A stretch of DNA of 64,000 nucleotides from Saccharopolyspora hordei (lineage in GTDB: Bacteria; Actinomycetota; Actinomycetes; Mycobacteriales; Pseudonocardiaceae): the NCBI RefSeq assembly GCF_013410345.1, contig NZ_JACCFJ010000001.1:3261001-3325000 (forward strand). The letters run 5' to 3'. Shown in pieces: positions 1-64,000 of the stretch. The stretch's first letter is position 1; the number at the start of each line of letters is the position of its first letter. A model generated the notes under the pieces. The model was not told the DNA's origin, made no database searches, and was given only the letters and a program-made list of their open reading frames with translations. The position numbers were made by a program, and so were the translations under genes.

Positions 1-430
1 GGCGATGACCGGCGAGCTGTTCGGCCTGCTCACCGAGCACGGCATCCTGGCGCGCACCGCAGCGGAACCGCGCCGCGACGACGCGGCGTTCGCCCGGGGG
101 CTGCGCGCCGGGCGCTCCCGCGGCCTGGCGACCGAGCTCTTCGGCGCCCGCCCGCTCGCGCTCGACGGACTGCTGGACCCGGCGTCGGTGCCCGACTACG
201 TCTCGGGCGTGCTCATCGCCGACGAGGTCGCCCACCACCTGCCGGCCACCGACCGGGACCGGGTGCTGCTGTGCGGCGCCGAGGACCTGTGCCGACGCTA
301 CGAGCAGGCGCTGGCCGCGCACGGCGTCACCCCGACCGTGCTGACCGAAGACGTCGCGGCGCGCGGGCTGTGGCAGATCGCGCGCTGGACCGGACTCCAC
401 CACGACGCACAGGAGCAGCAATGGCAGTGA
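1..430 (+). CDS. dgoK: 2-dehydro-3-deoxygalactonokinase, C-terminal part
   Basis: This is the C-terminal end of 2-dehydro-3-deoxygalactonokinase, which phosphorylates KDGal in the De Ley-Doudoroff galactonate pathway in the cytoplasm. The gene enters the window already open, in the frame starting at base 2. The first visible residues, MTGELFGLL, followed by a segment rich in Arg, Ala and Gly and by [13 protein letters not shown], resemble the C-terminal half of DgoK proteins. The last bases overlap the aldolase start (ATGGCAGTGA), so the two genes are translationally coupled. The order kinase, aldolase, dehydratase, transporter supports the call more strongly than the fragment alone. The N-terminal half lies outside the window. 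Confidence 0.8.
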
Positions 431-1035
431 ACGGCAGCGGTCTGATCGCGATCCTGCGCGGGGTCACCCCGGACGAGGTGCTCGCCGTCGGCGAGGCGCT
501 GGTCGAGGCGGGCATCGACGCGATCGAGGTGCCGCTGAACTCGCCGGACCCGTTCGCCTCGGTCGAGCGGCTGGCCGGCTCGCTGGGCGAGCGCTGCGCG
601 GTGGGCGTCGGCACGGTGGTCGACGTCGCCGACGTGCCGCGGGCCCGCGACGCGGGGGCGCGGATCGCCGTCGCCCCCAACGCCGACCCCGAGGTCATCA
701 CCGCGGCGCTGGAGGCGGGCCTGCGGCCCTACCCCGGGGTGGCGACACCGACCGAGGCGTTCGCCGCGGTGAAGGCCGGGGCCCGGCACCTGAAGTTGTT
801 CCCCGCCGACGCGGTGGGGGTCGCCGGGATGAAGGCGTGGCGGGCGGTCCTGCCCCCCGATGTCGAGATGCTGCCGGTCGGCGGGGTCGACGAGACCAAC
901 CTCGCCGAGTGGGCGGCGGCCGGGGCGGGCGGCGCCGGGCTCGGTTCCTCGCTCTACCGGCCCGGGGACACCCCCGAGCAGGTCGGCGCCCGCGCGGCCG
1001 CGATGCGACGCGCGTGGGACAGCGCCACCGCCTGA
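421..1035 (+). CDS. dgoA: 2-dehydro-3-deoxy-6-phosphogalactonate aldolase
   Basis: This 204-residue KDPG/KDPGal-aldolase family TIM barrel cleaves 2-dehydro-3-deoxy-6-phosphogalactonate to pyruvate and glyceraldehyde 3-phosphate. The Schiff-base lysine is K125 in HLKLFPAD, with R13 (ILRGV) and E36 (IEVPLNSP), the positions expected from E. coli DgoA. The ATG at 421 is chosen because it gives family length and overlaps the kinase stop by ten bases. The same frame stays open upstream to 271, but that part is a shadow of dgoK. It is the second gene of a dgoK-dgoA-dgoD-transporter operon. A plain KDPG aldolase (Eda) is the only real alternative, and the neighbours argue against it. Confidence 0.9.
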
Positions 1036-1073
1036 ACCCCAGAAGGCGTGCTGAGAGAAGGAAAACGCACCAG

Positions 1074-2222
1074 ATGAAGATCACGTCAATGACGACACAC
1101 CAGGTGCCGCCGCGCTGGCTGTTCCTGAAGATCGAGACCGACGAGGGCGTCGTCGGGTGGGGCGAGCCGGTCCTGGAGGGCCGCGCCGACGCGGTCGCCG
1201 CCACCGTCGCCGAGCTCTCCGACTACCTCATCGGCCAGGACCCGACCCGCATCGAGGACATCTGGACGGTGCTCTACCGCGGCGGGTTCTACCGGGGCGG
1301 CGGCATCCACATGAGCGCGCTCGCCGGGATCGACCAGGCGCTGTGGGACATCCGCGGCAAGTCGCTCGGGCTGCCGGTGCACGAGCTGCTCGGCGGCCGG
1401 GTGCGGGACCGGATCAAGGTCTACTCCTGGATCGGCGGCGACCGCCCGGCCGAGACCGCGCGGGCCGCGCGCGAGGTGGTCGACCGCGGCTTCACCGCGG
1501 TCAAGATGAACGGCACCGAGGAGCTGCAGTACCTCGACAGCTGGGCCAAGGTCGACCAGTGCGTGGCCAACGTCGCCGCGGTGCGCGAGGAGGTCGGGCC
1601 CGACATCGGCATCGGCGTCGACTTCCACGGGCGCGTGCACCGGCCGATGGCCAAGGTGCTGCTGCGCGAGCTGGAGCCCTACCGGCTCATGTTCGTCGAG
1701 GAACCGGTGCTCTCCGAGCACCTGGACGGGGTCGCCGACGTGCTGCGGAACTCGCCGATCCCGATCGCGCTGGGCGAGCGGCTGTACTCGCGGTGGGACT
1801 TCAAGTCGGTGCTGGCCTCCGGCGCGGTGGACGTCGTGCAGCCCGACGCCTCGCACTGCGGTGGCATCACCGAGGCCCGCAAGATCGCGCACATGGCCGA
1901 GGCCCACGACGTGGCGCTGGCGCTGCACTGCCCGCTGGGCCCGATCGCGCTCGCGTCCTGCCTGCAGATCGACGCCGGCTGCTACAATGCGGTGATCCAG
2001 GAGCAGAGTCTGGGCATCCACTACAACACCTCCAACGACCTGCTCGACTACCTGGTCGACCCGTCGGTGTTCCGCTACGACGACGGGCAGGTCGCCATCC
2101 CGACCGGCCCGGGCCTGGGCATCGAGATCAACGAGGAGTACGTGGTCGAGCGGGCCGCCGAGGGCCACCGCTGGCGCAACCCGGTGTGGCGCCACGCCGA
2201 CGGCTCCGTGGCGGAGTGGTGA
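1074..2222 (+). CDS. dgoD: D-galactonate dehydratase
   Basis: This enolase-superfamily enzyme of 382 residues dehydrates D-galactonate to 2-dehydro-3-deoxygalactonate. The metal ligands D183, E209 and E235 and the acid/base residues H185 and H285, with D258, are all present at the numbering of the E. coli enzyme, so substrate assignment is strong. The ATG at 1074 has a GAGAAGGAA ribosome site about ten bases upstream; the longer open frame from 837 is antisense-like shadow of dgoA. It follows the aldolase by 38 bases and precedes the transporter by 5, and is probably in one transcript with both. Confidence 0.95.
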
Positions 2223-2227
2223 GCGCG

Positions 2228-3535
2228 ATGACCGAGACCACGACGACCCCGACGGCGCGGGCCGCCACCGCCACCCGCGCCCGGGTGTTCATCGCGGTGC
2301 TGCTGTTCGGCACCGTGGTGATCAACTACCTGGACCGCTCGAACCTGTCGATCGCCATGCCGGCCATCGCCAAGGAGCTGGAGCTGTCCACGGCCCAGCA
2401 GGGCCTGCTGCTGTCGGCCTTCGGCTGGACCTACGCGGCGATGCAGCTGCCCGGCGGCTGGCTGGTGGACCGGGTCCGGCCACGCCTGCTCTACCCGCTG
2501 TGCCTGGTGCTGTGGTCGCTGGCCACGTTGTTCATGGGCGTGGTCGGCGGGTTCGTCGCGCTCATCGTGCTGCGGCTGCTGGTCGGCGGCTTCGAGGCGC
2601 CCGCGTACCCGATCAACAGCCGGGTCGCCACGGTGTGGTTCCCGGAGCGGGAGCGCGCCACCGCCATCGGCTTCTACACCTCCGGCCAGTTCATCGGCCT
2701 GGCGCTGCTGACCCCGGTGCTGTCCTGGTTGCAGGCGGAGGTGTCGTGGCACTGGGTCTTCATCCTGACCGGCCTGGTCGGCATCGCGTGGGGCGCGTTC
2801 TGGTACGCCAGCTACCGGGAACCGCGCGAGTCGCGGGCCAACGCCGCGGAGGTGGAGCTGATCCGCTCCGGCGGCGGCCTGGTGGACCTGGTCGACGAGC
2901 AGCCGCGGCGGGCCCGGATCACCCGCGGCGACCTCGCCACGGTGCTCGGCAGGCGGAAGCTGTGGGGCATCTACCTCGGCCAGTTCTGCCTGACCTCGAC
3001 GCTGTGGTTCTTCCTCACCTGGTTCCCGACCTACCTGGTGGACTACCGCGGGATGGACTACATCGAGACCGGGTTCCTGGCCTCGCTGCCGTTCGTGGCC
3101 GCGCTGGTGGGCGTGCTCGCCTCGGGCGTGCTCTCGGACGTCCTGCTGCGGCGCGGCGCCTCGCTGGGCCTGGCGCGCAAGGCGCCGATCATCGTCGGGC
3201 TGCTGCTGAGCACGCTGATGGTGGGCGCGAACTACACCGACTCGACGGCGCTGGTGATCGTGTTCCTGTCGGTGGCGTTCTTCGGCAACGGGCTCGCCTC
3301 GATCACCTGGTCGCTGGTCTCGGCGCTGGCGCCGGAGCGCCTGCTCGGGCTCACCGGCGGGATGTTCAACTTCATCGGCAACCTGTCGTCGATCGCGACG
3401 CCGATCGTGATCGGCTTCCTGGTCACCGAGGACAGCTTCACCCCGGCCTTCGGCTACATGACCGCGGTGACCGTCGCGGGCATCCTGTCCTACGTCCTGC
3501 TCGTCGGCCGGGTCGAGCGCGTTTCCGAGCGCTGA
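2228..3535 (+). CDS. MFS transporter, D-galactonate-type (ACS family)
   Basis: A 435-residue major facilitator protein with about 12 membrane segments. The N-terminal VINYLDRSNLSIAMP sequence is characteristic of the anion:cation symporter family that contains the galactonate carrier DgoT and glucarate/phthalate carriers. Its place at the end of the dgo operon makes D-galactonate or a related aldonate the likely substrate, imported with protons across the cytoplasmic membrane. ATG 2228 is preferred because GGAG lies 11 bases upstream; a GTG at 2219 overlaps the dgoD stop as GTGA but sits too close to that site. A strong hairpin directly after the stop ends the operon. Confidence 0.88.
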   Translation: MTETTTTPTARAATATRARVFIAVLLFGTVVINYLDRSNLSIAMPAIAKELELSTAQQGLLLSAFGWTYAAMQLPGGWLVDRVRPRLLYPLCLVLWSLATLFMGVVGGFVALIVLRLLVGGFEAPAYPINSRVATVWFPERERATAIGFYTSGQFIGLALLTPVLSWLQAEVSWHWVFILTGLVGIAWGAFWYASYREPRESRANAAEVELIRSGGGLVDLVDEQPRRARITRGDLATVLGRRKLWGIYLGQFCLTSTLWFFLTWFPTYLVDYRGMDYIETGFLASLPFVAALVGVLASGVLSDVLLRRGASLGLARKAPIIVGLLLSTLMVGANYTDSTALVIVFLSVAFFGNGLASITWSLVSALAPERLLGLTGGMFNFIGNLSSIATPIVIGFLVTEDSFTPAFGYMTAVTVAGILSYVLLVGRVERVSER

Positions 3536-3541
3536 CCGGCA

Positions 3542-3573
3542 GTTCCGGGGCCCGCCCGCGCGGGCCCCGGAAC
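3542..3573 (+). terminator. Hairpin terminator after the galactonate operon
   Basis: A perfect 13-bp stem (GTTCCGGGGCCCG and its complement) with a 6-base loop starts seven bases after the transporter stop. No U-tract follows, as is usual for high-GC actinomycete terminators. A closely related hairpin is found after the IclR gene at 8944. Confidence 0.75.
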
Positions 3574-3968
3574 CCGAGGGCCCGCGACAGGACGATCTGC
3601 GCGGCGGAGCTCGCGAGCTCCGCTCCCGGTCGCCGCAGTTCCCGGACAGCGGCCACAGTGGACGAACCCGGGCGAATTCTTCGCGGTATCAAGGAAAGAC
3701 CCGCTGCGCGAGCTGGCGCGGCGAGGCGTTCATGTGCTCCCTCCTGTTGACGCCCTGAGGCTGTCCGGAAGGGTCAACGTTCCTTCTGGGGCTGATCGGC
3801 GCCCAGAAGTCCTTTTGTTCAAGCGGTCTGCGCCGCTTCACGGCTACCCGCCGTCATCCAACCCGTGCAGCTGCCGGCTGATCGCGCTGCCGGGTCAGGT
3901 CTGCGCGACATCCCCGCCGGATCGAACCGCCTTCCTCCTGTCGAGCGCCTCCCGCCGGAAATGATCTG
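3574..3968. other. Gene-free stretch between two operons
   Basis: About 400 bases without a convincing coding frame. Short open frames here (for example 3734-3964) have no ribosome site and no recognisable product. One copy of the dispersed 9-mer CCACAGTGG lies at 3653-3661. I see nothing else. Confidence 0.5.
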
Positions 3969-3998
3969 TTGACCATCCTCTCACCTTGTGGCAATACT
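3969..3998 (+). promoter_or_regulatory. Promoter for the dehydrogenase-RraA operon
   Basis: TTGACC at 3969-3974 and AATACT at 3993-3998 are separated by 18 bases, a good sigma-70-type promoter for a genome this GC-rich. The AT-rich stretch around it also holds an imperfect inverted repeat (TGGCAATACT at 3990-3998 region against AGTAGTTACCA at 4013-4023), a candidate operator, perhaps for the IclR protein at the end of the operon. The ATG at 4044 follows an AAAGGA ribosome site. Confidence 0.6.
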
Positions 3999-4043
3999 AT
4001 CCGCACATTGAGAGTAGTTACCACGGTATGAAAAGGATGCTGC

Positions 4044-5390
4044 ATGCGCGCGTCAGTGCTGGGGCTCGGCGAGGCCGGGAGTTTGTACGCGATGGGCCTG
4101 GTCAAGCAGGGGTGGGCCGTCTCGGGCTACGATCCGGCCGACCACGCCACGCCGCCCGGGGTGGTCAGGGCGAGCACCCCGGAGGAAGCGGTCGACGGCG
4201 CCGAGGTGGTGCTGAGCCTGGTGGGCGGATCGGCAGCGCTCCCGGCGGCGGAGTCGGTCGCGGCGTTCCTCCGGCCGGACGCGGTCTACGCGGACATGAA
4301 CGCGGGCGACCCCGCGGTGAAGAGGCAGGTCGCGGCCGAGGTCGGGGAGGGCCGGTTCGCCGACGTCGCGGTGATCGGTTCGGTGCCGACCCGCGGCGCG
4401 GCCACGAACGTGGTCATCAGCGGAGCGGGTTCGCGGGCGGCCGCCCGCGCGTTCGCCGCTCTCGGCGCCGAGGTCGAGGACATCGGAGGCGGGCCCGGCG
4501 AGGCCACTGCGCGCAAGCTGCTGCGCAGCACGTTCATGAAAGGTCTTGGCGCGTTGATCGTGGAATCCGTGGCCGCGGGCCGCGCGGCCGGGGCGGAGGA
4601 ATGGGTGCGCGAGCAGATCGCCGCCGAGCTCAGCGGCGGAGCTGGTGCGCTCGACCGGCTGCACGGAGGCACGTGCAAGCACGCCGCGCGGCGCACCGTC
4701 GAAGCCGATGCCGCGGCGTCGCTGCTCGACTCGCTCGGCGTGCGGCCGGTCCTCACGCGCGCCACCGCTGAGCTGCACCGGGGGCTGGCCGATGCGGCGC
4801 TCGCCCCGGTCGAGGACGTCCTGGCCGAGTACGCCGGGCTCGCGGTGGCCAACATCGGCGACGCGCGGGACCGGATGGGCGTGCTGGACGGTGCGATCCG
4901 CTCGCTGTGGAAGGGCGCGCGGCTGGTCGGGCGGGCTCGCACGGTCTGGGTGCGCAGCGGCGACAACTTGGCCGTGCACCGGGCAGTTGCGGCCGCCGAG
5001 CCCGGCGATGTGCTGGTCGTCAACGGGCAGGGCGACACGAGCCGGGCGCTGATCGGCGAGCTGATCGCCGAGCGCGCCAAGGCCCGCGGGGTGGTCGGCA
5101 TGATCATCGACGGCGCGGCGCGCGACGTCGTCGAGCTGGAGCGCATCGGCTTCGGCGTGTGGGCGCGCGGTGTCTCCGCGGCCGGGCCGTACAAGCACGG
5201 TCCGGGGCAGATCGACGTGCCCGTCGCGGTCGGGGGTGTGGTGGCCCGCCCCGGTGACGTGGTCGTGGCCGACGACGACGGGGTCGTCGTCGTCCCGGCC
5301 GCCGAAGCCGTGGCGGGTCTGCTCGGGGGCCGCGCGGTGGAGGCCGACGAGGCGCAGCGCCGCGCCGCGATCCTCGCCGGGACCGCGTGA
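4044..5390 (+). CDS. Fusion of a 3-hydroxyisobutyrate/6PG-dehydrogenase-like protein and an RraA-like domain
   Basis: A 448-residue two-domain protein. Residues 1 to about 250 form a beta-hydroxyacid dehydrogenase: a Rossmann motif GLGEAG at residues 7-12, an acidic YDP end of the second strand, then an all-helical part resembling DUF1932. Residues about 260-448 are an RraA-like domain with the RD motif (GAARDVVELE) that holds the metal-binding aspartate in the HMG/CHA aldolase and oxaloacetate decarboxylase branch. The fusion suggests that a hydroxyacid is oxidised and the oxoacid product is then cleaved or decarboxylated by the same polypeptide; this is inference. The stop overlaps the next start (TGATG). 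ATG 4044 is fixed by AAAGGA six bases upstream. Substrate unknown. Confidence 0.8.
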   Translation: MRASVLGLGEAGSLYAMGLVKQGWAVSGYDPADHATPPGVVRASTPEEAVDGAEVVLSLVGGSAALPAAESVAAFLRPDAVYADMNAGDPAVKRQVAAEVGEGRFADVAVIGSVPTRGAATNVVISGAGSRAAARAFAALGAEVEDIGGGPGEATARKLLRSTFMKGLGALIVESVAAGRAAGAEEWVREQIAAELSGGAGALDRLHGGTCKHAARRTVEADAAASLLDSLGVRPVLTRATAELHRGLADAALAPVEDVLAEYAGLAVANIGDARDRMGVLDGAIRSLWKGARLVGRARTVWVRSGDNLAVHRAVAAAEPGDVLVVNGQGDTSRALIGELIAERAKARGVVGMIIDGAARDVVELERIGFGVWARGVSAAGPYKHGPGQIDVPVAVGGVVARPGDVVVADDDGVVVVPAAEAVAGLLGGRAVEADEAQRRAAILAGTA

Positions 5391-6811
5391 TGACCGGGGT
5401 GTGGGCGCTGGTCGCGTTCGTCGGCGTGATCATCGTCTGGAACGCGGTGTTCAAGCGGAACATCGGCGAGGCGATGATCCTCGGGTTCCTCGCCGTCTGC
5501 GCGTTCGCCCTGATCGGCGGGGTGGAGGACGGCGGCTCCCCGCTGGGGGCCATCGGTGCCGCGGTGCTCGAGGCGATGCAGGAGGAGGTCACCTTCGCCG
5601 GGCTGGCGTTCGTGTCCATGAGCTACCTGCTCACCAGGACGCCGGTGCTGGACAAGCTGATCGACCTGCTGAACTCGGTGCTGGGGCGGCTGCGCGGCGG
5701 GCCGGTCTACACCGCCACCGTCGCGGGCGGCATCTTCGGCGCGATCGCCCACGTCGGTGCCGCGGTGACCGCCGCGGTCGGATCCGTGACCGTGCCGTGG
5801 ATGAAGCGCTCCGGCGTCAAGCCGGAACTCGCCGCCACGGTCGTGGCGGGCGGTGCGGGCATGGGTGTGACCTTCCCGTTCTCCTCGACGATGTTCATCC
5901 TCGTCGGCGGTCTCGCCGCCCAGGGCATCATGCAACCCGACGAGATCGTCAAACCGCTGGCGCTGGCCGGGCTGTGGTGCCTGGGCTACCGCCTGGTGCT
6001 GGTGTTCTTCCTGGTGCGCCGCCACGGCATCGAACCGATCGCGGCCGCGGACCGGATGCCGTTCGGGCGCAGCCTGCGCAGCGGGTGGACGTCGCTGCTG
6101 CTGTTCGTGCCGATCCTGATCCCGCTGCTGCTGACCCGCGGCCCGATCGCCGAGCTGCTGGGCGCCCACTCCGGCGTGGGTGACGAGCTCAAGAAGCCGG
6201 TCGAGCTCGCCGACGGCACCACGCTGCCCGCGCAGCCCTACGAGATGCCGGACGTGATCAGCCTGATCACCTGGATCCCGGTGCTGATGATCGCCCTGGT
6301 GCTGGTCCTGGGCCGCAAACACCTGCCGCGCAGCGCATCCGCGTGGTGGTCCACAGTGGCCAGAGCCGCCCCCTCGTTCGGCGTCATCGGCATCACCATC
6401 GTCGCGGCGTTCTCCGCCTCCAACCTGCTCGCCGACCTCGGCCTGGCCGACCAGCTCAAGGCCGTGCTGTCCGGCCTGCAGGCACCGGCCTGGATCATGG
6501 CCATCGCGATCGGCCTGATCATCGTGGCCATCGCCATCCCGCTCACCGCCAGCGCGACCATGGCAGCGGTGGGCCCGGTGGCGGTCGCCGCGCTGGTCGG
6601 GGCCGGGATCCCGGCACCCATCGCGGCCGCCGCGGTGCTGATCTTCGCCTCCACGGAGGGCGCGTCGCCGCCCTCCGGCGCCCCGATCTACGTCGCGTCC
6701 GGCATCGCCCGCGTCGACCCGGTCAAGACCTTCCTGCCGCTGCTCAGCTACTACTGCCTGCCGATCCTCGGCATGGGTGTGCTGATCGCCATCGGCGCAC
6801 TGCCCGTCTGA
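5390..6811 (+). CDS. TRAP-like large permease (DctM-type)
   Basis: A 473-residue, very hydrophobic protein with about a dozen membrane segments. Repeated Gly/Ala-rich re-entrant stretches (for example GGIFGAIAHVGAAVTAAVG and, near the C-terminus, ASTEGASPPSGAPIY) resemble the large DctM subunit of TRAP carboxylate transporters of the ion-transporter superfamily. It overlaps the fusion gene by one base, so it should import the acid which that enzyme handles. No periplasmic DctP receptor is encoded nearby; the following small membrane protein may act as the partner. A different ion-transporter family, with no receptor, remains possible. GTG 5387 is an alternative start. Confidence 0.68.
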   Translation: MTGVWALVAFVGVIIVWNAVFKRNIGEAMILGFLAVCAFALIGGVEDGGSPLGAIGAAVLEAMQEEVTFAGLAFVSMSYLLTRTPVLDKLIDLLNSVLGRLRGGPVYTATVAGGIFGAIAHVGAAVTAAVGSVTVPWMKRSGVKPELAATVVAGGAGMGVTFPFSSTMFILVGGLAAQGIMQPDEIVKPLALAGLWCLGYRLVLVFFLVRRHGIEPIAAADRMPFGRSLRSGWTSLLLFVPILIPLLLTRGPIAELLGAHSGVGDELKKPVELADGTTLPAQPYEMPDVISLITWIPVLMIALVLVLGRKHLPRSASAWWSTVARAAPSFGVIGITIVAAFSASNLLADLGLADQLKAVLSGLQAPAWIMAIAIGLIIVAIAIPLTASATMAAVGPVAVAALVGAGIPAPIAAAAVLIFASTEGASPPSGAPIYVASGIARVDPVKTFLPLLSYYCLPILGMGVLIAIGALPV

Positions 6812-6832
6812 CCCCGATCCTGTGGAGCCCTC

Positions 6833-7120
6833 ATGAGTTCGACGACGAACGCGCAGGCACCGGCACCACCGGCGTCCCGCCCGACGCGCATCGCGACCGC
6901 CCTGTTCGTGGTCTCCGCGGTGTTCTTCCTGCTCGCCGGTGCGGCCATCGTGATCGGGCAGATCGCGACCCTCGCCGTCGGCGACGCCGCGGCGGCCCGC
7001 CACTGGGCCTCGGCGCTCGGCCCGTACGCGTTCGGCGGTGCGTCCGTGGCCGGCCTGCTCTCCTTCGCCCTGTCCTACCGGAGCGCGGTCGACGGCGGGA
7101 GCGAGGCCGACGATGCCTGA
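6833..7120 (+). CDS. Small two-helix membrane protein
   Basis: A 95-residue protein with a Pro/Ala-rich N-terminal tail and two hydrophobic helices (about residues 20-46 and 60-80), ending in an acidic tail. GGAG stands six bases before the ATG. I do not recognise a family. It sits 21 bases after the TRAP-like permease and overlaps the cyclase gene by eight bases, so it is part of the operon. A small DctQ-like partner of the permease is a reasonable guess from position and topology, but it is shorter (two helices rather than four) than known DctQ subunits. Confidence 0.65.
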   Translation: MSSTTNAQAPAPPASRPTRIATALFVVSAVFFLLAGAAIVIGQIATLAVGDAAAARHWASALGPYAFGGASVAGLLSFALSYRSAVDGGSEADDA

Positions 7121-8093
7121 GGTGAATCCGGGTGCGCCCGCGTACGCGCAGCTGCGCGGGAACACCCCGCCCGGGTCCAGCTGGGGCGTCTTCCGCGACG
7201 ACCCCGAGCGCGGGATGGCCAACTTCGCCGGTCCCGCGCAGGTGCTGGACGCGGTCGCCGCGGTCGATCGCGGGGCGGTGTTCTCCCTCGACCACGCCCT
7301 CGACGCGTTCGACCCGCCCATGGCCCGGGCCCGCAAGGCCCCGCACCACGAGCTGCTGTCCAGCCACCCGGAAGCCCGCGACGACGTGCTCCGCGAGTTC
7401 TACCCGCAGGCCAGCTCGCAGGTGGACGGCCTGCGCCACCGGCGGGCGTCGGGCCACGGCTTCTACGGCGGCGTGGCCGACGAGGACATCCGGCCCGGCA
7501 GCCCGGCGCTGGGCGTGCAGCGCTGGGCGGAGAAGCCGATCGTCGGGCGCGGCGTGGTCATCGACGTCGAGGGCCTGCTCGCCGCTGAAGGTCGGCCCCT
7601 CGACCACCGGGCCGGGCCCGCTCTGGACGTCGAGCTGCTGGATCGAGCGCTGCACGCCCAGGGCGAGCGGGTGCGGCCGGGCGATCTCGTCCTGGTGCAC
7701 ACCGGATGGGCGCGCTGGTTCCTCGATGCCGACCGCGACGTGCGCGGCGAAGTGCGCGCTGCCCGGCGGGCGACCGGGTTCCGGCAGAGCGCGGACCTGC
7801 CCGCCTGGCTGTGGGACCACCAAGTCGCCCTGTTCGCCACCGACACCTTCGCGGTGGAGGTCCTGCCGGTCGTCCCGGACAGCCCGTACCGGGACTCCGC
7901 TCCCGAGGACGCCGGGATGATGCACCAGGAGCTCATCGCCAAGCTCGGTGCGCCGCTCGGGGAGCTCTGGAACCTCACCGACCTGGTCGCCGACAGCCGC
8001 CGCACCGGCCGGTGGGACGCGTTGCTGGTGGTGAAGCCGCTGCACCTCGTCGGCGGCGTCGGCTCGCCGCCCAACGCGACCGCCCTGCGGTGA
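7113..8093 (+). CDS. Cyclase-family metal hydrolase
   Basis: A 326-residue member of the cyclase (kynurenine formamidase-like) hydrolase family. In place of the usual HxGTHxD metal motif it has SSQVDGLRH around residues 105-115, as in the subfamily that uses an STQxDxLxH pattern, so the aspartate and the last histidine are retained. Such enzymes open lactones, amides or cyclic products. It is the last structural gene of the operon and overlaps the small membrane protein, so it may hydrolyse the imported substrate or a lactone of it. The substrate cannot be told from sequence. Confidence 0.75.
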   Translation: MPEVNPGAPAYAQLRGNTPPGSSWGVFRDDPERGMANFAGPAQVLDAVAAVDRGAVFSLDHALDAFDPPMARARKAPHHELLSSHPEARDDVLREFYPQASSQVDGLRHRRASGHGFYGGVADEDIRPGSPALGVQRWAEKPIVGRGVVIDVEGLLAAEGRPLDHRAGPALDVELLDRALHAQGERVRPGDLVLVHTGWARWFLDADRDVRGEVRAARRATGFRQSADLPAWLWDHQVALFATDTFAVEVLPVVPDSPYRDSAPEDAGMMHQELIAKLGAPLGELWNLTDLVADSRRTGRWDALLVVKPLHLVGGVGSPPNATALR

Positions 8094-8112
8094 TCCGGCG
8101 TTCGCGGGCATG

Positions 8113-8129
8113 TTCACCACTGTGTGGAA
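8113..8129 (+). promoter_or_regulatory. Candidate IclR operator
   Basis: An imperfect palindrome with TTC and GAA ends around ACCACTGTGTG, matching its own complement at 12 of 16 positions. It lies 44 bases before the chosen IclR start, where an autoregulatory site would be expected. Confidence 0.35.
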
Positions 8130-8172
8130 AGATGGGGAGGAGGTTCCGACCGAGGGGAGCGCCCACCCGCCC

Positions 8173-8934
8173 ATGGAAACGGCGAAATCACCGGCGACCA
8201 GCATGCGATCGCTCGAGCGGGCCATCGACGTCCTGGAGGTGCTCGACACCAGTCGGCACGCCTTGCGGCTCAGCGACATCGCCCGCCGCGCCGACCTGCC
8301 CGTCGCGACCACCCAGCGCATCCTCAACGTGCTCGAAGCGCGCGGCCGGGTCGAGCGGGACGCCACCGGTTACCGCCCCGGGGTCGGGTTGATCTTCGGG
8401 GCGCACGCCTACCTCACCAGCAGCCCGCTGATCACGGCCGCCCGGCCGGTCCTGCAGGACCTCGCCGCGGAGACCGGCCTGACCGCCTCGCTGTTCAAGC
8501 GCATCGGCTGGTCCCGCGTCGTCCTCGCCCGCGTCGACGGGGCGCGCCCGCTGCGCTACGAACTCCCCATCGGAGAACGGCTCCCCCTGCACCTCGGCGC
8601 GGGCAAGGCCCTCGTGGCCAACATGGACCCGGACGAGCTCGACCAGTTCCTCGCCCAGCTCGGCGACCGCACCCGAGCCGACGGGACCGCGATCGAGCAG
8701 GACGAGTTCCTCGACGACCTCAAGCAGATCCGCGACCGCGGCTACTCGCACGCCCGCAACGAACGCGAACCCGGGATGGCCTCCGTCGCGGCACCGGTCG
8801 CCGAACCCGACGGCAGCACGACCGCCGCGGTCCAGGTCTCCGGCCCGCAGGACGCCATCCCGTCGGATCGCCTCCCCGGCCTCGGCATCGAGGTGCAGCG
8901 CGCCGCCTACGCCATCGCACGCCGCGCCTTCTGA
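8173..8934 (+). CDS. IclR-family transcriptional regulator
   Basis: A 253-residue regulator with an N-terminal winged helix-turn-helix (SLERAIDVLEVL to LEARGRVERD, residues about 12-70) and a C-terminal effector-binding domain with GAGKALVA and GYSHARNERE stretches typical of IclR. It follows the cyclase by 79 bases and probably controls the operon from 4044. ATG 8173 is preferred because the protein then starts shortly before the conserved SLERAI segment; an ATG at 8110 is open but has no ribosome site and would place a palindrome inside the coding region. A hairpin shared with the convergent reductase gene follows. Confidence 0.88.
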   Translation: METAKSPATSMRSLERAIDVLEVLDTSRHALRLSDIARRADLPVATTQRILNVLEARGRVERDATGYRPGVGLIFGAHAYLTSSPLITAARPVLQDLAAETGLTASLFKRIGWSRVVLARVDGARPLRYELPIGERLPLHLGAGKALVANMDPDELDQFLAQLGDRTRADGTAIEQDEFLDDLKQIRDRGYSHARNEREPGMASVAAPVAEPDGSTTAAVQVSGPQDAIPSDRLPGLGIEVQRAAYAIARRAF

Positions 8935-8943
8935 CCGGCCGTT

Positions 8944-8971
8944 CCGGGGCCCCGCCCGCGCAGGGCCCCGG
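8944..8971. terminator. Bidirectional hairpin between IclR and aldo/keto reductase
   Basis: A 9-bp stem CCGGGGCCC/GGGCCCCGG with a 10-base loop between two convergent stops. It is very like the hairpin at 3542. Confidence 0.7.
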
Positions 8972-8976
8972 GGCGA

Positions 8977-9948
8977 TCACGCGAAGCCCGCCGTGTTGTG
9001 CGGGGCGTAGGCCTCCTCCAGGTGCTTGGCCTCGTCGTCGTCGAGGGTCACGTCGACGGCGGCGATCGCGTCCTGCAGGTGCGCCAGCTTGGTCGCGCCC
9101 ACGATCGGCGCGGAGACCACCGGGTTGCGCAGGACCCACGCCAGCGCGATCTGCGCGGCGGAGATCCCGCGCCGGCCCGCCAGCTCCTGCACCCGCTCCA
9201 CGATCGTCCGGTCGCTGTCCAGGTAGAGGGTCTTGCCGAACTCGTCGGTCTCGGACCGCGCCGTCGAGGCGTCCCACGGGCGGGTCAGCCGCCCCCGGGC
9301 CAGCGGGCTCCACGGGATGGAACCCACGCCCTGGTCCGCGCAGAACGGCAGCATCTCCCGTTCTTCCTCGCGGTAGAGCAGGTTGTAGTGGTTCTGCATG
9401 GTGACGAACCGCGTCCAGCCGTTGCGCTCGGCGGTGAACTGGGCCTTGGCGAACTGCCAGGTGTGCATCGAGGAGGCCCCGATGTAGCGGGCCTTGCCCG
9501 CCTTCACCACGTCGTGCAGCGCCTCCATGGTCTCCTCGATGCGCGTCTCGTGGTCCCACCGGTGGATCTGGTAGAGGTCGACGTGGTCGGTGCCGAGCCG
9601 GCGCAGGCTGTTGTCGATCTCGGCCATGATCGCCCGGCGCGACAGCCCGGCGCCGTTCGGCCCGGGGCGCATCCGGCTGCGCACCTTGGTGGCGATCACG
9701 ACGTCCTCGCGCGAGGCGAAGTCCTTCAGCGCCCGGCCGACGATCTCCTCGCTGGAGCCGTTCGAGTAGACGTTGGCGGTGTCGAAGAAGTTGATCCCGG
9801 CCTCGAGCGCGGCGCGGATGATCTCGCGGCTGGGCTCCTCCGGGAGGGTCCAGGTGTGGGTGCCGCGGTCCGGCTCCCCGAAGCTCATGCAGCCCACGCA
9901 GATCGACGAGACCTCCAGGCCGGTCGTTCCGAGTCGGGTGTAGCGCAT
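8977..9948 (-). CDS. Aldo/keto reductase
   Basis: A 323-residue NADPH-dependent (alpha/beta)8 oxidoreductase. The catalytic tetrad is complete: D56, Y61, K88 and H129. The SMHTWQFAKAQ and QNHYNLLYREEE stretches place it with the larger YajO/Tas-type AKRs that reduce aldehydes or sugars. The start ATG 9948 is preceded on its strand by AGGAGGA. It is a single gene between a convergent IclR and a divergent membrane protein, so its substrate is not indicated by context. Confidence 0.9.
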   Translation of the reverse strand: MRYTRLGTTGLEVSSICVGCMSFGEPDRGTHTWTLPEEPSREIIRAALEAGINFFDTANVYSNGSSEEIVGRALKDFASREDVVIATKVRSRMRPGPNGAGLSRRAIMAEIDNSLRRLGTDHVDLYQIHRWDHETRIEETMEALHDVVKAGKARYIGASSMHTWQFAKAQFTAERNGWTRFVTMQNHYNLLYREEEREMLPFCADQGVGSIPWSPLARGRLTRPWDASTARSETDEFGKTLYLDSDRTIVERVQELAGRRGISAAQIALAWVLRNPVVSAPIVGATKLAHLQDAIAAVDVTLDDDEAKHLEEAYAPHNTAGFA

Positions 9949-10360
9949 GGTCGTCCTCCTGCTGTCGAGAAGTTCTGCTCCAGTACCTACCGCTGCGCGG
10001 GCCCCCGTTCAACTCGCTTCCGGCCCCTGCGGGGGAGGGGTTGACTTCGGCCGCGAGCCCTGCACCGTTTCCGGTGCGCACGAGGTCGGTGCACTCGTTG
10101 GGCATACCGCGCGATTCGGGCGGCTCGGCGCGCAGGTGCGTCCGAAATGGACCGATCGGGCGGAAGGCGTCGAACGACGTCGTGTTCATCCGATGTGGAC
10201 CAACCGCGGACGTCGGGGCGGAATCGTCGACCTATGAGTAATGCCACTCTCCGCCGGGCGTTCGTGGACGTGCGTTGCCGGCGCAGGCAGGGTGGCGGAC
10301 GGGAAGAGCACCACGTTCGATGCGCTGGCGCCGGTGAAGGCGTCGCGGGAGGTACGCAGC
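9949..10360. other. Divergent intergenic region
   Basis: About 410 bases between the divergent reductase and membrane-anchored protein genes. Frames at 10041-10241 and the upstream extension of the next gene (10241-10360) are open but lack ribosome sites and recognisable content. I find no convincing promoter or operator here. Confidence 0.5.
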
Positions 10361-11023
10361 ATGGCCGAACCGGGTCGGGACGAGTCGGCGGGCGAAGACC
10401 CGGTGCGCGGGGAGAACCCCGAGCAGGAGGGCGCGGCGCAGGCCGAAGACCAGGTCGAGGCGGGCCAGGCCGAATCGACTGAGGCGGGCCAGGCCGAATC
10501 GACTGAGGCGGGCCAGGCCGAATCGACTGAGGCGGGCCAGGCCGAATCGACCGAGGCGGCCCAGCCCGGGACGGCCGAGGAGGCGCCAGCCGCCCCGAGC
10601 CGCGGCGGCAAGAAGGGACTGCTCGTCGGGCTCGGCAGCGGTCTGGTCGTGGGGGCCGTCGCCGGGCTGGCGGTCGCCGGGCTCGCCAAGCCGGACTTCC
10701 TCGTCGGACCGGGCGCACCGGACGACACGGCGTCCGCGGTCACCGCGGCACTGGCCAGCAAGAACGCCAGCGGCCTGGCGGAGAACTCGTGCCGCAGCAC
10801 CGACGGCAAGCTGGCCCCGCAACTCCCGCCGCAGGCGTTGCAGCTGATCCAGTCCGCCGAGCAGTCGGGCCCGCCGCGCCGCTCGCTGGACAGCGAGGCG
10901 CTGACCCCCGTGGACCTCACGCTCACCGCGCAGGGCCAGACCCAGACCGTCCCGATCGACGTCGTCCTCGGCGTGACCGACGGCGAGTGGTGCATGAAGG
11001 GCATCGCCGACCGCCAGCAGTAG
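10361..11023 (+). CDS. Membrane-anchored extracytoplasmic protein with AGQAESTE repeats
   Basis: A 220-residue protein of unknown function. Residues 1-85 are an acidic, disordered cytoplasmic segment holding four copies of AGQAESTE. A single membrane helix (GLLVGLGSGLVVGAVAGLAV) follows a GGKK basic stop, so the C-terminal 110 residues should lie outside the membrane. That domain has two cysteines (SCRSTD and EWCMKG) that could form a disulfide and resembles small DUF4878-like extracytoplasmic domains. ATG 10361 is chosen because GGGAGG lies eight bases upstream; the frame is open back to 10241. It is followed after 40 bases by a LysR gene. Confidence 0.75.
   Translation: MAEPGRDESAGEDPVRGENPEQEGAAQAEDQVEAGQAESTEAGQAESTEAGQAESTEAGQAESTEAAQPGTAEEAPAAPSRGGKKGLLVGLGSGLVVGAVAGLAVAGLAKPDFLVGPGAPDDTASAVTAALASKNASGLAENSCRSTDGKLAPQLPPQALQLIQSAEQSGPPRRSLDSEALTPVDLTLTAQGQTQTVPIDVVLGVTDGEWCMKGIADRQQ
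10457..10552 (+). repeat. Four tandem 24-nt repeats inside a coding region
   Basis: Four head-to-tail copies of a 24-base unit that encodes EAGQAEST. The first three copies are identical and the fourth differs only at its last base, so the array is young or under homogenisation. It expands the acidic cytoplasmic tail of the membrane-anchored protein in frame. Confidence 0.95.
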
Positions 11024-11063
11024 CTGCTGGTGCGTCCGCCGCCCGCACACCTAACGTGTGCGC

Positions 11064-11933
11064 GTGGAACGACGTCAGCTCGAGTACTTCCTCGCCGTGG
11101 TCGACCACGGCGGCTTCACCGCGGCGGCCGCCGCGCTGCACGTGGCGCAGCCGTCGCTCTCGCACTCGATCAAGGTGCTGGAGCGGGAGCTGGGCGCGGA
11201 GCTGTTCCACCGGCTGCCGCGCAGCGTGCGGCTCACCTCCGCCGGTTCCGCGCTGATCGACTTCGCCCGTCGGGCGCTGCGCGAGATGGAGACCGGGCGG
11301 GCCGCGGTGCGCGAGGTGACCGGGCTGATGGCGGGCCGGCTGGACCTGGTCACGCTGCCCACGCTCGCGCTGGACCCGCTGGCCCGGGTGATCGGCCGGT
11401 TCCGCGCCCGCCACCCGCAGGTCCGGGTGCGGCTGAACCAGCCGGAGTCCGAGGACGACGTGCGCGCCGCCGTGCGCACCGGGGAGGCCGAGCTCGGCCT
11501 GGCCGACGCGGTGCCGCGCCCGGTCGACGACCTGGAGAGCGTCCCGGTCGGCGAGCAGGAACTCGTCATCACGATGCCGCCGGGCAGCACCCCGCCGCCG
11601 GACGGGCGGATGACCGTCGAGGAGCTGCTCACCAAGGAGGTGGTGACCGGGTTCGAGGGCACCCTGGTGCGCGATCTCCTGCGCGCGGAAGCCGCGCGCC
11701 GGGGCACCGAACCCAACGTCGTGGTGGAGGTGGGTCACCGCGAATCGGCGCTGCACCTGGTGGTGGCCGGTGCCGGGTGCGCCGTGCTGCCGCGCCCGCT
11801 CGCGCGGCTCGCCGAGCTCGAAGGGGCGGTGCTGTGCTCGATGGACCCGGTGCTGAACCGCCGCATCGACCTGTTCCACCGCCCGGGGAAGCTGTCGCCC
11901 GCCGCGCAGGCGTTCCTGGAGATGCTGGCATAG
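11064..11933 (+). CDS. LysR-family transcriptional regulator
   Basis: A 289-residue LysR regulator. It begins with ERRQLEYFLAVVDHGGFTAAA, the canonical helix-turn-helix start of the family, followed by the substrate-binding fold from about residue 90. The GTG at 11064 aligns exactly with family starts and lies six bases after TAACGT (11052-11057), so the mRNA may be leaderless; a GTG at 11058 is also in frame. It lies 69 bases before the metallo-hydrolase gene, in the same direction, and may control it and the MHS transporter. No effector can be named. Confidence 0.88.
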   Translation: MERRQLEYFLAVVDHGGFTAAAAALHVAQPSLSHSIKVLERELGAELFHRLPRSVRLTSAGSALIDFARRALREMETGRAAVREVTGLMAGRLDLVTLPTLALDPLARVIGRFRARHPQVRVRLNQPESEDDVRAAVRTGEAELGLADAVPRPVDDLESVPVGEQELVITMPPGSTPPPDGRMTVEELLTKEVVTGFEGTLVRDLLRAEAARRGTEPNVVVEVGHRESALHLVVAGAGCAVLPRPLARLAELEGAVLCSMDPVLNRRIDLFHRPGKLSPAAQAFLEMLA

Positions 11934-12002
11934 CCGGTTTCTATCGCCAGGCGTGAAATTCGGTATTGGTGTCGATGGGTGGTGTGGTTTCCAATCGTCG
12001 GC

Positions 12003-13061
12003 ATGACCCACACCACAAGCTTCCCCGCCGATCCGCGCCCGAGGGTCGTCACCCTCGGCACCGCAGGAGGGCCCCGCTGGTGGTCCGGCGAGGACGCGGG
12101 CAAGCGCGCGGGCATCGCCACGGCCGTCCTCGTCGGCGACCGCGCCTACCTCGTCGACGCCGGGCACGGTGTCGGACGGCAGCTGAACCTCGCGGGCATC
12201 CCGATCAGCTCGCTGCGCGCGGTGTTCCTGACCCACCTGCACTCCGACCACACCGTCGACCTGGCGAGCCTGGCGATCTTCGGCATGTTCGCGCTGGCCG
12301 AGGACCAGCCCGCGATCCGGATCATCGGACCGGGCGACCGGGGAGCGCTGCCGCCCGTCGCGCCCCGCGCGGTGGTGCCGCCGTCCCCGGTGTTCCCCGA
12401 GCAGCCGACCCCGGGCACGGCGGCGATGTTCCACCACCTGATGGCCGCGCACGCCACCGACCTGAACGACCGGGTGCTCGATGCGCTGCGGCCCAGCCCG
12501 CTCGACCGCTTCCGCGCCGAGGACATCCGCATCCCCGAGGGCATCGGCTACCACCCGAACGACAACCCGACGCCGGAGGGCGTGCAGCCGTTCGAGGTCT
12601 ACGCCGACGAGCTGGTGACCGTCACGGCCACCCTCGTGCGGCACCCGCCGATCGCCCCGGCGTTCGCCTTCCGCTTCGACACCGCGCACGGTTCCGCCAC
12701 GATCTCCGGTGACACCGCGCCGTGCGAGAACCTGGTCCGCCTCGCCCGCGACACCGATCTGCTGCTGCACGAGGCGATCGACTTCGACTGGGTGCACCGC
12801 ACCTACGCGGGCGGCGGTCCGACCGCGCAGGCCTCGATCGACCACCACACCAAGTCGCACACCAGCCCGGAGCAGGCGGTGGGCATCGCCAACGCCGCTG
12901 GTGCGCGAGCGCTCGCCCTGCACCACCTGGTGCCCGGGACCGCGCCCCGATCGGTGTGGGAGGCCGCGGCCGCCCGGTGCCGCGGCGCCTTCTTCGTCCC
13001 CGACGACCTCGACGTGCTGCCCTTCGGCGCTATCTCGCGCGAAGGGGTGGTCGCATCGTGA
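12003..13061 (+). CDS. Metallo-beta-lactamase fold hydrolase
   Basis: A 352-residue zinc-dependent hydrolase. The metal motif THLHSDH is at residues 77-83, preceded by the strand YLVDAGHGVGRQL; later ligands are in SGDTAP (aspartate) and LHHLVP (histidine). It belongs to the RNase Z-like/arylsulfatase-like branch of the fold. ATG 12003 has no good ribosome site; a GTG at 11979 would add eight residues. The stop overlaps the GTG of the MHS transporter as GTGA, so enzyme and transporter are made together, which suggests the enzyme acts on an imported ester, lactone or sulfate ester. The substrate is unknown. Confidence 0.82.
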   Translation: MTHTTSFPADPRPRVVTLGTAGGPRWWSGEDAGKRAGIATAVLVGDRAYLVDAGHGVGRQLNLAGIPISSLRAVFLTHLHSDHTVDLASLAIFGMFALAEDQPAIRIIGPGDRGALPPVAPRAVVPPSPVFPEQPTPGTAAMFHHLMAAHATDLNDRVLDALRPSPLDRFRAEDIRIPEGIGYHPNDNPTPEGVQPFEVYADELVTVTATLVRHPPIAPAFAFRFDTAHGSATISGDTAPCENLVRLARDTDLLLHEAIDFDWVHRTYAGGGPTAQASIDHHTKSHTSPEQAVGIANAAGARALALHHLVPGTAPRSVWEAAAARCRGAFFVPDDLDVLPFGAISREGVVAS

Positions 13062-14389
13062 ACCCGCAGACCGCCGAGCCGACCCGCGAGTCCACATCGG
13101 ACAGCCTGAACACCCGGGAGATGCGGCGCATCCTGGCGTCGAGCTTCATCGGCAGCGCCATCGAGTTCTACGACTTCATCCTCTACGCGACCGCCGCCAG
13201 CCTCGTGTTCGGCAAGCTGTTCTTCGCCGGGATGCCGCCTGCGGTGGGCCTGTTCGCCTCGTTCAGCACGCTGGCCGTCGGCTACGTCGCCCGCCCGCTC
13301 GGCGGCGCGATCTTCGGCCACTTCGGCGACCGCCTCGGCCGCAAGGGCGTGCTGATCCTGTCGATGGTGCTGATGGGCGCGGCGACCACCGCCATCGGCC
13401 TGCTGCCGACCAGCGCCCAGATCGGCGTCGTGGCGCCGACCCTGCTGGTCGTGCTGCGGCTGGTGCAGGGTCTGGCCGTCGGCGGCGAGTGGGGCGGCGC
13501 GATGCTCGTGGCGCTCGAGCACGCCCCGGCGAAGCGGCGCGGGTTCGCGGCGAGCTTCGCCAACATGGGCGGGCCCGCCGGTGCCGTGCTCGCCACGCTG
13601 GTGGTGGCCGCGTTCTCGGCGCTGCCGGACGCGCAGTTCCTCGGCTGGGGCTGGCGGGTGCCGTTCCTGCTCAGCGCGGTGCTGATCGGGATCGGCCTGC
13701 TGATCCGGGTGAAGGTGGCCGAGACGCCGCTGTTCCTGGACCTGGAGGACAGGGCCGAGCGGCGGAAGATCCCGCTGCTGGAGGTCGTCACGCAGTACCC
13801 GCGCAACCTGGTGCTGGGCATCGTCGCCGGGATGAGCTCCTACACTGTGCAGGGCTTGATGACGGTGTGGGCGGTGGCGCACGTGATCGAGCTCGGCGTG
13901 GACCGGACCGGCGTGCTCAACGTCAAGGCGGTCGGGGCGGCGCTGACGGTCGTCGGGATCTGGTTCGCCGCCCGCCTGTCCGACCGGTTCGGCCGCAAGC
14001 CGGTGATGCTCGCCGGGATGGTCGCCGGGGCGGTGCTGGCGTACCCGATCGTCCTGCTGCTGCAGACGGGCGAGCTGTGGGGGTTTGCCATCGGCCTCTT
14101 CCTGGCCAACGGCATCGTCCAGGGCGTCATCTTCGGGCCGTTCGGCGCGTTCGTCGCCGAGCTCTTCCCGACCCGGATGCGCTACACCGGCGCGTCGCTG
14201 GCCTACCAGACCGCCTCCACCCTCGGCGCCGGGTTCACCCCGGTGATCGCCTCCGGGCTGGTGCTCGCGGCGGGCGGCGACCTGTGGCTGGTCGCGCTGG
14301 TGTGGGCGCTGTCCTTCCTGGTCTCGGCGGCCTGCGTGCTGGCCGTCCGGGAAGGCCGCGACGTCGACCTGGCGGGCGAGACCAAGTAG
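13058..14389 (+). CDS. MFS transporter, metabolite:H+ symporter (MHS) family
   Basis: A 443-residue transporter with 12 predicted membrane segments. SAIEFYDFILYATAA in the first helix, GDRLGRKGVL in the loop after helix 2 and EWGGAMLVALEH in the middle are MHS signatures (shikimate, proline/betaine, 2-oxoglutarate carriers). It is translationally coupled to the metallo-hydrolase by a GTGA overlap and is followed by a bidirectional hairpin. Likely substrates are small carboxylates. Confidence 0.88.
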   Translation: MNPQTAEPTRESTSDSLNTREMRRILASSFIGSAIEFYDFILYATAASLVFGKLFFAGMPPAVGLFASFSTLAVGYVARPLGGAIFGHFGDRLGRKGVLILSMVLMGAATTAIGLLPTSAQIGVVAPTLLVVLRLVQGLAVGGEWGGAMLVALEHAPAKRRGFAASFANMGGPAGAVLATLVVAAFSALPDAQFLGWGWRVPFLLSAVLIGIGLLIRVKVAETPLFLDLEDRAERRKIPLLEVVTQYPRNLVLGIVAGMSSYTVQGLMTVWAVAHVIELGVDRTGVLNVKAVGAALTVVGIWFAARLSDRFGRKPVMLAGMVAGAVLAYPIVLLLQTGELWGFAIGLFLANGIVQGVIFGPFGAFVAELFPTRMRYTGASLAYQTASTLGAGFTPVIASGLVLAAGGDLWLVALVWALSFLVSAACVLAVREGRDVDLAGETK

Positions 14390-14393
14390 CGGA

Positions 14394-14422
14394 GCCGCCC
14401 CGGGCGACCAGCTCGGGGCGGC
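14394..14422. terminator. Bidirectional hairpin
   Basis: A 9-bp stem GCCGCCCCG/CGGGGCGGC with an 11-base loop between the convergent MHS transporter and GntR genes. Confidence 0.65.
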
Positions 14423-14425
14423 CGC

Positions 14426-15103
14426 CTACGCCTGGTCGCGGTGGTCGTGGTCGCGCTGGAACTGGCGGAGGGCGTCGAGGGTGGCCGTGCGGTGGCGGCG
14501 GGCCGCGAGCTCGATGTCGAGGGGGTCGGCGCCGTTCTCGATCAGGGTGATCAGGCGGTCGTGCTCGGCCACCGATTCGACCGCGCGGCCCGGGACGAAG
14601 CTGAAGGTCGAGTTGCGCAGCAGGCGCAGGCGGCTCCAGCCGCGGCGCACCAGGTCGGTGATGTGCTCGTTCGGGCAGCGGGCGAACAGGACCGCGTGGA
14701 ACTCCTCGTTGAGCTCGGTGAAGCGGCGCGGGTCGAAGTGCTCGAGGCACTCCCGCATCCGCTGGTTCACCGCCCGGGCTTCGGCGAGGTCGGCGGCGGT
14801 CAGCAGCGGGGCGGAGAAGCCGGTGGCGGCGCCTTCGACGACCGCCAGCGTCTGCATCGTGGTCACGTACTCGCCCTCGTCCACCAGGGCGACCTGGGCG
14901 CCGATGTTCTTCTCGAAGGTGACCAGGCCTTCGGCCTCCAGTCGGCGGATGGCCTCGCGGACCGGGACGACGCTGACGCCGAGCTCGCCGGCGATCTGGC
15001 TCAGCACCAGCCGGTAGCCGGGCGTGAAGCGGTGCGTGACGATCCGCTCGTGGAGCCACTCGTACGCCTGCTGGGACTTGCTGGTGACGCGGCCGGTGGT
15101 CAT
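14426..15103 (-). CDS. GntR-family regulator (FCD subfamily), copy 1
   Basis: A 225-residue repressor-type protein: N-terminal winged helix (RIVTHRFTPGYRLVLSQIAGEL, then VPVREAIRRLEAEGL) and a C-terminal FCD helical domain with the metal-binding-like arginine/histidine positions (ELNEEFHAVLF, EHDRLI). ATG 15103 is set by an AGCGAGGAA ribosome site; ten extra residues are open upstream. It is divergent from the FAH-RraA gene and closely resembles the GntR protein at 22826, including IVTHRF/ILSGRY, RLVLSQIA/RLVLDQIA and FSFVPGR/FTFVPSR. It probably binds the ATCGTATACGAT-type site at 15199-15210. Confidence 0.9.
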   Translation of the reverse strand: MTTGRVTSKSQQAYEWLHERIVTHRFTPGYRLVLSQIAGELGVSVVPVREAIRRLEAEGLVTFEKNIGAQVALVDEGEYVTTMQTLAVVEGAATGFSAPLLTAADLAEARAVNQRMRECLEHFDPRRFTELNEEFHAVLFARCPNEHITDLVRRGWSRLRLLRNSTFSFVPGRAVESVAEHDRLITLIENGADPLDIELAARRHRTATLDALRQFQRDHDHRDQA

Positions 15104-15181
15104 GGTTCCTCGCTTCGCTGATGTCCGCTCCATCTTGCCCGAGGCGCCTCGTGCGTCCCGCTCCCTCCGCGCGCTTCGGCG

Positions 15182-15210
15182 TTGATGTCAGATACGTCAT
15201 CATATACGAT
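15182..15210 (+). promoter_or_regulatory. Leaderless promoter with overlapping GntR-type operator
   Basis: TTGATG (15182-15187) and TACGAT (15205-15210) are 17 bases apart and the ATG of the FAH-RraA gene begins seven bases after the -10 box, so transcription should start at or next to the start codon. The palindrome ATCATATACGAT (15199-15210) covers the -10 box and matches ATCGTATACGAT at 11 of 12 positions. Near copies occur at 23536, 25070 and 25206. Confidence 0.65.
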
Positions 15211-15217
15211 CCTCGGC

Positions 15218-16720
15218 ATGACGCACGACGATGTCCGTTCTGCCAGCGATGGACTCGCCCGGCACCCGCTGGTCGGGCGGCCCGGCAAGGTGATCGCGCT
15301 GCACCTGAACTACCCGTCGCGGATCGCCCAGCGCGGCCGGGCGCCGGCCAAGCCGTCGTACTTCCTCAAGCCGGTGACCTCGCTGGCCGCCTCCGACCAG
15401 ACCGTGCAGCGCCCGCCGGGGGCGGAGCTGCTGGCCTTCGAGGGCGAGATCGCGCTCGTGATCGGCACGACCGCCCGCCGGGTTCGGCCCGAGGAGGGGT
15501 GGAAGCACGTCTCCGCGGTGACCGCCGCCAACGACCTCGGCGTCTACGACCTGCGGACCGCGGACAAGGGCTCGAACCTGCGCTCCAAGGGCGGCGACGG
15601 CTACACGCCGCTGGGGCCCGCCCTGCTGCCCGCCGCCGAGATCGACCCGGCCCGGTTGCGGGTGCGGACCTGGGTCAACGGCGAGCTCGTCCAGGACGAC
15701 TCCGCGGGCACCGTGGTCTTCCCGTTCGGCGAGCTGGTCGCCGACCTGTCGCAGCTGATCACCCTGGAACCGGGCGACGTGGTGCTCACCGGTACCCCCG
15801 CCGGGTCGTCGGTCGTGGGCCCGGGCGACGTCGTCGAGGTGGAGGTGGACGTCCCGGGCACCGAGCACCGCACCGGCCGGCTCCGCACCACCGTGGTCGA
15901 GGGCCGCACCCCGCTGCCGGACTTCAGCGCCCAACCCGCCGTCGACGACCACCAGCGGGCCGAGGCGTGGGGCAGCCGCGAGGCCGCCGGGCTCCCGGCG
16001 GAGTTCGAGCTCACCGACGACCTGGTGGCCAAGCTCCAGCAGGTCTCGGTGGCCACGCTGTCGTCCCAGCTGCGCAAGCGCGGCTACGACCAGCTCTCCA
16101 TCGACGGCGTGCGCACCAACACCCCCGGCCGCAAGATGGTCGGGCGCGCCCGCACGCTGCGCTTCGTGCCCGCCCGCGAGGACCTGTTCCGCAGCCACGG
16201 CGGCGGCTACAACGCGCAGAAGCGGGCCTTCGACGCGCTCAACCCCGGTGACGTGCTCGTGGTGGAGGCCCGCGGCGAACGCGGCAGCGGCACGGTCGGC
16301 GACATCCTCGCGCTGCGGGCCCAGGTCCGGGGCGCCGCCGGGATCGTCACCGACGGCGGCGTGCGCGACTGGGCCGCCGTCGCCGAGCTGGACATCCCCA
16401 CCTTCTCCGGCGGCCCGCACCCGGCCGTCCTCGGGCGCCGCCACGTGCCGTGGGACAGCGACATCACCATCGCCTGCGGCGGCGCGACCGTGCAGCCCGG
16501 CGACGTGGTCGTCGGCGACGACGACGGGGTCCTGGTCATCCCGCCGCCGCTGCTGGCCGAGGTGCTCGACGCCGCGATCGAGCAGGAGGCCGAGGAGGCG
16601 TGGATCGCCGCCCGGGTCGCCGAGGGCGCCGCGGTCGACGGCCTCTACCCGCTGACCGGCGAGTGGCGGGAGCGCTACGAGGCCGAGCGCCGCACCGACC
16701 GACCGAACACCGACGCCTAG
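15218..16720 (+). CDS. Fumarylacetoacetate hydrolase-family isomerase/decarboxylase fused to an RraA-like domain
   Basis: A 500-residue fusion. Residues about 20-225 are a FAH-family domain close to HpaG/HpcE, with metal ligands E75, E77 and D106 and the LTGTPAGSS loop. In the homoprotocatechuate pathway this family decarboxylates 5-oxopent-3-ene-1,2,5-tricarboxylate and isomerises the product. Residues about 265-460 are RraA-like, with the GGVRD motif of the aldolase/decarboxylase branch. The second domain could perform the later aldol cleavage or an oxaloacetate-type decarboxylation; this is inference. The gene opens a five-gene run with the DapA-like protein, HpaE and HpaD. There is no ribosome site; the message is probably leaderless. 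Confidence 0.82.
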   Translation: MTHDDVRSASDGLARHPLVGRPGKVIALHLNYPSRIAQRGRAPAKPSYFLKPVTSLAASDQTVQRPPGAELLAFEGEIALVIGTTARRVRPEEGWKHVSAVTAANDLGVYDLRTADKGSNLRSKGGDGYTPLGPALLPAAEIDPARLRVRTWVNGELVQDDSAGTVVFPFGELVADLSQLITLEPGDVVLTGTPAGSSVVGPGDVVEVEVDVPGTEHRTGRLRTTVVEGRTPLPDFSAQPAVDDHQRAEAWGSREAAGLPAEFELTDDLVAKLQQVSVATLSSQLRKRGYDQLSIDGVRTNTPGRKMVGRARTLRFVPAREDLFRSHGGGYNAQKRAFDALNPGDVLVVEARGERGSGTVGDILALRAQVRGAAGIVTDGGVRDWAAVAELDIPTFSGGPHPAVLGRRHVPWDSDITIACGGATVQPGDVVVGDDDGVLVIPPPLLAEVLDAAIEQEAEEAWIAARVAEGAAVDGLYPLTGEWRERYEAERRTDRPNTDA

Positions 16721-16737
16721 TCCGCAGGAGGACCGAC

Positions 16738-17724
16738 ATGACCCACGCTCCGGGTGCCTGGCGCACCCGCCCGGAGGAACTGACCGGATCGATCGCGCCG
16801 GTGGTCACCCCCTTCACCGCCGAGGGGGAGGTGGACCACGCCTCGCTGGCGAACCTCGTCGAGTGGCAGCTCAAGCAGGGCTCCGACGGGATCTCCATCG
16901 GCGGCTCGACCGGGGAGCCCAGCGCGCAGACCATCGCCGAGCGCGCGGAGGCGATCCGCACGGTGGTCGCGACCGTCGACGGCCGAGCTCCCGTCGTCCC
17001 GGGCACCGGCTCGGCCAAGCTCGACGAGACCATCGAGCTCACCGGCGCCGCCCACGACGCGGGCGTCGACGCCGCGCTGGTCATCACGCCCTACTACGCG
17101 CGCCCCACCCAGGAGGCGCTCTACGTCTGGTACAAGACGGTCGCCGGCGAGTACCCGGACCTGCCGATCATCGCCTACAACGTGCCGAGCCGGACCGCGG
17201 TGGAGATCGCCCCGGAGACGGTCGCGCGGCTGCACCGCGACGTGCCGAACTTCGTCGGCATCAAGGAGACCACCAAGGACTTCGAGCACTTCTCGCGCGT
17301 GATCAAGGCCGCCGGCCGCGACCTGCTGGTGTGGTCCGGCATCGAGCTGCTGTGCCTGCCGCTGCTGGCCCTCGGCGGCACCGGGTTCATCAGCGCCACC
17401 GCCAACATCGCCCCGGCCGCCACCAAGAAGATGCACGACGCCTACCGGGCCGGCCGGGTGGAGGAGGCGCTGGACATCCACTACGGCCTGCACCCGCTGG
17501 TCGACCTGATCTTCGTGGAGACCAACCCGGCGCCGGTGAAGTGGGTGCTGCAGCAGCGCGGCTTGATCAGCTCCGGGCACGTCCGCCCGCCGCTGGTCAC
17601 CCCCACCGAACCGGGCCAGGACACGATCCGCGCGCTGCTCGCCGAAGGCGCGGAGCACCTGTCGCCGGTGGACGAGGACGACACCATCGCGGCCCGCGCC
17701 GCCCGCACTCCCGCAGGAGCCTGA
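16738..17724 (+). CDS. DapA-like class I aldolase, probably 2,4-dihydroxyhept-2-ene-1,7-dioate aldolase
   Basis: A 328-residue member of the dihydrodipicolinate synthase family. It has GGSTGE at residues 55-60, the general-base tyrosine Y148 in YNVPSRT and the Schiff-base lysine K176 in GIKET. Between HpaG-, HpaE- and HpaD-type genes it should not make dihydrodipicolinate. The family known as HpaI-not-DapA uses this fold to cleave 2,4-dihydroxyhept-2-enedioate to pyruvate and succinate semialdehyde, and no metal-dependent HpaI is present here, so I assign it that role by context. GGAGGA precedes the ATG, and 17 bases separate it from the fusion gene. Confidence 0.75.
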   Translation: MTHAPGAWRTRPEELTGSIAPVVTPFTAEGEVDHASLANLVEWQLKQGSDGISIGGSTGEPSAQTIAERAEAIRTVVATVDGRAPVVPGTGSAKLDETIELTGAAHDAGVDAALVITPYYARPTQEALYVWYKTVAGEYPDLPIIAYNVPSRTAVEIAPETVARLHRDVPNFVGIKETTKDFEHFSRVIKAAGRDLLVWSGIELLCLPLLALGGTGFISATANIAPAATKKMHDAYRAGRVEEALDIHYGLHPLVDLIFVETNPAPVKWVLQQRGLISSGHVRPPLVTPTEPGQDTIRALLAEGAEHLSPVDEDDTIAARAARTPAGA

Positions 17725-17726
17725 CC

Positions 17727-19220
17727 ATGACCCACCAGCACGTGCCGCAGAACCTGCCGAAGCGCATCCAGCACTTCATCGACGGCGAGTTCGTCGACAG
17801 CGTGGACGGCGCCACCTTCGACGTCCTGGAGCCGGTGTCCAACCAGAACTACCTGGAAGCCGCGGCCGGCAAGCAGGCCGACGTGGACCGCGCCGTCGCC
17901 GCCGCGCGCAGGGCCTTCGACGAGGGGCCGTGGCCGCGGATGCTGCCGCGGGAGCGCGCCCGCGTGCTCAACCGGATCGCCGACATCGTCGAGACCCGCA
18001 ACGAGCGGCTGGCCGAGTGGGAGACCTTCGACTCCGGGCTGCCCATCACCCAGGCCCTCGGGCAGGCGAAGCGGGCCGCGGAGAACTTCCGGTTCTTCGC
18101 CGACCTCATCGTGGCGCAGTCCGACGACGTCTACCAGGTGCCGGGCAAGCAGGTGAACTACGTGCACCGCAAGCCCAAGGGCGTGGCCGGGTTGATCACC
18201 CCGTGGAACACGCCGTTCATGCTGGAGAGCTGGAAGCTCGCCCCGGCGCTGGCCTCGGGCTGCACCGTGGTGCTCAAGCCCGCCGAGTTCACCCCGCTGT
18301 CGGCCAGCCTGTGGCCGGAGATCTTCCGCGAGGCCGGCGTGCCGGACGGGGTGTTCAACCTGGTGCACGGCATCGGCGAGGAGGCCGGTGACGCGCTGGT
18401 CAAGCACGAGGACGTCCAGCTGATCTCGTTCACCGGCGAATCGGCGACCGGCAAGCTCATCTTCGCCAACGCCGCGCCGACGCTGAAGGCGCTGTCGATG
18501 GAGCTCGGCGGCAAGAGTCCCGCCGTGGTCTTCGCCGACGCCGACCTCGACGCCGCGATCGACTCGACGGTGTTCGGCGTCTTCTCGCTCAACGGCGAGC
18601 GCTGCACGGCAGGCAGCCGGATTCTCGTGGAGCGGCCGATCTACGACGAGTTCGTCCGCCGCTACGTCGAGCGCGCCAAGAACGTCAAGGTCGGCGACCC
18701 GCGCGACCCGGCCACCGAGGTCGGCGCGCTGGTGCACCCCGAGCACCACGAGAAGGTGGTCAGCTACATCGAGATCGGCAAGACCGAGGCCACGCTCGCC
18801 GCCGGTGGCGGCCGTCCGAAGGGCCTGGAGACCGGCAACTACGTCGAGCCGACGGTGTTCATCGACGTGCCGCCGACCGCGCGGATCTTCCAGGAGGAGA
18901 TCTTCGGCCCGGTCGTGGCGATCACCCCGTTCGACACCGAGGAGGAGGCGCTCCGGCTGGCCAACGACGTCAAGTACGGCCTGGCGGCGTACGTGTGGAC
19001 CTCCAACCTGGAGCGCGCGCACACCTTCGGGCAGCGCATCGAAGCCGGCATGGTCTGGCTGAACTCGCACAACGTCCGGGACCTGCGCACGCCGTTCGGC
19101 GGCGTGAAGGCCTCCGGGCTCGGCCACGAGGGCGGCTACCGGTCGCTGGACTTCTACTCCGACCAGCAGGCCATGCACATCACGCTGGCGCCGGTCCACA
19201 CCCCCAAGTTCGGCGCCTGA
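17727..19220 (+). CDS. hpaE: 5-carboxymethyl-2-hydroxymuconate semialdehyde dehydrogenase
   Basis: A 497-residue NAD-dependent aldehyde dehydrogenase. Active-site residues are N161 (TPWNTP), K184, E259 (MELGGKS) and C293 (NGERCTAGS). Length, the IDGEFVDS opening and the neighbouring ring-cleavage dioxygenase identify it as HpaE, which oxidises the ring-cleavage product of homoprotocatechuate. It begins two bases after the DapA-like gene stop, with GCAGGAGC as ribosome site, and is followed 31 bases later by hpaD. Confidence 0.9.
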   Translation: MTHQHVPQNLPKRIQHFIDGEFVDSVDGATFDVLEPVSNQNYLEAAAGKQADVDRAVAAARRAFDEGPWPRMLPRERARVLNRIADIVETRNERLAEWETFDSGLPITQALGQAKRAAENFRFFADLIVAQSDDVYQVPGKQVNYVHRKPKGVAGLITPWNTPFMLESWKLAPALASGCTVVLKPAEFTPLSASLWPEIFREAGVPDGVFNLVHGIGEEAGDALVKHEDVQLISFTGESATGKLIFANAAPTLKALSMELGGKSPAVVFADADLDAAIDSTVFGVFSLNGERCTAGSRILVERPIYDEFVRRYVERAKNVKVGDPRDPATEVGALVHPEHHEKVVSYIEIGKTEATLAAGGGRPKGLETGNYVEPTVFIDVPPTARIFQEEIFGPVVAITPFDTEEEALRLANDVKYGLAAYVWTSNLERAHTFGQRIEAGMVWLNSHNVRDLRTPFGGVKASGLGHEGGYRSLDFYSDQQAMHITLAPVHTPKFGA

Positions 19221-19251
19221 CGGCGTCACGCACGTGAAGGAACGGTCAACG

Positions 19252-20313
19252 ATGAACAACTCGGAGCTCACCCCGCCCGACATCGTCCGCTGCGCCTACC
19301 TCGACCTGGTGGTCACCGACCTGGCCGCCTCCCGGGAGTTCTACGTCGACACCCTCGGCCTCGTGGTCACCGAGGAGGACGACGAGACGATCCACCTCCG
19401 CACGTTCGAGGAGTTCATCCACCACAACCTGGTGCTGCGCAAGGGACCGGTGGCCGCCGCGGCCGCGTTCGCCTACCGGGTGCGCACCCCCGAGGACGTG
19501 GACCGGGCCGAGCAGTGGTTCGCCGCGCGCGGCTGCCGCACCGAACGCCGCGCCAACGGGTTCACCAAGGGCGTCGGCGACTCGGTCCGGGTCACCGACC
19601 CGCTGGGGTTCCCGTACGAGTTCTTCTACGAGGTCGAGCACGTCGAGCGGCTGGCCTGGCGCTACGACCTCTACAACCCGGGCGCGCTGGTGCGCCTGGA
19701 CCACTTCAACCAGGTGACCCCGGACGTGCCTGCGGGCCGGGCGTACCTGGAGGACCTCGGGTTCCGGGTGACCGAGGACATCAAGGACGCCGAGGGCACC
19801 ACCTACGCGGCGTGGTTGCGGCGCAAGGCGACCGTGCACGACACCGCGCTCACCGGGGGCGACGGGCCGCGGCTGCACCACGTCGCCTTCGCCACCCACG
19901 AGAAGCACAACATCCTGGCCATCTGCGACAAGCTCGGCGCGCTGCGCAAGTCCGACGTCATCGAGCGCGGACCCGGCCGGCACGGCGTGTCCAACGCCTT
20001 CTACCTCTACATCCGCGACCCCGACGGGCACCGGGTGGAGATCTACACCCAGGACTACTACACCGGCGACCCGGACAACCCGGTCGTCACCTGGGACGTG
20101 CACGACAACCAGCGCCGCGACTGGTGGGGCAACCCGGTCGTCCCGTCCTGGTACACCGAGGCCTCCCCGGTGCTGGACCTCGACGGCAACCCGCAGCCGC
20201 TGCGCAAGCGCACGGAGGCCAGCGAGATGGCCGTGACGATCGGCGCCGACGGGTTCTCCTACACCCGCAAGGACGACACCGATGCGGGTTTCAAGATCGG
20301 CAACTCGCTCTGA
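19252..20313 (+). CDS. hpaD: Homoprotocatechuate (3,4-dihydroxyphenylacetate) 2,3-dioxygenase
   Basis: A 353-residue extradiol ring-cleavage dioxygenase of the vicinal-oxygen-chelate fold, very close along its whole length to the Brevibacterium fuscum enzyme. The metal ligands are H151, H210 and E263, and the second-sphere residues H196, R239, H244 and Y253 are all in place (family numbering minus four). It cleaves the ring of 3,4-dihydroxyphenylacetate next to the hydroxyl groups. Homologues use either Fe(II) or Mn(II), and the sequence does not say which. ATG 19252 follows GAAGGAA. A strong hairpin 45 bases downstream closes this gene run. Confidence 0.95.
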   Translation: MNNSELTPPDIVRCAYLDLVVTDLAASREFYVDTLGLVVTEEDDETIHLRTFEEFIHHNLVLRKGPVAAAAAFAYRVRTPEDVDRAEQWFAARGCRTERRANGFTKGVGDSVRVTDPLGFPYEFFYEVEHVERLAWRYDLYNPGALVRLDHFNQVTPDVPAGRAYLEDLGFRVTEDIKDAEGTTYAAWLRRKATVHDTALTGGDGPRLHHVAFATHEKHNILAICDKLGALRKSDVIERGPGRHGVSNAFYLYIRDPDGHRVEIYTQDYYTGDPDNPVVTWDVHDNQRRDWWGNPVVPSWYTEASPVLDLDGNPQPLRKRTEASEMAVTIGADGFSYTRKDDTDAGFKIGNSL

Positions 20314-20357
20314 ACGCCCCCGCGCCGCCAGGCTGAACCCCGCCGGGACCCGCGGAC

Positions 20358-20387
20358 CGGCAGGGCCCACCCCGCTGGGCCCTGCCG
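20358..20387 (+). terminator. Hairpin terminator after hpaD
   Basis: A perfect 12-bp stem CGGCAGGGCCCA/TGGGCCCTGCCG with a 6-base loop, 45 bases after the hpaD stop. It separates the dioxygenase run from the hydroxylase gene, which may thus have its own promoter. Confidence 0.75.
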
Positions 20388-20432
20388 AGACCTGCCGCGT
20401 CCCGGCCTCCCGCCCTACCATCCTTCCCCTGC

Positions 20433-20451
20433 GTGCGAGCCGCGCTCGCAC
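20433..20451 (+). promoter_or_regulatory. Perfect inverted repeat upstream of the ring hydroxylase
   Basis: GTGCGAGC and its exact complement GCTCGCAC are separated by three bases, 54 bases before the hydroxylase start. It could be an operator for that gene or a small transcript hairpin. It is unlike the GntR-type site found elsewhere in the cluster. Confidence 0.4.
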
Positions 20452-20504
20452 ACCGCATGCGCGCTGGTCACGCGCAGCACCCCACAACGATGTGAGGAGG
20501 AACC

Positions 20505-22409
20505 GTGCAGTTTCACCACCACGGTTACGTGTCCGGGGACCCGCGCGTCCAGCCGGCCGCGGGCACCGGAGTGGACCGTCCCGAGGACCTGCCGGACGAG
20601 GTCGACGTCCTCATCGTGGGCAGCGGCCCCGCCGGGATGATCGCGGCCGCGCAACTGGCCCAGTTCCCCAACATCGTCACGCGCATCGTCGAACGCCGTC
20701 CGGGCCGGCTCGAGATCGGGCAGGCTGACGGCATCCAGGCCCGCAGCGTCGAGACGTTCCAGGCGTTCGGCTTCGCCAACCGCATCACCGAGGAGGCCTA
20801 CCGGATCACCGAGATGGCCTTCTGGAAGCCGGACCCGGAGAACCCGAAGAACATCGTCCGCGCCGCGCGCACCCCCGACGACCCGACCGGCATCAGCGAG
20901 TTCCCGCACCTCATCGTCAACCAGGCGCGCGTGCTCGACTACTTCGCCGAGGCGGCGCGCAACGCCCCGGCCCGCGTGGTGCCGGACTACGGCTGGGAGT
21001 TCCTCACCCTGGAGATCACCGACGAGGGGGAGTACCCCGTCGTGGTCCGCCTGCGCCGCAGCGCGGGCGAGGACGAGGGCGCGCAGCGCACGGTCCGCGC
21101 CAAGTACGTCATCGGGTGCGACGGCGCGCGCAGCAAGGTGCGCGAGTCCATCGGCCGCGAGCTCAAGGGGGACTCGGCCAACCACGCGTGGGGTGTGATG
21201 GACGTGCTGGCCGACACCGACTTCCCCGACATCCGCACCAAGTGCGCGATCCAGTCGCACGACGGCGGCAGCATCCTGCACATCCCGCGGGAGGGCAACT
21301 ACCTGTTCCGGATGTACGTCGACCTGGGGGAGGTGCCCGAGGACGACAACGGCGCGGTGCGCAACACCCCGCAGGAGGAGGTCGAGGCCCGCGCCAACAA
21401 GATCCTGCACCCGTACACGCTGACGGTGAAGAAGGTCTGCTGGCGCAGCGTCTACGAGGTGGGGCACCGCCTGACCGACAAGTTCGACGACGTGCCCGAG
21501 GAGCTCACCGGCACCCGCAGCCCACGGGTGTTCATCACCGGCGACGCCTGCCACACGCACAGCGCGAAGGCGGGGCAGGGGATGAACGTGTCGATCCAGG
21601 ACGGTTGGAACATCGCCTGGAAGGTCGCGCACGTGCTCGACGGGCGCGCCCACGAGTCGCTGCTGGACACCTACTCGGCCGAGCGCCAGGTGATCGCGCA
21701 GAACCTCATCGACTTCGACCGCAAGTGGTCGAGCCTCATGGCGGCCAAGCCCGAGGAGATGGAGGACCCCAGCGAGCTGGAGGACTTCTACGTCAAGACC
21801 GCGGAGTTCCCCGCCGGGCTGATGACCCAGTACCAGCAGTCGATGATCGTCGGTCCGGCGACGCACCAGGAGCTGGCGACCGGGTTCCCGATCGGCAAGC
21901 GGTTCAAGTCCAACCACGTCACGCGGGTCTGCGACGCCAACCCGGTGCACCTGGGCCACCACCACCGCGCGGACGGGCGCTGGCGGATCTACGTGTTCGC
22001 CGACCGGCCGGCCGCCGGGCAGCCGTCGAAGGTGACCGACTTCGCCGAGTGGGTCACCGGCTCGCCGGACTCGCCGGTGCTCGCCTACACGCCGGCGGAC
22101 GCCGACGTCGACGCGTGGTTCGACGTCAAGGTCATCTACCAGCAGGACCACACCGGCGTCGACCTCTCGGTGGTGCCCCGGGCGTTCCTGCCGAAGGTCG
22201 GCCCGTACTCGCTCGTCGACTACGAGAAGGTCTACGCCGCCGACCCGAACGACGACATCTTCGAGGCCCGCGGCATCGACCGCGACGGCGCGCTCGTCGT
22301 CGTGCGCCCGGACCACTACGTGTCGCACGTGCTCCCGCTGACCGCGACCGACGAGCTGGCGGAGTTCTTCGCCGGGATCTTCGTCGCCAAGCGGCCTGTC
22401 GGGGTCTGA
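20505..22409 (+). CDS. FAD-dependent aromatic hydroxylase of the 3-hydroxybenzoate 4-monooxygenase (MobA) type
   Basis: A 634-residue group A flavoprotein monooxygenase. It has GSGPAG at residues 39-44, the DG motif in IGCDGARSKVR and the second FAD motif GDACHTHSAKAGQGMN, followed by the thioredoxin-like C-terminal dimerisation domain of the phenol hydroxylase group. It resembles Comamonas MobA throughout (MQFHHHGYVSG start, GQADGIQARS, DSANHAWGVMDVLADTDFPD). MobA makes protocatechuate from 3-hydroxybenzoate with NADPH and O2. Beside hpaD and hpaE, a 3-hydroxyphenylacetate-type substrate giving homoprotocatechuate is an attractive alternative. The GTG start is preceded by GAGGAGGA. Confidence 0.85.
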   Translation: MQFHHHGYVSGDPRVQPAAGTGVDRPEDLPDEVDVLIVGSGPAGMIAAAQLAQFPNIVTRIVERRPGRLEIGQADGIQARSVETFQAFGFANRITEEAYRITEMAFWKPDPENPKNIVRAARTPDDPTGISEFPHLIVNQARVLDYFAEAARNAPARVVPDYGWEFLTLEITDEGEYPVVVRLRRSAGEDEGAQRTVRAKYVIGCDGARSKVRESIGRELKGDSANHAWGVMDVLADTDFPDIRTKCAIQSHDGGSILHIPREGNYLFRMYVDLGEVPEDDNGAVRNTPQEEVEARANKILHPYTLTVKKVCWRSVYEVGHRLTDKFDDVPEELTGTRSPRVFITGDACHTHSAKAGQGMNVSIQDGWNIAWKVAHVLDGRAHESLLDTYSAERQVIAQNLIDFDRKWSSLMAAKPEEMEDPSELEDFYVKTAEFPAGLMTQYQQSMIVGPATHQELATGFPIGKRFKSNHVTRVCDANPVHLGHHHRADGRWRIYVFADRPAAGQPSKVTDFAEWVTGSPDSPVLAYTPADADVDAWFDVKVIYQQDHTGVDLSVVPRAFLPKVGPYSLVDYEKVYAADPNDDIFEARGIDRDGALVVVRPDHYVSHVLPLTATDELAEFFAGIFVAKRPVGV

Positions 22410-22414
22410 GAGGT

Positions 22415-22459
22415 CACGCGCGAGCCGACGTCGTCCCCGGCGACGTCGGCTCGCGCGTG
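22415..22459 (+). terminator. Very strong hairpin terminator
   Basis: A perfect 19-bp stem starting CACGCGCGAGCC with a 7-base loop, six bases after the hydroxylase stop. It is the strongest hairpin I see in the window. Confidence 0.85.
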
Positions 22460-22794
22460 CTCTGGGGGAGGCCCCGGCACACCGACGCCGCAGCCGACCG
22501 CTCGCCCGGGCGAGTCATCCCGTGCGACCTCAGTGGAAGTCGCACGTCTGGTTTCCCTTCAAGGGGCGGAAGACCGGGGCGACCGCCGTCGCGACGTGGG
22601 ATCGGCGACGGCGGCGAGAGGGCGTGCGCCCACGGCGCACTTGGGCGAGGGGTGGCGTCGGCTCGTGCGTTCCCGGGCCGGGGGCGGACGATCACCGGGT
22701 TCTGGCGTCGGTCGCGGTGTGCCCGTGCGCGCGGGGGCCTCGTGCCGGACGAGGCCGTGGGCGAGATCCAGCACGCGGTGTGTCCGTGGGCGTC
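22460..22794. other. Gene-free stretch before the second GntR gene
   Basis: About 335 bases between two terminators of convergent genes. Open frames through it have no ribosome site or recognisable product. It holds a perfect 14-base palindrome (22501-22514, CTCGCCCGGGCGAG) and an 8-bp inverted repeat (CGTGCGAC at 22521 and GTCGCACG at 22539), of unknown meaning. Confidence 0.45.
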
Positions 22795-22815
22795 CCCCAG
22801 GACGCGGTCCTGGGG
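22795..22815 (-). terminator. Hairpin terminator after the second GntR gene
   Basis: A perfect 9-bp stem CCCCAGGAC/GTCCTGGGG with a 3-base loop, ten bases beyond the GntR stop on the minus strand. Confidence 0.65.
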
Positions 22816-22825
22816 CACGCGCGGT

Positions 22826-23506
22826 TCAGGCTGAGGCGCTGTCCGGGCGGGAGGTGACGTACTCGGTCATCGTGCGGAGCTTGTGCTCGCGGGAGATGCG
22901 CTCGATCTCCTCCTGCGAGGCGCCCGCCCGGATGAGCGCGACGATCCGGTCGTGCTCGTCCACCGAGGACGCGGTGCGGCTGGGCACGAAGGTGAAGCTG
23001 GAGCGCCGGATGCCCGACATCCGCTGCCACTCGCGGTGCACCAGGTCGAGCAGGTGCTTGTTGGGGCAGCTCTCGCACAGCACCCAGTGGAAGCGGTGGT
23101 TGAGCTCGGTGAACCGCACCGGGTCCAGGGTCGTCTCGCACATCCGCCGCATCTCGTCGTTGAGCGACGCGGCCTCGGCGAGCTGGTCCGCGGTGACGTG
23201 CGCGGCGGCCAGGCTGGTGGCCGCGCCCTCGAGGTAGGCGAGCGTCTGCATCGCGTCGGCGTAGTCGGAGGTGTTGATGCCGGCGACCTCGGCGCCGACG
23301 TTGCGGGTGAAGGTCACCAGGCCCTCGGCCTCGAGCCGCCGCACCGCCTCCCGGACGGGCACGGGGCTGGTGCCGAACTCACGGGCGATCTGGTCGAGGA
23401 CCAGCCGGTACCCGCTGGCGTAGCGTCCCGACAGGATGCGGGCGTGGAGCTCCCGGTAGACCTTCTCCGACTTCGACAGCGCCTGCGCCCCGGCTGTGCT
23501 CGGCAT
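22826..23506 (-). CDS. GntR-family regulator (FCD subfamily), copy 2
   Basis: A 226-residue FCD-type GntR regulator, paralogous to the one at 14426. The winged-helix part runs from SEKVYRELHARILSGRYASG to VREAVRRLEAEGLVTF, and the FCD ligand-binding domain follows, with ELNHRFHWVLCE and DEHDRIVAL. ATG 23506 is set by a GAGGAGGGGGAG ribosome site; 22 further residues are open upstream but would cover the operator. It lies 81 bases downstream of the MHS transporter on the same strand, with its own copy of the palindrome (23536-23547) between them. Expected effectors are aromatic acids or their ring-cleavage products. Confidence 0.9.
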   Translation of the reverse strand: MPSTAGAQALSKSEKVYRELHARILSGRYASGYRLVLDQIAREFGTSPVPVREAVRRLEAEGLVTFTRNVGAEVAGINTSDYADAMQTLAYLEGAATSLAAAHVTADQLAEAASLNDEMRRMCETTLDPVRFTELNHRFHWVLCESCPNKHLLDLVHREWQRMSGIRRSSFTFVPSRTASSVDEHDRIVALIRAGASQEEIERISREHKLRTMTEYVTSRPDSASA

Positions 23507-23535
23507 CTCCCCCTCCTCGGGCCATGACACCTGCG

Positions 23536-23547
23536 ATCGTATACGGT
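23536..23547 (-). promoter_or_regulatory. GntR-type operator upstream of GntR copy 2
   Basis: ATCGTATACGGT, 11 of 12 matches to ATCGTATACGAT, about 30 bases before the GntR start. On the minus strand it contains TATACGAT, which can serve as the -10 region, so binding would block the promoter (autoregulation). Confidence 0.6.
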
Positions 23548-23587
23548 GCGGTGGGGCGGTCGTCCGGACCACCCCACCGCTGAGGCG

Positions 23588-24952
23588 TCACCGGCGGGCC
23601 GCCGCGGAGAGCTCGGCCGCCCCGGGGATGTCGAGGGCGTCCGCACCGAGGGGGCCGCCGGTGCGGTCCTTGATGGTGAACGTGGCGACCAGGCCGATCG
23701 CCGCGAGCGCGAACAGGTAGCCGGACACGGCCATCGAGCTGCCGAACGCGGCCTGCAGCCAGGTCGCGATCATCGGGGCGAAGGCGCCGCCCAGCACCGC
23801 GCCGAAGGCGTAGGACAGCCCGGCCCCGGAGTAGCGGACCTGCGCGGGGAACATCTCGGCGAGCATCGCCGCCTGCGGCCCGTAGGTGAACCCGATGCCG
23901 ACGCTGAACACCAGCAGCGCCACGGCGAGCAGCACGGGGTCCTCGGTGTCGACCAGCCAGAACATCGGGAAGACCCAGACCAGCAGGGTGAGGAACCCGA
24001 TCTTGTACACCGCGGTCCGCCCGATCCGGTCCGACAGCACCGCCGCCGACATCGTGGTGACCACCCAGGCGGCGCTGGTGAGCGTGACCAGGTTGAGGAT
24101 CGTCGAGCGCTCCATGCCCAGCACCGAGGTGGTGTAGGAGAGCACGTAGCCGCCGGTGACCATGTACCCGGCCGCGTTGTTCGCGGCGAACGTGAGGGTG
24201 CCCTGCACCACCTGCTTGCCGTTGAAGCGGAACATCTGCACCAGCGGGAGCCGGACGCGCTCCCGTTCGCCCTCGCCGGAGAACACCGGCGACTCGGCGA
24301 TGCCGAGCCGGATCACCATGCCCACCACGATGAGCACGACGGACAGCAGGAACGGCACCCGCCAGCCCCAGTCGAGGAACTGCTGCTCGGTGGTCGTGGC
24401 GGTGACGACGCTGAGCACCGCGGTGGCGATGAGCATGCCGACCGGGACCCCGATCTGCGGGAAGCCGCCGTACCGCCCGCGCCGGTTCGCCGGCGCGTGC
24501 TCGACGGCCATGAGCGCCGCCCCGCCCCACTCGCCGCCGGCGGAGAAGCCCTGCAGGACGCGCAGCAGGATGAGCAGCACCGGCGCCCAGACCCCGATGG
24601 CGGCGTAGCCGGGCACCAGGCCGATGAGCGTCGTGGACGCGCCCATGAGCAGCAGCGTCAGCACCAGCATGGCCTTGCGCCCCAGCTTGTCGCCGAAGTG
24701 GCCGGCGACCACCGCGCCGAGCGGGCGGAAGATGAAGCTGACGCCCACGGTGGCGAAGGAGACCAGCCGCCCGGCGAGCTCCCCGTACGAGGCCACGAAC
24801 GGCTCGAAGAACATCGGGGTCAGGACCAGCGCGGCGGCGTTGGCGTAGATGAAGAAGTCGTACCACTCGATGGTGGTGCCCACCAGCGTGCCCAGCGCGA
24901 CCCGGCGGTGCTCTCGCCGGGCCCGCTCCTGGGTGGGGCCTTGTCCAGGCAT
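23588..24952 (-). CDS. MFS transporter, metabolite:H+ symporter (MHS) family
   Basis: A 454-residue carrier with 12 predicted membrane segments. TTIEWYDFFIYANAAAL, GDKLGRKAML and EWGGAALMAVEHAP are MHS signatures. It is divergent from the acetoin-dehydrogenase-like genes and upstream of GntR copy 2, and a GntR-type palindrome lies just before it, so it is the likely importer of the aromatic acid or another carbon source handled by the cluster. AAAGGAG stands seven bases before the ATG at 24952. The paralogue at 13058 has the same family signatures but differs in sequence. Confidence 0.88.
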   Translation of the reverse strand: MPGQGPTQERARREHRRVALGTLVGTTIEWYDFFIYANAAALVLTPMFFEPFVASYGELAGRLVSFATVGVSFIFRPLGAVVAGHFGDKLGRKAMLVLTLLLMGASTTLIGLVPGYAAIGVWAPVLLILLRVLQGFSAGGEWGGAALMAVEHAPANRRGRYGGFPQIGVPVGMLIATAVLSVVTATTTEQQFLDWGWRVPFLLSVVLIVVGMVIRLGIAESPVFSGEGERERVRLPLVQMFRFNGKQVVQGTLTFAANNAAGYMVTGGYVLSYTTSVLGMERSTILNLVTLTSAAWVVTTMSAAVLSDRIGRTAVYKIGFLTLLVWVFPMFWLVDTEDPVLLAVALLVFSVGIGFTYGPQAAMLAEMFPAQVRYSGAGLSYAFGAVLGGAFAPMIATWLQAAFGSSMAVSGYLFALAAIGLVATFTIKDRTGGPLGADALDIPGAAELSAAARR

Positions 24953-25069
24953 GACAGCTCCTTTGCTGTGTCGGTCGGCTCGACCTCCTGCGGCCTGCCC
25001 GTCGAGGGCTCACCCCCGCTCGCCGGAGCGGGGAGAGGGGCAACGGTGTCTCCCGAGATCAACTACGAA

Positions 25070-25115
25070 ATCGAATACGATCAGGAATACTGCGGTGCCC
25101 GAGCACCGTTGTCAA
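25070..25115 (-). promoter_or_regulatory. Promoter and GntR-type operator of the MHS transporter
   Basis: On the minus strand a perfect TTGACA (25115-25110) is followed after 17 bases by CAGTAT (25092-25087), then by ATCGAATACGAT (25081-25070), an 11 of 12 match to the GntR-type palindrome placed over the expected start of transcription. Confidence 0.55.
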
Positions 25116-25205
25116 CGGTTCCCCGGCCGTCCGCCCGACGCAGTGCGTCCGCGCGCGTGAGACGGCCTCTGTGGGGATCGCGCGTCGCGCCGGGGCGCGC
25201 TGGCG

Positions 25206-25217
25206 GTCGTATACGTT
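25206..25217 (+). promoter_or_regulatory. GntR-type site in the divergent region before E1-alpha
   Basis: GTCGTATACGTT matches the palindrome ATCGTATACGAT at 10 of 12 positions. It lies 181 bases before the E1-alpha start in the 445-base gene-free region shared with the MHS transporter. Confidence 0.45.
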
Positions 25218-25287
25218 CTCCGCTTCCCTCGCTGCCTGCCCGCTGGTCGCCGCCGACCGCGTCGAACGCGTGAGCCCCGCCGTCCGA

Positions 25288-25304
25288 CTGGTCAGGTTGA
25301 CCAG
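25288..25304 (+). promoter_or_regulatory. Perfect palindrome CTGGTCA-N3-TGACCAG
   Basis: A 7-bp perfect inverted repeat with a 3-base spacer, 94 bases before the E1-alpha start. TTGACC within it (25297-25302) could be a -35 box. The GGTC/GACC halves recall FadR-like operators, so this could be a second control site for the dehydrogenase genes. Confidence 0.45.
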
Positions 25305-25339
25305 TGGATGCCGTGTTCGGTCGATCAGATCGAGCAGAG

Positions 25340-25388
25340 TGAACAGTGCCGAGGGTGAGTGTTGCACAGCGGGGTGGTGGCTGTTCAC
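25340..25388 (+). repeat. Spaced inverted repeat GTGAACAG/CTGTTCAC
   Basis: Two exact 8-base arms (25340-25347 and 25381-25388) separated by 33 bases, ending ten bases before the E1-alpha ATG. They could be two half-sites of a looping regulator or a stem in the leader RNA. Confidence 0.35.
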
Positions 25389-25397
25389 GCTTCGGGC

Positions 25398-26369
25398 ATG
25401 GACACTGCTGATCTCCGCGCGTTGCACCGGCTGATGGTGGTGGCGCGGCGCCTCGACGAGGAGGCCATCGCGATGCAGCGGCAGGGCGCCCTGCCCGGCT
25501 ACGCGCCGGCGAAGGGCCAGGAGGCCGCTCAGGTGGGCAGTGCCGCCGCCCTGGACCTGAGCCGGGACTTCGCCTTCCCCGGCTACCGCGACCTGGGGGC
25601 GGCGGTCGCGATGGGCGTCGACCTCGTCGGCTACATGGCCTCGCACCACAACGTCTGGCACGGCGGGCTCTACGACGCGAAGGCCTCGCGGCTGGCCCCG
25701 TTCAACGCCGTCGTCGCCGGCCCGGTGACGCACGCCGTCGGCTGGGCGCTGGGCGCGAAGCTGGACGACACCGGCGGTGCCGCCATCACGTACTTCGGTG
25801 ACGGCGCCAGTTCGGAGGGCGACGTGCACGAGGCGATGAACTTCGCCGGGGTGTACCGGCTGCCGGTGGTGTTCTTCTGCCAGAACAACGGCTGGGCGAT
25901 CTCGGTGCCCACCCGCGAGCAGGTGGCCGGTGGGTCGGTCGCCGCCCGCGCCGCGGGCTACGGCATCGAGGGGCACCGGGTCGACGGCAACGACGTGCTC
26001 GCCGTGTTCGAGGCGACCCGGGCCGCGCTGGACCGGGCGCGCGACGGCGGTGGGCCGACGGTGATCGAGGCGATGACCTACCGGATGGGCCCGCACTCCA
26101 CGTCGGACGATCCCGGGCGCTACCGGACGCTGGCGGAGGAGCAGGAGTGGAGCGAGCGCGACCCGCTCGCGGTGGCCGCGCGGCAGCTCTCCGCCGAGGA
26201 CGTCGCGGCGGCCGAGGAGCACGCCGCCGCCGTGGTGCGCGAGGTCCGGGAGGGCCTGCTCGCGCTCGAGGCGCGGCCGGTCGAGGAGCTGTTCTCGTTC
26301 ACCTACCGCGAGCCCACGAAGGCACTGCTGGAGCAGCAGCGGGTCTGGGAGGAGTCGCTCGATGCCTGA
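25398..26369 (+). CDS. Thiamine-diphosphate-dependent dehydrogenase E1 component, alpha subunit (acetoin dehydrogenase-like)
   Basis: A 323-residue E1-alpha subunit of a 2-oxoacid or acetoin dehydrogenase complex. The thiamine-diphosphate motif starts at GDG (residues 134-136) and ends at QNN (162-164); the phosphorylation-loop region HSTSDDPGRYR follows. Length and partners fit AcoA. It overlaps the beta-subunit gene by eight bases. ATG 25398 has no clear ribosome site; the frame is open 13 codons further up. The four genes 25398-28314 encode E1-alpha, E1-beta, a lipoyl protein and an alpha/beta hydrolase; E3 must come from elsewhere in the genome. Confidence 0.88.
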   Translation: MDTADLRALHRLMVVARRLDEEAIAMQRQGALPGYAPAKGQEAAQVGSAAALDLSRDFAFPGYRDLGAAVAMGVDLVGYMASHHNVWHGGLYDAKASRLAPFNAVVAGPVTHAVGWALGAKLDDTGGAAITYFGDGASSEGDVHEAMNFAGVYRLPVVFFCQNNGWAISVPTREQVAGGSVAARAAGYGIEGHRVDGNDVLAVFEATRAALDRARDGGGPTVIEAMTYRMGPHSTSDDPGRYRTLAEEQEWSERDPLAVAARQLSAEDVAAAEEHAAAVVREVREGLLALEARPVEELFSFTYREPTKALLEQQRVWEESLDA

Positions 26370-27351
26370 GCTGTCGTTGCAGCAGGCCCTCAACCTGGCG
26401 TTGCAGCACGCGTGCGAGGACGACGACCGCGTGCTGGTGTTCGGCCAGGACGTCGGCACGCTCGGCGGGGTGTTCCGGGTGACCGACGGCCTGCGGGAGA
26501 AGTTCGGCGAGCGCCGCGTGTTCGACACGCCGCTGGCCGAGTCGGCGATCATGGGCACCGCGGTCGGCCTGGCCATGCACGGCTGGCGACCGGTGCCGGA
26601 GATCCAGTTCGACGGGTTCAGCTACCCGGCGGTCGACCAGATCGTCAACCAGGTGGCGCGCATGCACTTCCGCAGCCGGGGCGCGCTGCCCATGCCGATC
26701 ACCCTGCGGCTGCCCAGCTTCGGCGGCATCCGCGCGCCGGAGCACCACGGGGAGAGCCTGGAGGCGCTGTTCGCGCACGTGCCGGGCCTGAAGGTGGTGT
26801 CGCCGTCCACGCCGTCGGAGGGCTACCACCTGCTGCGGCAGGCGATCGCCGACCCCGACCCGGTGATCTTCATGGAACCCAAGTCCCGGTACTGGCACCG
26901 GGAGTCCTTCGACCCCACCGAGCCGGTCCCGGCCGTGCCGCCGGGCACCAGCCGGGTCGCGCGCGAGGGCGAGCACGCCACGCTCATCGCGTGGGGTGCG
27001 ATGGTGTCCCGCTGCCTCCAGGTCGCCGAGCTCGCCGCCGAGGACGGGGTGGAGCTGGAGGTCGTCGACCTGCGGTGGCTCAAGCCGATCGACGTCGACG
27101 GCCTGGCCGCCTCGGTGGCGAAGACCCGCCGCGCGGTGGTGGTCCACGAGGCCCCGCTGACCGCCGGGCTCGGCGCCGAGGTGTCCGCCCTGGTCACCGA
27201 GCGCTGCTTCGCCGACCTGCGCGCGCCGGTGCAGCGGGTCACCGGCTTCGACGTGCCGTACCCGTCGGGGGCGCTGGAGGACGAGTACCTGCCCAGCGTC
27301 GACCGCATCCTGCTCGCCATCCAGACCACTTTGGAGTACCGCCGTGGCTGA
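26362..27351 (+). CDS. Thiamine-diphosphate-dependent dehydrogenase E1 component, beta subunit
   Basis: A 329-residue transketolase-like beta subunit that completes the thiamine-diphosphate site of the E1 heterotetramer. Typical stretches are VFGQDVGTLGGVFRVTDGL, FDTPLAESAIMGTAVGLA, the FDGFSYPAVDQIVNQ helix and the C-terminal DLRWLKPID. It starts inside the alpha-subunit gene and overlaps the lipoyl-protein gene by eight bases, a sign of fixed stoichiometry. Pyruvate, acetoin or a branched oxoacid are possible substrates; the E2 arrangement downstream favours an acetoin-type role. Confidence 0.9.
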   Translation: MPELSLQQALNLALQHACEDDDRVLVFGQDVGTLGGVFRVTDGLREKFGERRVFDTPLAESAIMGTAVGLAMHGWRPVPEIQFDGFSYPAVDQIVNQVARMHFRSRGALPMPITLRLPSFGGIRAPEHHGESLEALFAHVPGLKVVSPSTPSEGYHLLRQAIADPDPVIFMEPKSRYWHRESFDPTEPVPAVPPGTSRVAREGEHATLIAWGAMVSRCLQVAELAAEDGVELEVVDLRWLKPIDVDGLAASVAKTRRAVVVHEAPLTAGLGAEVSALVTERCFADLRAPVQRVTGFDVPYPSGALEDEYLPSVDRILLAIQTTLEYRRG

Positions 27352-27667
27352 CGTGACGTTCCCGCTGCCCGATCTCGGTGAGGGCTTGATCAGTGCCCGC
27401 GTGCTGGAGTGGCTGGTCGCCGAGGGCGACTGGGTGGAGCGCGGCGCGCCGCTGGTCGAGCTGGAGACGACGAAGTCCGCTGTGGAGGTCCCCTCGCCGC
27501 AGTCCGGCCGGGTCGCGCGCCTGCACGTGGGCGAGGACGAGGAGCTGAAGGTGGGGGAGCCGCTGGTGACCTTCACCGTCGCCGACGACCAGGCCGGCAT
27601 CGTCGGTGCGGTTCCCCAGGAGCGCAAGCCGCAGCGGCGCGTCCGCCTGTCCCTGCCGGAGGACTGA
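27344..27667 (+). CDS. Stand-alone lipoyl-domain protein (E2-like)
   Basis: A 107-residue protein that is little more than one lipoyl domain: FPLPDLGEG at residues 6-14 and the lipoylation lysine K44 in ETTKSAVEV. The peripheral-subunit-binding domain and acyltransferase core of a usual E2 are absent, and the last 20 residues are basic and probably flexible. It would carry the acyl group from E1. The next gene supplies an alpha/beta hydrolase fold; in acetoin dehydrogenase AcoC proteins these two parts are found in one polypeptide, so the pair looks like a split AcoC. GTG 27344 overlaps the E1-beta stop. Confidence 0.88.
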   Translation: MADVTFPLPDLGEGLISARVLEWLVAEGDWVERGAPLVELETTKSAVEVPSPQSGRVARLHVGEDEELKVGEPLVTFTVADDQAGIVGAVPQERKPQRRVRLSLPED

Positions 27668-27669
27668 CC

Positions 27670-28314
27670 GTGTTCGCCACCGCCGAGGACGGCACGAAGA
27701 TCTGGTACGACACCGCGCCGGGACCCGCTCCGGTGCTGCTGCTCCACGGCTTCGCCTCGGACAGCGAGAGCACCTGGGTGCGCACCGGCTGGGTGCGCGC
27801 GCTCGCCGACCGCGGGCACGTCCTGGTCGACCTGCGCGGGCACGGGCAGAGCGACCGTCCCGCGTCCGGCTACGCGCCCGAGTCGCTGGCGCGCGACGTC
27901 CTGGCCGTGCTGGACGCGGCCGGGGTGTCCACTGTGGATGCTGTGACCTACTCGATGGGCGGGCTGGTCGGCTGGGAGCTGGCGCGGCTGGCTCCCGGCC
28001 GCGTCCGGCGGCTCGCCCTCGGCGGCATCGGCGGCCGCGCCGTGGAGCGCGACGGGATGCGCCGGGTGGCCGAGGCGCTGTCCGCACCCGGGCTGGAGGC
28101 GTGCGTCGAGGAGGTGGCGGGCCACCGGCTCGACGGGCCGGCGCCCGTCCCGGTGCTCTTCGCCGCCGGGGAGCAGGACGAGGTCGCCGCGGACGCGCCG
28201 GAGTTCGCCGCCGGGCTCGACGCCCCGTTCGTCTCGCTCGGGCGGCGCACCCACGTCAACGCCGTGTCGAGCCGTCGGTTCAAGGAGGCCGCGCTCGGGT
28301 TCTTCGGCAGCTGA
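27670..28314 (+). CDS. Alpha/beta hydrolase-fold protein, probable second half of a split E2
   Basis: A 214-residue alpha/beta hydrolase. The nucleophile elbow is TYSMGG, with Ser intact but Thr in place of the first Gly of GxSxG. The acid is probably the Asp of AGEQDEV and the base the His of RRTHVN; LLHGFASDS forms the oxyanion strand. It starts three bases after the lipoyl gene. Together the two match the domain order of AcoC-type acetoin dehydrogenase E2 proteins, where the hydrolase fold replaces the usual acyltransferase. A free-standing esterase cannot be excluded. Confidence 0.8.
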   Translation: MFATAEDGTKIWYDTAPGPAPVLLLHGFASDSESTWVRTGWVRALADRGHVLVDLRGHGQSDRPASGYAPESLARDVLAVLDAAGVSTVDAVTYSMGGLVGWELARLAPGRVRRLALGGIGGRAVERDGMRRVAEALSAPGLEACVEEVAGHRLDGPAPVPVLFAAGEQDEVAADAPEFAAGLDAPFVSLGRRTHVNAVSSRRFKEAALGFFGS

Positions 28315-28328
28315 CGTGCGTCGAGCTT

Positions 28329-28360
28329 GACGGTGGCGGTGTGTGGGGGCCGCCACCGTC
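28329..28360 (+). terminator. Hairpin terminator after the dehydrogenase genes
   Basis: A perfect 11-bp stem GACGGTGGCGG/CCGCCACCGTC with a 10-base loop, 15 bases after the hydrolase stop. Confidence 0.7.
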
Positions 28361-28424
28361 TCCCATGTCCGCCGGGGGCGATGGTGCCGGGCACACCGGG
28401 AGGACGCGCGCCGCGCCGACTGGT

Positions 28425-28501
28425 TATCGTGGGTGTCGGTGGTGGGGCTCACCGGTCCGCTCAGCGGCGAACCGCGGCACGGTGCCGCCAACAGTCCCTG
28501 C
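28425..28501 (+). promoter_or_regulatory. Leader of the fluoride-exporter operon with a possible diverged fluoride (crcB) riboswitch
   Basis: TATCGT (28425-28430) can serve as a -10 box, putting the transcript start near 28437. From there the RNA begins GGTGGTGGGGCTCACC (28438-28453), close to the crcB-motif opening GGnGAUGGnGUUCnCC. AACCGC follows at 28470, then a GCGGCA/TGCCGC hairpin, then AGTCCC (28493-28498), which can pair with the GGGGCT loop as the required pseudoknot. Several highly conserved aptamer bases are changed and a small extra hairpin is inserted, so function is uncertain. Confidence 0.3.
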
Positions 28502-28540
28502 TCGACCTGACCGATGTCGGGCTGCAGTGGGGAGACCTGT

Positions 28541-29005
28541 GTGAACACCGAGCCTGCCAAGATCGACCAGCGTGTCGCTCCGCAGCGGAGCGAGCGGGTC
28601 CGCAGTCAAGCGCCTGTCCTCGCCGCCATCTCGATCGGCGGCGGGCTCGGCGCGCTGGCCCGCTACGGGATCGCCCAGCTCGCCCCGAGCGTGCCCGGCC
28701 ACTTCCCGTGGGGCACCTTCTGGACCAACGTCCTCGGCTGCTTCCTCATCGGGATCCTCATGGTGCTCATCACCGAGGTCTGGTCGGCCCACCGCCTGCT
28801 GCGCCCCTTCCTCGGCGTCGGCTTCCTCGGCGGCTTCACCACGTTCTCCACCTACGCCGTGGAGACCCACGCCTTGCTGCGACCCGGCTCGGTCGGCACT
28901 GCCTTCGGCTACCTCGCCGGGACGATGGTGGGCGCCCTCGTCGCCGTGGTCCTCGGCGTCTGGCTCACCCGCTGGGTCACGAGGCGCAGGGGAGGTGCGC
29001 GGTGA
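28541..29005 (+). CDS. crcB: Fluoride exporter CrcB/FluC, subunit 1
   Basis: A 154-residue, four-helix fluoride channel subunit. The first helix has [12 protein letters not shown], the second NVLGCFLIG and the third [12 protein letters not shown], the pore phenylalanine and sodium-site region of Fluc channels. Actinobacterial Fluc channels are often heterodimers made from two adjacent genes, as here. It has a longer polar N-terminal tail than usual (about 30 residues). GTG 28541 follows GGGGAGA. The stop overlaps the DUF190 gene as GTGA. Confidence 0.92.
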
Positions 29006-29343
29006 AGCAGGAGGGTCCGGCGCTGCGCCTCTCGGTGTTCCTCGGCGAGGGCGACACCTGGCACCACGAGCCGCTGTACCACGAGATCGTCCGGCGGGCG
29101 CGTCGCGCGGGCCTCGCCGGGGCCACCGTGCTCCGCGGCTGCGAGGGCTACGGCTCCCACTCCACGGTGCACACCACGCGACTGCTCGGCCTCGCCGAGG
29201 ACCTGCCGGTGGTCGTGGTCATCATCGACGCCGAGGACCGCGTCCGCGCCTTCCTGCCCGAGCTCGACGAGCTCGTCACCGAGGGCACCGTGGTGCTCGA
29301 GGAGGTCCACGCCATCCGCTACACCAGGAGCCGCCAGCCGTGA
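29002..29343 (+). CDS. DUF190 family protein
   Basis: A 113-residue cytoplasmic protein of the DUF190 family, a PII-like ferredoxin fold. [30 protein letters not shown] and [10 protein letters not shown] are family signatures. It is wedged between the two crcB genes, with GTGA overlaps on both sides, so it is made together with the channel and probably modulates it; the mechanism is not known. The same gene order is common in other actinomycetes. Confidence 0.88.
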
Positions 29344-29702
29344 CCGCCGTGCTCGTCGTCCTCGGCGCCATGATCGGTGCGCCGCTGCGCTACCTCACCG
29401 ACCGCGCTGTCCAGCGCCGCCACGACAGCGCGTTCCCCTGGGGCACCCTCACCGTCAACGTCGCCGGCTCCTTCGTGCTCGGCGCCCTCACCGGCGCCGC
29501 CCTCCCCGACCCGGTCGCGGCCCTGGGAGGCGTCGGCCTCTGCGGCGCGCTGACCACCTACAGCACCTTCAGCTACGAAACCCTCCGCCTCGTCGAAGAA
29601 CGCGCCTACGCCTACGCCGCCCTCAACGTCACGACCAGCGTCCTCGCCACCCTCGGCGCAGCCCTCCTCGGCCACACCACCACCAGCGCCCTGGTCGGGT
29701 GA
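29340..29702 (+). CDS. crcB: Fluoride exporter CrcB/FluC, subunit 2
   Basis: A 120-residue Fluc subunit, shorter than the first. It has [19 protein letters not shown] and [12 protein letters not shown], so the pore segment is conserved, with Tyr in place of the first Phe of FTTFST. It would pair with subunit 1 as an antiparallel dimer in the membrane to let fluoride out. The start overlaps the DUF190 stop. A short hairpin follows the gene immediately. Confidence 0.92.
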
Positions 29703-29716
29703 CGCCCTCGGGGGCG
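29703..29716 (+). terminator. Short hairpin after the fluoride operon
   Basis: CGCCC-TCGG-GGGCG, a 5-bp stem on a tetraloop, directly after the stop codon. Confidence 0.4.
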
Positions 29717-30043
29717 AGGACCGGCGCTGGTGGGTGGTGACAGGCGCTGATCGACGAGCTCCAATACGACCCGGAGCTCTGGGCCTCAATGGGGACCGGC
29801 ACTGATGGCCGGTGACGGTGCACAAGATTTCCAGGTGTGCTGGCCTGCGGTTCCAAAGATCGTCGCGAGCGGATCCGGTTGGTGAACGCCCGCGCGGCTC
29901 GTTCTGATCTCACATCCACGTGATAGGCCGGTGACCTGCGGTTTCGGGGTGCGAGCGGGGTGTGCCCGAGGGGTGTCGTATCGGGGTGCTCGCGTCGCTC
30001 TTCCGCGGCTGCGGCTGCGGTGCCCGGGTTCCAGACTGGGAGC
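29717..30043. other. Gene-free stretch
   Basis: About 330 bases before the phosphoribosyltransferase. Base composition is less GC-biased than the neighbouring genes. I find no convincing gene, promoter or repeat. Confidence 0.45.
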
Positions 30044-30667
30044 ATGCCGTTCGGTGGTCGTAGGGACGCGGGGCAGCGGCTGGCTGAGCAGCTGCTGCAC
30101 CTGCGCGACGAAGCTCCGGTGGTGCTGGGCTTGCCGCGGGGTGGTGTTCCGGTCGCCTTCGAGGTGGCTCGGGCGCTGGACGCTCCGCTCGACGTCATCG
30201 TCGTCCGCAAGCTCAGCGTCCCGGCTCATCCGGAGCTGGGCATGGGCGCGATCGGCGAGGGTGATGTCCGGATCATCAACGACGAGGTGATGTGGCGGAC
30301 CGGTGTGCCACCCGCAGAACTGGAGCAGGCCGAAGCGCGCGCCCGTGCCGACCTGGACAGGCTGGCGCACCTGTTCCGCGGCGACCGCCCCCGGGCGAAC
30401 CTCCGGGGACGTACCGCGCTCATCGTCGACGACGCCTGCGCGACCGGCTCGACCGCAGCGGCCGCCTGCCGCGTCGCCCACGTCCAGGGCGCCACACACG
30501 TGGTCCTGGCCGTCCCCGTAGCCACACCCGGCGCGCTGCAGAGACTCCAGGAGTCAGTCGACGAACTGGTCACCCTCGAGACCGACGAAGACCTCCGAAC
30601 TGCCGCCGAGTGCTACGCGGAACCCGCCCCGGTCCCGGACACCGAAGTGATCGACCTCCTCAACTAG
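30044..30667 (+). CDS. Phosphoribosyltransferase-family protein
   Basis: A 207-residue type I phosphoribosyltransferase fold. PVVLGLPRGGVPVAFEVA forms the first strand-loop and ALIVDDACATGSTAAAA is the PRPP-binding loop, with Cys-Ala where many family members have Gly-Ile. Related proteins occur in mycobacterial dormancy regulons. The ATG at 30044 fits family starts (xFxxRRDAGxxLA), though GGGAG lies very close to it; the frame is open upstream. It stands alone, ended by a strong hairpin. The nucleobase acceptor, if any, is unknown. Confidence 0.85.
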   Translation: MPFGGRRDAGQRLAEQLLHLRDEAPVVLGLPRGGVPVAFEVARALDAPLDVIVVRKLSVPAHPELGMGAIGEGDVRIINDEVMWRTGVPPAELEQAEARARADLDRLAHLFRGDRPRANLRGRTALIVDDACATGSTAAAACRVAHVQGATHVVLAVPVATPGALQRLQESVDELVTLETDEDLRTAAECYAEPAPVPDTEVIDLLN

Positions 30668-30680
30668 GCCACACCACGCT

Positions 30681-30722
30681 CGTGAGTGCCAAGACCGGCT
30701 CCAGCCGGTTCACGCACTCACG
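30681..30722 (+). terminator. Nested hairpin terminator
   Basis: An outer 9-bp stem CGTGAGTGC/GCACTCACG encloses an inner 6-bp stem CCGGCT/AGCCGG, 14 bases after the phosphoribosyltransferase stop. Confidence 0.7.
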
Positions 30723-30770
30723 ACCCCCAGCCACAGGCGGAGCCGGGCAACAGCCGCTTCACCAGCTGCG

Positions 30771-30803
30771 CGCCCCACCAGCGCGTGGGGCGCTGGTGGG
30801 GCG
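30771..30803 (-). terminator. Hairpin terminator of the membrane-protein gene
   Basis: A perfect 13-bp stem CGCCCCACCAGCG/CGCTGGTGGGGCG with a 7-base loop, ten bases past the stop of the minus-strand gene. Confidence 0.75.
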
Positions 30804-30812
30804 GTGGTGGCG

Positions 30813-31367
30813 TCAGTGCTGGGTGCGGTTCAGGCGCAGGGCGGAGATGAGGAAGAACGTGCCGCCGAGGAGGGCGTAGGTGGCGAGGTTGCGGAGCGAG
30901 GCGTCCGGGGCGGTGGCCTGCAAGAAGAACGAGACACCGGCGACGGTGGAGATGGTGCCGCTGGCGATCATCGCCCACTGGCCGCCGAGGGTGCGTCGCC
31001 GGAGGAGGGCGACGACGAGCTGGACGAGGCCCGCCACGACGGCCCAGGTCCCCCAGACCCGCAGGACCGACGGGATGCCCGAGGTGATCGCGAAGGCCAG
31101 GCCCGCGGCGGCGAACGTGCTGATCGCGATGGTGGCGTAGAGGCCCGGAGCCGACCGGCCGGCCCCGGAGGAGCGGATGTCGACGACGGCGGCGGCCACG
31201 TCGAACAGCGGGTAGAGCACGAGCAGCGTGGCGCTCACCGGCCCGATGCGCGACGCCGTCAGGAACAGCCCGACGGCCCAGAGCAGCGCGAACCCGAAGC
31301 GCAGGAAGTAGAGCCGGCGCAGTGCTGGGGCGACGGTGGTGGCAGCAGGAGCAGTGGTCGTGGTCAT
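30813..31367 (-). CDS. Multi-pass membrane protein (DUF308-like)
   Basis: A 184-residue membrane protein with five or six hydrophobic helices and a short polar Thr/Ala-rich N-terminus. The spacing of helices resembles small HdeD/DUF308-like proteins, but no diagnostic motif is visible. It is divergent from a TetR gene with which it shares a 146-base promoter region holding two palindromic sites, so it is probably the target of that repressor, for example as an export or stress membrane protein. Confidence 0.75.
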   Translation of the reverse strand: MTTTTAPAATTVAPALRRLYFLRFGFALLWAVGLFLTASRIGPVSATLLVLYPLFDVAAAVVDIRSSGAGRSAPGLYATIAISTFAAAGLAFAITSGIPSVLRVWGTWAVVAGLVQLVVALLRRRTLGGQWAMIASGTISTVAGVSFFLQATAPDASLRNLATYALLGGTFFLISALRLNRTQH

Positions 31368-31429
31368 GGGATGTCCGTCTCAAGAGGTGTCGGACGCGGC
31401 GCGAGCGGTCCGCCGCGGCGATGGGGAGA

Positions 31430-31507
31430 AAGACCGTTCTCTCTTGCTCCTCCAGAGTGGCACGCCCCGGCTGAGCACGCAAGACCGATCGTTCTTTCTG
31501 CTATCGT
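31430..31507. promoter_or_regulatory. Divergent control region with TetR-type operators and leaderless promoter
   Basis: AAGACCGATCGTTCTT (31481-31496) is palindromic at 14 of 16 positions, and AAGACCGTTCT (31430-31440) repeats its ends with a shorter core. TATCGT (31502-31507) ends six bases before the TetR ATG and there is no ribosome site, so the TetR mRNA is probably leaderless. Binding at 31481 would block this promoter. Confidence 0.5.
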
Positions 31508-31513
31508 CGGACC

Positions 31514-32143
31514 ATGACCACCACGACGCGTCCCGCCCGTGACGACTCGAACGGACGGTCGGCGCAGCCGGTCACGTCCGCGGCGCGGGAGCGGTTGCTG
31601 GCCACGGCCAGCGGACTGTTCTACCGCGAAGGCATCCGGGCGGTCGGTGTGGAGCGGATCCTCGCCGAGGCCCCGGCGACGCGGGCGACGTTCTACCGGC
31701 ACTTCCCGTCGAAGGACGACCTCGTGGTCGCCTACCTGCGCGGTGTCGACGCCGGCATCCGCGCGCAGGTGCAGGCCGCCGTCGAGGCCGCGCCGTCCCC
31801 GGCCGACGCGATCCGCGCGATCGGGGACGCGGTCGCTGACGACCTGGCCTCGCCGGAGTTCCGCGGCTGCGCGTTCCTCAAGGCCGCCGCCGAGTACCCC
31901 GACCCGCAGGACCCGGTGCGCCAGGTGATCCTCGAACACCGGGCCTGGTACACGGACACCCTCACCGAGCTCTTCGCGGAGGTCTTCGGGGACTCACCGC
32001 GTCGCGGCAAGCCGGAGCACGCCGCGCGGCACTTCATGATGATGCGCGACGGTGCCATGAGCGGCGCCCACCTCGACGGCGTCGAGGACGTGGGCGAGGC
32101 GTTCCGCCGGGGCGTCGAGGGCCTGCTCACCATGCTGCACTGA
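31514..32143 (+). CDS. TetR-family transcriptional regulator
   Basis: A 209-residue TetR regulator. The helix-turn-helix runs from ARERLLATASGLFYREG to ATFYRHFPSKDDLVVAYL (residues about 24-75); the ligand domain has GCAFLKAAAEYPD, as in the group near AcrR/TetR_C_33-like proteins. It is divergent from the membrane-protein gene at 30813 and is expected to repress both through the sites at 31430 and 31481. The ligand is not predictable. Confidence 0.88.
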   Translation: MTTTTRPARDDSNGRSAQPVTSAARERLLATASGLFYREGIRAVGVERILAEAPATRATFYRHFPSKDDLVVAYLRGVDAGIRAQVQAAVEAAPSPADAIRAIGDAVADDLASPEFRGCAFLKAAAEYPDPQDPVRQVILEHRAWYTDTLTELFAEVFGDSPRRGKPEHAARHFMMMRDGAMSGAHLDGVEDVGEAFRRGVEGLLTMLH

Positions 32144-32252
32144 GATGCCTCGATCTGGCCGAGTGGGAACCGCCCGTGACCGGCGCTGGCGTCCGGACGA
32201 CCAGGTGCCGCGGGCCCGCTCGACCGTCCAGACAGGACGCTGAGGCGGCCGG

Positions 32253-32930
32253 TCACCGGGTGAGGGCGACGGCTGCTTGAGCGGTGGCGTCGAGGACTTC
32301 GTCCGCCGGGTCGCCTTCCAACGGTTCGGCTTCGGCGACGATGACGGTGCGACCCGTCGAGCGGGAGTCGTAGTGGTGACCGGTGAAGGGCACCACGGGC
32401 ACCAGCGGGTGGATGTCGCCGGTGCCGTGCTCGTCCATGACGCGGCGGAACTTCCAGGCGTCCGACGACCGCCGCATGGTCACCGTGGACACCGCGACCA
32501 CCATCGTGCCGCCCGCCTCGTCGAAGACCGGGTACTGCTCGCGGTCGAGGCGCTGGCACGGTGTCCGGAGGAAGAACTCCTGCACCTGCCCGTAGGAGAA
32601 GGCAGCGCACTCGAGGTCTTCCTTCCGGTTCGGCCTGCCCTTGCGCAGCCGCAACTGCCGCCACGCGCGGCGGTCCTCTCCCTTCCGCGCGGTCCGCTTC
32701 GCCTTGCCCAGGTTGGACTTGATGTTGCGGACGACGGCGGACTCGGCGGCGGAGAGGGCGGACGAGCCGCCCGTCGCTCCGCTGAGCGCAGCCGTTCCGG
32801 CCGTCCCGCCCGACGCGCCGAGCGCGATCGCGGTGCCCACCGCGACCGCGACCGTTCCACTCCGTCCCGTGGGGTTTCGCAACGGGATGCGGCGCCCGTC
32901 CGGCAACGTGCGCCATTCGTGTTCCGCCAT
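32253..32930 (-). CDS. Protein of unknown function
   Basis: A 225-residue protein I do not recognise. Residues 1-25 (HEWRTLPDGRRIPLRNPTGR) look like a short recognition or targeting segment. A Gly/Ala/Ser/Thr-rich hydrophobic stretch (about 28-65) may be membrane-associated, then a very basic region (NIKSNLGKAKRTARKGEDRRAW) leads to a mixed alpha/beta C-terminal domain with cysteines at about 108 and 125. ATG 32930 is chosen because GGGGAGG lies just upstream; 24 extra residues are open. It is divergent from the rhamnosidase gene. No nearby gene suggests a function. Confidence 0.7.
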   Translation of the reverse strand: MAEHEWRTLPDGRRIPLRNPTGRSGTVAVAVGTAIALGASGGTAGTAALSGATGGSSALSAAESAVVRNIKSNLGKAKRTARKGEDRRAWRQLRLRKGRPNRKEDLECAAFSYGQVQEFFLRTPCQRLDREQYPVFDEAGGTMVVAVSTVTMRRSSDAWKFRRVMDEHGTGDIHPLVPVVPFTGHHYDSRSTGRTVIVAEAEPLEGDPADEVLDATAQAAVALTR

Positions 32931-32960
32931 CGTCCTCCCCTCGATCGCGAGGACGCATTC

Positions 32961-33013
32961 TCGATCGGTCGAGCGGGGAGCATCCGGACAACCGATCATC
33001 ATCGACCGATCGG
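32961..33013. repeat. Inverted repeat pair in a divergent promoter region
   Basis: TCGATCGGTCGA (32961-32972) and TCGACCGATCGG (33002-33013) are inverted copies matching at 11 of 12 positions, 29 bases apart, between the unknown protein and the rhamnosidase. Each is itself nearly palindromic, so two operator sites for one regulator are likely. Confidence 0.45.
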
Positions 33014-33194
33014 AGTACCCCAGCCGATCGCGTCGCGCCGGTCGAGGGCGGTGCGACGGCTCGGCGGGTGACGACGCGGCCGCTCCTCCGTTCGGTTGCG
33101 AATTCCCGTTTTCGTCGGGTCAGCCGCTGTACGTGGTCGGCGATCCCGTGCATGGTCGGGGCTGCCCGCGCAGGCTGCTCGACGAGGAGGACGG

Positions 33195-35882
33195 GTGAGC
33201 GATCACAGCACGCTTCCGGAGTCCCTTCCGCCGCTGGCGGCGCCACCACCGCCCGTGCAGTGGTCCGCGCAGTGGATCGGCAAGCGCACCGACCCCGCTC
33301 ACCGCAACGCGCTGTCGGCGGACTCGGACCACGTGGCCTGGGCCGAGCCGGGGCACTGGGTGGGCCAGACGTTCACCGCGCCGGGACCGTTCGTCGCCGT
33401 GGGGCTCGACCTCGTCAGCGACGACGACGCGGTGCGCGGGGTGCTGGAGCTGTGCGACGCCGACGGGACGGTGCTGGCCGAGCAGGTCATCGAGCGGGGC
33501 ATCGTGCGGTGGGACCGGTTCGCCCACTTCCTCGAACTGCCCGACGCCCTCGGTGCCGGGGAGTACCTGCTGCGGCTCCGAGTGGTGCAGGGCCGCATCG
33601 GGTGGCCCACCCTGTCCACGCCGCCGCCCGACCAGCCCGACGACGGCGTGTCACCGCTGCCGGTCACGGGACGGGCCGTGCGGGACGGCGGCCCGGAACC
33701 CGGAGTGCGGGTGATCGGCGTCGAGACGGTGCCCGCGCCGAACCCCGTGTTCCGCACCTCCTTCGTGGTGCCGGAGGGCGTGCGGGAGGCCGAGTTGAGC
33801 GCGGTCGGACTCGGGTACGGGGAGTTCCGGGTCAACGGGCAGCCGGTCACCGAGGACGTGCTCGAACCGGCGCAGACGACCTACGACCGCACCGTCCTGT
33901 ACCGCACCTACGACGTGACCGCGCTGCTGCGGGCCGGCGAGAACACGCTCACCGCGGAGCTCGGCCGCGGCTTCTACGCCGCGCGCGGAGCGAACACCTG
34001 GGGCTGGAACTTCGCCCGCTGGCACCGCGAACCCGTGCTGCTCGCGCAGCTGGAGTACCGCGACGCGGCGGGGGAGCGGCACGTCGTCGCCTCGGGCGGC
34101 GACTGGGAAGCCGCCGAGGGAGCGGTGACCTCCGACCTGCTCTACACCGGCGAGACCACCGACCTCGCCCACGCCCGCCGCGCCGCGTGGGAACCCGCGC
34201 TGGTCGCGGCGCCACCGGGCGGTGCGCTGCGGCCGGCGACCGCCCCGCCCGTCCGGCGCAGCGAACCGCTCGCGCCCGTGGCGAGCACACCACGGGACGG
34301 CGTGGTCGTGCACGACTTCGGGGAAGTGCTCGCCGGTCGCGTCCGGCTCACCGCGGTGGGCGAGGCGGGCGCCGAGGTCGTGGTCCGCTACGCCGAACAG
34401 CTCGACGCCGACGGCGTTCCCCACTGCCACAACGCGCTGGCCGCCGGGGAGTCCCAAGTGGACCGTCTCGTGCTCGGCGACAGCGGTGCCGAGGTCACCT
34501 GGGAACCGCGGTTCAGCTACAAGGGCTTCCGGTACGTCGGCGTGGAGGTCCACGGGGGCGCGACGGTCACCGACGTGCGGGCCGTGCGGCTGCAGACGCA
34601 GGTGGCGCGGGTCGGTGAGTTCGCGTGCTCCGACGAGCTGCTGACCTGGATCGTCGACGCCACCGGGCGCACCTTCCGCAACAACCTGCACGGTGTCCCG
34701 ACCGACACCCCGGTGTACGAGAAGAACGGGTGGACCGCGGACGCCCACCTGGCGACCGAAGCCGTGCTGCACCACTGGGACCTGCGCGCACCGCTGCGCA
34801 AGTGGCTGGACGACCACGTGGACGCGCGCGACGAGCACGGGGTCGTGCCGCAGATCGTGCCCTCCCCGGACTGGGGCCGGGCGGCCGACCCCGCGTGGAG
34901 CGGCTCGATGGTGCTCATCCCGTGGTACCTCTACCGCGAGTACGGCGACCGCGACGTCCTCGAGCGCTGCGCCGAGCCGATCCGCACCTACGCCGACCGG
35001 CTGCTCGCGCTCACCGCGGACGGGCTGTGGCCGCACCACAGCTGGGGTGACTGGCTGTCCCCGGGCCACCACTTCGCGCCGGAAGGGCCGATGCCGACCG
35101 CGACGATGGTGCTGCTGCACCTCGTGCAGCGGGTCGCCGACATCGGCGACGTGCTGGGGGACACCGGCGCCGAGCGCTACCGGGCCGCCGCAGCGCAGCT
35201 CGCGACCGCCTACCACCAGCGGTTCTTCGACACCGCCACCGGCACCTACCGGGCCCCGGGCGTCGGGTACCGGCAAGCCATGAACGTGCTGCCGCTGGCG
35301 TTCGGCGCCGTCCCGGCCGAGCACGTCACGAGCGTCGCCGAGGGGCTGTTCGCCGACATCGAGCACCGCACCGGCGGACACCTCGACTGTGGTGCCGTGG
35401 CGGCGAAGCACCTGCTCCCCGTGCTGGCCGCGCACGGGCGGCCCGACCTGGCGATCACCGTGGCCACCCAGCGGACCCGCCCCGGGTGGGGTCCGTGGTT
35501 CGAGGCCGGGGCCGCGACCCTGATGGAGTCCTGGGACGAGACCGCGCGCTCGCACAACCACTACTTCCTCGGTGCCGCGTCCGCCTGGATCCAGCAGGCG
35601 GTCGGCGGCCTGCGCCCCACCAGCCCGGGCTGGGCCACCTTCGACGTCGCGCCCCTCGCCGACGACCGCCTCACCTGGGCCCGCACCGCGCACACCACCG
35701 TGCGCGGACGCGCCGCCGTCGCGTGGCGGCGCACCGGCGACGCGTGGGAGCTGGACGTCGAGGTGCCGGAGACCGCGGTCGCCACGGTGCGGGTGCCCGG
35801 CCACCCGGAGACCTCCCTCGCCGGTGGGCGGCACGCGCTGCGGCTGCCGGCCACCGACGAAGCGCGCTCCGCTGCGCGGTGA
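33195..35882 (+). CDS. Alpha-L-rhamnosidase, glycoside hydrolase family 78
   Basis: An 895-residue GH78 enzyme, which releases L-rhamnose from plant and microbial glycosides by inversion. The N-terminal half holds beta-sandwich domains (EFRVNGQPV, TYDVTALLRAGEN are typical). The (alpha/alpha)6 catalytic barrel begins near residue 480, with the TDTPVYEKNGWTADAH segment (general acid region) and MESWDE near residue 777 (general base region), then a C-terminal beta domain. No signal peptide is visible, so it acts inside the cell on imported rhamnosides. GTG 33195 follows GGAGGA. The MFS transporter starts 24 bases after its stop. Confidence 0.92.
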   Translation: MSDHSTLPESLPPLAAPPPPVQWSAQWIGKRTDPAHRNALSADSDHVAWAEPGHWVGQTFTAPGPFVAVGLDLVSDDDAVRGVLELCDADGTVLAEQVIERGIVRWDRFAHFLELPDALGAGEYLLRLRVVQGRIGWPTLSTPPPDQPDDGVSPLPVTGRAVRDGGPEPGVRVIGVETVPAPNPVFRTSFVVPEGVREAELSAVGLGYGEFRVNGQPVTEDVLEPAQTTYDRTVLYRTYDVTALLRAGENTLTAELGRGFYAARGANTWGWNFARWHREPVLLAQLEYRDAAGERHVVASGGDWEAAEGAVTSDLLYTGETTDLAHARRAAWEPALVAAPPGGALRPATAPPVRRSEPLAPVASTPRDGVVVHDFGEVLAGRVRLTAVGEAGAEVVVRYAEQLDADGVPHCHNALAAGESQVDRLVLGDSGAEVTWEPRFSYKGFRYVGVEVHGGATVTDVRAVRLQTQVARVGEFACSDELLTWIVDATGRTFRNNLHGVPTDTPVYEKNGWTADAHLATEAVLHHWDLRAPLRKWLDDHVDARDEHGVVPQIVPSPDWGRAADPAWSGSMVLIPWYLYREYGDRDVLERCAEPIRTYADRLLALTADGLWPHHSWGDWLSPGHHFAPEGPMPTATMVLLHLVQRVADIGDVLGDTGAERYRAAAAQLATAYHQRFFDTATGTYRAPGVGYRQAMNVLPLAFGAVPAEHVTSVAEGLFADIEHRTGGHLDCGAVAAKHLLPVLAAHGRPDLAITVATQRTRPGWGPWFEAGAATLMESWDETARSHNHYFLGAASAWIQQAVGGLRPTSPGWATFDVAPLADDRLTWARTAHTTVRGRAAVAWRRTGDAWELDVEVPETAVATVRVPGHPETSLAGGRHALRLPATDEARSAAR

Positions 35883-35906
35883 CCCGTCGCACTGGAAGGA
35901 GAACCG

Positions 35907-37193
35907 ATGTCCGCGCTCGCGCCACCACCGGGCCGCACCTGGAAGGTCGCCGTGCTCGCCGGCATGGCCTCCTACCTCGACGCCGGCGCGCTGGTCACCT
36001 CCGGCATCGTGCTCGGCGGCTCCTACGCCGAGGTCCTCTCCCTCGACGCGGGGACGGTGGGCGTCCTGCTCGGAGTGCAGACGCTCGTGTTCGCCCTCGG
36101 CGCGCTGTGCGGGGGCCGGCTCGGTGACCTGTTCGGCCGGCGGCGGGTGTTCACGCTGTCGCTGCTGCTCTACGCCGCGGGCACCGTGCTGCTGCTCCTC
36201 GCCTCCCCGGTGTGGCTGCTGCACGTCGGTGTCGTCGCCGTCGGGTTGGCCATCGGCGCCGACCTGGCCGCCTCGCTGGCGCTGGTCAACGAGGAGTCTC
36301 CCGACGGGCACAAGGGGAAGATGGTCATCCTCTCCAACGTCTTGTGGATCGGCGGCATCGTCGCCGCGCAGGGCCTCAGCGCCGTGGTCGGGTCGTGGGG
36401 CCTCGTCGGCGGGCGCATCATGTTCGCGCACCTGCTGGTGGTGGCGGTGGTCGTGCTCGTCCTGCGGTTCACGCTGCGCGAGTCCGCCGAGTGGGTCGCG
36501 GCGCGGCGCGCCGTGGAGGCGCCCGGCGACGCGGAGGCCGTCCACTTCAGCCGCGTCGGCCAGCTGTTCCGCGCGCCGGTCGTCTTCCCCGTCGTCGCGC
36601 TCGGGGCGTACTACGCCACCTGGAACCTCGGTGCGTCCACGTTGGGCAGTTTCGGCACCTTCCTGTGGACCGACCTCACCGGCGGTGGGGTCGCGGAGTA
36701 CTCCCGGCTGAGCCTGCTGGGGCTGCCGATCGGGTTCCTGGCCGGCCTGGTGTTCATGCGCGTGGTCGACCGGCCGACGCGGCGCGCGTGGTTCGCGGGC
36801 GGCTCGACGCTCATCCTCGTCGCCTGGGCGTTGCCCGCGCTGTTCGGGGCCGACCGGTTCACCCTGATCGCCGTGCTGCTGCTGTCCGGACTCGGCAACG
36901 CCTTCTGCGGCGAGGGCATGTACAAGGTGTGGTCGCAGGAGCTCGTCCCGACCCTGCTGCGCACCACGGCCAGCGGGCTCACCACGGCCTTCGCCCGGGT
37001 CGTCGCGGCGCTCGCCGCCTTCGGCACCCCGACGCTCGCGCAGGCGAACCCCGCCCTGCTGTTCTGGCTGCTGCTCACCTCCACCGCGGTCGCCTGCGCG
37101 ATCGGCCTGTTCTGGGTGCCGCGGCTGCCGAAGGCGCGCGAGCTGGAGCCCGTGCCCGACGACGGCACCGCCGAGAGGAGCTCCCCGGCCTGA
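35907..37193 (+). CDS. MFS transporter, probable rhamnoside/rhamnose uptake
   Basis: A 428-residue MFS carrier of the sugar-porter-like group with 12 predicted helices. GGRLGDLFGRRRVF is the loop 2-3 motif, and NEESPDGHKGKMV follows helix 4. It is 24 bases downstream of the intracellular rhamnosidase with GGAAGGAG as ribosome site, so it probably imports the rhamnoside which that enzyme hydrolyses. It is convergent with, and related in design to, the MFS gene at 37216 (both have an SYLDAG/NYIEAG first helix). Confidence 0.85.
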   Translation: MSALAPPPGRTWKVAVLAGMASYLDAGALVTSGIVLGGSYAEVLSLDAGTVGVLLGVQTLVFALGALCGGRLGDLFGRRRVFTLSLLLYAAGTVLLLLASPVWLLHVGVVAVGLAIGADLAASLALVNEESPDGHKGKMVILSNVLWIGGIVAAQGLSAVVGSWGLVGGRIMFAHLLVVAVVVLVLRFTLRESAEWVAARRAVEAPGDAEAVHFSRVGQLFRAPVVFPVVALGAYYATWNLGASTLGSFGTFLWTDLTGGGVAEYSRLSLLGLPIGFLAGLVFMRVVDRPTRRAWFAGGSTLILVAWALPALFGADRFTLIAVLLLSGLGNAFCGEGMYKVWSQELVPTLLRTTASGLTTAFARVVAALAAFGTPTLAQANPALLFWLLLTSTAVACAIGLFWVPRLPKARELEPVPDDGTAERSSPA

Positions 37194-37215
37194 TCCGCTC
37201 CACTGTGGACACCGG

Positions 37216-38520
37216 TCAGCGGGCCGGCACGGTGCTGCCTCCGGTGACCGGTCCGCCGTAGCGCTCCCGCTCGATCTGCTCCAGGCTCTTGCCGCGGGTG
37301 CGCGGCGTCCAGATCGTCCCGATCAACAGCGCCGCGACCAGCAGCCCGAGGATGAGCAGACCGAGACCGCGCAAGCCGATCTGGGTCAGCAGCACCGGGA
37401 ACCACACGCTCAGCAGGCCGACGAGCACCCGCGCGGCCAGGAACAGCACGCCCTGCGCGCTGGCGCGGTAGCGGGTCGCGAACAGCTCGCTGGTCCACAG
37501 CCCGTAGAACGCCTGGGCACCGACACCGGCCGAGACGCCCCAGCCGATGGCGAAGAACAGCAGGGTCGCCGTGCTCGGCGGGGCGTAGATCAGCGCGGCC
37601 CACGCCGCGACGCCCAGCGCCGCGCCCGAGAAGTACAGCCAGCGGCGGCTCACCCGGTCCGCCAGCAGCATGAAGCCGAAGTAGGTGGCCGCGCTGGTGC
37701 AGCCCCACACCAGGACCTGCAGCAGGTACTGCTCGGTCTCCGAGGTCACGCCCGCCGCGTCGTAGACCCGCGGCTGGAAGATGCCGGCCTGCCCGGCGAC
37801 GGCGTTCCACAGCGCGTACACGCCGAACAGCAGCAGCATCGCGGTGAGGTTGGCCTTCACGCCGAACAGCGCGCGCAGGTTGCCGCCGGTGGACAGCGTG
37901 CCGCCCTGGTCCGCCTTGCGGTCGCTCCAGATCCGCGACTCCGGCAGCCCGCGGCGCACCCACCAGGCGACCGCCGCGACGACGAACAGGTGCGCGAAGA
38001 CCAGCCTGCTGCCGAGCAACCCCAGCGGTGCCACCACGACCGCCAGCAGGTAGCCGACCATCGGGCCGATCGACCACGCCAGCTGCGCCGTCCCCACGTG
38101 CGCGGCCCGCTTGTCCGGCGGGGCCTCCTCGGCGATGTAGGTCCACGACGCGGTCACCCCGGCGCCGACCGCGATCCCGGTGAGCACGAAGCCCGTCAGC
38201 AGCACCCAGTAGGACGTGGCGAAGACCGCCAGCAGCACGCCGAGCATGTAAAGCAGCAGGTCGTAGGTGTAGATGAACTTCCTGCCGTAGCGGTCGCACA
38301 GCGGGCCGCCGATCGCGGCGCCCAGGGCGGCGCCGAAGGCGTTGGCGCTCAACGACGCCAGCAGCCCCACCGCGAGGTCGTCGAGCCCGAAGCGCTCCTG
38401 CCACGCGCTGAGGCTGGTGGCGATCGCGATGATCGACCCCGCCTCGATGTAGTTCGACATGGCCACGGCGATCGTCGCCCGCCAGCCCGTCGTGCTCCTG
38501 CTGCCCAGTCGAATCCCCAT
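37216..38520 (-). CDS. MFS transporter, probable L-rhamnose uptake
   Basis: A 434-residue sugar-porter-like MFS protein. It has NYIEAGSIIAIATSL in helix 1, GGPLCDRYGRKFIY in loop 2-3 and a C-terminal RTRGKSLEQIE like the PETKG region of sugar porters. It is divergent from the rhamnose isomerase operon, and the shared region carries three LacI-type palindromes, so it is likely induced by rhamnose together with the catabolic genes. GGGAGGG precedes the ATG at 38520. Confidence 0.87.
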   Translation of the reverse strand: MGIRLGSRSTTGWRATIAVAMSNYIEAGSIIAIATSLSAWQERFGLDDLAVGLLASLSANAFGAALGAAIGGPLCDRYGRKFIYTYDLLLYMLGVLLAVFATSYWVLLTGFVLTGIAVGAGVTASWTYIAEEAPPDKRAAHVGTAQLAWSIGPMVGYLLAVVVAPLGLLGSRLVFAHLFVVAAVAWWVRRGLPESRIWSDRKADQGGTLSTGGNLRALFGVKANLTAMLLLFGVYALWNAVAGQAGIFQPRVYDAAGVTSETEQYLLQVLVWGCTSAATYFGFMLLADRVSRRWLYFSGAALGVAAWAALIYAPPSTATLLFFAIGWGVSAGVGAQAFYGLWTSELFATRYRASAQGVLFLAARVLVGLLSVWFPVLLTQIGLRGLGLLILGLLVAALLIGTIWTPRTRGKSLEQIERERYGGPVTGGSTVPAR

Positions 38521-38580
38521 GGGCCCTCCCGTGCATCGGCGTTGATGTGCGGCGAGCGGCAGCCCGCTGCCTGGGGGTGT

Positions 38581-38600
38581 GCCGGTTCCCGGGAACCGGC
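38581..38600. promoter_or_regulatory. Perfect 20-bp palindrome
   Basis: GCCGGTTCCC directly followed by its reverse complement, 61 bases upstream of the MFS gene on the minus strand. It could be a protein-binding site or a leader hairpin and is distinct from the LacI-type sites beside it. Confidence 0.5.
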
Positions 38601-38618
38601 ACGCAGCCTGCGGCGTGT

Positions 38619-38630
38619 TGAATCGTTTAA
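38619..38630. promoter_or_regulatory. LacI-type operator, MFS side
   Basis: TGAATCGTTTAA, 10 of 12 matches to the perfect site at 39066. It lies about 100 bases before the minus-strand MFS gene in the 568-base divergent region (38521-39088), which holds no gene that I can support. Confidence 0.5.
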
Positions 38631-38838
38631 AAGGTGCGGTACACGGTAGGCGGTCCGTCACGGGCCCACAAGACCCACTCGGTCGAGTCGGGCCCCGAGG
38701 TCGTGGAGGCGCTCGGTCTGGGTGCCGAGTCTCGGACGGCGAGGTTCCCTGCCCTGCAACGGCGCGGCAGGCGCGTGGGCGGGAGTTCGGGCGCCGAGGG
38801 GAGCACGGCTCGACGGGCTGGTGTGGTGACGGACCGGT

Positions 38839-38850
38839 TGAAAGGTTTCG
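38839..38850. promoter_or_regulatory. LacI-type operator, middle site
   Basis: TGAAAGGTTTCG, 10 of 12 matches to TGAAACGTTTCA, near the centre of the divergent region; a third site would allow looping between the two promoters. Confidence 0.4.
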
Positions 38851-39065
38851 CCACGCGGATCCCGGTTTCGCCGAGGCGGATGAGGTCGCCGCGGCCGATC
38901 GGGTGCGTTCCTGCTGGCGCCCTGGACCGCTGGACCGTCGACCTGGTAGCGCGAACGGCGTGAAGCGCCGTGCGCCAGCCGGGTCGGCGAGAGGCGCCCT
39001 CCGCGCTTCCACCGGTCCGGTGGAGGTGGGGGCTTGTCCCTCCGGCCATCAGCCCCTACTCTGCA

Positions 39066-39077
39066 TGAAACGTTTCA
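39066..39077 (+). promoter_or_regulatory. LacI-type operator before rhaI
   Basis: TGAAACGTTTCA, a perfect 12-bp palindrome of the kind bound by LacI-family repressors, directly followed by the AAGGAG ribosome site of the rhamnose isomerase. The LacI gene at 43643 is the likely partner. Confidence 0.7.
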
Positions 39078-39088
39078 AAGGAGTGTCG

Positions 39089-40255
39089 ATGGCGACGACT
39101 TCGGAGATCAAGCAGCAGCTCCGCGCGCAGCGGATCGAGACGCCGTCGTGGGCGTACGGGAACTCCGGAACCCGGTTCAAGGTCTTCGCCCAACCCGGCG
39201 TACCGCGCACCGTGCGGGAGAAGATCGACGACGCCGCGCAGGTGCACGCCTTCACGGGCGTGGCGCCCAGCGTCGCCCTGCACATCCCGTGGGACCGGGT
39301 GGACGACTACGCCGCGCTGGCCGAGTACGCCGAGGACGCCGGGGTGCGGCTCGGCGCGATCAACGCCAACGTCTTCCAGGACGACGACTACAAGCTCGGC
39401 AGCGTCACCAACCCGGACCCGCGCGTCCGCCGCAAGGCGCTGGACCACCTGCTGGAGTGCGTGGACATCATGGACGCCACCGGCTCCCGCGACCTCAAGC
39501 TGTGGTTCGCCGACGGCACGAACTACCCGGGGCAGGACGACATCCGGGACCGCCAGGACCGGCTGGCCGAAGCGCTGGCGGCGGTGTACGAGCGGCTGGG
39601 CGAGGGGCAGCGGATGCTGCTGGAGTACAAGCTCTTCGAGCCCGCCTTCTACACCACCGACGTCCCGGACTGGGGCACCGCCTACGCGCACTGCCTGCAG
39701 CTCGGCGAGCGCGCGCAGGTGTGCGTCGACACCGGGCACCACGCGCCCGGCACCAACATCGAGTTCATCGTCGCGGTCCTGCTGCGCGCTGGCAAGCTCG
39801 GCGCGTTCGACTTCAACTCCCGCTTCTACGCCGACGACGACCTCATGGTGGGAGCGGCGGACCCGTTCCAGCTGTTCCGCATCATGGTCGAGGTCGTGCG
39901 CGGCGGCGGGCTCGACCCGGCGGCGGGCGTGGCGTTCATGCTCGACCAGTGCCACAACGTGGAACCGAAGATCCCCGGCCAGATCCGGTCGGTGTGCAAC
40001 GTCCAGGAGGCCACCGCCAAGGCGCTGCTGGTGGACCGCGACGCGCTGACCGCGGCGCAGCGCAGCGGTGACGTCATCGGCGCCAACGACGTGCTGATGG
40101 ACGCCTACAAGACCGACGTGCGCCCGCTGCTGGGCGAACTGCGCGCGGAGATGGGACTCGACCCGGACCCGATGGCCGCCTACCTGCGGTCGGGGTACCA
40201 GGAACGGATCGCCGCCGACCGGGTGGGCGGCGCACAAGCGGGGTGGGGAGCCTGA
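39089..40255 (+). CDS. rhaI: L-rhamnose isomerase
   Basis: A 388-residue isomerase of the RhaI type found in actinomycetes and other bacteria, related to the Pseudomonas stutzeri enzyme and not to E. coli RhaA in length. It converts L-rhamnose to L-rhamnulose with a divalent metal. Metal-site stretches are LLEYKLFEPAFY, DTGHHAPGTNIEF and FDFNSRFYADDDL. The ATG is set by AAGGAG five bases upstream, right behind a LacI-type palindrome. It overlaps the aldolase gene by one base (TGATG), and is first in the operon rhaI, bifunctional aldolase, rhaB. Confidence 0.93.
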   Translation: MATTSEIKQQLRAQRIETPSWAYGNSGTRFKVFAQPGVPRTVREKIDDAAQVHAFTGVAPSVALHIPWDRVDDYAALAEYAEDAGVRLGAINANVFQDDDYKLGSVTNPDPRVRRKALDHLLECVDIMDATGSRDLKLWFADGTNYPGQDDIRDRQDRLAEALAAVYERLGEGQRMLLEYKLFEPAFYTTDVPDWGTAYAHCLQLGERAQVCVDTGHHAPGTNIEFIVAVLLRAGKLGAFDFNSRFYADDDLMVGAADPFQLFRIMVEVVRGGGLDPAAGVAFMLDQCHNVEPKIPGQIRSVCNVQEATAKALLVDRDALTAAQRSGDVIGANDVLMDAYKTDVRPLLGELRAEMGLDPDPMAAYLRSGYQERIAADRVGGAQAGWGA

Positions 40256-42285
40256 TGAGCACAGTCGACGAGCTGATCGCGCGGTCGAACCGGCTGGGCG
40301 CCGACCCGGCCAACACCAACTACGCCGGGGGCAACACCTCGGCCAAGGGCCGCGACACCGACCCGGCCACCGGGCAGCCGGTGGACCTGATGTGGGTCAA
40401 GGGCTCCGGCGGAGACCTCGGCACGCTGACGCCGGACGGCCTGGCGGTGCTGCGCCTGGACCGGCTGCGCGCGCTGCAGGACGTCTACCCGGGCGTGGAG
40501 CGCGAGGACGAGATGGTCGCCGCGCTGGACTACTGCCTGCACGGCAAGGGCGGCGCCGCGCCGTCCATCGACACCGCCATGCACGGGCTGGTGGACGCCG
40601 CGCACGTCGACCACCTGCACCCGGACGCGGGCATCGCGCTGGCGACCGCCGCGGACGGCGACGAGCTCACCCAGCGCTGCTTCGGCGACCGCGTGGTGTG
40701 GGTCCCCTGGCGGCGCCCCGGTTTCCAGCTGGGGCTGGACATCGCGGCGATCAAGGCCGCCCACCCGCGCGCCATCGGCTGCATCCTCGGCGGTCACGGC
40801 ATCACGGCGTGGGGCGACACCTCGGAGGAGTGCGAGGCGCACTCGCTGGAGATCATCCGCACCGCCGCGGAGTTCCTCGCCGCCCACGGCAAGCCGGACC
40901 CGTTCGGCCCGGCCGTGCCGGAGTACGCGCCGCTGCCGGAGGCGCAGCGGCGGGAACGCGCCGCGGCGCTGGCGCCGGTGCTCCGCGGGCTGGTGTCCAC
41001 CGACCGCAGGCAGGTCGGGCACTTCACCGACTCCGAGGTGGTGCTGGACTTCCTGGCCCACCGCGAGCACCCCAGGCTGGCGGCACTGGGGACCTCGTGC
41101 CCGGACCACTTCCTGCGCACCAAGGTGCGGCCCATGGTGCTGGACCTGCCGCCGACCGCGCCGCTGGACGAGGTGGTCGAGCGGCTGCGAGAGCTGCACG
41201 CCGAGTACCGCGAGGACTACCGCGCCTACTACGAGCGCTACGCTACCCCCGACTCGCCGCCGATGCGCGGCGCGGACCCGGCGATCGTGCTGGTCCCGGG
41301 CGTGGGCATGTTCTCCTTCGGCGCCGACGCCCAGACCGCCCGCGTGGCCGGGGAGTTCTACGTCAACGCGATCAACGTGATGCGCGGCGCCGAGTCGGTG
41401 TCCCGCTACGAGCCGATCGACGAGCGCGAGAAGTTCCGCATCGAGTACTGGGAACTGGAAGAGGCCAAGCTGCGCCGGCGGCCGGAGCCCAAGCCGCTCG
41501 CGACGCGGGTCGCGCTGGTCACCGGCGCGGCGTCGGGCATCGGCAAGGCCACGGCGCGCCGGCTCGCGGCGGAGGGGGCGTGCGTGGTCATCGCCGACCG
41601 CGACGCCGACGCGGCCGAGGAGGTGGCCCGCGAGCTGGGCGGACCGGACACCGCCGTCGCGGTCGACGTCGACGTCACCGACGAGGACCAGGTCGTGCGC
41701 GCCTTCCGGGCCGCCGCGCTGGCCTTCGGCGGCGTGGACCTGGTGGTGAACAACGCGGGCCTGTCCATCTCCAAGCCGCTGCTGGAGACCACTGTGGACG
41801 ACTGGGACCTGCAGCACGACGTGATGGCCCGCGGCTCGTTCCTGGTGTCCCGGGAGGCCGCGCGGATGCTCGTCGCGCAGGGCCAGGGCGGTGACATCGT
41901 CTACATCACCAGCAAGAACAGCGTGGTCGCCGGGCCGAACAACATCGCCTACAGCGCCACGAAGGCCGACCAGGCCCACCAGGTGCGCCTGCTGGCCGCC
42001 GAGCTGGGCGAGCACGGCATCCGCGTCAACGGGGTCAACCCGGACGGCGTGGTGCGCGGCTCGGGGATCTTCGCCGGGGGCTGGGGCGCGCAGCGCGCCG
42101 CGGTGTACGGGATCGAGGAGTCCGAGCTCGGGGCCTTCTACGCGCAGCGCACGCTGCTCAAGCGCGAGGTGCTGCCGGAGCACGTCGCGAACGCGGTGTT
42201 CGTGCTGACCAGCGGCGAGCTCTCCCACACCACCGGGCTGCACGTGCCGGTGGACGCCGGGGTGGCCGCCGCGTTCCTGCGATGA
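40255..42285 (+). CDS. Bifunctional rhamnulose-1-phosphate aldolase / lactaldehyde dehydrogenase (RhaD-SDR)
   Basis: A 676-residue fusion. Residues 1 to about 400 are a class II aldolase/adducin domain (NTNYAGGNTSAKG, HVDHLHPDAG with zinc histidines), which cleaves rhamnulose 1-phosphate to dihydroxyacetone phosphate and L-lactaldehyde. From about residue 420 an SDR domain follows (TGAASGIG, NNAG, then YSATK with the catalytic Tyr and Lys), which would oxidise the lactaldehyde. This fused form is typical of bacteria without a separate RhaD. The stop overlaps the rhaB start as ATGA. Confidence 0.92.
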   Translation: MSTVDELIARSNRLGADPANTNYAGGNTSAKGRDTDPATGQPVDLMWVKGSGGDLGTLTPDGLAVLRLDRLRALQDVYPGVEREDEMVAALDYCLHGKGGAAPSIDTAMHGLVDAAHVDHLHPDAGIALATAADGDELTQRCFGDRVVWVPWRRPGFQLGLDIAAIKAAHPRAIGCILGGHGITAWGDTSEECEAHSLEIIRTAAEFLAAHGKPDPFGPAVPEYAPLPEAQRRERAAALAPVLRGLVSTDRRQVGHFTDSEVVLDFLAHREHPRLAALGTSCPDHFLRTKVRPMVLDLPPTAPLDEVVERLRELHAEYREDYRAYYERYATPDSPPMRGADPAIVLVPGVGMFSFGADAQTARVAGEFYVNAINVMRGAESVSRYEPIDEREKFRIEYWELEEAKLRRRPEPKPLATRVALVTGAASGIGKATARRLAAEGACVVIADRDADAAEEVARELGGPDTAVAVDVDVTDEDQVVRAFRAAALAFGGVDLVVNNAGLSISKPLLETTVDDWDLQHDVMARGSFLVSREAARMLVAQGQGGDIVYITSKNSVVAGPNNIAYSATKADQAHQVRLLAAELGEHGIRVNGVNPDGVVRGSGIFAGGWGAQRAAVYGIEESELGAFYAQRTLLKREVLPEHVANAVFVLTSGELSHTTGLHVPVDAGVAAAFLR

Positions 42286-43646
42286 CCGCCTTCGCCGCGG
42301 TCGACCTGGGCGCCTCCAGCGGGCGCGTCATGGTCGGCCGCCCGGCCGACGGCGGGATCGAGCTGACCGAGGTGCACCGGTTCCCGAACCAGCCGGTGCG
42401 CACCGACGGACGGCTGCGCTGGGACATCGCCGCGCTGTACCGGGGAGTCCTCGACGGGCTGCGGGCGGCGGGCCCGGTCAGCTCGATCGGCATCGACTCC
42501 TGGGCGGTGGACTACGGCCTGCTCGACGCCGGCGGTGCGCTGGTCGCGAACCCGGTGCACTACCGCGACGCGCGCACGGACGCGGCGATCGAGCGGGTGC
42601 TGGCCGCGATCCCGCTCCCGGAGCTCTACGCGAACACCGGCATCCAGTTCCTGCCGTTCAACACGCTGTTCCAGCTGGCGGCGGACCCACCGCCGCCCAC
42701 GGCCGCGCGGGCGCTGCTGGTGCCCGACCTCATCGCGCACTGGCTGACCGGGGTGCCGGGCACGGAGGAGACCAACGCCTCCACCACCGCGATGCTCGAC
42801 CCGCGCACCCGGCAGTGGTCGCGGGAGGTCGCCGACCGGGCCGGTGTCGACGTGGGCCTGTTCCCGCCGCTGCGCCGGCCCGGCGACCCGGCCGGGGTGC
42901 TGCGGCCCGAGATCGGGCTCGGCGCCGTCCCGGTGCGCGCGGTGGGCTCGCACGACACCGCGTCCGCGGTCGTCGGCGTCCCGGCGGAGGGCGAGGACTT
43001 CGCCTACATCTCCTCGGGGACCTGGTCGCTGGTCGGCGTGGAGCTCGACGCGCCGCTGCTGTCGGAGGACGCCCGGCAAGCCGGTTTCACCAACGAAGCC
43101 GGGGTGGACGGCACCACGCGGTTCCTGCGCAACGTCACCGGCCTGTGGATCCTCCAGGAGTGCCAGCGGGTGTGGGGGTGCCGCGACACCGCGCGGCTGG
43201 TCCGGGAGGCCGCCGAGCTGCCGAGGGGGCCGGTCGTCGACGTCGACGACGCCCGATTCCTGCCGCCCGGCGACATGCCGTCCCGGATCGCCGGCGCCTG
43301 CCGGGAGACCGGCCAGCCGGTGCCGGGAACGCCCGCGGAAGTCACCCGGTGCGTGCTGGACAGCCTCGCGGAGGCCTACCGGCGGGCGATCGACGACGCC
43401 GTGCGGATCACCGGGCGCCGGGTCGAGGTGGTGCACGTCGTCGGCGGGGGAGCGCAGAACGAGCTGCTCTGCCAGCTCACCGCCGACGCCTGCCGGCGGC
43501 CCGTCGTGGCCGGTCCGGTGGAGGCCACCGCGCTGGGCAACGTGCTGGTGCAGGCGCGGGCGCACGGGGTGGTCAGCGGCGGGCTCGCGGACCTGCGGGC
43601 GGTGCTCCGGCGCGGGCGGCAGCTGCGCACCCACCTGCCGCGCTAG
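42282..43646 (+). CDS. rhaB: Rhamnulokinase
   Basis: A 454-residue FGGY-family sugar kinase that phosphorylates L-rhamnulose. DLGASSGRV is the first phosphate loop, GIDSWAVDYGLLD the sugar-site strand, SHDTASAV carries the catalytic aspartate, and GGGAQN the adenosine motif. It ends the rha operon, and its TAG stop overlaps the stop of the convergent LacI gene (shared CTAG, four bases). Confidence 0.93.
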   Translation: MTAFAAVDLGASSGRVMVGRPADGGIELTEVHRFPNQPVRTDGRLRWDIAALYRGVLDGLRAAGPVSSIGIDSWAVDYGLLDAGGALVANPVHYRDARTDAAIERVLAAIPLPELYANTGIQFLPFNTLFQLAADPPPPTAARALLVPDLIAHWLTGVPGTEETNASTTAMLDPRTRQWSREVADRAGVDVGLFPPLRRPGDPAGVLRPEIGLGAVPVRAVGSHDTASAVVGVPAEGEDFAYISSGTWSLVGVELDAPLLSEDARQAGFTNEAGVDGTTRFLRNVTGLWILQECQRVWGCRDTARLVREAAELPRGPVVDVDDARFLPPGDMPSRIAGACRETGQPVPGTPAEVTRCVLDSLAEAYRRAIDDAVRITGRRVEVVHVVGGGAQNELLCQLTADACRRPVVAGPVEATALGNVLVQARAHGVVSGGLADLRAVLRRGRQLRTHLPR

Positions 43647-44686
43647 CCGCGGTCGGCCAGCGTGGACCGGCGGACGACGAGCTCCGGCTGGAAGACCACG
43701 CGCTCGTGGGTGTGGCCGGGTTCGCCGCTGGTCTCGGCCAGCAGCAGCTCGGCAGCCTTGCGGCCCAGCTGCCGCGCCGGCTGGCGGACCGAGGTCAGCG
43801 GCACGGCCGCGGCCGCGGCGAACTCGATGTCGTCGTAGCCGACGATCGCGACGTCCTCCGGCACGCGCACCCCGGCGGCGAACATCGCCTGCAGCACGCC
43901 GAGGGCGAGCAGGTCGTTGGCGCAGAACACCGCGGCCGGCCGTTCGGGCAGGCCCAGCAGCCGGGAACCCGCGTCCCGGCCCGCGGCGACGTCGAGCGTC
44001 GTGGTCTCCACGACCGCGAGCGCCTCCTCGGGCAACCCGGCCTCGTCGATCGCGTCGCGGGCGCCCGCCAGCCGGTCGCGGCACTGCGCGAGGCTCATCG
44101 GGCCGGTGACGTGGGCGATGCGCTCGTGGCCGCGCTCGACGAGGTGCCGCACGGCCAGCTGCCCGCCCACCACGTCGTCCACCGAGACCGAGCAGGAGTC
44201 CTCGTCGTCCGCGGCGACCCGGTCCACGTAGACGTGCGGGATGCCGTTGCGCCGCAGCGCGTCCAGCTGCTCGCTGGAGGTGCCGGTCGGGGTGATCAGC
44301 ACGCCGCGGACCCGGTGCTCGGCGAACAGCGACAGGTACATCGCCTCGGCCGCCGGGTCCTGCCCGCTGTTGCAGAGCATCACCCCGACGTCGGCGGCGT
44401 GGGCGGCCTCCTCGGCCCCGCGCGCGACCTCGACGAAGAACGGGTTGCCCATGTCCAGCACGAGCAGGCCGAGGACACGGCTGCGCCCGGCGCGCAGCTG
44501 GCGGGCCGACTCGCTGCGCACGTAGCCGAGCTGGTCGATCACCGACAGCACCCGGCTGCGCGTGGTGGGGGAGAGCAGTTCGGGCCGGTTCAGCGCGTTC
44601 GACACGGTCGCGATCGAGACCCCGGCGTGCCGGGCCACGTCCTTGATGCTCACCGCACCGGGCCCACCGCGGCCCCTCCCCGCCAT
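43643..44686 (-). CDS. LacI-family repressor, probable rhamnose regulator
   Basis: A 347-residue LacI/GalR regulator: helix-turn-helix SIKDVARHAGVSIATVSNALNRPE and hinge (residues 12-65), then a periplasmic-binding-protein-like sugar domain with GNPFFVEVARGAEEAA and GYDDIEFAAAAAVPLT. It is convergent with rhaB. The TGAAACGTTTCA-type sites before rhaI and the MFS gene fit a regulator of this family, and it is the only LacI protein in the window. Rhamnose or rhamnulose is the expected inducer. Confidence 0.9.
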   Translation of the reverse strand: MAGRGRGGPGAVSIKDVARHAGVSIATVSNALNRPELLSPTTRSRVLSVIDQLGYVRSESARQLRAGRSRVLGLLVLDMGNPFFVEVARGAEEAAHAADVGVMLCNSGQDPAAEAMYLSLFAEHRVRGVLITPTGTSSEQLDALRRNGIPHVYVDRVAADDEDSCSVSVDDVVGGQLAVRHLVERGHERIAHVTGPMSLAQCRDRLAGARDAIDEAGLPEEALAVVETTTLDVAAGRDAGSRLLGLPERPAAVFCANDLLALGVLQAMFAAGVRVPEDVAIVGYDDIEFAAAAAVPLTSVRQPARQLGRKAAELLLAETSGEPGHTHERVVFQPELVVRRSTLADRG

Positions 44687-44808
44687 GCACGCCTCCGCAG
44701 ACCTCGCCGGACCTCCTGCCGGCCGAGTCTACTGCCGCGGCGCCCCGCGACCCGGCCCCGGCGCTCGGCGCCCGGGTTGCTCCGGTGGGTGGAGCCGCGG
44801 CCCGCGGG

Positions 44809-44823
44809 TCCCGCTGAGCGGAA
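44809..44823 (+). promoter_or_regulatory. IclR-type palindrome, copy 1
   Basis: TCCCGCTGAGCGGAA, 114 bases before the first SDR gene. Near copies are at 45711, 55101 and 56128. The IclR gene at 55130 is the likely binder. Confidence 0.55.
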
Positions 44824-44922
44824 TCGGCGTTCGGGGTGGGGTGGTGGTCTCCGCTAGGCATGGGGCGCGGTGGCCGTTCGGTCCCGGCCGGAGCGCCGCG
44901 GACCGGGGTGAGAGGGGTGCGG

Positions 44923-45699
44923 ATGACGCGTTGCGTGGTCGTGACCGGGTCGGCGTCGGGGATCGGCGAGGCGCTCGTGCGACTGCTGCGGGAGCAGGGT
45001 GACGAGGTGATCGGGGTCGACCGGGACGTCGCCGACGTCCAGGCGGACCTGTCCACCGGCGACGGGCGCGACCGGGCGGTGTCGGGCGTGGCCGAGCGCA
45101 GCGCGGGCCGCGTGGACGCCGTGGTCGCCTGCGCCGGTGTCTCGCACCCCGAGCCGGTCACGGTGAGCACCAACTACTTCGGCGTGGTGCGGCTGCTCGA
45201 GGGGCTGCGGCCGCTGCTCGCCGCCGCGCCCCGCCCGCGCGCGGCGGTCGTCGGGTCCATCTCGGGCACCCAGCCGGTCGACCCCGGCGTGGTCGAGGCC
45301 TGCCTGCAGGACGACGAGCCGGCGGCGCTGGAGCGCGCCCGCGCGGTGGCCGAGCGCGGTGCCGGCCACGAGCTCTACTCCTCGTCGAAGTCCGCCCTGG
45401 CCCAGTGGGTGCGGCGGGCGGCGGTGTCGCCGGAGTGGGCCGGTGCCGGGGTGCCGCTCAACGCGGTGGCCCCGGGCGTGGTGCTCAGCCCGATGACCGC
45501 ACCGCTGCTCGCGGACGAGGAGTGGCGGCAGGTCGTGGAGGAGGCGGTGCCGATGCCGTTGCACGGCTTCGCCGAGCCCGTGGTCATCGCCCGGGCGCTC
45601 CGGTGGCTGGTCAGCGAGGACAACACGCACATGGCCGGGCAAGTGATCTATGTGGACGGTGGCGCGGAGGCGACCCTGCGCGGGCCGCAGACCTTCTGA
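44923..45699 (+). CDS. SDR oxidoreductase, 3-alpha-hydroxysteroid dehydrogenase-like
   Basis: A 258-residue short-chain dehydrogenase. TGSASGIG binds NAD, and the catalytic residues are Ser in VGSISG and Tyr/Lys in YSSSK. Unlike ordinary SDRs it has the shortened ADLSTGDGRD and VSTNYFGVVRLLEGLRPLL stretches of Comamonas 3-alpha-hydroxysteroid dehydrogenase (HsdA) and the long insert before the Tyr, so a steroid 3-alpha-alcohol is a plausible substrate. ATG 44923 follows GAGGGG. It begins the steroid-like island and has an IclR-type palindrome upstream. Confidence 0.85.
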   Translation: MTRCVVVTGSASGIGEALVRLLREQGDEVIGVDRDVADVQADLSTGDGRDRAVSGVAERSAGRVDAVVACAGVSHPEPVTVSTNYFGVVRLLEGLRPLLAAAPRPRAAVVGSISGTQPVDPGVVEACLQDDEPAALERARAVAERGAGHELYSSSKSALAQWVRRAAVSPEWAGAGVPLNAVAPGVVLSPMTAPLLADEEWRQVVEEAVPMPLHGFAEPVVIARALRWLVSEDNTHMAGQVIYVDGGAEATLRGPQTF

Positions 45700-45710
45700 A
45701 CCGGCGGCGC

Positions 45711-45725
45711 TCCCGCTGAGCGGGA
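45711..45725 (+). promoter_or_regulatory. IclR-type palindrome, copy 2
   Basis: TCCCGCTGAGCGGGA, perfectly symmetrical around the central G, 12 bases after the first SDR stop and 66 before the second SDR start. A second palindrome, CACCACTGTGGTG (45752-45764), lies just before the ribosome site. Confidence 0.6.
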
Positions 45726-45791
45726 CAGCGGGCGCCGCGGTCGCGAGATCGCACCACTGTGGTGGGAGGAGCACCGAGCGGAGGCGACGGC

Positions 45792-46553
45792 ATGGACGAG
45801 TTGCGGGGCACGGTCGCGCTGGTCACCGGCGCGGGGCAAGGCGTCGGTCAGGGCATCGCGCTCGCGCTGGCCGGTGCGGGGGCGTCCGTCGCGGTGGTCG
45901 GTCGCACCGCGGCGAAGCTGGACGCCACCTGCGCGCTGGTCCGCGAGCGCGGCGGCCGCGCCGAGCCGTTCCCCTTCGACGTCACCGACACCGCCGCCGT
46001 GCCCGGGCTGGTGGAGCGGGTCGTCGAGGCGATGGGCCGGCTCGACGTCCTGGTCAACAACGCCTACACCGGTCGCTTCGGCCCGCTGCTGTCGATGAGC
46101 GACGAGGACTTCCAGCGGGGCTTCCAGTCGGGGCCGTTCGCCGCGTTCGCGTTCATGAAAGCCTGCCACCCGCACCTGAAGGCCAGCGGGAACGCCTCGA
46201 TCGTCAACCTCGTGACCTCGGCGATGGTGCGGTGGGACACCTCGACCTACGGCGCCTACGCCGCGGCGAAGCAGGCCCTGCGCTCGCTGACCAGGACGGC
46301 GGCCTCGGAGTGGGGGCGCGACGGGATCCGGGTGAACGCGATCGCGCCGCACGCGCTGTCGCCGAGCCTGGCGGCCTGGACCGAGCGCAATCCGGAGGAG
46401 GCCGCGGAGTTCGTCCGGTCCATCCCGTTGGGCCGCATCGGGGACTGCGAGGCCGACATCGGCCGCGCGGTCGTGGCCCTGGTCGGTCCGGACATGCGCT
46501 ACCTGACCGGGGCCACGCTCGCCCTGGACGGAGGACAGGCCCTCATCAGCTGA
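45792..46553 (+). CDS. SDR-family oxidoreductase
   Basis: A 253-residue classical SDR: TGAGQGVG near residue 13, NNAYTG in place of NNAG, Ser in LVTSAMV and Tyr/Lys in YGAYAAAK. GGAGG lies seven bases before ATG 45792. It is followed after 31 bases by an Old Yellow Enzyme and then an acyl-CoA ligase, so it is the first gene of a three-gene run. The context favours a hydroxysteroid or hydroxyacyl substrate; the sequence alone does not decide. Confidence 0.85.
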   Translation: MDELRGTVALVTGAGQGVGQGIALALAGAGASVAVVGRTAAKLDATCALVRERGGRAEPFPFDVTDTAAVPGLVERVVEAMGRLDVLVNNAYTGRFGPLLSMSDEDFQRGFQSGPFAAFAFMKACHPHLKASGNASIVNLVTSAMVRWDTSTYGAYAAAKQALRSLTRTAASEWGRDGIRVNAIAPHALSPSLAAWTERNPEEAAEFVRSIPLGRIGDCEADIGRAVVALVGPDMRYLTGATLALDGGQALIS

Positions 46554-46584
46554 CCCGCAGCGACCCAGCGGAACAGGAGTGCTC

Positions 46585-47826
46585 GTGACCACCACGTCCC
46601 CACCAGTCCCGGACGTCTTCAGCCCCGGGAAGATCGGTCCCCTGACCCTGCGCAACCGCACGATCAAGGCGGCCACCTACGAAGGGCTCAGCCACCGCGG
46701 GAAGGTCACCCGGGACCTGGTCGACTTCCACGTCCGGTACGCGGCGGGCGGGGTCGGCATGACCACGGTGGCCTACTGCGCGGTCTCCCCCGAGGGGCGC
46801 ACCGACAAGCACCAGGTCCTGTGGCGGCCCGAGGCGCTGCCCGGCCTGCGGGTGCTCACCGACGCCGTCCACGCCGAGGGGGCCGCCGTCTCCGCGCAGA
46901 TCGGGCACGCCGGTCCCGTCGCCAACCCGACGGGGCGCGGGGTGGTGCTGGCACCGAGCCGGCACTTCCGCGGGCTCGGCTTCACCACGCCGGCGAGCCT
47001 CGGCGACCTGCACCGCATCGTGCGCGACCACGCCGCCGCGGCGCGCATGGCGATCGAGGCGGGGTTCGACGCGGTCGAGGTGCACCTCGGGCACAACTAC
47101 CTGGCCAGCTCCTTCCTGAGCCCGAAGCTCAACCGCCGCACCGACTCCTACGGCGGCGACCTGGAGAACCGGGCGCGGCTGGCGCGGGAGATCATGACCG
47201 CGGTGCGCGAGGCGGTCGGCGACCGGATCGCCATCATCGCCAAGATGAACATGGACGACGGCGTGCCGGGCGGGTTCTGGCTCGACGAGGCCATCGTGGT
47301 GGCGCAGTGGCTGGAGGCCGACGGGTCGGTCGACGCGCTGGAGATGACGGCAGGCAGCTCGCTGCGCAACCCGATGTACCTGTTCAAGGGCGACGTGCCG
47401 CTCGACGCCTTCGCCGAGGTCATGCCGAAGCCGATCCGGCTCGGGGTGAAGCTGTTCGGCCGCGCCTTGCTGCGCGAGTACCCGTACCGGGACGGCTACC
47501 TGCTCGACGACGCCCGGCAGATCAGGGCCGCGGTGAAGCTGCCGATGGTCCTGCTCGGCGGCATCACGAACAAGGAGGTCATGGACCGCGGCATGGCCGA
47601 GGGCTTCCAGTTCGTCGCCATGGCGCGCGCCCTGCTGCGGGAACCGGACCTGGTCAACCGGATCCAGGCCGACCACCGCGTCCGGTCGCTGTGCAACCAC
47701 AACAACCGCTGCATGCCGACGAACTTCACCGGCGCGCGGTGCGTGCTGGTCGACCGCGCCACCACGCGGTCGCAGACCTGGGGCACCGAGGCCGGTTACG
47801 TCGGTGCGTCCACTGAGGACCGATGA
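46585..47826 (+). CDS. NADH:flavin oxidoreductase, Old Yellow Enzyme family
   Basis: A 413-residue FMN barrel. KIGPLTLRNRTIKAA opens it, VEVHLGHNYLASSFLSP (active-site His-x-x-Asn type), RRTDSYGGDLENRARL and the phosphate-binding GGITNKE follow. It resembles the N-terminal part of 2,4-dienoyl-CoA reductase and bile-acid BaiCD/BaiH proteins but lacks their C-terminal NAD(P)H/FAD domain. Near the end CNHNNRC and a third Cys remain of the iron-sulfur motif, with one ligand changed, so a cluster is doubtful. GTG 46585 follows AGGAG. The stop overlaps the ligase start (ATGA). Confidence 0.87.
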   Translation: MTTTSPPVPDVFSPGKIGPLTLRNRTIKAATYEGLSHRGKVTRDLVDFHVRYAAGGVGMTTVAYCAVSPEGRTDKHQVLWRPEALPGLRVLTDAVHAEGAAVSAQIGHAGPVANPTGRGVVLAPSRHFRGLGFTTPASLGDLHRIVRDHAAAARMAIEAGFDAVEVHLGHNYLASSFLSPKLNRRTDSYGGDLENRARLAREIMTAVREAVGDRIAIIAKMNMDDGVPGGFWLDEAIVVAQWLEADGSVDALEMTAGSSLRNPMYLFKGDVPLDAFAEVMPKPIRLGVKLFGRALLREYPYRDGYLLDDARQIRAAVKLPMVLLGGITNKEVMDRGMAEGFQFVAMARALLREPDLVNRIQADHRVRSLCNHNNRCMPTNFTGARCVLVDRATTRSQTWGTEAGYVGASTEDR

Positions 47827-49478
47827 GCCGGCGGGAGACGGTCGCCGACCTGCTGCTGGACCGGCTGGGCGACCACCGGCCCGGTCTGCGGTCCCGGGAG
47901 CGGACCTGGACCTGGGACGAGGTGGTGCGCCAGAGCGCGGCGCGCGCGGCCGGTCTCCGGGAGCTGCGTGAGACGGACCGCCCGTTCCACGTGGGCGTCC
48001 TGCTCGACAACGTCCCCGAGTACGTCCTCTGGCTCGGCGCGGCGGCGCTGGCCGGTGCGACGGTGGTCGGCATCAACCCCACCCGGCGCGGCGCCGACCT
48101 CGCCGCGGAGGTGCGGCACACCGACCTGCAGCTGGTGGTGACCGACGCCGCGGGGCTGGAGCTGCTCGGCGAGCTGGACATCGGCGTCCCGCGGGACCGC
48201 TTCCTGCTGGTGGACTCCCCGGAGTACGCCGCGCAGCTGGCGACCTGGCCCGCCGAGCCGGTCCGGGACCCGGCGGTCACGGCGCGGACCCGGGTGCTGC
48301 TGCTGTTCACCTCCGGCACCACCGGGACGTCGAAAGCCGCCATCTGCTCCCAAGGACGCCTCGTCGGGCTGGCCCACCAGAACAGCGCGAAGTACCACAT
48401 CGGCCGCGACGACGTCTGCTACTGCTGCATGCCGCTGTTCCACGGCAACGCGCTCATGGCGTTGTGGGCCCCAGCGCTGCTCGCGGGCGCGTGCGTGGCG
48501 CTGGCCCCGAGGTTCACCGCGTCGGGCTTCCTGCCGGACGTGCGCCGCTACGGCGCGACGTACTTCACCTACGTCGGCAAGGCGATCAGCTACGTGCTGG
48601 CCCAGCCGGAGCGCCCGGACGACGCCGACAACACGCTGACGCACGGGTTCGGCACCGAGGCCTCGCCCGAGGACCGGGCCGAGTTCCGGCGCCGCTTCGG
48701 GGCGACCCTGTACGAGGGCTACGGGTCGAGCGAGAGCGCCGGGATGGTCGAACGCGCACCCGGGGCACCACCCACGGCGCTCGGGGTCCCGGCGCACGCG
48801 GGCGTGCGCGTGGTCGACCCCGACACGCTCGAGACCTGCCCGCCCGCGGAGCTGGACGAGCACGGCCGGGTGCGCAACGCCGAGGAGGCCATCGGCGAGA
48901 TCGTCAACACCGAGGGCGCCGCGACGTTCGAGGGCTACTACAACAACCCGGCCGCCAACGCCGAGCGCGTCCGCCACGGCTGGTACTGGACCGGGGACCT
49001 CGGCTACCTCGACCGCGACGGCCACCTCTACTTCGCCGGCCGCTCCGGCGACTGGATCCGGGTGGACGGGGAGAACCTTTCCGCGCTGCTGGTGGAACGG
49101 GTCCTGCGGCGGCACCCCGACATCGTCGCCGCCGCGGTGTTCGCGGTGCCCGACCCGCGTTCCGGCGACCAGGTCATGGCGGCCGTCGAGACCCCGGTGC
49201 GGTTCGCCGACCTGCACCTCGCCGAGTTCCTCGCCGCGCAGGAAGACCTGGGTCCGAAGGCGTTCCCGCGCTACGTGCGGGTGTCCGCGCAGCTGCCCAC
49301 CACCGGCTCGGGCAAGCTCCGCAAGAAGGAGATGCAGGCGACCGGCTGGCGCACCACCGACGAGGTGCACTGGTGGGTCGGCCGCGGCGCACCGTCGTAC
49401 GTGCTCATGACCGAGCAGGACGAGCAGGACCTCCGCGCGCAGTTCGCCGCGCACGGCCGGGAGCGCTTCCTGCCGTGA
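47823..49478 (+). CDS. Acyl-CoA synthetase (AMP-forming), FadD17-like
   Basis: A 551-residue adenylating ligase. The P-loop-like motif is FTSGTTGTSKAA near residue 163, GYGSSES is the second core motif, WYWTGDLGYLDRDGHLYFAGR the hinge region and GSGKLRKKE holds the C-terminal catalytic lysine. The overall pattern resembles mycobacterial FadD17, a ligase linked to steroid side chains. It would load a steroid-derived or other carboxylic acid onto CoA before reduction or beta-oxidation. It overlaps the Old Yellow Enzyme by four bases and is convergent with the HAD gene, only ten bases apart. Confidence 0.87.
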   Translation: MSRRETVADLLLDRLGDHRPGLRSRERTWTWDEVVRQSAARAAGLRELRETDRPFHVGVLLDNVPEYVLWLGAAALAGATVVGINPTRRGADLAAEVRHTDLQLVVTDAAGLELLGELDIGVPRDRFLLVDSPEYAAQLATWPAEPVRDPAVTARTRVLLLFTSGTTGTSKAAICSQGRLVGLAHQNSAKYHIGRDDVCYCCMPLFHGNALMALWAPALLAGACVALAPRFTASGFLPDVRRYGATYFTYVGKAISYVLAQPERPDDADNTLTHGFGTEASPEDRAEFRRRFGATLYEGYGSSESAGMVERAPGAPPTALGVPAHAGVRVVDPDTLETCPPAELDEHGRVRNAEEAIGEIVNTEGAATFEGYYNNPAANAERVRHGWYWTGDLGYLDRDGHLYFAGRSGDWIRVDGENLSALLVERVLRRHPDIVAAAVFAVPDPRSGDQVMAAVETPVRFADLHLAEFLAAQEDLGPKAFPRYVRVSAQLPTTGSGKLRKKEMQATGWRTTDEVHWWVGRGAPSYVLMTEQDEQDLRAQFAAHGRERFLP

Positions 49479-49488
49479 ACCGGGCCGG

Positions 49489-50286
49489 TCAGTCGCGGAA
49501 CGGGTCGTCGACGTGCTCGGCGATCTCGGCGACCGAGCCGATGACCTTGGTCGGCTGGTAGGGGTACCGCGCCGCGGTGCCGGCGTCGGAGAGCCCGGAG
49601 AGCACGAGGATGGTCTGCGTCCCGGACTCGATGCCGGAGCGCACGTCGGTGTCCATGCGGTCGCCGAGCACGATGGTGTGCTCGGAGTGCGCGCCCAGCG
49701 CCCGCAGCGCGTAGCGCATCATGAGCGGGTTCGGCTTGCCGATGAAGTACGGCGTCCGCCCGGTCACGCGTTCGATGAGCGCGGCGACGGCGCCGGTCGC
49801 GGGCAGGGACCCCTCCCAGCCGGGCCCTTTCTCGTCGGGGTTGGTGGCCAGGAACCGCGCGCCGGACTCCACCAGCCGGATGGCCCGGGTGATCGCCGCG
49901 AAGCTGTACGTGCGGGTCTCGCCGAGCACGACGTAGTCGGGGTCGTCGTCGGTGAGCACGTAGCCGACGTCGGTCAGCGCCGTGGTCAGCCCGGCCTCGC
50001 CCACGACGTAGGCGGACCCGCCGGGCCGCTGTTGGTCGAGGAACTGGGCGGTGGCCAGCGCGGAGCTCCAGATGGCCTCCTCGGGCACGTCCAGCCCGCA
50101 GGCCAGCAGCCGCGCCCGCTGGTCGTGCGGTGTCTCGACCGAGTCGTTGGTGAACACCAGGTGCGGGATCCCGTGGGCGCGCAGGGCGGCCAGGAACGCG
50201 GCCGCGCCGTCGGCGACGTGCTGCTCGTCGCGCATGAGCACGCCGTTGAGGTCCATCAGGTAGGTCCAGGCAGCTGCGTCGGTCAT
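49489..50286 (-). CDS. HAD-superfamily (class IIA, NagD-like) hydrolase with altered motif I
   Basis: A 265-residue HAD-IIA phosphatase-like protein. Motif I reads MDLNGVLMRD, so the nucleophile Asp is kept but the second Asp (general acid/base) is Asn. Motif II is in FTNDS, motif III in GKPNP and motif IV in GDRMDTDV, all intact. Family members hydrolyse sugar or nucleoside phosphates in the cytoplasm. The Asn change should slow turnover of the phosphoenzyme. It is not obviously connected to the steroid-like genes on either side. Confidence 0.87.
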   Translation of the reverse strand: MTDAAAWTYLMDLNGVLMRDEQHVADGAAAFLAALRAHGIPHLVFTNDSVETPHDQRARLLACGLDVPEEAIWSSALATAQFLDQQRPGGSAYVVGEAGLTTALTDVGYVLTDDDPDYVVLGETRTYSFAAITRAIRLVESGARFLATNPDEKGPGWEGSLPATGAVAALIERVTGRTPYFIGKPNPLMMRYALRALGAHSEHTIVLGDRMDTDVRSGIESGTQTILVLSGLSDAGTAARYPYQPTKVIGSVAEIAEHVDDPFRD

Positions 50287-50328
50287 GGACCCGATGGTCC
50301 GCCACGCGCGCCGGAACGGCGCCCTGGC

Positions 50329-51054
50329 TCACGCCCGGTGCGCGACGGCACGGAGCTGGTGCAGCACGGTCCAGCCGACCACGACCGCCACCAGGGTCGT
50401 CGTGGCCAGGCCGAGCCCCGCGACGCCGACCGCGGTCAGCACCGGCCCGGCCAGCGCGCCCCGGCGGCACCCAGCAGGTTCACGGCCAGGTCGGAGGTGC
50501 CCCGCAGCGCGGGGCGGTCGCGTTCGGCCGCAGGACACGGACCCCGCAGCGGGCCCGCCGGGTGCCTGCGCCGTCGCCGCTCGGGGCGGGCGGGGTGAGC
50601 GACCGCAGCCCGACGAGGTGGACGACCGCCGCCGCGGTCTGCGCGACCACGGTGAACGCGAAGGCACCGGTCAGCGTGGGCATGCCCAGCCACCGCCCGA
50701 CGGCCGCGCCCGGTTCGAGGAGGTGGGACCGGCCACCGCCCCGATCGTCGTCGCCCACACCACGAGGGACAGGTCGCGAGCGCGGGTGCCGGGAGTGGGC
50801 AGGTCGGTGGCCGCGAAGCGCGCCTGCAGGCCCACGGCGGTCCCCGAGCCGACGAGCGCGAGTCCGACGAGCAGGAGCGGGACGGTGGCGAGGGCGGCGG
50901 AGGCGATCGTGACGCAGGCACGGGCGCCGGACAGCGCCCCGCCGAGGGCCAGCGCGGTGCCGCGGCCGCGGGTGATGGCCACCCGCGCGAGCGGAACGGC
51001 GAACGCGGCGGCGCCGAGGGTGTTCATGGTGGCGGCCACCAGGAGCTCCGCCAC
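50329..51054 (-). pseudogene. Decayed MFS transporter gene
   Basis: Pieces of one actinobacterial MFS transporter are spread over three minus-strand frames. The 5' part (51054-50671) reads in one frame through ARFAATDLPTPGTRARDLSLVVWATTIGAVAGP; the sequence then continues in another frame as LLEPGAAVGRWLGMPTLTGAFAF to about 50590; after a gap the last helix (GPVLTAVGVAGLGLATTTLVAV) is in a third frame ending at 50329. Most of the C-terminal half is missing. At least two frameshifts and a deletion are needed to explain it. Confidence 0.8.
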
Positions 51055-51088
51055 GGCGGCGGGGGTCCGCGACGACCGACGCGCGGGG

Positions 51089-52306
51089 TCAGGGCAGGGT
51101 GCGGGCGATGAGGGCGGCGCGCAGGTGGGTCGCGTCGGTGGCGTCCGCCGGGTTGAGCCCGGTCAGCTCGCAGATCTTGCGCATGCGGTAGTCGACGGTG
51201 TTCGGGTGCACGTGCAGGCGGCTGGCGGTGCGGCGGCGGTTGAGGCCGGTGCCGAGGTGGGTGCGCAGCGTCTCCAGCAGGTCGGGTTCGCCCTCGAGGG
51301 GCCGCAGGCGCGCGGCCAGCACGTCGCGTGCCGGACCGGGGCGGGTCAGCTGGTAGTCCAGCGCGAGGTCGGCGAGCGTGTAGACCCCGGGCGGACGTCC
51401 CGCCACCGCCAGCCGGCGCAGCTCGTGCGCGGTGCGCGCGGCCTCGGGGATGCCGGGGACCGGGGCCGACACCGCCCCGACGGTCACGGCGGCGCCCGCC
51501 GCCTCGCCCGCGGCCAGCACGAAGTCGTGCACGCGCCGGTCCGGGTCGGCCGTGTCGTCGCGGGCGATGAGCACGACGCCGCCGTGCGCGGTGAGCCGGG
51601 ACAGCAGCGGTTGCGGCGACCGCAGCTCCAGTTCGGCGCGGAACCGGCGGAGCTTGCGCCACCGCGCGACGTCGGCGTTGGTGCCGGGGGCGGACTCGTC
51701 CGGGTGCGCCGCGAGCTCCACGTCGAGCACCGCGTAGCTGCCGGCCAGGCTCACCCCCAACCGGGCCGCCGCGTCGGCCGCGTCACCCCCGGTCAGCAGC
51801 GCCGACAGCAGGTCCTGCTTCGCGGCGTGCGCGTCGGCCAGGAAGGTGTCCCGCTCCTGGAAGTACACCGAAGCGGCCACCGTGGTGATCTCGCGCAGGT
51901 AGCGCAGCAGCACCTGCACCACCTCGACGAGGGTGCCCACGTCCTCGGGCCCGGCCTGCTCGCTGAAGTGCTCCCACGCCACCCGGACGCCCACGTTGTG
52001 CGCGTTGAGCACCGCCTCGATCGGCACGCCCTCCTCGGCCCGGTGCAGGATGTCCTCGCGCAGCTCCGCCAGCGCGTGGGGGTCGGGGGCGCCGCCGCCG
52101 CGCAGCATCCGGCCGACCATCGCCAGGCCCCGCTCGATGATCCGGGTGATGTCCCCGCGCAGTTCCTCCTCCGGGAGTTCGGCGTAGGCGGGCAGTTCCG
52201 CGACCAGCTGTGCGAGCACCGCGGGCACCAGCTCGGGCGCGGTGTCGGCGATGACCTGGTGCAGCGGTCGGCCGCGCCAGTCGAGCCCAGCGTTGGAGTT
52301 GATCAC
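51089..52306 (-). CDS. PucR/CdaR-family transcriptional regulator
   Basis: A 405-residue regulator with an N-terminal sensory region (residues 1 to about 160), a GGDEF-like middle part and the C-terminal PucR helix-turn-helix (ETLRTHLGTGLNRRRTASRLHVHPNTVDYRMRKICELTG). Proteins of this family activate catabolic genes. GTG 52306 has GGAGG about ten bases upstream. It is divergent from the Tat-exported FAD dehydrogenase, its likely target, through the 122-base region with two inverted repeats. Confidence 0.88.
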   Translation of the reverse strand: MINSNAGLDWRGRPLHQVIADTAPELVPAVLAQLVAELPAYAELPEEELRGDITRIIERGLAMVGRMLRGGGAPDPHALAELREDILHRAEEGVPIEAVLNAHNVGVRVAWEHFSEQAGPEDVGTLVEVVQVLLRYLREITTVAASVYFQERDTFLADAHAAKQDLLSALLTGGDAADAAARLGVSLAGSYAVLDVELAAHPDESAPGTNADVARWRKLRRFRAELELRSPQPLLSRLTAHGGVVLIARDDTADPDRRVHDFVLAAGEAAGAAVTVGAVSAPVPGIPEAARTAHELRRLAVAGRPPGVYTLADLALDYQLTRPGPARDVLAARLRPLEGEPDLLETLRTHLGTGLNRRRTASRLHVHPNTVDYRMRKICELTGLNPADATDATHLRAALIARTLP

Positions 52307-52335
52307 AACGACGACCTCCCAAGACTGGAGAACTC

Positions 52336-52394
52336 ACCATCCCCTTCCCGCGCGGGCGGGGTGCAGGATGGTAACCGGACTTCCTACTCGTAGG
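52336..52394. promoter_or_regulatory. Inverted repeats between PucR regulator and FAD dehydrogenase
   Basis: ACCATCC (52336-52342) pairs with GGATGGT (52366-52372), and CCTAC-TC-GTAGG (52383-52394) forms a second palindrome 35 bases before the dehydrogenase ATG. Either could be the PucR-type binding site; the first could also be a leader hairpin. Confidence 0.4.
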
Positions 52395-52428
52395 TAACTT
52401 GCTGCACGTCGTCGATCCCGGGGTTGCC

Positions 52429-54222
52429 ATGGACTCTCCAGAGAAGGGCCGGATCAGCCGACGCTCCGTGCTCATCACCGGCGGTGCGGCCGCGGTGAGC
52501 GCCGCTGCGTGGCCGGGGACCGCCGCCGCCGCACCGGTGGGCGGTTCCGGCGCCGACGCCGACGCGATCGTGGTGGGCGCCGGACTTGCCGGGTTGGTGG
52601 CCACCTCGGAACTGGTGGCCGCCGGCCGCAAGGTCCTGCTGCTGGACCAGGAACCGGAGGCGAGCCTCGGCGGGCAGGCCTTCTGGTCGCTCGGCGGGCT
52701 GTTCTTCATCGACTCCGAGGAGCAGCGGTTGGCGGGGATCAGCGACTCGCTGGAGCTGGCCCGCGCGGACTGGTTCGGCAACGCCGGTTTCGACCGCGAC
52801 CCCGACGACCCGCTGGGCGAGGACCACTGGGCCGCGCGGTGGGCCGACGCCTACCTGGAGTTCGCCGCGACCGAGAAGCGCGCTTGGCTGCACGGGATGG
52901 GCGTGCGCTGGGTGCCGTACGTCGGCTGGGCCGAGCGGGGTGGGCAGCTCGCGGACGGGCCGGGCAACTCGGTCCCGCGCTTCCACCTCACGCTCGGCAC
53001 CGGGCCCGGGGTGGTGGAGCCGTTCGAGAAGAAGGTACGCGAAGCCGCTGAGCGCGGCCTGGTCTCGTTCCGCTTCCGCCACCAGGTGGACGAGCTGACG
53101 GTCACCGGCGGCCGCGTCGACGGTGTGCGGGGCGGTGTCCTGGAACCCAGCGACGCACCGCGCGGGACTCCCAGTTCTCGCACCAGGGTCGGGGACTTCG
53201 AGCTGCACGCCCCGGTCGTGGTCGTCACCTCCGGCGGCATCGGCGGCAACCACGACCTGGTCCGGCAGAACTGGCCCGAGTGGCTGGGAGAACCGCCGAA
53301 GCGCATGGTGACCGGCGTCCCGGCCCACGTGGACGGCCGCATGCTGGCGATCAGCGAGCGGGCCGGGGCCCGGCTGGTCAACCGGGACCGGATGTGGCAC
53401 TACACGGAAGGCTTGATCAACCACAGCCCGATCTGGCCCGGTCACGGCATCCGGGTGCTGGCCGCGCCCTCGTCGCTGTGGTTCGACGCCCGCGGCCGCC
53501 GGTTCCCGAACCCCGGCATCCCCAGCTACGACACGCTCGGCACGCTCAAGCTCATCCAGGACACCGGCTACGACCACTCCTGGTTCGTGCTCAACAAGCG
53601 GATCATCGACAAGGAGTTCGTGCTCTCCGGGTCCGAGCAGAACCCCGAGCTGACCCGCAAGGACCTCGCGGGCTACCTGGCGAGCCGGCTGCTCAACGAC
53701 ACGCCGCCACCGGTGAAGGCGTTCCTGGACCGCGGCGAGGACTTCGTCACCGCCTCGACGGTGCCCGAGCTGGTGGCCGGGATGAACCGGTTGGTCGGGG
53801 CGGACCTCATCGACGCCGGCGAGCTGGAGCACCAGATCGTGTTGCGGGACCGCCAGGTGGACAACAACTTCACCAAGGACGACCAGATCATGGGCATCCG
53901 CAACTCGCTGGCCTACCTCGGCGACAGCGTCGTGCGCACCACGCCCCTGCACAAGGTCCTGGACCCGGCGGCGGGCCCGCTCATCGCGATCCGGATGAAC
54001 ATCCTGACCCGCAAGACGCTCGGCGGTCTGCAGACCGACCTGTCCGGCCGCGTCCTGGACGCGCAGGCCCAGCCGATCCCCGGCCTGTACGCCGCGGGTG
54101 AGGTGGCGGGCTTCGGCGGCGGTGGGGTGCACGGCTACCGCGCGCTGGAAGGCACCTTCCTCGGCGGCTGCCTGTTCTCCGGTCGCCAGGCGGGCCGGGC
54201 CGCGGCCGAGGCGACGGCCTGA
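52429..54222 (+). CDS. Tat-exported FAD-binding dehydrogenase, 3-ketosteroid dehydrogenase/fumarate reductase family
   Basis: A 597-residue flavoprotein. The N-terminus is a twin-arginine signal: GRISRRSVLITGG, then an alanine-rich hydrophobic core ending in AAAAPVGG, so the folded enzyme should be exported. The FAD motif VVGAGLAGLVA follows near residue 47, the GGQAFWSLGG loop after it and the C-terminal GLYAAGEVAGFGGGGVHGYRALEGTFLGGCLFSG completes the FAD site. It belongs to the family of KstD, flavocytochrome c and mycobacterial Rv0785-like dehydrogenases. The substrate is not certain, but steroid neighbours suggest Delta1-type dehydrogenation. ATG 52429 has no ribosome site; a TTG at 52399 is in frame. 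Confidence 0.83.
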   Translation: MDSPEKGRISRRSVLITGGAAAVSAAAWPGTAAAAPVGGSGADADAIVVGAGLAGLVATSELVAAGRKVLLLDQEPEASLGGQAFWSLGGLFFIDSEEQRLAGISDSLELARADWFGNAGFDRDPDDPLGEDHWAARWADAYLEFAATEKRAWLHGMGVRWVPYVGWAERGGQLADGPGNSVPRFHLTLGTGPGVVEPFEKKVREAAERGLVSFRFRHQVDELTVTGGRVDGVRGGVLEPSDAPRGTPSSRTRVGDFELHAPVVVVTSGGIGGNHDLVRQNWPEWLGEPPKRMVTGVPAHVDGRMLAISERAGARLVNRDRMWHYTEGLINHSPIWPGHGIRVLAAPSSLWFDARGRRFPNPGIPSYDTLGTLKLIQDTGYDHSWFVLNKRIIDKEFVLSGSEQNPELTRKDLAGYLASRLLNDTPPPVKAFLDRGEDFVTASTVPELVAGMNRLVGADLIDAGELEHQIVLRDRQVDNNFTKDDQIMGIRNSLAYLGDSVVRTTPLHKVLDPAAGPLIAIRMNILTRKTLGGLQTDLSGRVLDAQAQPIPGLYAAGEVAGFGGGGVHGYRALEGTFLGGCLFSGRQAGRAAAEATA

Positions 54223-54278
54223 GCGGGAGTCCACTGAGGACGGACCGGGGCGCCGCGGCGGTGCCTCGGGCGCGGTGC

Positions 54279-54884
54279 CTAGCGGGCCACCAGCGGACCG
54301 ATGAGCAGCCGGGCCGCCCGCCGGATGTCGGCCTCGGCCTGCTCGACCGGGGTCTTGCCGCTGAGGCTGGAGACGAGCACCCCCCACCAGCTGTAGACGA
54401 GCAGGCGGACGGTGCTGCGCACGTCCTCGTCGGGCGCGACGCGGCTCAGGGTACGCAGGATCGCCCGGTACAGCGCCGAATCCCCTTCCGGGGCGCCGAA
54501 GGGCTCCAGCGCGTAGCGGGCGGCGGTGCTCTGCACCATCGCCGCGCAGAGCCGGGGCCGGCGCAGCAGCTCGTGGCACGACGACACCAGCACCTCCCCG
54601 ATGTCGGCCACCAGGTCCTCGCCGCCGGCCGGGCTCAGCCGGTCCACGAACGCGCTGAGCTGCTCCTCGAAGACCGCGGCGAACAGGTGCGTCTTGGACG
54701 GGAAGTAGCGGTAGAGCGTGCCGATGGCCACCCCGGCGTCCTTGGCCACCTCGTTCATCTGCACGCGGTCGAAGTCCGCCGTGGCGCCGAGTTCCGCGGC
54801 GGCGTGGAGGATGCGGTCGCGGCGCGCGACCTGCCCCTCGGACACCGGCGATGCGGGAGGGCGTGGTCCGGCGATCCTCGCCAC
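54279..54884 (-). CDS. TetR-family regulator, KstR-like
   Basis: A 201-residue TetR regulator. The DNA-binding part (RDRILHAAAELGATADFDRVQMNEVAKDAGVAIGTLYRYFPSKTHLF) and the C-terminal helix ending RRAARLLIG resemble KstR, the cholesterol-catabolism repressor of mycobacteria. GTG 54884 is chosen because GGGGGAAGA precedes it and it gives KstR-like length; the frame stays open far upstream without a ribosome site. It is convergent with the FAD dehydrogenase. I do not see a KstR consensus site (TnnAACnnGTTnnA) in the nearby intergenic regions. Confidence 0.85.
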   Translation of the reverse strand: MARIAGPRPPASPVSEGQVARRDRILHAAAELGATADFDRVQMNEVAKDAGVAIGTLYRYFPSKTHLFAAVFEEQLSAFVDRLSPAGGEDLVADIGEVLVSSCHELLRRPRLCAAMVQSTAARYALEPFGAPEGDSALYRAILRTLSRVAPDEDVRSTVRLLVYSWWGVLVSSLSGKTPVEQAEADIRRAARLLIGPLVAR

Positions 54885-55100
54885 TCTTCCCCCCCCTGTT
54901 CCGGTCACGCGTGGTCTGCTCCCAGGGTAGGGCAGGCGCTGCTGCTGACCGCCCGGGAGGAGGGCTCCGCGCACCGGCTCGCCCGCACCGCGCCGCCGCA
55001 CGGTGCTGGGGGGATCCGCCGGTCGTCCCGATCTGGCGGGGTCGCAACGCTGTTCCCGGGAAGGACCGTAGGAGCGGGCGAGTGCGTCCGGGCCGGTCCG

Positions 55101-55115
55101 TCCCGCCCAGCGGGA
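55101..55115. promoter_or_regulatory. IclR-type palindrome, copy 3
   Basis: TCCCGCCCAGCGGGA, differing from copy 2 only at two central bases. It lies between the IclR stop and the TetR gene, 217 bases upstream of the latter. Confidence 0.4.
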
Positions 55116-55129
55116 CCCGGGGTGCACCG

Positions 55130-55984
55130 CTACGACTGGTCGTCGCTGACCGCGGCCAGGCGGCGCGCGGGCCCGCGCGGGAGGGTGACGTCCTCGCGCG
55201 GCGGGGCCGAGGACCCGAACAGCTCGGCCGACACGGCGTGGGCGGCCTGCACGACGAGGGGAGCGACGCGCTCCAGCGGCGCTCGCGCGTCACCGACGAG
55301 CGAGATCGCCGCGACCGGGCCGTCCTCGCCGCGCAGCGCCATGCCCACGCAGCCGACCTTCGAGAAGCACTCGCCGCGCTCGAACGCCAGCCCGCGGCGC
55401 CGCCGGATCCGGTCCAGCTCCTGGTGCAGGACGGCGAGATCGGTGATGCTGCGCGGGGTGCGGCGCACCGCGCCGGCGTACTCGGCGTCGACGCGTTCCG
55501 GTGGCAGCCACGCGAGCATCGCCTTGCCGAGCGCGGTGCAGTGCGCGGGAGCCCGGCCGCCGACGCGGGAGGGCACCTCCACCGCGGACCGGCCCCCGAC
55601 CTTGTCGAGGTAGTACACGTCGGTGCCGGTGAGGACCGCGAGGTGCACGACCAGGTCGGTGCGGATCGCCAGGTCGTGGAGCACCGGTGCGGCCGCGCTG
55701 CGCAGGGCGTTCTGCGCGGGCTCGCGGCCGCCGAGGCCGAGCGCGCGCCCGCCCAGCCGGTACCCGGCGTTCGTGTGCTCGAGCCACCGCAAGCGGACGA
55801 GCTGGTCCAGGATCCGGTGCGCCGTGGAACGGGGGAGCCGGGTCCGCCGGGTGACGTCCTCCAGCGTCCGGTGGGTGTGCGGGTGCTCGAACAGGTCCAG
55901 GATCAGCGTCATCCGCTCCACCATGGACGGCGGGACCGGCCGCTCGACTGCCGACTCGGCACTCGTCCTCATCGTCGAGGCCAT
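55130..55984 (-). CDS. IclR-family transcriptional regulator
   Basis: A 284-residue IclR protein. The winged helix is at residues about 20-80 (VERMTLILDLFEHPHTHRTLEDVTRRTRLPRSTAHRILDQL), then the effector domain with HCTALGKAMLAWLPPE and RRRRGLAFERGECFSKVGCVG. ATG 55984 is chosen for AGAGG upstream. An AT-rich palindrome lies 23 bases before the start, and the TCCCGCTGAGCGGGA-like palindromes in the steroid-like island make this its probable regulator. It is divergent from the degenerate SDR and ketosteroid isomerase genes. Confidence 0.88.
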   Translation of the reverse strand: MASTMRTSAESAVERPVPPSMVERMTLILDLFEHPHTHRTLEDVTRRTRLPRSTAHRILDQLVRLRWLEHTNAGYRLGGRALGLGGREPAQNALRSAAAPVLHDLAIRTDLVVHLAVLTGTDVYYLDKVGGRSAVEVPSRVGGRAPAHCTALGKAMLAWLPPERVDAEYAGAVRRTPRSITDLAVLHQELDRIRRRRGLAFERGECFSKVGCVGMALRGEDGPVAAISLVGDARAPLERVAPLVVQAAHAVSAELFGSSAPPREDVTLPRGPARRLAAVSDDQS

Positions 55985-56006
55985 GCCACACCTCTCGATC
56001 GGCAGG

Positions 56007-56018
56007 ATTGAAATCAAT
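56007..56018 (-). promoter_or_regulatory. AT-rich palindrome upstream of the IclR gene
   Basis: ATTGA-AA-TCAAT, in a rare AT-rich patch 23 bases before the IclR start. Candidate autoregulatory site or promoter core. Confidence 0.4.
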
Positions 56019-56127
56019 TCTAGTGCACGCTAGCAGCGACGGACGCGGGCCGGAAGCATCCGAACGGCGAAAACCCCTGTGCCGGACCGGGAGTCCGGTG
56101 ACAGACGGTGGACAGGGTCCTGCTCCG

Positions 56128-56142
56128 TTCCGCTCAGCAGGA
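56128..56142 (+). promoter_or_regulatory. IclR-type palindrome, copy 4
   Basis: TTCCGCTCAGCAGGA, 140 bases before the degenerate SDR gene, matching the motif with a few changes in the right arm. Confidence 0.45.
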
Positions 56143-56281
56143 CTGCGCGTTGCGCAGGCGGAGCCGTTGCCCTACCGTCGCGCGCGCCGGGGTGGTGACC
56201 GGGGTCCGGACCTGCGACGCGTCCACAGTGGACCACATGTTGTCCCGGGGTGGCTGGAACGGTTCCGCTGGAGGGAGTCCC

Positions 56282-57064
56282 ATGCCCAGTGCGCAGGAGG
56301 TGTTCGGCGGTGGTCTCGCCGTGGTGACCGGTGCCGGGGAGGGCATCGGTGCCGGGGCGGTGCGCCACCTGGTCGGCGACCTCGGCATGACCGTCGTCGC
56401 CGCCGACTCCGACGAGACCGCGGTGCACCGGCTCGCCGCCGCGCTGGGCGAGCGTGTGGTGCCGCGCGTCGTCGACGTCCGCGACGCCGACGCGGTGGAC
56501 CGGCTGGCCTGCCAGGTGGAGGAGGAGCTCGGGCCCGTCCGGCTGCTGCTCACCGGCGCCCAGGTCGAGCAGTCCAGCTACCTGTGGGACGTGCCGACGC
56601 TGGACTGGCAGCGGGTCGTGGACGTCGGCATCAGCGCCGCCTTCCACGGCATCCGGGCGTTCCTGCCGAGCATGATCTCCTCCGGGCAGCACGCCCACGT
56701 GCTCGCGCTCGCCCCGACCGGAGCCGTCACCGCGGTGCCCCGGCGCGGCCCGTGCACCCTGAGCACGCACGCGGTGCTGGCCATGGTCGAGTGCCTGCAC
56801 CAGGAGATCGCCGAGGTCGGCGCGGACGTGGCGGTCTCCGCGGTGCTGCCGGGGCCGGTGGCGTCCGGTGACCCCCGTGAGGCCGCGGACCCGTCGGCGA
56901 TGAGCGCCGACGACGCCGCGCGGACCGTCGTCGCGCAGGCCGCGCGCGGCGAGTTCTACATCGCCACCCACCCCGAGGTGCACGAGGCGCTGGCCGCGCG
57001 CGCCGGGCAGCTGGCCAACCGGCGCGCCCCGATCACCGCGCAGCACGCCGGGCTGCCCGGGTGA
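56282..57064 (+). CDS. SDR-fold protein lacking the catalytic residues
   Basis: A 260-residue SDR. The nucleotide motif TGAGEGIG (near residue 18) and the strand VVDVRDADAVDRL are kept, so cofactor binding is likely. The NNAG motif is replaced by LTGAQ, the catalytic-Ser strand reads LALAPTGA, and the Tyr-x-x-x-Lys site reads CTLST, so all three catalytic positions are lost. The reading frame is long and intact and has a good ribosome site (GGAGGGAG), which argues against a pseudogene. It lies 25 bases before the ketosteroid isomerase gene and could act as a binding protein, regulator or partner subunit. Confidence 0.82.
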   Translation: MPSAQEVFGGGLAVVTGAGEGIGAGAVRHLVGDLGMTVVAADSDETAVHRLAAALGERVVPRVVDVRDADAVDRLACQVEEELGPVRLLLTGAQVEQSSYLWDVPTLDWQRVVDVGISAAFHGIRAFLPSMISSGQHAHVLALAPTGAVTAVPRRGPCTLSTHAVLAMVECLHQEIAEVGADVAVSAVLPGPVASGDPREAADPSAMSADDAARTVVAQAARGEFYIATHPEVHEALAARAGQLANRRAPITAQHAGLPG

Positions 57065-57089
57065 CGGCAGCCGATCCGAGGAGGGACCT

Positions 57090-57464
57090 GTGCCGGAGCC
57101 GTCCGTGATCCGCGACGTCGTCGCGCGCTACGTCGAGGGACTGGCGTCGGGGAACGCGGCGGACGTCGCGGCGCTCTACGCGCCCGAGGCCACGCTCGAG
57201 GACCCGGTGGGCAGCGGGGTCCACCGCGGCCGGGACGCGATCACCGCGTTCTACGCCGACGTCGAGCGGGTGCGGATGCGCACCGACCTGCTCGCGGTGC
57301 GGGTGGCCGGGGACAGCGCCGCCTTCCACTTCCGGGTGCGCACCGAACTCCCGGACGGCGCGGTGGAGGTCGAACCGATCGACGTCATGACCTTCGACGA
57401 AGACGGGCGGATCACCAGCATGCGGGCGTTCTGGTCGCCCGAGGACGTGCACCCCGCCGCGTGA
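57090..57464 (+). CDS. Delta5-3-ketosteroid isomerase
   Basis: A 124-residue alpha+beta-cone protein of the KSI/SnoaL fold. Y14, D38 (LEDPVG) and D98 (EPID) match the oxyanion-hole tyrosine, general base and second aspartate of Comamonas ketosteroid isomerase at nearly the same numbers, and the MRAFWSPEDVHPAA end also corresponds. It shifts the C5-C6 double bond of 3-oxosteroids into conjugation. GTG 57090 follows GAGGAGGGA. Together with the HSD-like, KstD-like and OYE genes it supports a steroid role for the island. A hairpin directly follows. Confidence 0.88.
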   Translation: MPEPSVIRDVVARYVEGLASGNAADVAALYAPEATLEDPVGSGVHRGRDAITAFYADVERVRMRTDLLAVRVAGDSAAFHFRVRTELPDGAVEVEPIDVMTFDEDGRITSMRAFWSPEDVHPAA

Positions 57465-57480
57465 CCGGGCGGGCGCCCGG
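57465..57480 (+). terminator. Hairpin after the ketosteroid isomerase
   Basis: CCGGGC-GGGC-GCCCGG, a 6-bp stem on a tetraloop, starting at the base after the stop codon. Confidence 0.55.
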
Positions 57481-57579
57481 CCTCGATCGGGAGTTCGGAT
57501 GACCATCGCCCCTGGCGCGGGGCGGGCGAGCGCTCGAACAGTGGGGCACGACGGCGGACGCGTCCGGTGGGGGGATCGC

Positions 57580-57825
57580 ATGCACTACTGGGACGGCTGG
57601 GGGATCTTCAGCCTGGTGGTGATGGGAGTGGGCACCGTGCTCTTCTGGGCGCTGGTGGTCCTGGCGATCGTCGCCCTCGTGCGCTACCTGCAGCACACCG
57701 GCTCCCGGGCCTCCGGGCCCAGCCCCGCCGAGGAGGTGCTGGCCGAGCGCTTCGCCCGTGGGGAGATCGACGAGGAGGAGTACCGGCGGCGGTTGCAGAC
57801 GCTCACCGAGCACCGACGACGCTGA
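57580..57825 (+). CDS. SHOCT-domain membrane protein
   Basis: An 81-residue protein with one membrane helix (about residues 8-35, FSLVVMGVGTVLFWALVVLAIVALV) and a C-terminal SHOCT domain (PAEEVLAERFARGEIDEEEYRRRLQTL). Such small proteins are common in actinomycetes near stress genes; their function is unknown. ATG 57580 is preferred for the GGGGGG tract upstream and typical length. The universal stress protein gene starts 15 bases after its stop, so the two are probably cotranscribed. Confidence 0.85.
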   Translation: MHYWDGWGIFSLVVMGVGTVLFWALVVLAIVALVRYLQHTGSRASGPSPAEEVLAERFARGEIDEEEYRRRLQTLTEHRRR

Positions 57826-57840
57826 CCAGGGGGAGGACCT

Positions 57841-58662
57841 GTGCGGTGGGCCGACGTGGTGGGCGTGGACGGTTCGGACGCGGCGCTGGCCGCGGTGCGG
57901 TGGGCGGCGGCTGACGCCGCGTTGCACCGGGTCCCGCTGCGGTTGCTCCACGTCGGACCGGACGCCGCCGCGGGGGAGCGGTACGTGTCCGCCGCCTGGA
58001 GCACCGCGCTCGAGGTGGCCGACGTCGAGGCGGTGCCGGACGTGCGCCCCGGCGATCCGCGCGAGGTGCTCGTCGAGGAGTCCGCGCAGGCCCGCCGGGT
58101 GGTCGTAGGCATCAGCGGGCTCGCCGAGCGCACCGGGTTGCCGGTCGGTTCCACCGCCGAGGTGGTCGCCATGCACGGGCGGTGCCCGGTCGTCGTGGTG
58201 CGCGGGCAGGAACCCGACCGGGGCAGCCCCGTGCTGGTCGGGGTCGACGGGTCGCCGGTGGGGGAGACGGCCGTGGCCGTCGCCTTCGCCGAGGCCGCCG
58301 CGCGCCGCGTCCCGCTGGTCGCCGTGCACGTGTGGGTCGAGGTCGAGCCCGACCCGTGGGTGCCGGTCGACGGCCGGGACTGGGCCGAGATCGCCGAGTC
58401 CGAGCGGGAAGTGCTCGCCGAGCGGCTCGCCGGGTGGCAGGCCGAGCACCCGGACGTCGAGGTGCGGCGGGTGGTCGAGCGGGACCGGCCGGTGCGCTAC
58501 CTCGTCCAGCACGCCCGGGCCGCGCAGCTGGTCGTGGTGGGCAGCCGCGGTCGGGGCGGGATGACCGGGATGCTGCTGGGGTCGACCAGCCGCGCCCTGC
58601 TGCACATGGCACCGTGCCCGGTGCTCATCGCCCGCAACCGCGAGGAGCCGAGCGCGGGGTGA
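57841..58662 (+). CDS. Universal stress protein, two USP domains
   Basis: A 273-residue tandem USP. The first domain (residues 1 to about 120) has lost most of the ATP loop; the second ends with GSRGRGGMTGMLLGSTS, the full ATP-binding signature. Such proteins support survival under hypoxia and stationary phase in actinobacteria. GTG 57841 follows GGGGGAGGACC. It forms a pair with the SHOCT gene and lies next to nitroreductase-like genes that are DosR targets in mycobacteria. Confidence 0.9.
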   Translation: MRWADVVGVDGSDAALAAVRWAAADAALHRVPLRLLHVGPDAAAGERYVSAAWSTALEVADVEAVPDVRPGDPREVLVEESAQARRVVVGISGLAERTGLPVGSTAEVVAMHGRCPVVVVRGQEPDRGSPVLVGVDGSPVGETAVAVAFAEAAARRVPLVAVHVWVEVEPDPWVPVDGRDWAEIAESEREVLAERLAGWQAEHPDVEVRRVVERDRPVRYLVQHARAAQLVVVGSRGRGGMTGMLLGSTSRALLHMAPCPVLIARNREEPSAG

Positions 58663-58778
58663 GGCACCTGGCCGCGCGACGGTGACCAACTCCCCTGGTC
58701 GCTGCCACCGCGGTGCGGGAACGTCGGTGTCGGTCGGTGCTGCGCCAGGTGAGCCGCTGACGGAGGAGGGGGAAGCAG

Positions 58779-59714
58779 ATGAGTACTGCCACGGGAGGTG
58801 CCGCTCGCGGAACGGGTGAGTGGTCGGCCGCGGAGTCGGTGGTGCTCAGCCGAGCGGTCCACCACGCGCCGTCCGTGCACAACATCCGACCGTGGTCGCT
58901 GACGCTGCACGACCGGGCCGCCGAGCTGCGGGAACGACCGACCGTCCTCGTGCAGCACGACCCGGACGGCCGCGACCGGCGCATCTCCTGCGGCACGGCG
59001 GTGGCGAACCTGGTGCTGGCGATCCGCGGCCTGGGACGCACCGCCGAGGTGGTGCTGTCGTCGTCGGCAGGTCTGGTGGTCGCCACGGCCACCTCGACGG
59101 GGCGGGCCGAACCGACCGAGGCGGAGCGCCGTCGCGGTGCCGCGGTGCTCGAGCGCGAGAGCTACCGGAAGCCCTTCGCCGACGCGGAGGTGCCGGAGCA
59201 GGTCCGGGACGCGCTGCTGGAGGCCGTGGTGGACGGGGGTGCCACCGGCCGGTGGATCACCGGTGCCGACGAGTCGCTGGGCGTCGCGCAGCTGCTCTGC
59301 TACGCGGCGCGGGTCTTCCACGACAACCCCGACTACCAGCGCGAGCTGCACTCGTGGACGACCGCGGCCGGCGGCTCCCTGCGGTGGGACGCGCTGGGCG
59401 AACGGGGCCTGGCGGCGGTCGGGCTGACCACCTCCCGCACCCGGCTGCCCGACGAGGCGGTGCTGGCCTCCCGCATCGCACAGGAGGCGGTGCTCGTGGT
59501 GGGCACGCGCGCCGACCAGCCGTTGGACCAGGTCCGGGCGGGGACGGCGGTGCAGCAGGCGTGGCTGGAGGCGACCTCCCGCGGTCTGGTCGCCTCGGTC
59601 TCGACCCAGCCGCTGCACCTGGTGGAGGTGCGCAACGGCCTGGCGCACGGCCTCGGGTTCGCCGCGGCGCCGCAGATCCTGGTGCGCTTCGGCTACCCGG
59701 CCGAGCGCCGGTGA
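58779..59714 (+). CDS. Acg-type nitroreductase-fold protein, copy 1
   Basis: A 311-residue protein of the Acg (Rv2032) branch of the nitroreductase fold: HHAPSVHNIRPW near residue 30, GTAVANLVLAIR, and a C-terminal QPLHLVEVRNGLAHGLGFAAAPQILVRFGYP. In Mycobacterium the relatives bind FMN tightly, lack normal reductase activity and are hypoxia-induced. It lies 117 bases after the universal stress gene and is convergent with a second copy only three bases away. Confidence 0.85.
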   Translation: MSTATGGAARGTGEWSAAESVVLSRAVHHAPSVHNIRPWSLTLHDRAAELRERPTVLVQHDPDGRDRRISCGTAVANLVLAIRGLGRTAEVVLSSSAGLVVATATSTGRAEPTEAERRRGAAVLERESYRKPFADAEVPEQVRDALLEAVVDGGATGRWITGADESLGVAQLLCYAARVFHDNPDYQRELHSWTTAAGGSLRWDALGERGLAAVGLTTSRTRLPDEAVLASRIAQEAVLVVGTRADQPLDQVRAGTAVQQAWLEATSRGLVASVSTQPLHLVEVRNGLAHGLGFAAAPQILVRFGYPAERR

Positions 59715-59717
59715 CGG

Positions 59718-60716
59718 CTAGCTGCTGAGCTCGGTGGCGTCGAGCAGCAGCTCGGCCGGTTCCCGGCGCGGCGCGGGAGTGGTGGCGGTGCCGTGCCCGA
59801 TCCGCAGCAGCGCCTGCGGGGTGGAGTGCCCGCCCAGCAGCTCCCGCACCTCGTGCCGGGTCTCCGGGACCTCGAGGACCTGGGAGATCATCGAGGCCGC
59901 CAGGCCCTGCGCGGTCGCGGTCAACCACACGCGCTGCAGCGCCTGCCCGGACTGCAGGTCGTCGGCCGGGTCGCCGCCGCGGGTGCACAGCAGCACCAGC
60001 AGCGGGTGCGACTCGAACTGCGTCCCGGGCGCCCGCTCGGCCAGCCCGGCGGTGAAGTCCCGGTGCACCCACTGGTCCTGGGGTTCGGGCTTGGGCCCCG
60101 CCGCCGACAGCGGCACACCGTCCGAGCTGTCGGCGTCCCGGCCCACCCACTCCGCCAGCTCGGCCCGGAACCGGCCGTCGGCCATCTGCGCGCGGTTGGC
60201 CCGGTGCACCAGGCCCTCGAGCGTGCCCCGCTCACCCGGCTCCACCACGTGCAACCAGCAGCCCTCCTGCTGCGCCGCGCGGATGAGCAGGTGCCGGTCC
60301 TCGGTCGAGACCGGGGTGCTCCCGAACGGCTGGCGGTGGCTGTGCCGCTTGCAGATCGCTTCGCAGAGCCGGACCTCCTCGGGGCGCGGGGACTCGTGCC
60401 CGCCGCAGCGGACCTCGGCCAGCGTGGTGGCTTCGGCCAGGTGCGGCAGCAGGGTCACCACCGGGCGGACCCCGGCGTGCGCCAGCGCGAGGCGGGTGTT
60501 GTACAGCGCTGCTCCGCAGGCCACCCGCAACTCCCGGTTGTCCGGGTCGGCGACGCGCAGGCGCCGCTTCGGGTCGGCGTGCAGCTCGATCAGGTGCGGC
60601 ATGATCCGGAAGCGCCACGGCTGGCTGTTGTGCAGCGACGGCGCCATCTCGGCGAGCCGCACCACCTGCTCGACCTGGCCGGGCGTCAGCCCCAGAGCTG
60701 CGGGGAAAGTCCGCAT
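59718..60716 (-). CDS. Acg-type nitroreductase-fold protein, copy 2
   Basis: A 332-residue paralogue of the previous gene, with APSLHNSQPWRFRI, RVACGAALYNTRLAL and the C-terminal LLRIGHG. ATG 60716 is set by AGGAGGGA. It is divergent from a universal stress gene, with a GGGAC-N4-GTCC box in the shared 157-base region, which points to dormancy-type control. Confidence 0.85.
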   Translation of the reverse strand: MRTFPAALGLTPGQVEQVVRLAEMAPSLHNSQPWRFRIMPHLIELHADPKRRLRVADPDNRELRVACGAALYNTRLALAHAGVRPVVTLLPHLAEATTLAEVRCGGHESPRPEEVRLCEAICKRHSHRQPFGSTPVSTEDRHLLIRAAQQEGCWLHVVEPGERGTLEGLVHRANRAQMADGRFRAELAEWVGRDADSSDGVPLSAAGPKPEPQDQWVHRDFTAGLAERAPGTQFESHPLLVLLCTRGGDPADDLQSGQALQRVWLTATAQGLAASMISQVLEVPETRHEVRELLGGHSTPQALLRIGHGTATTPAPRREPAELLLDATELSS

Positions 60717-60767
60717 CGTCCCTCCTGTCGGCGATCCTGACGCCACCATGCCCGCGGCGGGCGAGCA

Positions 60768-60780
60768 GGGACGAGGGTCC
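60768..60780. promoter_or_regulatory. DosR/DevR-like box
   Basis: GGGACGAGGGTCC fits the core GGGAC-N4-GTCC of the mycobacterial DosR site, between an Acg-type gene and a universal stress gene, both usual DosR targets. No DosR/DosS gene is in the window. Confidence 0.5.
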
Positions 60781-60873
60781 AACGGCCCGCCTTGCCCCGA
60801 GTGACCATCTCCTCTGACCGGGGGCACGCCGGCTGTCGCACCCTGGACGGCGTCCGGGGGAGAGGGGGACGGG

Positions 60874-61761
60874 ATGGCCGAGGGTGTCCGCGCACCGGTG
60901 GTGGCCGGCTACGACTTGTCCGCACCGTCCCGCCGCGCGGTGTGGTGGGCGGCGCGCGAGGCTTCCGGCCGGCGGTTGCCGCTGTGGCTGGTGCACGTGC
61001 TCGCCTGGCCGTACGAGCGGTACGTGCCGCTCGCCGCGCCGGGCGGGGGTGACGTGCTCCGACCGCTGCAGGACGTGGTGCGGCGGGAGCTGGGCTCCGT
61101 GGCCGCGAGCTGCCGGGAGATCGACCCGGAGCTGGAGGTGCGCGACGAGCTGCGGTTCGGCGACCCGGCCGAGGTGCTGGAGGACCTGGCCGGGAAGGCG
61201 GCGCTGCTGGTGCTCGGCGGACCGCGCGTCGAGGAGGAGCTCGGCCCGCTGGGCGCGACGTCGGCGGAGTTGCTGACCCGCCGCACCGAGACCCCGGTCG
61301 TCGTGGTCCGCGGGGAGCACGACGAGCCGGACGGCCGACCGGTCGTGGTCGGTGTGGACGGGTCAGAGCACAGCCGGCAGGCCATCGGGTTCGCTTGCGA
61401 CTTCGCCTCGCGCCACCACTGCCCGCTGGTCGCGGTGCACGCGTGGAGCGACCTGCCGCTGGACGCCTTCACCTGGGTGGAGCACTGGGACGTGCCGTGG
61501 CAGCAGGTGCGGGAGGAGGGCATGGAAGTGCTCGCCTCCTGCCTGGCCGGGTGGGGCGAGCACTACCCGGACGTCGAGGTGCGGCGCGCGGTGACCCCGG
61601 AGAAGCCCGCCGACGCCCTGCTGCGGGAGGCCGAGGGAGCGGCGCTGCTGGTCGTGGGCAGCCACGGCCGGGGGTTCATCCGCCGCAGCCTGCTCGGCTC
61701 GGTCAGCCACGCGGTGGTCCACCGGGCGCCGTGCCCGGTCGCCGTGCTGCACGTGGGCTGA
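60874..61761 (+). CDS. Universal stress protein, two USP domains
   Basis: A 295-residue tandem USP. The first domain ends with [17 protein letters not shown], a degraded ATP loop; the second carries [17 protein letters not shown], a complete one. GGGGGAGAGGGGGA lies before the ATG. It is divergent from Acg copy 2 across the DosR-like box and convergent with the next USP gene, four bases apart. Confidence 0.9.
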
Positions 61762-61765
61762 GCCG

Positions 61766-62554
61766 TCACGACTCCCGCACCACGGCCACCGGGCAGGACG
61801 CGCGGTGCAGCACGCCCATCGCCACCGAACCGAGCACGAGCCCGGCGACCGCGCCGTGCCCGCGGTGCCCGACGACCAGCAGCCGCGCCTCCTCCGACGC
61901 CACGGCCAGTTCGGTGACCGGGCGCCCGCGCTGGGCGATCTGGCGCACCGGCACCTGCGGGTAGGACTCGCCCCAGCCCGCCAGCTGCTCGGACAGGCTC
62001 CGCCGCGCCTCGTCCTGCCACGCGGCCAGCTCGTGCTCCAGCGGCGGCACGACGGGGGTCGGCTCGGGGTCCTGCCACACCTGCTCGGCCACCAGCTCGC
62101 ACCCGTAGCGGGCGGCGGCGTCGAACGCGAAGCGCAGCGCCCCGCGGCTGTGCGGGGAGCCGTCCAGCCCGACCACCACCGGTCCGCTGCTGCGGTGGGT
62201 CCGGACGACCACCACCGGGCACCGCGCGTGCCGGGCGACCTCGGCGCTGACCGACCCCAGCAGCGTCGCGGCCAGCTGGCCCCGCCCGCGCGAGCCGATC
62301 GCGACCAGCTCCGCGTCCTGGGAGAGCCGGACCAGCACCTCCGCGGGGTCGCCGCGCGCGACCTCCGCCGTCGCCCCCAGCCGCTCGGCGAGCGGGCCGA
62401 CGGTGTCCCGCGCCTCGTCCTCCGCGAGCCGGCTCCCGGCGACCACCACGAACAGCGCCGGCCCGGCGTGCCGGACCCCGGCCTCCGCGGCGCCCCACTC
62501 GGCGGCCGCCAGCGACTCCGCCGACCCGTCCACGCCCACGACCACGCGTCCCAT
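61766..62554 (-). CDS. Universal stress protein, two USP domains
   Basis: A 262-residue tandem USP. Both ATP-binding loops look intact: GSRGRGQLAATLLGSVS in the first domain and GHRGHGAVAGLVLGSVA in the second, which distinguishes it from the two other USPs here. It starts 55 bases after the GH65 stop on the same strand and may share its transcript. The GATCCGGAGG-like sequence (AGGAGGTCCG on its strand) precedes the ATG. Confidence 0.9.
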   Translation of the reverse strand: MGRVVVGVDGSAESLAAAEWGAAEAGVRHAGPALFVVVAGSRLAEDEARDTVGPLAERLGATAEVARGDPAEVLVRLSQDAELVAIGSRGRGQLAATLLGSVSAEVARHARCPVVVVRTHRSSGPVVVGLDGSPHSRGALRFAFDAAARYGCELVAEQVWQDPEPTPVVPPLEHELAAWQDEARRSLSEQLAGWGESYPQVPVRQIAQRGRPVTELAVASEEARLLVVGHRGHGAVAGLVLGSVAMGVLHRASCPVAVVRES

Positions 62555-62609
62555 CGGACCTCCTCCGCTGCCGACTCCCCCTCGGGTACCCGCCTCGGCG
62601 CGGCCGCGG

Positions 62610-64000
62610 TCACGCCTCCTCCCACGGCCGCTGCTCGTGGGAGAACCACGCGGTCTCCCCGGGACCCAACCGGACGGTCCGGGACCCGCAGGTGCAGGTG
62701 ATGGGCGTGCGGGTGGGGCCGGGCGCGGTCCGCACCGTCGCGCTGCGGCCGGTGACGGTGATGGTGAGCGGCTGGCCCCGGTACTGGATGCTCAGCTCCA
62801 TCTCGCCGAGCTCGGTCGGCCACAGCGGGTCGAGCCGCAGCACGCCGCCGGTGACCTCGATGCCGGCGAAGCAGCGCTGCAGCAGGTCCACGCTGCCGGC
62901 CATGGCCCCGAGGTGGACGCCCTCGCGGGTGGTGCCGCGCTGGGTGTCGTGCAGGTCCGCGGCCAGCGCGTGGTCGAAGAACTCCAGCGCCCGCTGCCGC
63001 CGGCTGCGCGCGAGGACCCAGGCGTGCACCACCGCGCTGAGCGTCGACCCGTGGCAGGTGCGCTGCAGGTAGTGCTCGATGTTCTTCGGGATGGTGTCGG
63101 GCCGCATCGGGTAGCCGAGCCCGCCGAGCACGTCCGCCAGCTCCTCCGCCGACAGCAGGTAGAACAGCATCAGCACGTCGGCCTGCTTGGAGGCCTGGTA
63201 GCGGTTGGGGTCGTCGCCCTCGGCCTCCAGGATGCGGTCCAGCCGCTGGATGTCGCCGTAGCGCCGACGGTAGCCCTCCCAGTCCAGCTCGGCCAGCCGC
63301 TCGTAGCCCTCGAACTGGCTGATGATCCCGTCGCCGTGGAACGGCACGAACATCCGCTGCGCGATCCGCTTCCACCGGTCGACCTCGCCGTGACGCAGGT
63401 CGAGCTGCTCGACGAGCTCGTGGCGCCGGTCGGCGGGCAGCTCGCGCAGCACCTGCGCGGCGGTGCGGCACAACCAGGCGGTCATGACGTTGGTGTAGGC
63501 GTTGTTGTCGATCCCCTGCGCCGCCCGGCCCGGGTAGCCGGTGTGGTACTCGTCCGGACCGACGACGCCGCGGATGACGTAGCGGTCCCGGCTCCGGTCG
63601 TAGCGGGCCAGCGACGCGAAGAACCGGGTGATCTCCAGCAGCACCTCGGCGCCGTGCTCGCTGAGGAACTCCTCGTCGCCCGTGGCCCGGTAGTAGTGGT
63701 GCACGTTGTGCGCGATGGCGATGCCGACGTGGCGCTGCAGGTGCGTGTGGTCGGGCAGCCAGCGCCCCGAACGCGGGTTCAGGTGCACGGTCTGGCTCTC
63801 CTCCCGGCCGTTGCTGCCGCTCTGCCACGGGAACATCGCCCCGCGCAGCCCGGCTTCCGCGGCGGCGCGCCGCGCCCGGTCGAGCCGGCGGTAGCGGTAC
63901 ATCAGCAGCGACCGCGCCAGCTGGGGGCGGCGCAGCGTGAGGGTGGGCAGCACGAACAGCTCGTCCCAGAACACGTGCCCGCGGTAGGCCTCGCCGTGCA
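62610..64000 (-). CDS. Glycoside hydrolase family 65 protein (disaccharide phosphorylase type), N-terminus outside the window
   Basis: About 463 C-terminal residues of a GH65 protein; the frame stays open to the window edge, so the start lies beyond 64000. It includes the end of the catalytic (alpha/alpha)6 barrel: HVFWDELFVLP, FPWQSGSNGREESQ, VVGPDEYHTG with the general-acid Glu, and KQADVLMLFYLL with the phosphate-site stretch, then the C-terminal beta-sheet domain (MELSIQYRGQPLTITV). Relatives are trehalose, maltose or kojibiose phosphorylases. The adjacent stress genes fit trehalose metabolism, but the acceptor loop cannot be read for specificity. Confidence 0.88.
   Translation of the reverse strand, partial: HGEAYRGHVFWDELFVLPTLTLRRPQLARSLLMYRYRRLDRARRAAAEAGLRGAMFPWQSGSNGREESQTVHLNPRSGRWLPDHTHLQRHVGIAIAHNVHHYYRATGDEEFLSEHGAEVLLEITRFFASLARYDRSRDRYVIRGVVGPDEYHTGYPGRAAQGIDNNAYTNVMTAWLCRTAAQVLRELPADRRHELVEQLDLRHGEVDRWKRIAQRMFVPFHGDGIISQFEGYERLAELDWEGYRRRYGDIQRLDRILEAEGDDPNRYQASKQADVLMLFYLLSAEELADVLGGLGYPMRPDTIPKNIEHYLQRTCHGSTLSAVVHAWVLARSRRQRALEFFDHALAADLHDTQRGTTREGVHLGAMAGSVDLLQRCFAGIEVTGGVLRLDPLWPTELGEMELSIQYRGQPLTITVTGRSATVRTAPGPTRTPITCTCGSRTVRLGPGETAWFSHEQRPWEEA

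Follow-up and report, generated by a model that had tools for sequence, protein, structure and literature searches.

A DUF1932-type dehydrogenase fused to an RraA-like domain recurs beside a DctM-type permease gene in actinobacteria

A single open frame of Saccharopolyspora hordei joins an N-terminal DUF1932-type dehydrogenase to a C-terminal RraA-like domain. The fusion is genuine and recurrent: at least 32 full-length examples, this one included, occur in three family-level groups (f1, f21 and f98). We propose, with about even confidence, that the protein is a two-step catabolic enzyme of an uptake-linked operon, the dehydrogenase half making a 2-oxo acid for the RraA half to decarboxylate or split. 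What is new is the combination and the module, built from known parts, although automatic domain databases may already list the architecture. Among open-licence PMC papers, we found none on the DUF1932–RraA fusion; DUF1932 alone gave off-topic titles only and DUF1932 with RraA gave nothing. This agrees with an earlier note, made from the DNA sequence alone, which had called the module undescribed. The window (the whole 64,000-nucleotide stretch of DNA analysed here) corresponds to positions 3261001–3325000 of a 5.78-Mb single-contig genome.

The fusion gene and its operon

The earlier note had described a 448-residue chain with a NAD-binding dehydrogenase, DUF1932-like helices and an RraA domain, overlapping a permease gene by one base. 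Pfam bears out all three domains, each above its cut-off (Table 1), and the stop codon TGA (5388–5390) has one base in common with the permease ATG (5390–5392), as TGATG at 5388–5392. The best named matches, both fusions of 89% identity, come from Saccharopolyspora oryzae and S. hirsuta. NCBIfam lists 12 families for the protein, all below their cut-offs. An AlphaFold2 model (ten-row alignment, best of five models used) has a mean pLDDT of 85.9 (66.2–81.9 for the other four), with the lowest confidence at residues 253–255, the junction of the two halves; given a pTM of 0.52 and the ten-row alignment, the relative placement of the domains is unreliable.

Table 1 Features of the window discussed in the text
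Feature	Positions in window	Residues	Strand	Evidence
DUF1932–RraA fusion gene	4044–5390	448 aa	+	single open frame
AAAGGA, probable ribosome-binding site for the fusion	4032–4037		+	inferred, read from the sequence
NAD_binding_2 of the fusion	4053–4463	4–140	+	Pfam PF03446, 31.1 bits (cut-off 21)
DUF1932 of the fusion	4581–4781	180–246	+	Pfam PF09130, 38.3 bits (cut-off 25)
RraA-like domain of the fusion	4848–5291	269–416	+	Pfam, 153.2 bits (cut-off 24.5)
DctM-type permease	5390–6811 (listed from GTG at 5387)		+	Pfam PF06808, 149.6 bits (cut-off 23.8)
Small protein	6833–7120	95 aa	+	no Pfam match; membrane-spanning look, judged from the sequence by eye
'Cyclase', PF04199 family, divergent subclass	7113–8093		+	Pfam, 57.1 bits
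IclR-family regulator, 16 bases past the cyclase	8110–8934		+	Pfam; NCBIfam BhcR 172 bits, below cut-off 350
FAA_hydrolase–RraA-like fusion	15182–16720			Pfam; NCBIfam NF009399 (PRK12764) 833.8 bits (cut-off 444)

Because the intergenic gaps are small or negative, the fusion, permease, small-protein, cyclase and IclR genes likely form one operon. Neighbours of the 32 fusions were labelled within 5 kb by tblastn matches to reference proteins (the small protein at E up to 1e-3; the Ldh_2 and CoA-transferase III references backed by Pfam). An IclR gene lies near 32/32. So does a DctM gene, as the earlier note's link to a transporter implies; it is on the same strand downstream in 30, divergent in L129 and upstream in L131. 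A counterpart of the small protein is found near 31 of the 32. Other labels are sparse: an MFS transporter of one type (5/32), an Ldh_2-family gene (4/32, none reaching a curated NCBIfam cut-off), CoA-transferase III (2/32, the one at L146 being part of an adjacent copy of the module that is unfused) and a PobA-like match of 28–32% (2/32). As a TRAP DctM subunit, the window permease passes PF06808 but fails TIGR00786 (64.4 versus 268.45), and no DctP binding protein was found beside it among the seven genes scanned with Pfam (2240–9948 of the window).

The earlier note had included the cyclase at 7113 in the module. It is present in the window, but lies near only 11 of the 32 fusions, with none nearby in the other 21, and near three of eight actinobacterial loci with separate halves; it is therefore accessory rather than core, and an obligatory role is ruled out. 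The metal motif expected in the PF04199 cyclase family is HxGTHxDxPxH; at this position the window cyclase and 13 relatives have Q-x-x-x-Q-x-D-G-L-R-H-R. A relative in the PDB, 5IBZ, is similar there, and its entry is named uncharacterised. Judged by this motif, the window cyclase is a distinct PF04199 subclass.

Elsewhere in the window, positions 5–3535, ahead of the module, hold the end of a kinase gene and genes for an aldolase, an MR/MLE-type dehydratase and an MFS transporter, with the look of a galactonate operon as judged by eye; the MFS gene was tested with Pfam, and the MR/MLE gene groups with an annotated counterpart. Positions 10241–11023 encode a protein with a short tandem repeat near its N terminus, rich in A, E, S, T, G and Q.

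Distribution and origin of the fusion

Searching for the same fusion and its gene neighbourhoods, the check suggested in the earlier note, yielded 31 further full-length fusions besides the constant permease and regulator genes. At least 24 fusions were found in 23 genomes (297 genomes of the family searched) and at least ten, eight of them new, in a class-wide sample of 394 genomes; these counts are lower bounds, with four or five candidates scored per genome at E up to 1e-36. The 31 are 52–89% identical to the window protein and none has an internal stop.

The earlier note had also named what would undo its reading, a frameshift uniting two genes that every relative keeps apart. Relatives with separate neighbouring halves do exist, as a sequencing or assembly error would predict, but the fused frame is unbroken at 31 further loci and the fused rows form one branch in both trees; we rule this artefact out and give it a practically negligible probability. 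In the DUF1932 tree (54 rows, without the DUF1932 gene of L038, which fell below the cut) the 32 fused rows lie on one side of a branch with support 94/83, below the starred level; in the RraA tree (59 rows) they do so with support 95/96. The fused rows thus being one side of a branch in each, both trees fit a single fusion event, which they do not prove.

The dehydrogenase half

Twelve residues of this half, the Rossmann glycines among them (G7, G9, E10, G12, D30, K158, R161, K166, H213, R216, R217 and E220) are identical in 32/32 fusions, and the seven from K158 onwards are identical also in 21/21 separate homologues (the locus with broken genes, L029, is excluded from residue counts). K158 aligns with a lysine of the DUF1932 structures 1I36 and 4EZB, at the catalytic position of the β-hydroxyacid dehydrogenase superfamily. 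The conserved cationic residues would suit polycarboxylates, and the conserved D30, an Asp after the second strand, would favour NAD over NADP by analogy with the fold family. The fusion fails the 3-hydroxyisobutyrate dehydrogenase (HIBADH) family score, TIGR01692 (26.2 versus a cut-off of 291.6).

The RraA half

The best solved match to the model of this half is the HMG/CHA aldolase 3NOJ of Pseudomonas putida F1 (LigK/GalC family; Z 28.9, r.m.s.d. 1.4 over 192 residues, 40% identity). Residues N71, H75, R123, D124, G144, K147 and E199 of 3NOJ are kept in the fusion, H75 being Gln in 3/32. In an ungapped alignment, R123, D124 and E199 correspond to R360, D361 and E436, identical in 58/58 rows; R277, N308, E339, G381 and K384 are identical in 32/32 fusions. 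By contrast, D102 is replaced by Glu, T145 by Pro and R195 by Val in 32/32. D102, D124 and E199 have active-site roles in the aldolase.

The chemistry of the P. putida enzyme is given in passages of PMC5065237 as a metal-dependent retro-aldol reaction and oxaloacetate decarboxylation via a pyruvate enolate. The same passages describe the role of R123 and the cost of R123K; for T145A and R195A they report a kcat/Km for HMG, measured without phosphate, of 8.2e2 and 4.9e3, respectively, down from 8.3e4. Since the catalytic residues are kept and T145 and R195 are replaced, the RraA half is probably an active pyruvate-type aldolase or decarboxylase with a preferred substrate other than HMG or CHA. 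A CHA aldolase proper is ruled out by these two residues, by both CHA-aldolase cut-offs (TIGR02798, 143.5 versus 304.5; PRK09262, 157.5 versus 179) and by the tree, in which L047, whose protein clears the cut-off for LigK at 361.7 bits, sits in a branch (99/96) apart from the fused branch. RraA proteins of Escherichia coli and Streptomyces (RraAS2) are among the fold relatives of the model, which would suit a non-enzymatic regulator of RNase E/ES activity; that reading is very improbable, and we reject it, as the RraA cut-offs fail (PRK09372, 96.7 versus 136; TIGR02998, 51.7 versus 241.25), the closest solved chain is the aldolase and the R360, D361 and E436 triad is invariant.

Separate DUF1932 and RraA genes

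Beyond the fusions, the DUF1932 and RraA halves are separate genes, often adjoining. At the eight actinobacterial loci of this kind, TctABC-type transporter genes occur in six; TctB, TctA, TctC, RraA and DUF1932 are consecutive in six of the eight, with DctM and cyclase genes downstream in three of these six. The TctC-type binding proteins of the relatives match many Bug/TctC chains, one class of which is named for terephthalate, and give no clue to the substrate. In Nocardiopsis prasina (L026), one strand carries genes for CoA-transferase III, a CitE-like lyase, DctM, a small protein, RraA, IclR and DUF1932, the first two below NCBIfam cut-offs. The count of eight leaves out L029 and the second, unfused copy at L146, both arranged like L026; the RraA and DUF1932 genes of L029 (Nocardiopsis eucommiae CP074402) read as pieces shorter than those of L026.

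In a plasmid collection searched by tblastn, 644 records matched, seven with at least 80% of the query covered at one place. An annotated RraA or aldolase gene adjoins a DUF1932-type gene in six of nine plasmid regions examined (Thermus oshimai, Rhizobium sp. Pop5, Shinella, Priestia, R. daejeonense and Pseudomonas syringae). On a Novosphingobium plasmid a LysR gene stands in the gap of about 1.3 kb between the two genes, and in Arthrobacter (L042) and Sinorhizobium (L049), where the region is unannotated, matches to both halves are adjacent. On the Shinella plasmid (L045, 7896–17774), a single DUF1932 gene is surrounded by four RraA-type matches, together with MR/MLE and molybdopterin oxidoreductase genes, in what looks like another uncharacterised acid-degradation cluster.

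In the phylum sample, DUF1932 was found in 23/296 genomes, with RraA within 1.5 kb at four of the 23 loci, the window among them; 14 of the 23 were extended by up to 6 kb in both directions. Ten of the 11 close DUF1932 genes (own profile, E ≤ 1e-71) have RraA within about 6 kb, a partly circular count that is not independent, because the profile was made from paired genes, six of the ten belong to a single family-level group and the window itself is another of them. Beside weaker DUF1932 matches RraA was found at none of six at up to 6 kb and at none of six more at 1.5 kb, which rules out the pairing as a trait of all DUF1932 proteins. Control dehydrogenases with NAD_binding_11 had RraA nearby in 0/30 cases at 1.5 kb and 0/20 at up to 6 kb, some of these cut by contig ends.

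Ring-cleavage-type operons with DUF1932

Six loci of the phylum sample (L183–L187 and L189, one family-level group) carry the run DUF6282, PIG-L, RraA, C23O-like and DUF1932, their DUF1932 proteins being close relatives (43–45% identical). At L184, the PIG-L protein matches the 4-oxalomesaconate hydratase 5CGZ (6.5e-62), the RraA stretch reaches PRK09262 (179.9 versus 179) and misses LigK (173.3 versus 304.5), and the C23O-like protein matches catechol dioxygenase structures and barely misses the catechol 2,3-dioxygenase cut-off (319.7 versus 320.2). The DUF6282 label there stands for 61% identity to a Thermus gene so named, with no NCBIfam match. Similar gene sets were seen at L043 (4724–9390), L028, L190 and L039, the last two without a C23O-like gene in the stretch examined. 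L043, L039 and L037, which come from related settings, stand in the DUF1932 tree as sisters of the actinobacterial rows, both separate and fused.

The steps of the protocatechuate 4,5 route are named in passages of PMC8431788. An operon of the L184 type would cover each of them, with DUF1932 as the dehydrogenase and DUF6282 as the lactone hydrolase; the run of DUF6282, GalB-like, RraA, C23O-like and DUF1932 genes looks like a differently built route of the protocatechuate 4,5 type, in which DUF1932 and DUF6282 replace LigC and LigI. In the excerpts of PMC12673573, which concern a further aromatic route, a hydratase gene has that of an RraA-type HMG aldolase beside it, again with no DUF1932 partner.

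Proposed reaction and alternatives

In our proposal, the DctM-type permease would import a hydroxylated di- or tricarboxylate, and the DUF1932-type dehydrogenase, with NAD+, would oxidise its hydroxyl, as its fold, conserved lysine and Asp after the second strand suggest. The product, an oxaloacetate-type 2-oxo acid or a 4-hydroxy-2-oxo acid, would pass to the RraA domain, whose conserved residues point to a metal-dependent pyruvate-type aldolase or decarboxylase yielding pyruvate or a substituted pyruvate together with CO2 or a second oxo acid. The cyclase, where present, would probably act on the substrate in lactone or ester form, opening it, and IclR would control the operon. The earlier note had inferred the same sequence of hydroxyacid oxidation followed by cleavage or decarboxylation, and the retention of both sets of active-site residues lends that inference support. 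As to the substrate, we would guess at a malate-like 2-hydroxydicarboxylate: a hydroxyl β to the carboxylate lost in an oxaloacetate-type decarboxylation suits both halves, DctM permeases are known chiefly for carrying dicarboxylates, and some members have Ldh_2, CitE-like and CoA-transferase III genes nearby. Oxidation as the direction is a guess, since β-hydroxyacid dehydrogenases often act as reductases.

Several points count against this explanation. The cyclase has no clear job on an open-chain acid and is missing beside most fusions, and the close DUF1932 relatives in ring-cleavage-type operons would suit a dehydrogenase acting from hemiacetal to lactone. The PobA-like matches beside two of the 32 fusions also count against it. 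LigC, the CHMS dehydrogenase, converts a cyclic hemiacetal to a lactone; if the fusion did likewise, the cyclase would open the lactone and the RraA half would cleave a 4-hydroxy-2-oxo acid. The six DUF6282-to-DUF1932 runs, the hydratase match at L184 and the gene kinds of the window, which are likewise a dehydrogenase, a hydrolase and an aldolase, speak for such a route. We nevertheless consider it unlikely: with one reference sequence per kind, no C23O, LigA, LigB, PIG-L or DUF6282 relative could be labelled in the 5-kb surroundings of the 32 fusions, the cyclase is so often missing, the fused RraA rows fall outside the branch with the LigK-passing protein, and L038 and L050 have a LigC-like gene as well as DUF1932, so that DUF1932 is not simply LigC there.

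The two halves could also act in the other order, with RraA cleaving first and the dehydrogenase oxidising or reducing one product. At six of the eight actinobacterial loci with separate halves, RraA comes first and DUF1932 follows with no labelled gene in between, opposite to the order in the fusion, but gene order does not fix reaction order; the known products, pyruvate and oxaloacetate, are not hydroxyacids, and the dehydrogenase would need a reductase role, which makes this order rather unlikely. Aldolase reactions are reversible, and in a synthetic direction the RraA half would add pyruvate to an oxo acid and the dehydrogenase half would reduce the adduct. This we find quite improbable, as permease and IclR genes near every fusion would be typical of catabolism and the conserved D30 would favour NAD.

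The oxidise-then-cleave proposal can be set in a wider frame, which we offer tentatively, at clearly less than even odds. One branch of the DUF1932 proteins would comprise dehydrogenases feeding RraA-type pyruvate aldolases. Its ancestral setting would be an alternative ring-cleavage operon with one gene per step (C23O-like, DUF1932, DUF6282, GalB-like hydratase and CHA-type aldolase); in actinobacteria the pair would have been freed from it and fused once, giving a self-contained 'oxidise and split' enzyme for imported, so far unrecognised plant or soil hydroxy-polycarboxylates. Through the fusion, DUF1932, a domain of unknown function, gains a defined partner enzyme and a predicted reaction order, so that the substrate can be sought by assay of a single purified protein. 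The analysis also exposes a recurrent neighbouring operon type, that of the DUF6282, GalB-like, RraA, C23O-like and DUF1932 genes.

Comparison with known systems

The DUF1932 structures 1I36 (MTH1747), 4EZB and 3QSG are homologous to the N-terminal half (28–31% identity), and 1I36 and 4EZB have the segments K-x-x-R-S-x-x-x-K-G and H-x-x-R-R in common with the fusion; no function is named in the three entries, whose chains of 258–299 residues are too short for an RraA domain. The modelled fold of residues ~1–246 resembles that of 3-hydroxyisobutyrate dehydrogenases (5Y8G–5Y8M; Z about 23), but the C-terminal domain of this half is DUF1932, and NAD_binding_11 of Pfam is unmatched in the fusion. 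Compared with the HMG/CHA aldolase, the RraA domain is here joined to a dehydrogenase.

A parallel in architecture lies in the window itself. The earlier note had reported a second, unrelated RraA fusion 10 kb away; the fusion exists and its partner domain is unrelated, but its RraA half is homologous (35%). It belongs to FAH::RraA (NF009399/PRK12764), a known, curated architecture whose family score the DUF1932–RraA protein fails (78.8 versus 444). There, too, an RraA domain is C-terminal on a catabolic enzyme, the partner being a fumarylacetoacetate-hydrolase domain in place of the dehydrogenase.
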